IMG/VR virus record: IMGVR_UViG_3300021792_000015
Span: 1-24,932 of that record
Source of the DNA: a virus
Direction: 5' to 3' (one strand)
DNA length: 24,932 bases
The position numbers were made by a program, and so were the translations under genes. The notes under the pieces were generated by a model. That model did not search any database. It saw only the letters and a program-made list of their open reading frames with translations, and had not been told where the DNA came from. Below, in pieces: positions 1 through 24,932 of the stretch (position 1 is the stretch's first letter; every line of letters begins with the position of its first letter).

Positions 1-150
1 CCACTTGTTGCACTTCCACTAGTTGAACCTGTTGCTGTACTTCCACTAGTTGCACCTGTTGCTGTACTTCCACTAGTTGAACCTGTTGCTGTACTTCCAC
101 TAGTTGAACCTGTTGCCGATGGTGCTGAACCACTAGTTGCACTTCCACTA
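1..150. repeat. 27-bp coding tandem repeat
   Basis: About four to five imperfect copies of a 27-bp unit (three 9-mers: acttccact, agttgaacc, tgttgctgt) lie in the minus-strand gene and encode the nine-residue GSTSGSTAT repeat. Copies differ by single bases and the block continues beyond the left edge. Repeat number is probably variable between isolates. Confidence 0.85.
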
Positions 151-482
151 GGTTTTGGTGTCGAACCACCTGATACTACTTCAATGATACATGGTTCGGT
201 AGAAATATATTCTTTCGGTTTTACATCGAAATCAACGTCATTACTACCTTTAATAACTCGAACATTTACATTCGGGTCATATGTATATAAAATTGATACA
301 AATTCTCTCACCGTGAATGTTTTTGTTACTCCACCCGTTCCGATTTTTATAATACAATCTTCACCGGTCAAATAATATTCATCGTTCGTTGTGAAAGGTA
401 CATCCTTTCCCGAAAGTGTAAATTTGAATGGTACATCCGGACTATATCCGTACAATATAGATACTAATTCTCTAACTGTCAT
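1..482 (-). CDS. Repeat-containing protein, 3'-truncated at window edge
   Basis: An open frame starts at the ATG at 480-482 and runs off the left edge, giving at least 160 residues and no stop. It has two parts. The N-terminal ~105 residues are a tandem duplication of a ~53-residue unit: both copies begin TVRE(L/F)VSILY and both have a DV-F core, then EY--T-(D/P)CII-I/V and end in GG. After that comes a low-complexity Ser/Thr/Gly/Ala tail built on a nine-residue repeat (GSTSGSTAT). No signal peptide or membrane segment is visible. I do not recognise the family. Repeated small domains followed by a flexible S/T/G tail would suit a structural or adhesin-like linker, but that is inference. The start follows an AT-rich leader typical of this genome, 33 nt after the upstream 81-aa gene, so the two are probably cotranscribed. 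Confidence 0.75.
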   Translation of the reverse strand, partial: MTVRELVSILYGYSPDVPFKFTLSGKDVPFTTNDEYYLTGEDCIIKIGTGGVTKTFTVREFVSILYTYDPNVNVRVIKGSNDVDFDVKPKEYISTEPCIIEVVSGGSTPKPSGSATSGSAPSATGSTSGSTATGSTSGSTATGATSGSTATGSTSGSATS

Positions 483-513
483 TTTAATTTATTTATTTTA
501 GTTATATGCAAGA

Positions 514-759
514 CTACTCTTGCGCTTCATTATTAAGTTCTTCTGCATTTTCGACCATATATTTACTTAATTTTTGATAAGCCTCACTTGTACTATCATT
601 TCCAAATCCTCTAAATTTAACTCTGGCCGGATAAACATTTTTAATCACATCATCTTCTATTTCAAACACAATTGCCCAACCAAAAATGTGTAGTATTTGG
701 TTGATAATTAATACAAGTCCTGTACTTCTAAATTCTTTCCAATCTTTTTTCGTTACCAT
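514..759 (-). CDS. Conserved 81-aa phage protein of unknown function
   Basis: An 81-residue protein with a hydrophobic central helix (LVLIINQILHIFGWAIVFEI), then a compact charged segment with ARVKFRGFG and a helical C-terminus (KLSKYMVENAEELNNEA). I recall very similar short proteins (EFR-TGL--IN--LHIFGWAIV-E----YPARVKFRGF) as conserved hypotheticals in many tailed phages and prophages, usually near tail or structural genes. The biochemical role is unknown. The hydrophobic stretch is interrupted by polar residues and need not be a membrane helix. It lies between the methyltransferase gene upstream (80-nt gap) and the repeat-containing gene downstream. Confidence 0.75.
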   Translation of the reverse strand: MVTKKDWKEFRSTGLVLIINQILHIFGWAIVFEIEDDVIKNVYPARVKFRGFGNDSTSEAYQKLSKYMVENAEELNNEAQE

Positions 760-839
760 GATTTTCGTTTCAAATATTGTAGGTTAATCAAGTTTATTAG
801 TTCACAATGCCTACAAAATCATATACAAACCGTTATTTA

Positions 840-2480
840 CTATTTCTTATGGAAAACTAACATTGGTTCATATTTGTACCATTTGTTACCGACCTTTACT
901 TTGTTCTTTACCCCCTCTGAATTTGGTGATAATCCAACCATACGTGTCATTAACATTTTTAGTTTTCCTTTATACTCCATTCCCAACTCAACCAAAATAT
1001 CAATTGAGTCTTGTTCCAATGGATACCACTTATCCGAACCGATTTTGATGTCAGCAATATTCCAAACAACATATCGGTCATTCTTTAAGTTATTATAAAT
1101 ATTAACTAATGTAGGTTTAAGGAAATTATCTCTCCAATCATCGTATGTCGAATAATTATCCCATGATTGACCCGTACCCTCATCACCATATCTTTCACGG
1201 TTAAAATAAGGTGGAGAAGTGAATGCGAAATCCAATTTTCCCTTGTATTGTTGAAAATCGGGGTGTTCCCCAATTACCTCTGAACCCTCTTGAAATACGT
1301 GGTATGTGTTTGCTGAACTTTCTGTACTGAAAAACTTTCCGAATGATTCCGAATAATCATCAATACAATTCTTATTATAGAAGTCGGCCACATATTCATA
1401 TCGAGTAATACCTAACTCCTCTATATAATTATCAGGATTTGGGTCCGTACCAACATAATGTAACTTTTTTCTTGAACTCATTGCTCCGATTATACGACCA
1501 CCCCAACCCGCTGAAGAGTCGTAAACAATCAACGGTTCATCTTGTTGAATGTGGTTAGTAAATCTCTCATACAAATATTTTGCTGTTAATGCAGGGAAAT
1601 TTACGGCCGGTTGACCTAATGATAATCTAAAAACTTGTAAGATTTTTGTAAATATTCCATCTGTTTTATCATACCAACGAATTAAGTATGAAAATTCAAT
1701 AACCTTACCACTTTTCAAAGTTTCACTTTCAACAATATCACCAAGATTTGTTATCTGTGTTTTGTTTAACCAACCGTTATTAACACATTCTCTTACTTGT
1801 TCAGCCGTTAGATATAAATTAGTAACTCCAGCATAATCATCATTTGTAGTACCGAAGTTTCCCAATGTGAAATTCTTAACTTTTGCCAAAACAATATCCA
1901 AATTTGAATATTCCCCAACAAAAACCTTTCCATCGTGTACATCCTTGATAAACTGAACTCCGTCTTGACCGTTCCAAAATGGATTATCATCCGGATTTGT
2001 GTTGATTGAACGTGACCATGAATACATTGAGTCTCGTTTCACGGCCCTACGTATTGTATGAATAAATTTATCTCTTAATTCCGGGTCAGCGAAATAATCG
2101 TAAATTGATGTTCCGTTATCATGTGATTTTCCCGATGATATTTTAGTTTTCAACATTGTTGGGAAAAACTGATTTATAACCGAAGCATCTTTGTTGAAAT
2201 TCTGAATAATTCCTAATGAAGTTTCATCCCCACTAGTGTCCTCGATAAAGAAATCACACGGATTACCCCTTAATTTCTTCATTGATTTAATTATCCCATC
2301 CTTATCTCTACCAATAACCGGTGGTGTTCCATACACATCCCACTGCTCAACAACTTCGGCACGTAATAATTCAGCCCACGCATCGAACTCTTCATCCGAC
2401 ATAGATAATATCTCATGATATGTTCGATTTGATTTGAACTCATGAAATTTGGACCTACTGTAAAAATAATCTTTTGCCAT
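840..2480 (-). CDS. SPPY-type DNA methyltransferase, long form (546 aa)
   Basis: An SAM-dependent DNA amino-methyltransferase of the N4-cytosine/N6-adenine superfamily. Motif I (AdoMet pocket) is DSSAGWGGR at 321-329, an acidic residue plus proline (TDPNP) lies near 345, and the catalytic motif IV is TSPPYFN at 421-427. SPPY is typical of N4-cytosine enzymes, but the base cannot be read with certainty. Motif I precedes IV by ~100 residues with no room for a recognition domain between, so the ~300-residue N-terminal region probably holds target recognition or another function. The 419-aa protein at 6445-7704 shares TSPPYFN-ERY---QSW--Y--DW--FL, so the two are paralogues. No restriction endonuclease is nearby, so self-modification of phage DNA is more likely than a restriction system. 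It starts 46 nt after the clamp-terminator hairpin region. Confidence 0.8.
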   Translation of the reverse strand: MAKDYFYSRSKFHEFKSNRTYHEILSMSDEEFDAWAELLRAEVVEQWDVYGTPPVIGRDKDGIIKSMKKLRGNPCDFFIEDTSGDETSLGIIQNFNKDASVINQFFPTMLKTKISSGKSHDNGTSIYDYFADPELRDKFIHTIRRAVKRDSMYSWSRSINTNPDDNPFWNGQDGVQFIKDVHDGKVFVGEYSNLDIVLAKVKNFTLGNFGTTNDDYAGVTNLYLTAEQVRECVNNGWLNKTQITNLGDIVESETLKSGKVIEFSYLIRWYDKTDGIFTKILQVFRLSLGQPAVNFPALTAKYLYERFTNHIQQDEPLIVYDSSAGWGGRIIGAMSSRKKLHYVGTDPNPDNYIEELGITRYEYVADFYNKNCIDDYSESFGKFFSTESSANTYHVFQEGSEVIGEHPDFQQYKGKLDFAFTSPPYFNRERYGDEGTGQSWDNYSTYDDWRDNFLKPTLVNIYNNLKNDRYVVWNIADIKIGSDKWYPLEQDSIDILVELGMEYKGKLKMLMTRMVGLSPNSEGVKNKVKVGNKWYKYEPMLVFHKK

Positions 2481-2495
2481 TTATTGTTTATTAGT

Positions 2496-2527
2496 AAAAC
2501 GTTACCCCAATTAAGGAGTAACGTTTT
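2496..2527 (-). terminator. Strong intercistronic hairpin after the sliding clamp gene
   Basis: The arms AAAACGTTACTCC and GGGGTAACGTTTT (minus strand) pair over 13 bp around a six-base loop TTAATT and end in U4. One pair is G.U in minus-strand RNA but a C.A mismatch in plus-strand RNA, which indicates the minus-strand transcript is the structured one. It sits 10 nt after the clamp stop codon and before the methyltransferase start. It fits a Rho-independent terminator or an RNA-stabilising 3' end. Confidence 0.7.
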
Positions 2528-2537
2528 GGTTTAAAAT

Positions 2538-3254
2538 TTATAAATTTATCTCAATAAGGAAATATTCCGAAACAAATCCATCCGATTCAAATTTAACATG
2601 TGATAATCCACTTGTTGAAATCCTTAGTTTCGCAGAGTCTGCATCACGATTCGAAGCTAAAATCTCTTTTAAAAACTTCGCTGAAAACGATATAGGTTTA
2701 ATATCACCCGATAACTCTTGTGGTTCAACTTTCAATGAAATTCGGTTTGTATTCACATTTGAATAACCGATTATAATTTCAGAAACACCATTCTTAGATA
2801 CAAATGTAAATGTATCTTCATCTGCCAATGCACCTTTTGCCTTGATGAACTTATCTATGAAATTGGTATCCAATTCAATCGTAACATCAAAATCCGGTAA
2901 TTGTTTCAAATCCGGCGTTTTTGGTATTACCGATAAATCCGATAACATATAGTTCACCGATAGTGATGAGTCACTCAATTTAAGTGAAATTACCTTATCA
3001 CCAACTTTCACAACATCATAGTTGATGTCATTACCAAGTACATTTAACATCTTGATTAATTTAGATGTGTCATAAATACCAAGTTCTCCATCAATACCGT
3101 CATGGTTATCCATTGAAACCATTCCAAGAACCGATTTATCATTTGAAACGAATGAAGTTGTAATCTTACCGCTTTCAGTTGACCATTTTACTGTTTGCAC
3201 CAATCCTTGTAGGTGATACTTATTTACAAAACGTAACAAATTTTGTTTTTCCAT
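2538..3254 (-). CDS. 45: Sliding clamp (T4 gp45-like)
   Basis: A DNA polymerase processivity clamp that forms a trimeric ring around DNA in T4-like phages and also supports late transcription. At 238 residues it matches the family (T4 gp45 is 228). Signatures include the N-terminal ELGIYDTSKLIKMLNVL segment, aligning with the gp45 AIYDLNGFLGILSLV region, a second domain beginning near residue 115, and the C-terminal strand VKFESDGFVSEYFLIEINL, matching gp45 VKFEGEHANYVVALEAD. Its own consensus promoter lies 30 nt upstream of the start (3284-3315) and a strong terminator-like hairpin follows, so it can be a monocistronic unit. Partners here would be the polymerase C-terminus (EKFFSF), and perhaps the Lys-rich 124-aa protein. 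Confidence 0.88.
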   Translation of the reverse strand: MEKQNLLRFVNKYHLQGLVQTVKWSTESGKITTSFVSNDKSVLGMVSMDNHDGIDGELGIYDTSKLIKMLNVLGNDINYDVVKVGDKVISLKLSDSSLSVNYMLSDLSVIPKTPDLKQLPDFDVTIELDTNFIDKFIKAKGALADEDTFTFVSKNGVSEIIIGYSNVNTNRISLKVEPQELSGDIKPISFSAKFLKEILASNRDADSAKLRISTSGLSHVKFESDGFVSEYFLIEINL

Positions 3255-3283
3255 ACTATCTATTTTTATTATTTATTATTCTA

Positions 3284-3315
3284 CAAATATACGAAATGAT
3301 TTTCATATATCCAAA
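3284..3315 (-). promoter_or_regulatory. Bacteroidota-type promoter for the clamp gene
   Basis: Minus strand reads TTTG, 20 nt, TATATTTG, a perfect match to the -33 TTTG / -7 TAnnTTTG pair of Bacteroidota housekeeping promoters. The -7 box lies 30 nt before the clamp ATG. It overlaps the end of the 42-aa gene. Confidence 0.8.
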
Positions 3316-3316
3316 T

Positions 3317-3445
3317 TTATTTTAATCTTTTTTTATTATTTTTTGAAACTCTCGGTTCATCATGTAATCTGAACTTCTTTTTACGTGGTTTCATTTTAGG
3401 TATTTTATCCTCGTCCTCGAACTCGTGATATTTTAAATTTTTCAT
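3317..3445 (-). CDS. Small basic protein, 42 aa
   Basis: An ATG ORF fills most of the gap between the polymerase C-terminal fragment and the clamp, starting 12 nt after the polymerase stop. It begins MKNLKYHEFEDEDK and then becomes very basic (KMKPRKKKFRLHDEPR, KNNKKRLK). Acidic and basic halves and no hydrophobic core suggest a small nucleic-acid-associated or disordered protein. Only the position, the normal leader (ATATATT before ATG) and the uninterrupted frame support it; no family is recognised. Confidence 0.5.
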   Translation of the reverse strand: MKNLKYHEFEDEDKIPKMKPRKKKFRLHDEPRVSKNNKKRLK

Positions 3446-3457
3446 AATATATTATGG

Positions 3458-4276
3458 TTAAAAACTAAAGAATTTTTCCGCATCTCGTTGTTTGGATATT
3501 ATCGAACCATATCCCAATGCATCAAAGAAATCCTGTAATTTGCCCTCTAATTCATGTTCAAACAATCGGTCTCTATCTGCATACTGTTCCAAGAAATCTA
3601 ATATTTCCGGTGGGTCTAAATATCCGGTGAATGCCAATGAGTCAATCCCAATTGGATTAGTTTTCAAATATACCCACTTTATTTTATCTCCACCCTTTAC
3701 CGGCATATATCTGTATGGTACTTTCAAAAATTGTAACAAATCATTATACCTAATTGCCGCCTTTACGTGTGCCGGTGTACCACCCATTACATGGAATAAT
3801 TCTCTATCGCCCATCATGTACTTATTCAAATCCTTTACGGCCGTGTTCTTTGATACATCAACCAATGGTAGTGAATAAATGTTTTTCTTGAAATCCATTA
3901 CATAATCACTAATCTCACGTTCGGTTTTATCATCCAAAATGTCAATTAACACTTGTTTCATTACCTTTTGAAATGCCGTTGGGAATGATGAACGTTTTAC
4001 ATCCAACCCTTTAACATCAAGTTTATTCACAGCAACACCGTTATCCGATAAAATCCACTGTGCATATCGTTTTTTAGCAACCCAAAAACCGGATTTAGCA
4101 ACGTACTCCTTTTTAATCTCAAATCTATGACTACCTCGAATGTTAAAAAATCTTACAGCCATCACATCATAGAACGAGTTTAAATAATCTTGACTTTCTT
4201 GTGCAATCTCGTTTACAATATCAACCAACTCCGTTTCCGTTTTCTCGGTTCTCCAATTAGGATATCGAACATCCAT
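3458..4276 (-). CDS. 43: DNA polymerase family B, C-terminal fragment (out of frame with its own motif C)
   Basis: Palm/thumb part of a T4 gp43-like replicative polymerase. Recognisable sections are the KKRY motif region (GFWVAKKRYAQWI near residue 67), KGLDVKRSSFP, GTPAHVKAAIRYND, the thumb, and a hydrophobic C-terminal tail (DAEKFFSF) like the clamp-binding tail of RB69/T4 polymerase. The first ATG is at 4276, but homology continues upstream: in this same frame 4277-4306 reads DSVFFSATPI, the second half of the catalytic YIDTDSVFF motif. The first half (NIYIDT) lies just upstream in another frame, separated by five bases TGACA. A protein starting at 4276 would lack catalytic motif C entirely. 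So either recoding joins the frames, or the gene is broken, or the sequence has an assembly error here. Confidence 0.85.
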   Translation of the reverse strand: MDVRYPNWRTEKTETELVDIVNEIAQESQDYLNSFYDVMAVRFFNIRGSHRFEIKKEYVAKSGFWVAKKRYAQWILSDNGVAVNKLDVKGLDVKRSSFPTAFQKVMKQVLIDILDDKTEREISDYVMDFKKNIYSLPLVDVSKNTAVKDLNKYMMGDRELFHVMGGTPAHVKAAIRYNDLLQFLKVPYRYMPVKGGDKIKWVYLKTNPIGIDSLAFTGYLDPPEILDFLEQYADRDRLFEHELEGKLQDFFDALGYGSIISKQRDAEKFFSF

Positions 4277-4308
4277 TATTGGAGTTGCACTGAAAAAGAC
4301 TGAGTCTG

Positions 4309-4380
4309 TCAGGTGTCGATGTAGATATTGGAATCGTACTTACGATCACCACCTACATCGACAATTTTTTTGATTTTCAT
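4309..4380 (-). CDS. 43: Motif-C connector ORF of the split polymerase (23 codons)
   Basis: An ATG ORF beginning MKIKKIVDVGG and continuing DRKYDSNIYIDT before TGA. The second part is clearly polymerase extein: RKYDSNIYIDT is what should follow NKRYVQIIGG of the N-terminal fragment and precede DSVFFSATPI of the C-terminal fragment. The first residues (MKIKKIVDV) resemble the start of a split-intein C-half (compare M-LKKI or MIKI starts). It is in frame with the N-terminal polymerase ORF, after two in-frame TAA stops, and needs a +5 (net -1) shift to enter the C-terminal frame. Confidence 0.5.
   Translation of the reverse strand: MKIKKIVDVGGDRKYDSNIYIDT
4314..4363. repeat. Nested inverted repeats around polymerase motif C
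   Basis: A perfect 11-bp inverted repeat (TGTCGATGTAG at 4314-4324, its complement at 4353-4363) encloses a second one (ATCGT at 4333-4337 and ACGAT at 4342-4346, loop of 4). A smaller pair (GACT/AGTC) lies at 4298-4306. The outer arm at 4314-4324 is the coding sequence for YIDT; the other arm encodes the intein-like IVDV. Confidence 0.85.
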
Positions 4381-4398
4381 ATTAATAATTTATTTAAT

Positions 4399-6165
4399 TT
4401 ATATAAGGTCGTCTCCCTCTTGTAATTCATTTCCGATTATATTCATCTGAACCCCATTTCGGATTACCATGACTGGTTGATTTGGAAATATCTCACGGTA
4501 TGTTCCATCTTCCATTTCCACCTTTACAGGAGAACCTCCGATAATCTGAACATATCTTTTATTCAACATATCTGCCGTTGATTTGATAACTACTTGTCCA
4601 ACCGCTGTAATTGCACCTGCATTATCCAAATCGTATAAACGGAAAGATTTTAATCCAAGAACTCCATAAAATGAATTTAATAACACTTTCTGAATTTTCT
4701 GTCGTTGGTTGTAGAAATTATACTGTGATTCATCCCCGGCATCAGCGAACTCTTTTGCCTTCTTCCTAAATTCCACACGTTTATCGAACCACTCACTCAA
4801 TATTTCAGGAATAATACCAACTTTATTTTGAGAATAAATAACTCCATTGGATGCTATTGCGTAATTCTCTTCTTCCAACATCTTCTTTAGGTTTTGATTT
4901 GAAATCTCACCACCACTCCGTACTTTCCAATTTTTATCCACGGCTTTAACATAATCCAAATAATCCCAATCCTCAATCAAATCAACCTTGGTTTCAGGAG
5001 AAATGTTTAATGACATAATAATACTAGGATATAGTGATGTTAAGTCCAAATCATAAATCCACTCATATTTTCCTACAATTGGTGATTTTACATAAGCCCC
5101 CGTAAATCCGACTTTACCATTAGAGTTTTCATCATTTTTAGGTTTCTTTTTCTTCTTCTTACTAGGTGCAATCAAATTCTTTCTACGTAAGTGTGTCAAC
5201 ATCGCCCCCTCTAGGTAGATAGATGAAAATTTCCAATCATCATACCCAATGTGACCTATGTGACAAGTACCTCGTGCTAATGAAATCAACTGTAATTTAA
5301 TATCTAAATCAACTACTAACTCAACATCAACCAAGTTATATTCGATGAATTTCTTTATATCTGTTCTGAATAAATCATCCAAATTTCCGTCATACTCAAT
5401 TTTACCTCTTCCCAATTCTTTGGTTGCTACCGTATCCAATCTGTAATTTGGTAGTTCTCCAAATGTGAACTTTTTATAAAGTAAAATATAATCCATCGAA
5501 GCAATACCAGCGATTTGATAAGTTTCATCCCGCTCTTTGTAGTTTACAATACCGATAGGTGATAATGAACTTGCATAATCTTTACCGAATAAATTAACCA
5601 ATCTATTGTAAAGATAAGGTATATCGAAAAAATCTATATTCCAACCCGTTACAATATCAATCCCCAAACGTTGCCACTCATCCACGAAATAACGTAACAT
5701 ATCCTTTTCGTTAATGAATGGTATCACTGTGGTTTTGTTATGTTGGGTAACTTCCATAGTTCCCTCTTTATCCAAAACTAAAACTACATAATCACCTTGT
5801 TTTGTTGTATGATAACCGATTGCGGTAATTTCATTTTCCGATACTTTGGTGTCCGGTAATCCAGTCTCCATTTCAACCTCAATGTCAAATGTGAAAATAT
5901 TTAAATCTCCACCTGGCAAATCGCTATCAGGATACATATCAATTAATGTTCGTGTAATTGGTGGTACATCCTTTTCAAATAAGGTTTCATCATTTCTATC
6001 AAAATTAGCTACCTTTGTGTACCTATCACCGTAAATTGATAAAATCTCACCGTTTTGACTTGGTTCGTATGCATAATCCGAATATGGAAATGACATATAT
6101 CCCCGTACATCATCCCATAAGTGGATTTTATTACTTCTCCGGTCGTAATATGTGTTTGTGTACAT
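4399..6165 (-). CDS. 43: DNA polymerase family B, N-terminal fragment with intein-like tail
   Basis: Exonuclease, palm and fingers of a gp43-like replicative polymerase, 588 residues. The 3'-5' proofreading site is intact: Exo I FDIEVE (D94, E96), Exo II NIDFFD (N176, D181), Exo III YNLVD (Y276, D280). Polymerase motif A is DLTSLYPSII (D374) and motif B is QKVLLNSFYG (K493, N497). After NKRYVQIIGG (residue 544) the homology stops. The last 44 residues (SPVKVEMEDG... to GNELQEGDDLI) do not fit a polymerase but resemble the block-B end of an N-terminal split intein (ED G, PNQPV in place of TPNHPV, ELQEGD). Block A with its catalytic Cys/Ser is not visible. A Lys-rich insert (SKKKKKKPK, 335-343) lies just before the palm. 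A promoter with boxes at 6192-6223 drives it. Confidence 0.9.
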   Translation of the reverse strand: MYTNTYYDRRSNKIHLWDDVRGYMSFPYSDYAYEPSQNGEILSIYGDRYTKVANFDRNDETLFEKDVPPITRTLIDMYPDSDLPGGDLNIFTFDIEVEMETGLPDTKVSENEITAIGYHTTKQGDYVVLVLDKEGTMEVTQHNKTTVIPFINEKDMLRYFVDEWQRLGIDIVTGWNIDFFDIPYLYNRLVNLFGKDYASSLSPIGIVNYKERDETYQIAGIASMDYILLYKKFTFGELPNYRLDTVATKELGRGKIEYDGNLDDLFRTDIKKFIEYNLVDVELVVDLDIKLQLISLARGTCHIGHIGYDDWKFSSIYLEGAMLTHLRRKNLIAPSKKKKKKPKNDENSNGKVGFTGAYVKSPIVGKYEWIYDLDLTSLYPSIIMSLNISPETKVDLIEDWDYLDYVKAVDKNWKVRSGGEISNQNLKKMLEEENYAIASNGVIYSQNKVGIIPEILSEWFDKRVEFRKKAKEFADAGDESQYNFYNQRQKIQKVLLNSFYGVLGLKSFRLYDLDNAGAITAVGQVVIKSTADMLNKRYVQIIGGSPVKVEMEDGTYREIFPNQPVMVIRNGVQMNIIGNELQEGDDLI

Positions 6166-6191
6166 TATTTTTATTTATAATTCATATTCCA

Positions 6192-6223
6192 CTAATATAC
6201 GAAATCTTTTTAAATATCCCAAA
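6192..6223 (-). promoter_or_regulatory. Promoter for the DNA polymerase gene
   Basis: TTTG, 20 nt, TATATTAG on the minus strand, one mismatch from TAnnTTTG. The -33 box lies in the last codons of the 72-aa gene; the -7 box is 27 nt before the polymerase ATG. Confidence 0.65.
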
Positions 6224-6428
6224 CTTTTATATCAAAAATTTCAATTAATTCTTCTTTAGTTCGTAATACCGGTTCATCAAATATTCTGTATGCATTTTCC
6301 GATACTACCAAGAAAAGTTGTTCTCCTGATGAATTTGAGTGACCTGAACGAATTATATACCTCACTTCATCATCATAATAAAATGCCATTGCCGATTTAT
6401 TACCCACTCGTTTCCAATTATTTTTCAT
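6210..6428 (-). CDS. Hypothetical 72-aa protein
   Basis: The frame is open further upstream, to 6608, but that part overlaps the methyltransferase gene and is arginine/tryptophan-rich shadow sequence. The start MKNNWKRVGNKSAMAFYYDD at 6426-6428 lies 17 nt after the methyltransferase stop and has a normal AT-rich leader, so I chose it. The protein is compact, with alternating strands (AMAFYYDDEVRYIIRSG, EQLFLVVSENAYRIF) and a helical end (TKEELIEIFDIKVW). No family is recognised. Confidence 0.65.
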   Translation of the reverse strand: MKNNWKRVGNKSAMAFYYDDEVRYIIRSGHSNSSGEQLFLVVSENAYRIFDEPVLRTKEELIEIFDIKVWDI

Positions 6429-6444
6429 ATTATATAACTTTTTA

Positions 6445-7704
6445 TTAAAAATCTTTTCTCCAACACCAGATAGGTTCACAAAATCGTTTATCTTCCTTTT
6501 CTTTTGATTCTTGGATTGCCTCCTCTGAATACTGTTCCGTATCCCGTGCCGTTCCAGCACCACCACTGTTTGGTCTTTTTGCCATTTCCATACCCAACGT
6601 ACCCACAAATGTCATACCTTGTTCCTTTAAGAAATCGTTCATTGGATTTGTAATCTCCAACCAACCCCTATCCGTTGACCACTTTGCGTTGGTGTACACA
6701 TCGGCGATATTAATACACATCATACCACCCTTTTTTAATGTAGGTATCATGTTTCCTAATGCCTTATGTAGAAAGTTTTTATTCCAATCATGAATATCTT
6801 TATAACGAACCCAAGATTGATTATCATCGTATGAATATCTTTCTACATTAAAATATGGTGGTGAAGTGAATACAACATCAACTGTGTTGTGATATTGAGT
6901 GAAATCAAAATCCTCGGCAGGTGCCTGATGGAAATCATATGTTTTCACGTTTTCAAAAAATCCGTTGTGTTTTGTATAAAACTCCGCCTGTTGTTTGTAG
7001 AACGGGTGGTTTTCTTTTCGTGGGTCTAATCCAATGTAATGTTTTGTGGTTTCACTTGCGAAAAATCCAGCCAATCTATCACCCCAACCCATTGAGAAAT
7101 CGAGAACGGTTTCAGCCTCGTACATATCATACAGAACTTTTGCCACATTTGGTTTGAATTGTGCACAAATATATTTCCTCAATCCTATCATGGTTCTAAT
7201 TTGTGCCTTTCCTAACTTTTTCATTTTCAAAGAATAGGCCGCCCCCATTAAAGAAATCATGAATTTTTCGGTTTTCCATGTTCTCTCCGGTCCCGGACTA
7301 ACTGAACCATCCACCGACCATCTGTTTTTCTGTTGGAAATAGTTGGATGCCGCATTTCCCGTGTTGTTCCTACTGAAATATAGTTGTTTACCCTCGTATG
7401 TATAAGGGTACCGACTTTCCGATGCCTTTCTTGGAAACCACTCACCCTCAACCAATAATTCATGGTGTTTAAATCCTTTTAATTTCATATAATCCGAATA
7501 TGCCTTCTTTTCATCAATATCAGCATACGGAATTTCATAAGTCATTAAACATTTTGCCAATTGAACCTTTACATCATCCTTTTCATACGTTTTGGTAATA
7601 TATTCCCACTGTTCCTCATTTATCTCGAAATATGGGGTCATACCATAAAACTGTTTGAAGTATGATTCTATTGGTTGAACACTATTTTCGTTCTCTTCTA
7701 ACAT
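6445..7704 (-). CDS. SPPY-type DNA methyltransferase, short form (419 aa)
   Basis: A second SAM-dependent DNA amino-methyltransferase. Motif I is LDFSMGWGDR (201-210), LDP at 226-228 is the AdoMet-ribose side acidic region, and motif IV is TSPPYFNVERY (280-290), followed by CINIADVYTN and a C-terminal MAKRPNSGG. Order is I then IV with ~75 residues between. The N-terminal 190 residues show no known motif and probably contain substrate recognition. It shares the catalytic block with the 546-aa enzyme, so one duplicated from the other or both came from one source. It probably methylates phage DNA, and overwriting a host restriction site is the simplest role. It starts 17 nt after the HD-domain gene, in the same operon. 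Confidence 0.82.
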   Translation of the reverse strand: MLEENENSVQPIESYFKQFYGMTPYFEINEEQWEYITKTYEKDDVKVQLAKCLMTYEIPYADIDEKKAYSDYMKLKGFKHHELLVEGEWFPRKASESRYPYTYEGKQLYFSRNNTGNAASNYFQQKNRWSVDGSVSPGPERTWKTEKFMISLMGAAYSLKMKKLGKAQIRTMIGLRKYICAQFKPNVAKVLYDMYEAETVLDFSMGWGDRLAGFFASETTKHYIGLDPRKENHPFYKQQAEFYTKHNGFFENVKTYDFHQAPAEDFDFTQYHNTVDVVFTSPPYFNVERYSYDDNQSWVRYKDIHDWNKNFLHKALGNMIPTLKKGGMMCINIADVYTNAKWSTDRGWLEITNPMNDFLKEQGMTFVGTLGMEMAKRPNSGGAGTARDTEQYSEEAIQESKEKEDKRFCEPIWCWRKDF

Positions 7705-7721
7705 AACTTTAGTTTTGTTTA

Positions 7722-8390
7722 TTAAAATGGAGCACCATCATCCTCGATTAAATCGTTATATCTTTCAACAACGGTACTCATGTGGTCTGCCCAATGTAAT
7801 ACGTAAGGTAAGTTTGTTGGAATACTAATCCCAGGCTTAAATGATTTTAGATACTTCATATTATCTTCATCATAAATACCATCAGTCAATTTTATTCCAT
7901 ACCACTCGGTGTCTGAAATCTTAATACCAAACTCTTGTAATGTTTGGAATGTTCTATCCGTGTGTGACATATATGGTAAATCCGGATTCGGGATGTAAAT
8001 CTTACCTTGATTTTGAACGTGCCAATCCGATGGATTTTTTACGTAACCCATCATCCCTACTTTACCAAGTTTACCCAAATCATGGTGTAGAGCAGAAAAA
8101 ATCAACTCTTCATCAGTGTAGTTTTTTACCCCTCCACTGTTTACGAAAAGTTGAGAAAACGACATTGCGTGTTTTGCTACATTCATAACATGGTCAATAT
8201 AACCACCATCATACGTACTGTGAAATCCCTTTGTTCCACTTGCTGGTGATAATATTAAGTTTGACCCCAACTGTTCCATTGAGTACATATGTTGAAGTTT
8301 TTCAAGTCTTTCACCACTGAAAACTTTCTCAATAATACCCATGAATTTGTTGTAATTTTGTTCCAACTCGTGGTCGGTGTATTGTTTCAT
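7722..8390 (-). CDS. HD-domain phosphohydrolase
   Basis: A metal-dependent phosphohydrolase of the HD superfamily, 222 residues. The metal ligands are visible in order: H67 (GGYIDHVMNV), H103-D104 (SALHHDLGKLG) and D202 (HWADHMS). The N-terminal half carries helices typical of HD domains. Substrate is unknown; HD proteins of this size in phages include 5'-nucleotidases and nucleotide or oligonucleotide hydrolases. It lies between the thioredoxin/reductase group and a methyltransferase, which would suit nucleotide metabolism, but that is inference. Confidence 0.8.
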   Translation of the reverse strand: MKQYTDHELEQNYNKFMGIIEKVFSGERLEKLQHMYSMEQLGSNLILSPASGTKGFHSTYDGGYIDHVMNVAKHAMSFSQLFVNSGGVKNYTDEELIFSALHHDLGKLGKVGMMGYVKNPSDWHVQNQGKIYIPNPDLPYMSHTDRTFQTLQEFGIKISDTEWYGIKLTDGIYDEDNMKYLKSFKPGISIPTNLPYVLHWADHMSTVVERYNDLIEDDGAPF

Positions 8391-8405
8391 AACTTATTTG
8401 TTTTT

Positions 8406-8627
8406 TTAATTAATTGATTCTTGTTTCTTTCGTGTGTACATAAATGTTCCAAATACAATTCCAACTGCACCTAATAACAAAATGTAATCATCAATTGGTG
8501 CATGACATCCATGATGTCCTTTTTGTCCATACACATCCCACATATGTCCATATTGTTTTCCCGATTTGGGTTGAGAAATTAAACTCATTGACACCATCAA
8601 CAATGTTCCTAATAATATTTTTTTCAT
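8406..8627 (-). CDS. Small exported membrane protein, 73 aa
   Basis: It begins with a signal-peptide-like segment (MKKILLGTLLMVSMSLISQ), then a short His/Gly-rich loop (GHMWDVYGQKGHHGCHAP) and a transmembrane helix (DDYILLLGAVGIVFGTFMY) ending in a basic tail (TRKKQ). The layout predicts insertion with the His/Cys loop outside and the tail inside. I recall small Bacteroidota proteins with PIDDYILLL-type C-termini, so it may be host-derived; the job could be envelope modification or superinfection exclusion, but nothing in the sequence decides. It has its own promoter so close that the message is probably leaderless. Confidence 0.7.
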   Translation of the reverse strand: MKKILLGTLLMVSMSLISQPKSGKQYGHMWDVYGQKGHHGCHAPIDDYILLLGAVGIVFGTFMYTRKKQESIN

Positions 8628-8631
8628 AGTT

Positions 8632-8663
8632 CAAATATAAGAATTAATTTTGAGAAATCCAAG
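8632..8663 (-). promoter_or_regulatory. Promoter giving a leaderless message
   Basis: CTTG, 20 nt, TATATTTG on the minus strand. Only four bases (AACT) separate the -7 box from the ATG at 8627, so transcription should begin at or next to the start codon. Confidence 0.7.
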
Positions 8664-8681
8664 TGAAATCTCATTTATTTT

Positions 8682-8855
8682 TTAAATATGAGTCCACGTT
8701 TTTCTTTCTATGATTGATTTAACGTTCCACATACTTATATTGAAATTTTGGGAGAGCACTTTTCGTGAAACTCCCATTTTTGCAAGTTCACGTATTAACC
8801 TAACATCTTCATTTGTTAATTTAGAATTAGGGTGTAACTCTCCAACTAATCTCAT
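8682..8855 (-). CDS. Small helix-turn-helix protein, 57 aa
   Basis: An ATG ORF that starts one base after the thioredoxin stop codon. It reads MRLVGELHPNSKLTNEDV, then RLIRELAKMGVSRKVLSQNF, then NISMWNVKSIIERKTWTHI. The pattern HPN-KLT-EDV--IREL---GVS---L---F-IS---V--I---KTW is the DNA-binding tail commonly fused to HNH homing endonucleases in phages. Here no HNH nuclease precedes it, so it is either a stand-alone DNA-binding protein or the surviving end of an eroded homing endonuclease. The clean frame and tight junction with thioredoxin argue that it is expressed. Confidence 0.75.
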   Translation of the reverse strand: MRLVGELHPNSKLTNEDVRLIRELAKMGVSRKVLSQNFNISMWNVKSIIERKTWTHI

Positions 8856-8856
8856 A

Positions 8857-9117
8857 TTACTTATAACTATTGATTAATGAACTGTAAACTGCATATGGTT
8901 TTGCCCCAACTACTCGTTCAACCTCTCTATTACCCTTTACGAAAATAACCGCCGGTATATTTCTAATATTGAATGTTTCTGCTAATGCTGGATCATTATC
9001 AACATCAAATGAAATTATATCCACATCAGGATAATTCTGTTTCAACTCCTCAATTATTGGATCTACCATTCTACATGGTCCACACCAAGTAGCACCACCT
9101 TTGTAAACTTTTAACAT
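8857..9117 (-). CDS. trx: Thioredoxin
   Basis: A short thioredoxin-fold protein of 86 residues with the active-site WCGPC near residues 12-16, the conserved cis-proline region NIPAVIFVKG and the central Asp strand (DVDIISFDVDND). It is shorter than bacterial TrxA (~105), missing the first strand and helix as phage thioredoxins often do. It follows the ribonucleotide reductase gene by 47 nt in the same orientation. It most likely reduces the C-terminal CxxxxC disulfide of that enzyme after each turnover. Confidence 0.92.
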   Translation of the reverse strand: MLKVYKGGATWCGPCRMVDPIIEELKQNYPDVDIISFDVDNDPALAETFNIRNIPAVIFVKGNREVERVVGAKPYAVYSSLINSYK

Positions 9118-9164
9118 AATTTCTATTTATTTTATACGGGAACTATATTTCAAGTTCCCATTTA

Positions 9165-11387
9165 TTAACTTACTTCACAACCACCACCTGCACATGCCGC
9201 CTCAATATTTGCCGCGTTTGCCATGGCCTCTGTACTGAAATCTACGATTGACCAATCAATTGGTTTTGCCTCATTTTTCAGTTTGTTATATTTGTGTAAT
9301 ATCGTAACCTCTTTCAAACAACGAACCGCCTTTTCTAAATCACCTTGTGTGTAGTTTTTTGCGAACTTTTTTAATCTACGTACCCAATCTCGTTTCTTGT
9401 TTTTATCAAGTTTAACCATCAAATCTTCCGACTCTTTTGGTCTCGATATTGTGTTATATCTCGCCGCATCCGTTGCTTTCCATATATGATCAAAAACTTT
9501 CAACCCATCCGTAATCAATCCAGATGCTAAAACCGCCGCATCTCCATACTCTTGTACCAATTCTTCCGGTGTTTTCACTGTTTGAAATGGTGCATCCGCA
9601 AACTCCAATTCACCGTATGTTGATAATAGAGAAACTCCGGTAAATATATCTCGGTTATCCCAAATATAATCTCTTACCTCATCCCATTGGTCAGGGGCAA
9701 CTGAAATCGTGTTTGAAACATTGTGATTTATCTCGATTCCATCAGTTGTTGGATCTACCGTTCCAGGTATAATCCAATGTTTTTGAACTATCTTTACCGC
9801 TTCTAGTTGCTTAACCCCCAATAAATCTTTCTTAAATTTAGAATTTGGATTTGGTTTAATTGCAAATGCGATATTATCATCAGTTTTACTTGTTGTACTA
9901 GGTGTTACAGCGAATGGATTAACCTTTCTTACTTCAGCAACTCCAATTTCATACTTGTTTGCCTTGATATTTCTAATATATCTAGGTGCATGTTCCCCAT
10001 GAATACCACTAGCCGTTCCAAGTAAAATTGAACTGTTACCGGCTGGTTTTATTGCCGTTGTACGTTTTGCATGATTAATACCAAGAATATCGGCAACCAT
10101 TGCATTGGTTTCGTTTACAATTTGTGCCCCTTTCTCCAATACTTCCGGATCTAATAACACATCGGGATTATTCATAACACCCGTGATTGAAACTCCGATA
10201 AGTGCATCACGTTCGATAATCTTTTGAGTCCATTCGGAAACATATTTGAAATCCGTGTACCCAGCTTGAAGTGTTCCCACGATTGATGCCATTTTTGATG
10301 CCTTGTAGAAATCATCAGGAGTTTTTATTTTTCCCCCATTTATCTCCGTAAGGTTACAAACGGACCAACCTGAATGTTTTACTCCATTTTCATCTACGAA
10401 ATACGGTAACATACCAATCTCGAAACATGGATTATACATAATATCACGATGTTTCACGATTGCAAATCCAGGCTCACCTACACTTTTTACAGATTCAATA
10501 ATCTTACTGAAATCATCTTTCTCGGCCAAATCTTGAATAATTACGGCTGAATTGTTAGACATTGCCCTCTGTGGTTCACTATCCCAATAATTTCCGATTT
10601 TTGCGTTTAACATTTCATCATCGAAAATATCGAATAACACAAGTACCGCACTTCTTCTTACTCCTCCTGATAATACTGCCTCTGCCTCATACATCGCAAT
10701 ATCATATACATCAATTGGTTTTAATCTATCATTACCCTTGATTGATAATGCCGTGTCGATTTTGTTACGAATTTTCTCGATTGATTCACGTAACCCATCA
10801 GGTCCCGGAGCCAAAAATTGACCAGCAATTTCAGAACCCGCTGGTCTAATTCTACTGTAATCGAATAAAACTGTTGGTGAATTTTTATTGAAATACGAAT
10901 CCATTAATATTTGAACCGCATCTGCCCAACCCTCAATTGAGTCCGGAATTTCAAACGTTATAGTTCGGTCAATTGGTTTGTAGATTGATGGTAACTTATC
11001 AATGTGATGTTTTTGTACCGAAATTCCCGCACCAACTCCATTTAGTAAAACATACATCAATTCTCCGAATACCTCTCTTCTATCCATGAATGTTGAACTA
11101 CAATTATATGCCTTGAAGTTGTGTTTGAAAATACCGGTTGTTGTGTCAGCTGAAGCGAATTGTCTGAAACGTTGTGCTGAAAGAAATACTTTTGTTGCCT
11201 CTCCGGCCTCTACATAATTAAGTAAACTACGCAATTCCTCATTATCAACGTTTTTATACTTCTCACGGTGCATCTCATAAATACGATGTACCGATTCAGT
11301 CCAAGTTTCCTTTGTTCCATCCGGTTTACGTTGTGCATATTTGGTGATATTGTTATAATCACCCATTATTCTACTGTTGTCTCTCAT
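9165..11387 (-). CDS. nrdJ: Class II (adenosylcobalamin-dependent) ribonucleotide reductase, monomeric type
   Basis: It converts ribonucleotides to deoxyribonucleotides for phage DNA synthesis, using a coenzyme-B12-derived radical. Length (740 aa) matches the monomeric Lactobacillus leichmannii RTPR (739). Key residues by analogy: C96 in YNCSS (redox partner, RTPR C119), NPCFE at 319-323 (C321 thiyl radical and E323, RTPR C408/E410), C344 in VCNLTEI (RTPR C419), GGVRRSA at 241-247, and the C-terminal redox pair C732 and C737 in CAGGGC (RTPR C731/C736). No radical-generating partner gene (NrdB, NrdG) is seen, as expected for class II. Activity would depend on host cobalamin. A GNRA-capped hairpin lies 23 nt upstream of the start and thioredoxin follows. 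Confidence 0.93.
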   Translation of the reverse strand: MRDNSRIMGDYNNITKYAQRKPDGTKETWTESVHRIYEMHREKYKNVDNEELRSLLNYVEAGEATKVFLSAQRFRQFASADTTTGIFKHNFKAYNCSSTFMDRREVFGELMYVLLNGVGAGISVQKHHIDKLPSIYKPIDRTITFEIPDSIEGWADAVQILMDSYFNKNSPTVLFDYSRIRPAGSEIAGQFLAPGPDGLRESIEKIRNKIDTALSIKGNDRLKPIDVYDIAMYEAEAVLSGGVRRSAVLVLFDIFDDEMLNAKIGNYWDSEPQRAMSNNSAVIIQDLAEKDDFSKIIESVKSVGEPGFAIVKHRDIMYNPCFEIGMLPYFVDENGVKHSGWSVCNLTEINGGKIKTPDDFYKASKMASIVGTLQAGYTDFKYVSEWTQKIIERDALIGVSITGVMNNPDVLLDPEVLEKGAQIVNETNAMVADILGINHAKRTTAIKPAGNSSILLGTASGIHGEHAPRYIRNIKANKYEIGVAEVRKVNPFAVTPSTTSKTDDNIAFAIKPNPNSKFKKDLLGVKQLEAVKIVQKHWIIPGTVDPTTDGIEINHNVSNTISVAPDQWDEVRDYIWDNRDIFTGVSLLSTYGELEFADAPFQTVKTPEELVQEYGDAAVLASGLITDGLKVFDHIWKATDAARYNTISRPKESEDLMVKLDKNKKRDWVRRLKKFAKNYTQGDLEKAVRCLKEVTILHKYNKLKNEAKPIDWSIVDFSTEAMANAANIEAACAGGGCEVS

Positions 11388-11409
11388 TATTTTATCAATT
11401 AAAACTCAA

Positions 11410-11437
11410 AATTTCGAGTGGTTTCCCACCCGAAATT
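11410..11437 (-). terminator. GNRA-tetraloop hairpin between H1-like gene and nrdJ
   Basis: In minus-strand RNA AATTTCGGGTGG pairs with CCACTCGAAATT over 12 bp (one G.U) around a GAAA tetraloop. It begins 17 nt after the stop of the H1-like gene and is followed by TTGAGTTTT. It may end transcription of the small upstream gene, or protect/process the nrdJ message. Confidence 0.65.
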
Positions 11438-11454
11438 ATTTAATTTACGTTACA

Positions 11455-11640
11455 TTATCCCTCAATCACGGCCTTATCCTCAGCAACACTCGCCTTACGA
11501 TATTCCGAAATTAATTTCTTAATCTCTCCTGCTGATTTTCTTGCTCTTTGGTGAGCTGATTTTGAACGTTTTTCATGGTTTAATTTTAACTCATTGAATA
11601 ATGATTCCAATTGTTCAAATAATTCATCTGATCTTTTCAT
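11455..11640 (-). CDS. Histone-H1-like small helical protein, 61 aa
   Basis: A 61-residue, Lys/Arg-rich, all-helical protein (MKRSDELFEQLESLF, KRSKSAHQRARKSAGEIKKL, ISEYRKASVAEDKA). The spacing and composition resemble the short histone-H1/Hc1-like proteins of Bacteroidota (MK-F-ELK-L--SLE, AAGTRVRKGMQDLK), in which a conserved Arg-Lys helix binds DNA. Here it would coat or bend phage or host DNA. It is preceded by a small hairpin (CCACG/CGTGG, 11663-11679) in a 103-nt gap. Confidence 0.55.
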   Translation of the reverse strand: MKRSDELFEQLESLFNELKLNHEKRSKSAHQRARKSAGEIKKLISEYRKASVAEDKAVIEG

Positions 11641-11742
11641 ATCTTCTTTTTTTTAAATTTCCCACGATTTATCCGTGGATTAATAACTATACTAATTTTC
11701 AGTTTACATCACAAAAATAATGATAATTTTATTCTATACGAA

Positions 11743-12117
11743 TTATTTAAAAAACTTATCGAAACCACTTTCCTCCTTTTTTACCATATCTCTAACTGAA
11801 ATCTTTGGTTTTAATTTTAATTTTCTAGGTTTAGTTGGTTTTTCCTTACGATTTGTTTTTACGGTACTTTCATCATTTTTTTGTATAGACTGTTTTGGTT
11901 TATATTTTTTTGTTTTTCGTTTTTTTGGTTTTGGTTCCTCTTGTACAGTTTCCGGATAAAACTTTTTCTGTAAATATTCTCTCATAGATTTAACTTCAGC
12001 CAATCGTAATTTCTTGTGCTTTTGTGTGGAATTGAAGTTACCCTGAACATTAAATTCAACATAATCTAAAAACTCCATTCCATTCTTATAACTACAATTC
12101 TGAATATAAACTTTCAT
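11743..12117 (-). CDS. Lys-rich protein with possible clamp-binding tail (124 aa)
   Basis: The N-terminal ~55 residues form a small folded region (MKVYIQNCSYKNGMEF, then LRLAEVKSMREYLQKKFYP). The rest is a disordered, strongly basic linker (repeats of KPKKRKTKK, KPTKPRKLKLKPK) ending in a short motif GFDKFFK. Such a hydrophobic tip after a flexible arm resembles clamp-binding peptides of T4-like proteins (polymerase, gp33, gp55). Its ATG overlaps the helicase stop codon by one base (TAATG), so it is translationally coupled to the helicase. It could be a helicase accessory or late-transcription co-activator; neither is shown. Confidence 0.65.
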   Translation of the reverse strand: MKVYIQNCSYKNGMEFLDYVEFNVQGNFNSTQKHKKLRLAEVKSMREYLQKKFYPETVQEEPKPKKRKTKKYKPKQSIQKNDESTVKTNRKEKPTKPRKLKLKPKISVRDMVKKEESGFDKFFK

Positions 12118-13466
12118 TATCCAAGTGAATTAAGGTATTTTTGTTTTAATAATTTCTTTTGTGTTTGTGCACCCGCATCAGAATCGTTTGTACTATTCAT
12201 ACCGTTTTCCGATGAACCATCAAAAACTTCAATTGTACCGGTGTAGGTATCCATTTTACAAGGAAATGTTATACCATCAGGTCCAAATCTATTTTTCATA
12301 ACATGGGCCCGTGCCGTGTTGTTTATCTTATCTTTCGCCTTTCTACTCCAACTCATGATGAAATCGGCATTCATTACTTTGGCGTATGAGTCTGCAACTT
12401 TATCTGCCTCGATTACATCACTATCAATTGCTGAACGATTCGTTTGACTTGCAGTCCAAATAGGTATTTGTAATTCTCCACCCATTCCACGTAATTCAAT
12501 GTAAACTCCACCTTGTTCCTGATATGTTGAGTCCGAACTTACACCATCCGATTTTAACAAGTCGGCATAATCCAAAATAATCAAATCCGGTTTATTTCCT
12601 GATGAAATTAATTTCTCAATGTGGTTTTTTAGTTTCATAACCCCCACACCCTTTGGTGGAAAATACTTAATCAAGAGTGAACCCTTTAATTGATCTATCT
12701 TAGACTTAACAATATCCGACTTCTCTTTCAAATCACTCGATGGTATATTTGAAAATATAGTGTCATACCTCGCCCCAACATAATATTCCGAAAGTTCCAT
12801 TGTATAATGTACAACCGATAACCCATTTTTAACCGCCTCGGCTCCGATATGTGTTAAAATCCATGTTTTTCCGACTCCCGATGGAGCGACCACAACTCCA
12901 AGTTCTCCAGGACCAAGACCACCACCCATTAAATCATTTATCACATCCCAATGTGTTGGAATTACATCCCTATCATCTTCTTTAGCACGTTCATCGAAAT
13001 CATTAATATAATCATGTCCCAAATCCAAGTTTACACCCGCTTTTAAGGCCTCATCTACTAAAGTTTTAATTTTATCATACGAACCGGCCTTTAATAAATC
13101 AACCGATTTAAGTATAACATTTTTTAGATTTTGATTAATACAAAATGATTTGAACTCATCTTTAATAAAATCCAAATTCAATTTATCAATATCCTTATAA
13201 ATTACTTTAAGTTGATTAACTATATTAGTTTGCATTACCGTATCCGTAACCTGTGACACCTTAACCTTGAACACTGTCAAATCAGGTGGTTTTCGGTACA
13301 TCTTGTGGTAATCCAAAATCTCACCGACTATCCATTTATCAACATCAGATTCAAAATGTTCCTCTAAAATGATGTCTGAAAGTGTATCTAAAAATGTTGG
13401 GTCTGTTAGAAGTGCGGCAAGAACCTGTGCCTGGAAATTACTACCAAATTTTTCTAATGTATCCAT
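12117..13466 (-). CDS. 41: Replicative DNA helicase, DnaB/T4 gp41-like
   Basis: A RecA-fold hexameric 5'-3' helicase, 449 residues. The N-terminal domain (1-150) is helical with a linker, and the ATPase core has Walker A APSGVGKT (194-201), a Walker-B strand LIILDYADLL (295-304) and ASQTNRSAID (sensor/H4 region). It would unwind the fork ahead of the split polymerase and interact with a primase not seen in this window. It starts 3 nt after the exonuclease stop and is coupled to the 124-aa gene, making one replication operon. Confidence 0.92.
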   Translation of the reverse strand: MDTLEKFGSNFQAQVLAALLTDPTFLDTLSDIILEEHFESDVDKWIVGEILDYHKMYRKPPDLTVFKVKVSQVTDTVMQTNIVNQLKVIYKDIDKLNLDFIKDEFKSFCINQNLKNVILKSVDLLKAGSYDKIKTLVDEALKAGVNLDLGHDYINDFDERAKEDDRDVIPTHWDVINDLMGGGLGPGELGVVVAPSGVGKTWILTHIGAEAVKNGLSVVHYTMELSEYYVGARYDTIFSNIPSSDLKEKSDIVKSKIDQLKGSLLIKYFPPKGVGVMKLKNHIEKLISSGNKPDLIILDYADLLKSDGVSSDSTYQEQGGVYIELRGMGGELQIPIWTASQTNRSAIDSDVIEADKVADSYAKVMNADFIMSWSRKAKDKINNTARAHVMKNRFGPDGITFPCKMDTYTGTIEVFDGSSENGMNSTNDSDAGAQTQKKLLKQKYLNSLG

Positions 13467-13469
13467 ATT

Positions 13470-14522
13470 TTAATTATCCGTTATAAGTGTCTCAAATGTG
13501 TCACGTAACCACCCATGTAAGTTTTTCGTGAATTTATCCGATACACCATATTTTGTAACAAGTTTCATAAACTCGATTTTGTTTAATTTCTTTATTGGTT
13601 CATCATAAGTAGATAAAATATTCATTTTTACCGGTCCTGAAATTAATGGTTCTTTTAATTGCATCAATTTCTCGTTCCTCGATATGATGTCCTTTGATTC
13701 CAATATGGTTTTATATAATTTTACCTTACTACCCGATTTTTCTTCGGTCAATTTTAGGAAATCATCAACCGTTAATTCTTCATCCATTGTAATCTCCGGA
13801 AAACGTTTCACCAATGTTTTCAATCCTACACCATTCACTCCTGGGATCTCATCCGAAACATCACCATCCAAAACTCTAAATAATAATAAGTTTTTAGGTC
13901 GAATACCACCGAATTGGGAAATTACTTCATCTACACCAACCATTAACTTTTTCGTTGGTGACCAAACTGTAATATCCTCATTTACCAATTGTAGGAAATC
14001 CTTATCCGTACTCATGATAACTCCCTTTTCACCCGGTTTCAATAAATATTGGATTATATATGCCATTACATCATCGGCCTCAACCCCATCGTAAATCATG
14101 GTAGTAACCGGTAAAACATGTAGAAACTCGGTCAACCACGAAAATTGTCGTTTCATAGATTCTCGCTCATCCTCAACAGTCATTAACTCATGATATGAAC
14201 GATTTACTCGTAACTTATTTTTACCTCGTTTCGATTTATATCCTGAATATATGTTCTTTCTCCCACGTGACCCGTCTTTTCCATCAAATACGATTATTAC
14301 CCTCGTTGGTTTTACTTCTTTTATTGCCTTTCCGATTGACATTAAAACATTGGTAACACCAGCAACATGGTCACCGTTATCATTCATAGTTGGAATAGAA
14401 CTCCAATTACGAATGAACGTATTCAATCCATCAATTACCAAAACTTTATCATTTTTTTCACGTGATTTCCAAGACTCTCCATCTTTTATCTCACTGAAAA
14501 ATTGGGCATATCTTTTATCCAT
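13470..14522 (-). CDS. rnh: 5'-3' exonuclease / RNase H (T4 Rnh-like)
   Basis: A FEN-family nuclease that removes RNA primers and flaps. Metal ligands appear in order: D31 (VLVIDGLN), D80 (VIIVFDGKDG), E148/D150/D151 (DGVEADDVM), D173/D175 (STDKDF), D219/D221/D224 (LDGDVSDEIPGVNGVG). The last group is followed by the helix-hairpin-helix GVNGVGLKT. At 350 residues it is a little longer than T4 RNase H (305). It heads a unit with the helicase and the Lys-rich protein, driven by a perfect consensus promoter at 14547-14577. Confidence 0.92.
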   Translation of the reverse strand: MDKRYAQFFSEIKDGESWKSREKNDKVLVIDGLNTFIRNWSSIPTMNDNGDHVAGVTNVLMSIGKAIKEVKPTRVIIVFDGKDGSRGRKNIYSGYKSKRGKNKLRVNRSYHELMTVEDERESMKRQFSWLTEFLHVLPVTTMIYDGVEADDVMAYIIQYLLKPGEKGVIMSTDKDFLQLVNEDITVWSPTKKLMVGVDEVISQFGGIRPKNLLLFRVLDGDVSDEIPGVNGVGLKTLVKRFPEITMDEELTVDDFLKLTEEKSGSKVKLYKTILESKDIISRNEKLMQLKEPLISGPVKMNILSTYDEPIKKLNKIEFMKLVTKYGVSDKFTKNLHGWLRDTFETLITDN

Positions 14523-14546
14523 ATTCTTATCATTAATTATTTACAT

Positions 14547-14577
14547 CAAATATACGAAAATTATTTTAACAATCAAA
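14547..14577 (-). promoter_or_regulatory. Promoter for the exonuclease-helicase operon
   Basis: TTTG, 19 nt, TATATTTG on the minus strand, with the -7 box 24 nt before the exonuclease ATG. Confidence 0.8.
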
Positions 14578-14582
14578 ATGTT

Positions 14583-14864
14583 TTAACAATTAATTTTCTC
14601 TTTTTTGATTATTTCAATGGCATCATCAAGGGCATTATCAGCACACCTCCTTAACATTTCAATCTGTGGTTTATCATCTACCGACAATTGAACTGTTTTA
14701 TTTGACATGAAAACTTCAACTAAAAAATTGTGAACATTGCCGTTTGGACTTTGTTCGTAATAGTCGTTCTCAACCATTGCCTCATGAACGTTCCTGATGA
14801 TTTGTAGTCTACCTCTCTCGGTTTCGGAATAATGCCTTAGCATCTTTAAAAATAGTTTCTTCAT
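14583..14864 (-). CDS. Hypothetical 93-aa protein
   Basis: I chose the ATG at 14862-14864 (MKKLFLKMLRHYSETERGRL). A TTG start six codons upstream would lie within the promoter -7 box. The protein is mostly helical: RGRLQIIRNVHEAMVENDYYEQSPNGNVHNFL, then KPQIEMLRRCADNALDDAIEIIKKE. It resembles short conserved phage proteins, but no function is known to me. It sits between uvsX and the exonuclease with its own promoter; the -7 box ends 4 nt before the ATG, so the message is probably leaderless. Confidence 0.7.
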   Translation of the reverse strand: MKKLFLKMLRHYSETERGRLQIIRNVHEAMVENDYYEQSPNGNVHNFLVEVFMSNKTVQLSVDDKPQIEMLRRCADNALDDAIEIIKKEKINC

Positions 14865-14868
14865 TTTG

Positions 14869-14900
14869 TAAATATACAACAAAAAAACGGAAATTCCAAA
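14869..14900 (-). promoter_or_regulatory. Promoter overlapping the uvsX terminator
   Basis: TTTG, 20 nt, TATATTTA. The TTTG box is in the loop of the uvsX terminator hairpin and the -7 box is 4 nt before the downstream ATG. Confidence 0.65.
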
Positions 14901-14913
14901 GAAAATCCGTTTT
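14884..14913 (-). terminator. Terminator after uvsX
   Basis: AAAACGGA and TCCGTTTT (minus strand) form an 8-bp stem, followed by a run of T (TTTTTTTG). It begins 5 nt after the uvsX stop codon. Confidence 0.75.
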
Positions 14914-14918
14914 ATTTT

Positions 14919-16064
14919 TTAATCAGTTTGTACTAAAGATGTGTCTATCTCCTTTTCAGCAACTATATCTTCATTTGTAGTTCGATAATGTAATATCAAT
15001 GATTCTACAATCTTCAAATATAATTGTTCACGTAATTCAGGTTGTTCTTCCATCAACGTTGCGAAATTCTTTGCCAAAAATTTATGGATTTCACCGGTTT
15101 CCTCATTTACAACACTGTACCAAGATCCTTTCTGTTCCACCAATTTGTTCTCTTTTAAAACAGTCATCCACGAACCGTAATTATCAATACCACGGTCGAA
15201 ATACATTTCAAAATCACTCGTTCTCAATGGTGGCCCCATTCGGTTTTTGATAACCTGAACTCTTGTTTTCATACCAATTGTTCGATCACCAACTTTGATT
15301 TGGCCCATATTCTTCAATCTCAACCTAACCGATGCGTGGAATGCCAATGCCTTACCCCCACTTGTAGTGTAAAGGTCACCGAAACTTGCACCCATCTTAG
15401 TTCTAAGTTGGTTTGTGAAACATAACAGGATTTCCTGTCTACCAATCATGTTAGTAATCTTTCTCATGGCCTTTGAAATTATGATTGCCTTTTGAGTTGC
15501 ATAACCCGCTTGGTCATAATCCGCCGCCAATTCAACTTTTGTGGATGCCGCCGCAACCGAATCTATAACAATTGTTACCAATTTATCACGTTGAGTTTCT
15601 CTAACTTTCGTAACAATGGTTTCAATATACTCAAAAACTTCTTCAACCGAGTCTGCCTGTATGTATAGTAATTTGGAAACATCAACTCCGATTGCTTCCA
15701 AAAACTCTGTACTAACTGCCATTTCAGTATCTATTAGTACCGCTAATCCATCTTTTTTCTGTGTTTCCGCTAATAAGTGTGCTGAAAGTAAAGATTTTCC
15801 GGAGCCCTCTAAACCGGTTATTTCTACTATTCTCCCAACGGGTGCTCCACCATGTGCTCGGTTAGAAACAGCGATGTCCAACATATCAGAACCAAACGAT
15901 ACCCAACTTTTTACATTAGTTGGAGTATCGTTATCGTCTAAAAAATATGCAACTTTTTGAGATTTTGCCAACTTATTCAATTCGGATGCCAATACACTAC
16001 CAAGATCTACAGATTCATCAACATTGGTTTCTTTAGTTTCTTTGGTTTTTTTAGTTTTTGCCAT
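14919..16064 (-). CDS. uvsX: RecA-family recombinase UvsX
   Basis: A strand-exchange ATPase for recombination-dependent replication and repair. Walker A GLEGSGKS is at 84-91, Walker B LVTIVIDSVAAA near 165-176, and the RecA-type L1/L2 region FTNQLRTKMGASFGDLYTTSGGKAL follows. It is 381 residues, close to T4 UvsX (391). The N-terminus is Lys/Thr-rich (AKTKKTKETKETN). It follows the SSB gene by 12 nt, so SSB and UvsX are made together as in T4-like logic, where gp32 and UvsX cooperate on ssDNA. A terminator ends the unit. Confidence 0.93.
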   Translation of the reverse strand: MAKTKKTKETKETNVDESVDLGSVLASELNKLAKSQKVAYFLDDNDTPTNVKSWVSFGSDMLDIAVSNRAHGGAPVGRIVEITGLEGSGKSLLSAHLLAETQKKDGLAVLIDTEMAVSTEFLEAIGVDVSKLLYIQADSVEEVFEYIETIVTKVRETQRDKLVTIVIDSVAAASTKVELAADYDQAGYATQKAIIISKAMRKITNMIGRQEILLCFTNQLRTKMGASFGDLYTTSGGKALAFHASVRLRLKNMGQIKVGDRTIGMKTRVQVIKNRMGPPLRTSDFEMYFDRGIDNYGSWMTVLKENKLVEQKGSWYSVVNEETGEIHKFLAKNFATLMEEQPELREQLYLKIVESLILHYRTTNEDIVAEKEIDTSLVQTD

Positions 16065-16076
16065 CTAAATAAGTTT

Positions 16077-16922
16077 TTAGTTAAATAATTCATCAAATGC
16101 CGCCCCAACGTTACTTGTTGGTTCCGGTGTACTTGTTTGAGTTGGTTGTGGTACACTCTGTACGGTTTTTTGTGGATTTGATGGTTGTGGTGGTGTTTCA
16201 ACAACTGCTTTTGGTGCTGATGCCACATTTTGTGGTGAACTCGATTTATATTGAGTTCCCGCCTCATCTTCCGGTGTCAACCACTTCTCTAATTCTGCCT
16301 TCAAATCTTCGTAACTCAATTCTGTATATAAATCAGTAATGTTTACTTGATTATCAATAAGTTTTTGAGCATCTGCCAAATTTGGTAGTAATGGAGTTTG
16401 AGCCGGTTTTACACGAATATTTGTTGTTGGATATTGAGTTCCACCCTCGGCCGCCGTTACATACTCTACCGTGATATCTCTACCATTTTCAATATCAGCA
16501 ATATCACCGTAATCTGGGTCTGCGATATATCCTAACAAATCAGTGTAAACGGTTTTTCCAAATCCCCAAAATTTTACTCCCTCGTTTTCTTTACCTCTAA
16601 CAATAACAGGTACGTAAGTTCTTAATTTTGGTTCAAATCCTTTTCCGGTTTTCCAATCTTCTTTATCTCCCGTTGATTTCAATTTATCAGCAAACTCTTG
16701 AATTGGGTCAGGTCTACCAAATGATAATGGTGAAATTAAAGTTTTGTTGTTAATTCCATAGTGGAAAAGTAACTCGATGAATGGATTTGATTCATCATAC
16801 TTGTAAGGTACGATTCTAACTTGTTGTTTTCCAGGTGATGGTTTCCAAAACAAATCAGATTTCTTTTGAGTGTTTTGTAACTTGTTTAATCTTCCGCGAA
16901 TTGCATCTAAATCTAATGCCAT
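16077..16922 (-). CDS. 32: Single-stranded DNA-binding protein, T4 gp32-like
   Basis: It coats ssDNA at the replication fork and in recombination. It is 281 residues against 301 for T4 gp32. The N-terminus is helical and basic (MALDLDAIRGRLNKLQNTQKK), followed by SDLFWKPSPGKQQVRIVPYKY, the family's FWKP----VRI-P start of the core, a central OB-fold region with RTYVPVIVRGKENEGVKFW and YIADPDYGDI, and a long Pro/Gln/Thr/Ser linker ending in a short acidic/hydrophobic tip (FDELFN). The zinc Cys/His set of gp32 is not evident. The start is preceded immediately by a seven-base repeat array that I read as an autogenous operator. Confidence 0.88.
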   Translation of the reverse strand: MALDLDAIRGRLNKLQNTQKKSDLFWKPSPGKQQVRIVPYKYDESNPFIELLFHYGINNKTLISPLSFGRPDPIQEFADKLKSTGDKEDWKTGKGFEPKLRTYVPVIVRGKENEGVKFWGFGKTVYTDLLGYIADPDYGDIADIENGRDITVEYVTAAEGGTQYPTTNIRVKPAQTPLLPNLADAQKLIDNQVNITDLYTELSYEDLKAELEKWLTPEDEAGTQYKSSSPQNVASAPKAVVETPPQPSNPQKTVQSVPQPTQTSTPEPTSNVGAAFDELFN

Positions 16923-16932
16923 AATTTTTAGT

Positions 16933-16974
16933 GTTTAAAGTTTAATGTTTAATGTTTAAAGTTTAGCGTTTAAC
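16933..16974 (-). promoter_or_regulatory. Seven-base repeat array before the SSB start codon (putative autogenous operator)
   Basis: Six contiguous heptads on the minus strand (GTTAAAC, GCTAAAC, TTTAAAC, ATTAAAC, ATTAAAC, TTTAAAC) plus a degenerate seventh (ACTAAAA) lead to within three bases of the SSB ATG. All share xxTAAAC. T4 gp32 represses its own translation by binding cooperatively to an A/U-rich unstructured leader, and its site size is about seven nucleotides, equal to this period. Confidence 0.7.
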
Positions 16975-16988
16975 GTGTACTACACACG
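16974..16988 (-). repeat. Hairpin upstream of the heptad array
   Basis: CGTGT and ACACG pair on the minus strand around a 5-nt loop GTAGT, ending exactly where the heptads begin. In T4 gene 32 a structured element (pseudoknot) lies 5' of the unstructured operator and nucleates binding; this hairpin sits in the same place. Confidence 0.55.
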
Positions 16989-17051
16989 GATAAATAAATA
17001 TTATCATATAACAAATACGTTCGTAAAATGTGTAACCAATTTTACCCATTT

Positions 17052-17744
17052 TTATACAAAAGTAATAGTGTTTTCATCAATATTCCAATCAACTGTAAGT
17101 GGTTTATTTTCAAAGTTATATTCTTCATTTAACACGGCCGCATTTATAAAATGTGTTCCGTTGATATATGCATATCCATAACCACTGTGTATATGTCCGA
17201 AAACATGAATTTTTGGTTTGAGTTCATCTACACGAGTTCTAAGTAATTCATCCCCCAAATGTCGTGGATCATATTCCATTACATCCAAAATCCCATGTGG
17301 TGGTCCATGTGTAATCAAAATATCAGTATTTTCAGGGATATTATCCCATTTTTCTTTTAATTCACTTCCATTTCTTGGTAAGTTAAATCCCCAATTACAA
17401 AATTCGGGTTGCCAAGGTGAACCGTATATGTTTATGGTTTTATCTACATCCATATCATATAACCCATAAGTTTCATCTTGTAGGTGTACCAAGTTTGGAT
17501 ATTGTTTCAATGTAGATTCCAAAAACTCTGGATTTGTTTCAACATGTTTTTCATGGTTTCCATTGATGAATATCTTCTTACCAACATTCTTTAATTCATT
17601 GTACCATTTGCAAAACTGTTGTACTTGATGTTTGTACCCCACATGTGTATAATCTCCGGAGTGAATAATCAAGTCACTTGTCGGAATTGATGATGTCAAT
17701 TCCTTATGTTTCATGTGTGTATCACTTATAAATGTTATTCTCAT
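17052..17744 (-). CDS. Calcineurin-like metallophosphoesterase
   Basis: A dinuclear metal phosphoesterase of 230 residues. All motifs are present: DTH (D8, H10), GD (G30-D31), GNHE (62-65), THGPPH (H146, H150) and GHIHSGYG (H184, H186). The layout is closest to small stand-alone phosphoesterases (MPPED/UDP-sugar or 2',3'-cNMP types) rather than to nucleases such as SbcD, which need a capping partner. The substrate cannot be assigned. Its own promoter is at 17763-17794. Confidence 0.85.
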   Translation of the reverse strand: MRITFISDTHMKHKELTSSIPTSDLIIHSGDYTHVGYKHQVQQFCKWYNELKNVGKKIFINGNHEKHVETNPEFLESTLKQYPNLVHLQDETYGLYDMDVDKTINIYGSPWQPEFCNWGFNLPRNGSELKEKWDNIPENTDILITHGPPHGILDVMEYDPRHLGDELLRTRVDELKPKIHVFGHIHSGYGYAYINGTHFINAAVLNEEYNFENKPLTVDWNIDENTITFV

Positions 17745-17762
17745 TTCAATTTGTTTAGAATA

Positions 17763-17794
17763 CTAAAGTACGATATTTTTTTGATATATCCAAG
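17763..17794 (-). promoter_or_regulatory. Promoter for the metallophosphoesterase gene
   Basis: CTTG, 20 nt, TACTTTAG on the minus strand; both boxes deviate by one base but spacing and flanking sequence (CTTGGATATAT) match the other promoters. Confidence 0.5.
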
Positions 17795-17810
17795 AAAAAC
17801 TTTAATTATT

Positions 17811-18164
17811 TTATTTATTCCATTTACCTCTCTGAACAATTATTCCGATTATAGAATAATTTGATAAATCTTGATACGTATCTTCAATATTTTCACCAAC
17901 TTCATCAGGTTGTCCCTTTACCACAAGTTGTTTCAATCTTGAAATTTTATCATTCATTCTGAACCATAATCCCGTCAATGATATTTTTACATCTTCTTTG
18001 GTTTTTAATTCAGAACCTACGGAAATATTCTCGGCACCGTAATTTCGATGTTTTTGGCAAAATATTTCAAACTGTTCCTTTTGAATTTTTCTAAATTCAT
18101 GTATAGTTTCGGGATAATATTTTTCACAATATTCAACCGCATTTAATTCTTCACTTTTTGTCAT
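17811..18164 (-). CDS. DUF1599 / nucleotide-modification-associated domain 1 protein
   Basis: A 117-residue all-helical protein. The pattern EIFCQKHRNYGAENIS, LTGLWFRMNDKISRLKQLV, ENIEDTYQDLSNYSIIGIIVQRGKW is that of DUF1599, also named Nmad1. This family has been linked by gene neighbourhood to synthesis of modified DNA bases in phages. The fold resembles MazG-like/dUTPase-like all-alpha NTP pyrophosphohydrolases, so it may act on a nucleotide. It ends a three-gene unit after the 80-aa and 65-aa genes. Confidence 0.8.
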   Translation of the reverse strand: MTKSEELNAVEYCEKYYPETIHEFRKIQKEQFEIFCQKHRNYGAENISVGSELKTKEDVKISLTGLWFRMNDKISRLKQLVVKGQPDEVGENIEDTYQDLSNYSIIGIIVQRGKWNK

Positions 18165-18175
18165 AAATTCTTAAT

Positions 18176-18373
18176 TTATTCAGGTATATAACTCCACCAC
18201 TCCACATTACTAATTTCCTCCTTGTCATCATTGGCAGGAATATATAATTCCACGATACCGTTCAGTAACACGTACCAATGTCCAATTTCCGGATAGTATG
18301 AATTGATTGATTTGAATATGATTATACTATCATCATTCGGTCGTAACTCATCAATTTTATATCTTATACACAT
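18176..18373 (-). CDS. Small protein, 65 aa, DUF551-like layout
   Basis: A 65-residue protein with a proline-aspartate start (IDELRPNDDSIIIF), a central GHWYVLLNG and a C-terminal VEWWSYIPE. The arrangement (LP--DD-V/I, then W, ending W-W/M-(P/Y)IP) resembles DUF551 proteins common in phages; function unknown. It lies between the 80-aa and Nmad1-like genes and is cotranscribed with them. Confidence 0.65.
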   Translation of the reverse strand: MCIRYKIDELRPNDDSIIIFKSINSYYPEIGHWYVLLNGIVELYIPANDDKEEISNVEWWSYIPE

Positions 18374-18387
18374 TTATCTAATTGTTT

Positions 18388-18630
18388 TTAATCCACCGTA
18401 TCCAATTGGTTTTCTTTATACACCCCATGTAATATGATGTCGGTTTCGTCATCCACAACATACAAACACACAATACCACTGTCGGAAAAATACTCATTGT
18501 TTGTATATCTCACGATGTAATCGAGTGCATCACCATAATTTGTAAATCTCTGTGAACTATCAATTTCATTTCTTAGTATGTCATCATAGGTTGAACATAA
18601 CCCACGAGTACCATAAACTCTAATTTTCAT
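18388..18630 (-). CDS. Small protein, 80 aa, paralogue of the 70-aa protein
   Basis: It begins MKIRVYGTRGLCSTYDDIL, nearly the same as MKIKIYATDDYCSTYEEVI of the 70-aa protein at 18689-18901. Both then carry an acidic helix (DALDYIVRYTNNEYF / GGLKQFVQLVNDEII) and a strand ending in (LYVVDDET / VYLVDEEK). This suggests a duplicated small alpha/beta domain with a conserved Cys-Ser-Thr-Tyr. Function unknown. It has its own promoter and a leader with a seven-codon ORF that ends on its ATG. Confidence 0.75.
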   Translation of the reverse strand: MKIRVYGTRGLCSTYDDILRNEIDSSQRFTNYGDALDYIVRYTNNEYFSDSGIVCLYVVDDETDIILHGVYKENQLDTVD

Positions 18631-18650
18631 AACTCAATCGTTTTAATCAT
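18627..18650 (-). promoter_or_regulatory. Seven-codon upstream ORF (MIKTIEL) coupled to the 80-aa gene
   Basis: ATG at 18648-18650 opens MIKTIEL and stops at TGA overlapping the next ATG (ATGA). The same peptide, with two synonymous third-base differences, precedes the 100-aa gene at 22524. Confidence 0.5.
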
Positions 18651-18660
18651 TATTACAGTA

Positions 18661-18692
18661 CAAATATACGAATAATAATTTTAATATCCTAA
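18661..18692 (-). promoter_or_regulatory. Promoter for the 80-aa/65-aa/Nmad1 unit
   Basis: TTAG, 20 nt, TATATTTG on the minus strand. The -33 box covers the TAG stop of the 70-aa gene. Confidence 0.65.
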
Positions 18693-18901
18693 TTTAATAT
18701 TACTTTTTTTTCTTCATCCACAAGATAAACGAAATGCACCGGTGATGAAATTATTTCATCATTAACTAGTTGAACAAATTGTTTTAATCCACCCATTTCA
18801 TTATCATCACATTCAATTGGGTCAATACCGTCTACTCGGTTTTCAATAACTTCCTCATACGTTGAGCAATAATCGTCTGTAGCATATATTTTAATTTTCA
18901 T
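18689..18901 (-). CDS. Small protein, 70 aa, paralogue of the 80-aa protein
   Basis: A 70-residue acidic protein starting MKIKIYATDDYCSTYEEVI, with the same CSTY motif and alpha/beta plan as the 80-aa protein. It is the last gene of the radical SAM unit, three bases after the 43-aa peptide stop. Whether it belongs to that system or simply lies downstream cannot be decided; its duplicate outside the unit argues for an independent role. Confidence 0.7.
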   Translation of the reverse strand: MKIKIYATDDYCSTYEEVIENRVDGIDPIECDDNEMGGLKQFVQLVNDEIISSPVHFVYLVDEEKKVILN

Positions 18902-18904
18902 AAT

Positions 18905-19036
18905 TTATTCAGTTTCAGTTATTATTGATAATTGACCACATGCGGCCCCATTTTTAATTTCAGATTCAGTAGCGATTGCTACTGCGTAATCGTACCCAGC
19001 ATCTTCCAATTGTTGTTTAATTTCGTCTGTAATCAT
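18905..19036 (-). CDS. 43-aa Cys-containing peptide next to a radical SAM gene
   Basis: An ATG ORF of 43 codons that starts 12 nt after the radical SAM stop codon. It has an acidic amphipathic first half (MITDEIKQQLEDAGYDYAVA) and ends with a small-residue segment (IKNGAACGQLSIITETE) holding the only Cys. Size, acidic front half, Gly-Ala-Cys segment and position suit a peptide substrate of the adjacent enzyme, but there is no recognised leader family and it could be an unrelated phage microprotein. Confidence 0.6.
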   Translation of the reverse strand: MITDEIKQQLEDAGYDYAVAIATESEIKNGAACGQLSIITETE

Positions 19037-19048
19037 AATTTCTATTTT

Positions 19049-19921
19049 TTATTTAATTTCAATTCCGTTAAATCCTTTTCTTAATGTTTCACCATCAAAC
19101 ACAAATGTTTCTGAACTAGTTGGTTTTAAAACGTGTCGATGATATAGTTTCAGTGTGGAAATATCACGTAATATATAAATGTAGTTGTTACATTTACACA
19201 CATCATTAAATTTCCATTCCTTTATTACATTCAACCTATCCGATGATAAATCATCCACGGTCAAATCAATCATACGTTCCTTACTATATTGATTTATTCC
19301 CATTAACCCAACAAACCCAACATCACGTATTTCAATCTCTCCACAAAATTCCAAATATTTCTCCATTTCTTCCGGTGTGTCGATGTATCCTTTTATAACA
19401 TTACATGAAATGTGAAATACCCCAGGATTATCAATTGACATCCGTTTTAATGATTCATTGGATATTGTATCTGTTCTAAATATTTCATTATTAATTTCAT
19501 GGTCGTAATGATGTCTACTAACAGAAATACTGTCAAATATACGAATTTTATCATCAATTTCCAAATTTTCTAACTGAAATCCGTTCGTATTCATCACTAA
19601 AAATGAGTCGGGAGAAATCTCCTTAATAATATCAATGATTTTATATAAAACATCCAAATTCAACGTTGGTTCTCCACCGGTTATTGAAATTTTACGTATT
19701 TCGAGTTGAGTAACCATTTTCGATAAATAATTTCTAAATTTATCAAAATTGAATTTTATTCCGTTGGTTTTATATTCACAGAATCCACAATCTGCATTAC
19801 ACCCATTTAACTGAATGTATAAATTGATGTATGGTGCCTCAACCTTACTCGGTGGTAGATTATCCAATGAACAATAATAATCCCTAAGTTGAACTTTACT
19901 ATTTAAAATATCTACTAACAT
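19049..19921 (-). CDS. Radical SAM enzyme, MoaA/QueE-like
   Basis: A radical SAM protein, 290 residues from the chosen ATG. The cluster motif is CNADCGFC (C41, C45, C48), the SAM-binding GGEP is at 82-85 (SITGGEPTLN), and MNTNG and SRHHYDHEINNEIFR follow in the barrel. Four to five further Cys lie outside, including a CKC near the C-terminus, but not the seven-Cys SPASM pattern. I placed the start at MLVDIL (19921) because it overlaps the stop of the preceding gene as ATGTTAG; a start nine codons upstream would overlap more. Substrate unknown; no QueC, QueD or MoaC partners are present. Its place after two Cys-ended small proteins suggests it may modify them or the peptide downstream. Confidence 0.82.
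   Translation of the reverse strand: MLVDILNSKVQLRDYYCSLDNLPPSKVEAPYINLYIQLNGCNADCGFCEYKTNGIKFNFDKFRNYLSKMVTQLEIRKISITGGEPTLNLDVLYKIIDIIKEISPDSFLVMNTNGFQLENLEIDDKIRIFDSISVSRHHYDHEINNEIFRTDTISNESLKRMSIDNPGVFHISCNVIKGYIDTPEEMEKYLEFCGEIEIRDVGFVGLMGINQYSKERMIDLTVDDLSSDRLNVIKEWKFNDVCKCNNYIYILRDISTLKLYHRHVLKPTSSETFVFDGETLRKGFNGIEIK
19534..19565 (-). promoter_or_regulatory. Promoter-like sequence inside the radical SAM gene
   Basis: TTTG, 20 nt, TATATTTG, a perfect consensus, lies in the coding sequence for LENLEIDDKIRIFDS. If active it would express the 43-aa and 70-aa genes separately from the enzymes. It could be chance in an AT-rich gene. Confidence 0.35.
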
Positions 19922-20250
19922 GAACTTCGGACGGTATATGATGAACAACTACATGGATCTCCATAACTCATAGTATGTGTCGAATTTACCAACATCGACC
20001 TAGATTCGGTAATTTCAGTTTCCAATCCCCTTAATTCACGAGTGAGTTCCTCAATTTTTGTTTTAAGTACATCAACCTGCGTTTCAACTTCTTTTGATTT
20101 TTGAAATTCGACCAACGTATCCCGTGAAATTTGATTAGTTTGTACAAGTGATGTGATTGCCAATGAAACGAAGTCGTGTATATCCTTTGTTCCGTCGGGG
20201 TCCCAAAAGTTGTAAAAATTATTCAATAAAATAAATTCTCTATTATTCAT
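19915..20250 (-). CDS. Small Cys-ended protein P2 (111 aa)
   Basis: The second of two tandem paralogues. Residues 1-48 form a conserved domain (EFILLNNFYNFWDPDGTK, DFVSLAITSLVQTNQIS) about half identical to P1. Residues ~49-85 are a coiled coil (EVETQVDVLKTKIEELTREL). The tail differs from P1: it is Ser/Tyr-rich with C100, C102 and the C-terminal C111 (SYGDPCSCSSYTVRSSC). A constant front with a variable Cys-containing end is the layout of ribosomally made modified peptides, though the coiled coil is unusual for those. It is coupled by overlap to the downstream radical SAM gene. Confidence 0.75.
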   Translation of the reverse strand: MNNREFILLNNFYNFWDPDGTKDIHDFVSLAITSLVQTNQISRDTLVEFQKSKEVETQVDVLKTKIEELTRELRGLETEITESRSMLVNSTHTMSYGDPCSCSSYTVRSSC

Positions 20251-20267
20251 AACTAAATTTTAATGGT

Positions 20268-20606
20268 TTAACATGGAGATTTCGTAAATGGACTTGTTAC
20301 CTTTGGTACATAAGTTTCATCAGTCGTAACCTCACCCGAACTCGTAACTTTTACAATTGATTTCGGTAGTGATTCAATTAATTTCTTTTTAGTGATTTCC
20401 AACCTACCGATTTCTTTATTTATCGAACGAATTTTCTCTCCAATTTTCTTTAACTCGTAATATTCATCCAATACCGCCTGTGTAATTTGTTCGGTTTCTA
20501 CAAATGATGATTTTGCCAATTTTACATAATCATCTAGTTTTTTGGTTCCCGATAAATTCCAAAACTTATAAAAGTTTTCTAATAATATAAATTCGTTTGA
20601 AGTCAT
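20268..20606 (-). CDS. Small Cys-ended protein P1 (112 aa)
   Basis: The first paralogue, starting 7 nt after the RlmN-like gene. The conserved front is EFILLENFYKFWNLSGTK and YVKLAKSSFVETEQIT, followed by a basic coiled coil (ELKKIGEKIRSINKEIGRLE, then ITKKKL) and a Thr/Ser/Pro-rich tail whose last residue is its only Cys (TSPFTKSPC). No signal peptide, metal site or known family is evident. Seventeen bases separate it from P2. Confidence 0.75.
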   Translation of the reverse strand: MTSNEFILLENFYKFWNLSGTKKLDDYVKLAKSSFVETEQITQAVLDEYYELKKIGEKIRSINKEIGRLEITKKKLIESLPKSIVKVTSSGEVTTDETYVPKVTSPFTKSPC

Positions 20607-20613
20607 ACTCGAT

Positions 20614-21396
20614 TTAAACTAAATTAACACCCTCAATTATACCCTTACCCAAATTATTCGATTCCGAAACATCATTTGGATTTATAGGACTGATTTTCAC
20701 AAAGAAATGTTCTTTCGGGAAATATCTCTTCAACCCATCAATATCAAAATCCGATTGGTCTACCAATGTTAAATTGATAGTTGTTTTTAAATTACTCTCT
20801 GTACGGATTTTACTCAACTCTTCCATTGAAGCGGTTCTACGATATGGTATTAACCAATGTCTTGCATCATCATCAAAACTATGAATTGATAACTGTAAGG
20901 TGATGTTACCCTTAATCCAAGAATAATCCGAACCCTTTATACCAACGGTTGAAACGTAATGATGTGTATTTGGATATTTTGCAGATATGATTTGGATAGC
21001 CTCCTTTACATTTTCAATATTCAAAAACGGTTCACCCATTCTAGTATAATTAATTTTAAATTCTTTTGAGTTTTTCGGGTCAAACCCATCACGTTCAATC
21101 ATAAATTCAACTTGGTCAACAATTTCTTGTGCCGTTAAATTACGTGAACGTTTCATTGTCCCGGTTGCACAGAACTTACATCCAACAGGACAACCACTCA
21201 TAACAGAAACACCAATCATCCAACGTTCCGAACGAGAACCCAAATCGTCAGTTTCTAAAAAGTTTTGATGTCTACCTATTGCATCACGTGTATAAAATGG
21301 TAAATAAGTTGATGTTGTTTCAATTAACATACCATCATCCAATTTTATGGAAAATACACTTCCATTTGAAAAATCTTTACTTCTTTCTATTTTCAT
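20614..21396 (-). CDS. RlmN/Cfr-like radical SAM protein lacking both methyl-transfer cysteines
   Basis: A 260-residue radical SAM protein. Cluster motif SGCPVGCKFCATG (C69, C73, C76), RNLTAQEIVDQVEF (85-98) and YTRMGEPFLNIENV (117-130) closely follow RlmN (SQVGCAL-CSFCSTG, RNLTAAEI, MGMGEPLLN). It has no N-terminal RlmN domain and stops at ISPINPN, before the position of catalytic Cys355 of E. coli RlmN. The residue matching Cys118 is Gly62. The three cluster Cys are the only Cys in the protein. It therefore should not work as an RNA methyl synthase by the known RlmN/Cfr mechanism and probably does another radical reaction. It heads the cassette, from the promoter at 21469-21500. Confidence 0.85.
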   Translation of the reverse strand: MKIERSKDFSNGSVFSIKLDDGMLIETTSTYLPFYTRDAIGRHQNFLETDDLGSRSERWMIGVSVMSGCPVGCKFCATGTMKRSRNLTAQEIVDQVEFMIERDGFDPKNSKEFKINYTRMGEPFLNIENVKEAIQIISAKYPNTHHYVSTVGIKGSDYSWIKGNITLQLSIHSFDDDARHWLIPYRRTASMEELSKIRTESNLKTTINLTLVDQSDFDIDGLKRYFPKEHFFVKISPINPNDVSESNNLGKGIIEGVNLV

Positions 21397-21398
21397 AA

Positions 21399-21458
21399 CT
21401 AATTTATTTTATTTTTTCCAACCCACACCAAATAAATGGTTATCGGAGTTTTAATCAT
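21399..21458 (-). promoter_or_regulatory. 19-codon upstream ORF (MIKTPIT...) before the radical SAM cassette
   Basis: It opens with the same MIKT start and leader as the two seven-codon ORFs, runs 19 codons and stops at TAG two bases before the ATG of the RlmN-like gene. Confidence 0.4.
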
Positions 21459-21468
21459 TATTATAGTA

Positions 21469-21500
21469 CAAATATACAAAAAGAAAACGAGAAAACCAAA
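21469..21500 (-). promoter_or_regulatory. Promoter for the radical SAM cassette
   Basis: TTTG, 20 nt, TATATTTG on the minus strand, with the TTTG box in the loop of the preceding terminator hairpin. About 65 nt of leader follow to the first gene. Confidence 0.8.
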
Positions 21501-21523
21501 TTATTTTATGATTTTCTCGTTTT
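21484..21523 (-). terminator. Terminator after the 211-aa gene
   Basis: A perfect 12-bp stem (AAAACGAGAAAA with TTTTCTCGTTTT) with a 16-nt loop identical to the one at 22582-22597, followed by CTTTTTG. It begins five bases after the stop codon. Confidence 0.8.
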
Positions 21524-21528
21524 TATTT

Positions 21529-22164
21529 TTATTTCCGATTATATTCCTTTAGGATTTCTGAACAACTTCGTATTTCCGGAATTGATAATTCTCTCAATGT
21601 GATTTCACGCTGAAGTGATTCAAATACAAATGGTCTCCCATTCACCGTACTATAAAACTCACCGGTCTTACTATACATTGGTTTTCCCAATTTCACTTTT
21701 ACTTGCATCTTCCCAAATCCAGGATAACCGTTCGGGCAAGTATTAGTTGATACCAACCAATAGTTGATACCCGGCTTGCTATATGTAATCGAGTCTTGTT
21801 CAAAATACTTTCCTAACTCAACCAAATCTTTATATAAGTTTCCACTATCCTTTATGTCCACTACAATGAATGCCGTTTCCTTAACAGGTCTTGCATCTTT
21901 GGTACCATAATTCTCAATATATGTACCCTTAACTTTAGTAACACCATATCCCTTTGCCAATAATAAACTTTTCAGTTTGGAATTTCGTTTGACATTTTCA
22001 GATTTAGAATATTTTTCACCATCACCACAGTCGGGTGCGTATCTTGATGCTGAAATTGTCCCCGAGTCATGTTTTTTCACATGTGAACCTATCCTTGATA
22101 ACGATGATTCCTTAATCGAATCACCAACAATTGACTTTGCTATTTTATATAAACTCATATCCAT
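21529..22164 (-). CDS. Conserved phage protein of unknown function (211 aa)
   Basis: The N-terminal helix (MSLYKIAKSIVGDSIKESSL) is followed by a core SGTISASRYAPD, SENVKRNSKLKSLLLAKGYG, VTKVKGTYIENYG, KETAFIVVDIKDSG and later YFEQDSITY, NYWLVSTNTCPNGYPGFG and GRPFVFES. I recall proteins with the same order (TISA-RGER---N--K-KEL---L---GYSVT-VKG-YIE-FG, E-SF-V, QDS, LYGTN, FP-FG) in many phages and bacteria; none has a proven activity that I know of. The gene shares a unit with the 100-aa protein. Confidence 0.7.
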   Translation of the reverse strand: MDMSLYKIAKSIVGDSIKESSLSRIGSHVKKHDSGTISASRYAPDCGDGEKYSKSENVKRNSKLKSLLLAKGYGVTKVKGTYIENYGTKDARPVKETAFIVVDIKDSGNLYKDLVELGKYFEQDSITYSKPGINYWLVSTNTCPNGYPGFGKMQVKVKLGKPMYSKTGEFYSTVNGRPFVFESLQREITLRELSIPEIRSCSEILKEYNRK

Positions 22165-22221
22165 TTTATATTATATGTACTCATTATCATAAATATCAAA
22201 CAAGTACATGTTTTATCTAAA

Positions 22222-22524
22222 TTAAAAAATATAAAGATTACCAGCCCCACGATTAATACCGGCCTTAGTTAAATCTTTTTTTCTAAGTGAATAACTTCCA
22301 GTCATTCCAACTCCTCTAACATGAAGTATTAATCGAGAAAATGAATTTGGATTACTTGTATATGCCAAACGTAAACCATTTCCTAATTCAACCTCACTGA
22401 AATAACAACCCCACTCATCTTTGGAGTTTGATTTCATTTCTTTGTAAACAGTTTCCAAATTAGAAGTACCAAAGTTTTCTCTCAATGATTTTCTAATTAA
22501 TGTTTTAACTTTTGAATTTTTCAT
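22222..22524 (-). CDS. Hypothetical 100-aa protein
   Basis: It starts with a basic helix (MKNSKVKTLIRKSLRENFG) often seen at the front of small phage proteins, then WGCYFSEVELGNGLRLAYTS and a strand-rich end (RLILHVRGVGMTGSYSLRK). No family is recognised. It is the first gene of a unit that starts at the promoter 22555-22586, and its ATG overlaps the stop of a seven-codon upstream ORF. Confidence 0.7.
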   Translation of the reverse strand: MKNSKVKTLIRKSLRENFGTSNLETVYKEMKSNSKDEWGCYFSEVELGNGLRLAYTSNPNSFSRLILHVRGVGMTGSYSLRKKDLTKAGINRGAGNLYIF

Positions 22525-22544
22525 AACTCTATTGTTTTAATCAT
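22521..22544 (-). promoter_or_regulatory. Seven-codon upstream ORF (MIKTIEL) coupled to the 100-aa gene
   Basis: ATG at 22542-22544 opens MIKTIEL and stops at a TGA overlapping the downstream ATG (ATGA). It is identical in peptide to the one at 18627-18650. Confidence 0.5.
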
Positions 22545-22554
22545 TATTACAGTA

Positions 22555-22586
22555 CAAATATAATAATAAAAATCGAGAAAACCAAA
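22555..22586 (-). promoter_or_regulatory. Promoter for the 100-aa/211-aa unit
   Basis: TTTG, 20 nt, TATATTTG on the minus strand, with TTTG in the loop of the preceding hairpin. Confidence 0.8.
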
Positions 22587-22610
22587 TTATTTTATGATTT
22601 TCTCGATTTT
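22569..22610 (-). terminator. Terminator after the 131-aa gene
   Basis: A perfect 13-bp stem (AAAATCGAGAAAA with its complement) with the 16-nt loop shared with the terminator at 21484-21523, followed by TTATTATT. It begins three bases after the stop codon. Confidence 0.8.
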
Positions 22611-22613
22611 ATT

Positions 22614-23009
22614 TTACAAATTTACAATAGTATGTATTTTGGTAGGTATTATACGTGGTTCGGGGTTTCCAGTCAAAATTATTTGATTTCTATAATTTTC
22701 CCATGGCAACCGATACGTTTTATCCAAGTATCCACCGTTTAGAGACTTTATTATCTCATTTAATGCATTTATAGTATATAATGTGTTCGTTTCTTTTTTT
22801 CTATGTACCAAAATCGTATTTGGTAATTGAAAATCAGGTGATAATGCCGAGTCTATATTGTATGTTATGTATAAATCATCAGGATTATCAGCATTCTTTA
22901 ACACATATATATAATTATAAACAAGTGTGTATGATGATTGTATGGTATGCAATGTAACCTCCAAATCATCAACATGTGTAAATGTACACAATAATTGATT
23001 TGTTTTCAT
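22614..23009 (-). CDS. Hypothetical 131-aa protein
   Basis: A 131-residue protein, strand-rich, with many Thr/Tyr/Asn (LEVTLHTIQSSYTLVYNYIY, NPDDLYITYNIDS). The middle has LPNTILVHRKKETNTLYTIN and a helix ALNEIIKSLNGG, then Pro-rich strands to the end. It resembles small host-takeover or accessory phage proteins in composition only; no family is recognised. A candidate promoter (TTTG, 21 nt, TATATTTA) lies at 23042-23074 and a strong terminator follows. Confidence 0.65.
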   Translation of the reverse strand: MKTNQLLCTFTHVDDLEVTLHTIQSSYTLVYNYIYVLKNADNPDDLYITYNIDSALSPDFQLPNTILVHRKKETNTLYTINALNEIIKSLNGGYLDKTYRLPWENYRNQIILTGNPEPRIIPTKIHTIVNL

Positions 23010-23041
23010 ATATAATGTAATTATTGATTTTAAATTACATA

Positions 23042-23074
23042 TAAATATATAAATTAAATAATTACACTCTCAAA
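23042..23074 (-). promoter_or_regulatory. Possible promoter for the 131-aa gene
   Basis: TTTG, 21 nt, TATATTTA; spacing is one base longer than in the other promoters. It overlaps the end of the large gene upstream. Confidence 0.4.
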
Positions 23075-24931
23075 CACATTTACCCTACTTTCATCGTATG
23101 AAGCAAGTAACCCACCCGAACGAGTATCAAATGCCCTAAAGTTAAGTTTGTATAATTTTATATCCGATGTTCTCTCCGGATCTGATTTCGATGTTCCGTT
23201 TACGAACTTACCATCAACAACTTCTTGGTGATTATGGTGTAAGTTTGGTAATCCATCACTCGAACGTAAAACTGCAGAAAATGCAATCATATTAATCATT
23301 GTCATAGGGTCTTTTCTTGCCTGTTTTGCATTATCCTCACCTAATACCTCATCCAACTTATCACTATCAATGCAGTTTGTCATTCGTTTAGCATGTTCAC
23401 CACGAATTTTTTTCAACCTGTCTTTGATGTTATTCATTTGGGAAACAGGACTACCCAATCCTTTTTCTTTGATTACTGCCTTATCCTCACTATATCCTAC
23501 ACTTTGTTTTATTTTCTTGATTTCATCGTTCATGGCAAGTAAAACTTTCTGTAAACATTCCGAATCTTTTACAACCTCACCAAATCCACCAATTTCAATA
23601 TGGTCTTTTAACTCATTGATATTTGTGAATGTAGATGATTTCACTCCCATTTCATACCCATCATGCCCCGGTCTCGAACCAAGTAAATCATGATATTTTG
23701 ATTCAGGATGTAATAATTGGTAACGAGAAGTTTGTCCCGGGAAACCGTATGCCCCACGTTTTCCACCTTTACCATATTTGATTGAAATCCCATCCACGGT
23801 TTGTATCGAACCACTATCATCACGCGAAATAATAATTACATCCGCTGAAGAGAATGACCCATGTGATGGTAAATAAACTTCTTCACCTTGAGCCAATAAC
23901 ATATTATATTGAACCATTTCAGCAACATTCTTCATCATAGCACCAGCCAATTCAGGTGAAACTTTAGTTAATCCCTCGGCAAGTTCACCATAACTTTTAG
24001 CAACAATGTCCGATGCCTCCTTACTTGGTATATCAACACCCGATTTAAGTAACCCATCCATAGTCTTTTGGTGTTTATCCAATATATCATAAATCAACGG
24101 AGAAACCATTTCCTTGTTTTCCGGTTTTGATAGGTATTTATGAATGTTTTCGATAGATCTATCATTTTTTATCGAATGTTCCAAATATTCTCTACTATAT
24201 TCATTCGAGTTACCCAATATTTTACCGTCGGCACCAACCGGACCAAATATTTGTTGTTGGGATTTTGGGAATAAATGGAATGCAGGTTTCTCGAATATTC
24301 CTTTAACAAACGGATCATCCGATGCCCGATGTATATAATTTTTATCCTTACCACCAATGTCAGGTTTTGCCAATCTAGCAACATTGGATTTCATTACTTT
24401 TCCAAGGTCAACACTTGTAAACTCATTTCCAAGAACATCCGATAATAAATCGGCCATTTCGGTTGAAATTTTATTCCCACTCTCTCCCGAAATTACCTTT
24501 CTAGCATCAGATGGAATTGAATGTATATAAAGTTTACGGTTACCGGCGGAATTTTTCTCATTCGCTGATAATTTGTATTTTTTCACAAGATCTCTTGCCA
24601 CCTCTTTTTTCTCGTCGGAATCGGTTATTTCACCAAATTTCTTAAAATCATCCAAAAAATCGTTCACAACATCTTCAACTTGGTTACGAATTTCCGGAGA
24701 AAGTTTCTTTAATTGAGTATCAATTATTCTTTGTATCCGTTTCTCATCAAATTCATAAACACCATAACCACCGTTTGCAACATGTAAAGCATTCTCCTCA
24801 TCTTTCACTTTATCCATGTATGTAGAACCAAGTTTTTCTACTCCGGTTTTTGGTTTTTCTTGTGGTTGTTCACCATCCTCACCATTGGTGTCCGATGTAG
24901 ATTGATTGGTCGGTTCGTTCGGTTCGTGTGT
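23054..24931 (-). CDS. Large protein of unknown function, 5'-truncated at window edge
   Basis: The frame is open from the right edge: 38 codons upstream of the first ATG (24817) contain no stop and encode a Pro/Glu/Gln/Thr-rich segment (EQPQEKPKTGVEKLGSTY), so the gene probably begins outside the window and the ATG is internal. At least 625 residues are visible. The middle has AEMVQYNMLLAQGEEVYLPSHG, SSADVIIISRDD and ISIKYGKGGKRGAYGFPGQ. The C-terminal third has a coiled-coil-like region (KDRLKKIRGEHAKRM). I do not recognise the family. The ADVIIISRD, DGISIKYGKGG pattern loosely recalls nuclease-like D-(I/V), K(x)K cores, but there is too little to call it. Large size and a disordered linker would also suit a virion or packaged protein. 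Confidence 0.75.
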   Translation of the reverse strand, partial: THEPNEPTNQSTSDTNGEDGEQPQEKPKTGVEKLGSTYMDKVKDEENALHVANGGYGVYEFDEKRIQRIIDTQLKKLSPEIRNQVEDVVNDFLDDFKKFGEITDSDEKKEVARDLVKKYKLSANEKNSAGNRKLYIHSIPSDARKVISGESGNKISTEMADLLSDVLGNEFTSVDLGKVMKSNVARLAKPDIGGKDKNYIHRASDDPFVKGIFEKPAFHLFPKSQQQIFGPVGADGKILGNSNEYSREYLEHSIKNDRSIENIHKYLSKPENKEMVSPLIYDILDKHQKTMDGLLKSGVDIPSKEASDIVAKSYGELAEGLTKVSPELAGAMMKNVAEMVQYNMLLAQGEEVYLPSHGSFSSADVIIISRDDSGSIQTVDGISIKYGKGGKRGAYGFPGQTSRYQLLHPESKYHDLLGSRPGHDGYEMGVKSSTFTNINELKDHIEIGGFGEVVKDSECLQKVLLAMNDEIKKIKQSVGYSEDKAVIKEKGLGSPVSQMNNIKDRLKKIRGEHAKRMTNCIDSDKLDEVLGEDNAKQARKDPMTMINMIAFSAVLRSSDGLPNLHHNHQEVVDGKFVNGTSKSDPERTSDIKLYKLNFRAFDTRSGGLLASYDESRVNVFESVII

Positions 24932-24932
24932 T

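Follow-up and report, generated by a model that had tools for sequence, protein, structure and literature searches.

The leader of a gp32-type single-strand DNA-binding protein (SSB) gene in the uncultured virus IMGVR_UViG_3300021792_000015 carries a run of seven-base repeats that starts at a hairpin and ends three bases before the start codon. The seven-base period is conserved in relatives, is specific to the SSB leader within related contigs and equals the site size of T4 gp32. We consider it probable that the array is an autogenous translational operator of the SSB, phased so that one protomer would occupy each heptad. The window, by which we mean the whole stretch of DNA analysed, comprises 24,932 bases of this virus record. 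Inspection of its minus strand confirmed the arrangement described in an earlier note on this DNA, namely six heptads of the form xxTAAAC and a degenerate seventh right before the SSB ATG. The order is CGTGTGTAGTACACG (16988-16974), the six heptads, ACTAAAA, ATT and ATG, and the repeats occupy 16926-16974, between the hairpin and the ATG at 16922. The features are as follows.

16974..16988, minus strand: leader hairpin CGTGTG(TAG)TACACG, the presumed nucleation element (stems covary in the nearest clade; other clades also have a hairpin at this place).
16933..16974, minus strand: six contiguous heptads, 5' to 3' GTTAAAC GCTAAAC TTTAAAC ATTAAAC ATTAAAC TTTAAAC (sequence; Tandem Repeats Finder; lag-7 score; period kept in relatives).
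16926..16932, minus strand: degenerate seventh heptad ACTAAAA (sequence).
16923..16925, minus strand: ATT, separating the array from the ATG (sequence).
16077..16922, minus strand: gene for a gp32-family single-strand DNA-binding protein of 281 aa with no cysteines (PF08804, PHROG SSB families, AlphaFold model, translation).

The first heptad, GTTAAAC, and the 3' arm of the hairpin have one G in common; if that G is left out of the heptad, TTAAAC follows CGTGTGTAGTACACG. Tandem Repeats Finder detected the array with a period of 7 and 5.9 copies. The identity of the leader with itself at lag 7 was 0.80, compared with 0.375 ± 0.07 in dinucleotide-preserving shuffles (z = 6.0). When the whole 24.9-kb window was scanned, the array gave the top lag-7 score (0.86, the next being 0.66), and the three-heptad pattern showed no second occurrence in the 24,932-base virus record.

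The identification of the gene as a gp32-family SSB held up in each comparison. The protein matches PF08804 with E 1.2e-12 (48.8 bits, against a curated cut-off of 26.8), the PHROG SSB families and, in a profile search, T4 gp32 chains. The sole strong PDB matches of its AlphaFold model were the cores of RB69 and T4 gp32 (E 1.4e-9 and 5.3e-9, respectively), and the predicted structure is that of the gp32 core. The zinc site of T4 gp32, which consists of three cysteines and a histidine, is absent, because the translation contains no cysteine; this site is a feature of T4 gp32, and the PF08804 match is independent of it. Downstream of the SSB gene lie a UvsX-like recombinase, then a 5'-3' exonuclease and a DnaB-like helicase. 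The Far-T4 phages (PMC4360716), which are likewise uncultured and have T4-like replication genes, are a plausible neighbourhood for this virus; the paper describing them does not mention gp32 or its leader. In the closest cultured relatives, Flavobacterium phage immuto and Microcystis phage Mel-JY01, the same SSB family stands beside a RecA-like recombinase, but neither SSB leader has a significant 7-base period.

To follow the period beyond the window, we collected SSB relatives from viral contigs by means of five different query proteins, together with those of cultured phages. Dereplication at 85% protein identity left 100 leaders, 95 of which did not come from cultured records, and the best lag of each leader was picked among lags 3-15. 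None of the counts draws on an alignment in which one row, L211, was miscut. Conservation of the seven-base period in relatives had been named in advance as the point on which the operator reading could fail, and the period proved to be conserved. Lag 7 was the best lag in 54 of the 95 non-redundant SSB leaders, and lag 14 in a further 12. The lag-7 signal reached p<0.01 in 50 of these 95, compared with 0 of 142 non-redundant leaders of other genes on the same contigs, although the leaders are related, so that the counts are not independent events and dereplication answers this only in part. Among the 142 control leaders, no lag stands out. The array lies on the sense strand, directly before the SSB start, in the window and in the relatives alike. 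As the identity limit was lowered through 85, 75, 70, 65 and 60%, lag 7 remained best in 50/92, 22/39, 15/24, 10/14 and 9/10 leaders, in a series that excludes the window itself and the leaders retrieved through the heptad pattern. The result at less than 60% identity (9 of 10) is therefore not dependent on close relatives. In about a third of the SSB family, several of the window's near relatives among them, no clear period is seen. When a strong period was mapped as a label on the protein tree, the label was clustered, yet changed many times, which suggests that the period was repeatedly gained, lost or blurred.

The specificity of the seven-base period for the SSB leader was borne out within related contigs by the control leaders and by whole-locus scans. 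The lag-7 maximum of the whole locus falls in the SSB leader for 69 of 97 loci. At other lags, the maximum fell there in 3, 5 and 2 of the same 97 loci (lags 5, 6 and 9) and in 21, 15 and 14 (lags 8, 10 and 11). A strict four-unit pattern gave 15 matches in 10 of 13 related contigs (about 400 kb in total), and the contig coordinates place all 15 directly upstream of an SSB start. On the other hand, TAAACNN arrays also precede unrelated genes in other viral contigs, which counts against the operator reading. Four TAAAC units with period 7 occurred in at least 119 stretches of viral contigs, with 4 SSB genes among the 80 fetched; period 8 gave 82 stretches, with 1 SSB gene among 80 fetched, and period 6 gave 108 stretches, with 0 SSB genes among 80 fetched. 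These spacing controls indicate that TAAAC arrays in general are not peculiar to SSB genes, and the claim of specificity rests on the leaders within related contigs. We also observed a heptad leader on genes other than SSB: a strongly conserved attaaagtagattatac TAAACTATAAACCATAAACAATAAAC sequence lies some 40-46 bases upstream of small genes, most of whose products start with a KFLYF-like motif (L087, L088, L093, L094, L100, L101, L102, L114, L116, L139, L145, L149, L150, L158 and L159). The products of these KFLYF-type genes gave no convincing Pfam or PHROG match.

Across the relatives' SSB leaders, the heptad period is kept while the unit and the flanks drift; the earlier note had anticipated drifting flanks. 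The unit may be TTAAACA, TAAACGA, CTAAAAA, AAAACTT, AATTACN or GTTATCA at the same period, and in most clades the periodicity is carried most strongly by C and T. Relatives share the period rather than the sequence of the unit. The units are distributed as follows.

Window and L026: TTAAAC-type heptads.
Marine clade: TAAATAA/TAAACGA.
L265: CTAAAAA.
L389: ATAAAAC.
L393: TAAATAC/TGAATAC.
L544: AAAACTT.
L481: AATTACN.
L465-L470: GTTATCA.

The hairpin at the 5' end of the array is present and covaries, with a small correction to the arms first given (CGTGT/ACACG): the best stem has 6 bp, CGUGUG/UACACG, with the loop UAG. In the nearest clade, which provides nine distinct stems in 14 leaders, the stem arms pair with their own partner and not with the partners of other leaders (P=0.0005). 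Across clades, differing self-complementary stems occur at roughly the same position in the leader, and in 31 of 95 leaders the hairpin is better than in shuffles (p<0.05). Thus, the hairpin is conserved as a structure. The loop may take part in a further pairing. In the window, UAGU, from the hairpin loop, could pair with GCUA of the second heptad (16964-16967), and in relatives the candidate second stems between the loop and the stretch 3' of the hairpin are AGGT/ACCT, AAGG/CCTT and ACAG/CTGT. Covariation of these stems gave P=0.016 for stems chosen by hand, whereas a pooled automated pseudoknot test was not significant. The complementarity suggests that the second stem might form an H-type pseudoknot, as in T4. 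The leader matches no Rfam family at threshold. In many relatives, an A/T-rich box like TATATTTA or TATATATTATA lies about 10-25 bases 5' of the hairpin. This box may be a promoter, in which case the mRNA would begin with the hairpin.

The closest known system is the operator of T4 gene 32. There, gp32 nucleates at a 5' pseudoknot and then spreads across an unstructured stretch with UUAAA/UAAA repeats, and in this way represses its own translation (PMC535899, PMC3014915). The T4 operator and its RB69 counterpart resemble the window leader in serving a gp32-family SSB and in having a structured 5' element, and in T4, as in the window, unstructured A/U-rich TTAAA-type repeats reach the start codon (PMC535899, PMC3014915). 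The window leader as a whole is no more structured than its shuffles. The two differ in three respects: the T4 UUAAA repeats are spaced at 5, a spacing not known to be required in T4, and the window repeats at 7; the pseudoknot is proven in T4 and only suggested here; and T4 gp32 has the zinc site that the window SSB lacks. The value of 7 nt used in the earlier note as the T4 gp32 site size agrees with the literature: a cooperatively bound monomer covers 7 nt, independent of the sequence of the ssDNA (PMC7826291; also PMC10484735).

The same note's description of the array as a purer form of the T4 operator did not survive comparison with other gp32 leaders. The leader period is 5 in T4, 5 in KVP40, 4 in the RB49-like phage LQ5 and 9 in cyanophage P-SSM4. 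Some of these KVP40, RB49-like and cyanophage leaders resemble the window in having short-period repeats before the start, but none has a 7-base period. In the gp32 leader of Prochlorococcus phage P-SSM4 (L303), the 9-base period is formed by AATACTCAC AATACATTC AATACGGAG AATACGATT, and at 957-985 of L609 five AAGTAAAC octamers (period 8) precede a cyanophage-type gp32 gene (MSFAELKK). A 7-base period as a general rule of T4-type leaders is thus ruled out; because the periods differ, a period of 7 bases is a property of the present SSB clade, and leader periods may differ among gp32 subfamilies. It also follows, from the 5-base operator of T4 and the periods of 4, 5 or 9 elsewhere, that a 7-nt footprint need not mean a 7-nt operator. 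The lack of Shine-Dalgarno starts, which the note had linked to the mode of repression, is ruled out as the cause of the array, as marine-clade leaders have Shine-Dalgarno (GGAG) sites and also the strictest heptads.

Given the 7-nt site of T4 gp32 and its autogenous repression, the simplest reading of the array is the same mechanism with an operator at the protein's own footprint. By analogy with T4, we infer that the SSB binds its leader with one protomer per heptad and represses its own synthesis. Repression would be triggered when SSB is in excess of the available single-stranded DNA. A first protomer would nucleate at the leader hairpin, and others would follow cooperatively along the A/U-rich, unstructured leader, each taking one heptad, until they covered the start region and kept ribosomes off. 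With a 7-base period, successive protomers would all meet identical bases in a single register, and this shared register would set the SSB mRNA apart from other single-stranded nucleic acid. How gp32 picks out its own message among single-stranded nucleic acids has been called unclear (PMC535899), and searches of the open-access literature yielded no account of a 7-nt-phased operator of the gp32 type. A broader reading, to which we give about an even chance, is that a large uncultured clade of T4-related phages keeps its SSB leader at the 7-nt footprint, with specificity coming not from a fixed motif but from phase repeated along the cooperative lattice, and with SSB and unit drifting together clade by clade. 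An SSB without sequence specificity on DNA would then find its own mRNA by a base pattern whose repeat is precisely as long as its 7-nt site. How gp32 recognises its own mRNA becomes directly testable with such a family of natural leaders, which have little in common apart from a 7-base period matching the gp32 footprint. Furthermore, the leader period could serve to read out SSB site size from sequence in uncultured phages, because periods of 4, 5, 7, 8 and 9 appear in different gp32 subfamilies.

The array could instead be read by another protein. In that case, a repeat-reading RNA-binding protein, either from the phage (for example, a RegA-like repressor) or from the host, would bind the heptads and control SSB synthesis. 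RB69 RegA selects UAA triplets in vitro, according to work cited in PMC3014915, and UAA is present in most units. However, RegA acts on many mRNAs, whereas related contigs carry the array in the SSB leader only, and a unit that varies by clade at constant period better fits a low-specificity lattice binder than a reader of motifs, which makes this alternative unlikely. We consider it similarly improbable that the repeats are a DNA-level element, that is, operator iterons, or promoter or origin repeats, recognised as duplex DNA and without function in the mRNA. Tandem repeats near a start are often DNA binding sites, and the A/T-rich TATATTTA-like boxes just upstream in many relatives imply that a promoter is near; against this, a 7-bp period is off the helical repeat, the orientation of the array is constant, and its position, abutting the start codon and following a covarying hairpin, points to RNA.

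A third alternative would have the leader act as an A-rich, unstructured enhancer of translation whose heptads arose from replication slippage only. It fits a leader that is A/U rich and weakly structured, as well as the TAAACNN arrays that other viral contigs carry shortly before the starts of other genes. Slippage would not, however, fix one period across clades with different units, and the period appears in none of the 142 other leaders on the same contigs; we regard this explanation as quite doubtful, and chance or slippage as such is ruled out by the same control and by unit drift at constant period. Finally, a stop-codon fence, in which successive TAA heptads would stop all three frames before the SSB start since 7 equals 1 modulo 3, is very improbable and can be dismissed: L393, L404 and L408 do have an in-phase TGA in place of TAA, but any period not divisible by 3 would serve, and in-phase stops are absent from the GTTATCA clade (L465-L470) and the AATTACN leader (L481), both of which retain the period.

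Two further observations concern other parts of the window. The family B DNA polymerase is split over 3458-6165 on the minus strand. Its first ORF (4399-6165) encodes the exonuclease and the N-terminal part of the palm; the tail of this ORF is intein-like, although it gave no Pfam hit; a short ORF at 4309-4389 ends in IYIDT, and the frame ending at 3458 holds the C-terminal part of the polymerase, from around DSVFF. The polymerase gene thus seems to be fractured, with a split intein interrupting it at the YxDTDS motif, where the frame changes. At the edge of the window (5-116), Tandem Repeats Finder identified four copies of a 27-base tandem repeat, TTGCTGTACTTCCACTAGTTGAACCTG.

Follow-up and report, generated by a model that had tools for sequence, protein, structure and literature searches.

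Two genes of a five-gene operon in a viral DNA of 24,932 nt (the window, that is, the whole stretch analysed here) are best read as encoding the two parts of a single radical SAM enzyme of the RlmN/Cfr type, with the methyl carrier supplied in trans by a separate 43-aa protein (hereafter referred to as PEP), together with an accessory module formed by a second radical SAM enzyme (rSAM2) and two small Cys-tailed proteins (P1 and P2). We assign this reading a probability of roughly 0.82. The 24.9-kb window, a virus record, encodes a T4-like set of replication proteins, which includes a polymerase, a clamp, UvsX, a single-strand binding protein, a DnaB helicase and a ribonucleotide reductase.

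The five genes lie on the minus strand at the places given in the earlier note, and the ORF list reproduced the intergenic distances described there (7 nt, 17 nt, an overlap and 12 nt). The features of the operon and its surroundings, in the direction of transcription, are as follows.

21453–21476, minus strand: promoter-like 24-bp element, TATATTTGTACTRTAATAATGATT / TATATTTGTACTATAATAATGATT, located 5' of the first operon gene
20614–21396, minus strand: RlmN-like radical SAM core enzyme, 260 aa (TIGR00048; 86 non-redundant relatives)
21211–21213, minus strand: codon of core Gly62, at the position of C118, the resolving Cys of E. coli RlmN (alignment)
21169–21192, minus strand: 4Fe-4S cluster motif CPVGCKFC of the core (cluster Cys invariant in core alignments)
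20268–20606, minus strand: P1, 112 aa, with a helical front, a coiled coil and a tail ending in SPC (ORF; family-model match)
19915–20250, minus strand: P2, 111 aa, a paralogue of P1 with the tail GDPCSCSSYTVRSSC (ORF; paralogy; recurrence of the tail motif)
19049–19921, minus strand: rSAM2, second radical SAM enzyme, 290 aa from ATG (PF04055, E = 1e-11; alignment)
18905–19036, minus strand: PEP, 43 aa, with one Cys, in NGAACGQL (hhalign to RlmN; 77 viral loci; pairing with the core)
18938–18940, minus strand: codon of PEP Cys33, equivalent to C355 of E. coli RlmN (Cys invariant in all aligned PEPs)
18689–18901, minus strand: 70-aa ORF directly after PEP and before the next copy of the promoter-like element (position)

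The translation of P2 ends in CSCSSYTVRSSC, and the end of its gene overlaps the start of rSAM2 through ATGTTAG; an in-frame TTG at 19948 is a possible alternative start for rSAM2. P1 and P2, as the earlier note had it, are true paralogues (41% over 69 aa, E = 1e-17). The proposal that one promoter drives the operon is supported by the 24-bp element, which is present in three copies in the window (0 expected from shuffles), one of them 5' of the first gene and another at 18645–18668, just past the operon. The element has a Bacteroidota-type core, TAnnTTTG, and would function as a promoter. The 70-aa ORF possibly shares the operon transcript, a possibility based on its position.

In NGAACGQL, the translated sequence of PEP (MITDEIKQQLEDAGYDYAVAIATESEIKNGAACGQLSIITETE) contains the part of the RlmN C-terminus that carries the methyl group, on Cys355. 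The upstream RlmN-like core stops at ...EGVNLV, short of the AACGQL motif, and the TIGR00048 model spans the joined core and PEP up to position 342 of 355. The PEP family profile aligned with residues 308–344 of the 358 residues of canonical RlmN (hhalign, P = 7.7e-6), with a score of 39 versus a maximum of 21.5 in 100 column-shuffled controls, and the C-termini of two natural single-chain relatives (L226 and L227) are collinear with it. The PEP gene is under purifying selection (median pN of 0.15 vs. median pS of 0.76, 170 pairs), with a level of constraint similar to that on the core enzyme, and the alignment revealed conservation along its whole length, with no variable core region. Such an RlmN-like sequence, however tight, does not in itself prove that PEP is methylated.

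The core has a radical SAM domain with the CxxxCxxC cluster motif (PF04055, RlmN fold), and its match to the RlmN equivalog model TIGR00048 (E = 2.1e-21) scores 76 bits, far below the cut-off of 290. It also matches models for Cfr, the A2503-C8 methyltransferase, which belongs to the same family and has the same two-cysteine chemistry as RlmN. For structure prediction, the core and PEP of one locus (L021) were read through one stop codon and modelled as a single chain (pTM 0.85), with pLDDT values of about 87 for the PEP helix, about 74 for the PEP strand and about 58 (low) for the Cys loop. The best correspondence was with residues 79–362 of E. coli RlmN (Z of 25.4, rmsd of 2.5, 253 residues); Cfr was less similar (Z of 18.8), differing otherwise from the pair as RlmN does, and the remaining radical SAM enzymes scored about 13.8 and below. 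As the match begins at residue 79, core and PEP together correspond to RlmN minus its first 78 residues. The two proteins were covalently joined in the predicted chain, and the model therefore provides no independent support for the docking of PEP in trans.

Core and PEP constitute a conserved pair, since 82 of the 86 non-redundant cores obtained by pooling viral and genome contigs are accompanied by a separate PEP gene. Two others are natural single-chain fusions, and for the last two (L017 and L213) no PEP was seen in the short sequence available, the contig of L017 stopping soon after the core. A viral scan with the core as the query yielded 29 loci, and in nearly all of them AACGQL is encoded by a gene of its own, of 39–54 aa; a scan with the PEP alignment alone yielded 77 viral loci, in 71 of which a core was located at a distance of 5 kb or less; at least two large, possibly incomplete virus records (L166 and L183) have PEP without a core. 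The pair is present in isolated phages, including Kehishuvirus 'tikkala' (crAss-like), Moorella phage MTATph1, Vibrio phage D479, Pectobacterium phage Arno162 and Yersinia phage P778. Among the matches listed in a plasmid search, only standard RlmN/Cfr-like proteins were found.

PEP usually lies 3' of the core, with a spacing of 2–66 nt in about half of the loci. It is sometimes more than 1 kb from the core, behind inserted genes, and is upstream of the core in four loci. Besides the rSAM2 module, the inserts consist, in about 18 loci, of a different radical SAM enzyme and a small methyltransferase-like protein, and homing-type endonucleases are another type of insert. In Vibrio phage D479, the PEP unit is duplicated in tandem within a single ORF. 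Gene order thus differs among loci, with the pairing of core and PEP nonetheless maintained. Read-through or frameshifting as a general route to a fused product was rejected, because PEP may be more than 1 kb away, in another frame or upstream, and a general intron or intein between the two was rejected because about half of the pairs are separated by only these 2–66 nt and have their own stop and start codons.

The textbook examples of methylation by way of an S-methylcysteine in the enzyme are RlmN, a dual-specificity RNA methyltransferase, and Cfr, in which neither of the two catalytic cysteines is considered dispensable; class A methylases, which act on C2 or C8 of adenosine, require two cysteines. 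In these enzymes, the carrier Cys (C355) lies within AACGQL on the same chain and a second Cys (C118 in RlmN, C105 in Cfr) is conserved, whereas in the phage system the motif is on the separate small protein and the split cores lack the second Cys. The C118 position was occupied by Gly in 84 of 84 split cores, as opposed to Cys in 12 of 12 canonical RlmN sequences taken from genomes containing the core–PEP pair or fused relatives, and no core Cys outside the cluster motif was invariant in the alignment. The canonical MGMGEP motif is replaced by TRMGEP in 83 of 84 split cores, and the N-terminal RNA-binding region of RlmN (residues 1–78) is absent. The pair thus retains the radical SAM fold, the cluster motif, the MGEP region, AACGQL and the C-terminal topology of RlmN, from which it differs in the separate carrier (39–54 aa), the C118 replacement and TRMGEP. 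As both C118 and the RNA-binding region have been lost, RNA methylation cannot be assumed.

In the phylogenetic tree, the split clade was monophyletic (support of 0.87). The branching order ran from canonical RlmN to fused phage forms retaining C118 (L038–L040), then to fused forms with Thr at this position (the Versailles phage L037, together with L226 and L227; nearest to the split clade), and finally to the split clade. The intermediate position of the fused forms with Thr indicates that the loss of C118 preceded the splitting of the gene.

By analogy with RlmN, the two-protein enzyme may be envisaged as follows. PEP would dock onto the core at the site occupied by the C-terminus of RlmN, thereby supplying the methyl-carrier Cys in trans; a first SAM would S-methylate Cys33 of PEP, and a second would give rise to a 5'-deoxyadenosyl radical and then to a thiomethylene radical on Cys33, which would attack a substrate at an sp2 carbon. 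The adduct might be resolved by another group, or PEP might stay attached and be consumed. A methylated product cannot be released by the RlmN route, because the resolving Cys is missing, and the possibility that PEP stays attached is kept open by the separate gene, the tandem unit of phage D479 and the absence of C118 throughout the split clade.

One alternative is plain gene fission, according to which core and PEP together would form a normal multi-turnover nucleic-acid methylase (m2A/m8A), in which the role of C118 would fall to another residue or to a thiol from outside. The RlmN-like conservation of both proteins and the match of the modelled fold to RlmN are consistent with this possibility, and S-methyl-Cys chemistry itself requires C355 alone. 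We nevertheless consider it somewhat less probable than not, given that C118 is reported to be indispensable in RlmN and Cfr (PMC9692996), that no other non-cluster Cys of the core is invariant and that the N-terminal RNA-binding region is missing. Moreover, the host genomes of chromosomal copies usually carry a canonical RlmN with C118 already.

The replacement of C118 by Ala in RlmN traps a covalent protein–tRNA adduct (PMC9692996; PMC5130265). This cross-linked mutant (PDB 5HR6/5HR7), which likewise lacks the resolving Cys, illustrates the chemistry expected without C118, although, unlike the split enzyme, it is a laboratory construct consisting of a single chain with a full RNA-binding domain. 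It raises the possibility that PEP is a consumable tag, joined by the core via Cys-S-CH2 to a nucleobase or another sp2 carbon, the stable conjugate being the product. The loss of C118 alone in RlmN yields exactly such a conjugate (PMC9692996), and the invariant Gly of the split cores, the existence of PEP as a separate small gene that may even precede the core, and the two PEP units in one ORF of phage D479 all point in the same direction. PEP is, however, as conserved as part of an enzyme, and the nearest fused forms also lack C118, yet could not be consumed separately. This explanation is therefore rather unlikely, and the same degree of doubt attaches to the notion of a C118-less phage enzyme whose radical would be borne by an expendable peptide that would become Cys-S-CH2-linked to nucleic acid or another target in the infected cell.

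The two-protein enzyme is accompanied in the window by the rSAM2 module. rSAM2 is related to MoaA, viperin and HxsC, and has a conserved C-terminal CxC motif. It has part of the radical SAM domain in common with pVip (E = 1e-13) and MoaA (E = 1e-11), but with scores far under the curated cut-offs, and differs from them in its C-terminus and gene context; its score against the prokaryotic viperin model NF038283 was 42 bits, below the cut-off of 180. An identity as QueE, viperin or MoaA was rejected, as the matches were partial and below the cut-offs. rSAM2 scored above the cut-off of no NCBIfam model, those of known maturase families included, no SPASM family match was obtained, and the operon genes and their neighbours gave no match to a dedicated protease or exporter family.

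As a single query, rSAM2 yielded two distant matches only, and a profile search then provided the 18 close non-redundant relatives on which the following counts are based. P1 as a single query against viral contigs detected no relatives, those of P1 and P2 being obtained only via rSAM2 loci. An adjacent protein with Cys as its last residue, often in a DPCxRGG...C tail, was found in 18 of 18 rSAM2 loci (in the background, Cys is the last residue of 2.9% of ORFs), identifying P1/P2 and rSAM2 as a recurrent unit. The opposite pattern, a majority of P1/P2 homologues without radical SAM neighbours, had been named beforehand as evidence against the idea of a modification system, and was not what we found. 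The earlier proposal of a RiPP-like system thus gains support for P1/P2 with rSAM2, on the basis of this adjacency, and is not supported for the 43-aa peptide, which corresponds to the C-terminus of RlmN. As in radical SAM RiPP clusters, rSAM2 is always beside small proteins whose front is helical and whose Cys tail varies, and the combination of a short front and such a tail beside rSAM2 is in keeping with their being substrates or precursors; the putative precursors differ from those of RiPP clusters in ending in a fixed C-terminal Cys. P1 and P2 look like substrates of rSAM2, with the front serving for recognition and the variable Cys tail as the target, and modification of these tails would be the most likely activity of rSAM2.

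A single pathway might also unite all five genes, with P1/P2 acted on in turn by core/PEP and rSAM2. Their presence in a single operon is consistent with this scheme, as is the finding of core and PEP in 17 of 18 rSAM2 loci, a proportion carrying some ascertainment bias, because every rSAM2 seed was taken from a core locus; the exception (L054) has rSAM2 and a Cys-tail protein, without core or PEP. In one locus (L048), rSAM2 and PEP are encoded by one ORF. However, rSAM2 is absent from 69 of the 86 core/PEP loci. In L048, PEP is preceded by a ribosome-binding site and an ATG of its own inside the ORF, which weakens this fusion as proof of a physical link between rSAM2 and PEP, and the model of the fusion displayed no firm PEP docking or strand. 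A shared pathway is thus improbable, and we retain rSAM2 and P1/P2 as an accessory module to the two-protein enzyme.

Two further explanations concern PEP itself. The earlier note had listed the 43-aa peptide among the possible substrates, and a small separate ORF beside a radical SAM enzyme, repeated in tandem in phage D479, would suit a RiPP-like precursor, with its Cys modified by the core and the modified peptide as the final product. We consider this very doubtful, because PEP is homologous to the C-terminus of an enzyme, is conserved over its whole length to the same extent as that enzyme, and exists in natural fused forms; in addition, most relatives have core and PEP without P1/P2 or rSAM2. 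PEP is instead the methyl-carrying C-terminus that has become separated from the first enzyme. Finally, the idea that PEP is an ORF arisen by chance, or what decay has left of a broken RlmN, to which its short length and its lack of a database family might lend credence, is refuted by the purifying selection on PEP, its occurrence in 77 viral loci and the persistence of the pairing despite varying gene order.

Neither a split RlmN nor a cassette of this kind was described in the literature that our search reached, which consisted mostly of non-subscription papers, and their novelty is provisional; as far as this search reached, the statement that no phage system with this gene order has been described still stands. 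These data define a widespread phage lineage in which the carrier Cys has been kept but moved to a small separate protein, and the other catalytic Cys has been dropped. The methyl carrier thereby becomes an exchangeable part, and the split enzyme points to chemistry other than plain adenosine methylation. The module formed by rSAM2 and the Cys-tailed proteins, which seems not to have been described before, is another candidate system for radical-based modification of peptides in phages. As two small soluble proteins, core and PEP open long-standing mechanistic questions about this class of enzymes to direct testing.

The gene immediately upstream of the promoter of the operon encodes a protein resembling S-adenosylmethionine lyases, odd company for S-adenosylmethionine-dependent enzymes; no such gene was found near the relatives of the operon at the loci examined. 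The following features are all on the minus strand of the window:

21529-22164 (-), the lyase-like protein (match to PF23780 at E 2.6e-10)
18645-18668, 21453-21476 and 22539-22562 (-), three exact copies of a 24-bp promoter-like element
18388-18630 and 18689-18901 (-), two small paralogous proteins (34% identity, E 1e-11)
3458-4276 (-), C-terminal part of a DNA polymerase
4399-6165 (-), N-terminal part of the DNA polymerase

Each copy of the promoter-like element is followed downstream by a group of genes. The two small paralogues, the second of which comes immediately after the 43-aa peptide gene, have a CSTY motif in common. The DNA polymerase is divided over two ORFs, so that its gene, too, is split.

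In about 18 related loci, a different radical SAM enzyme and a small methyltransferase-like protein are encoded between the core (the split RlmN-like enzyme) and the peptide (L018:6799-7967, with similar inserts in L009, L015 and L209); the enzyme of the L018-type insert has a Cx5CxxC-type cysteine spacing. GIY-YIG/HNH-type endonuclease genes lie between or near core and peptide in seven loci (L020, L022, L047, L051, L055, L192 and L217). Locus L177 has a protein with a Cys-ended tail (DGCSRGSASSNQRC; 3973-4182) immediately upstream of the core and no close-family rSAM2, the operon's second radical SAM enzyme; a second, single-chain RlmN-like protein that retains C118 is encoded nearby (8140-8988). 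The peptide was found with neither core nor RlmN-like protein in the possibly incomplete records L166 (213 kb) and L183 (101 kb), and a search for the core alone found none in L186 (27 kb), a peptide-bearing record that may also be incomplete.

In Vibrio phage D479, one ORF (L034:4800-5081) contains two tandem AACGQM peptide units. In L048, a single reading frame (4992-5984) spans rSAM2 and the peptide, and its internal AAGGAG and ATG suggest that the peptide may be produced both fused to rSAM2 and free.
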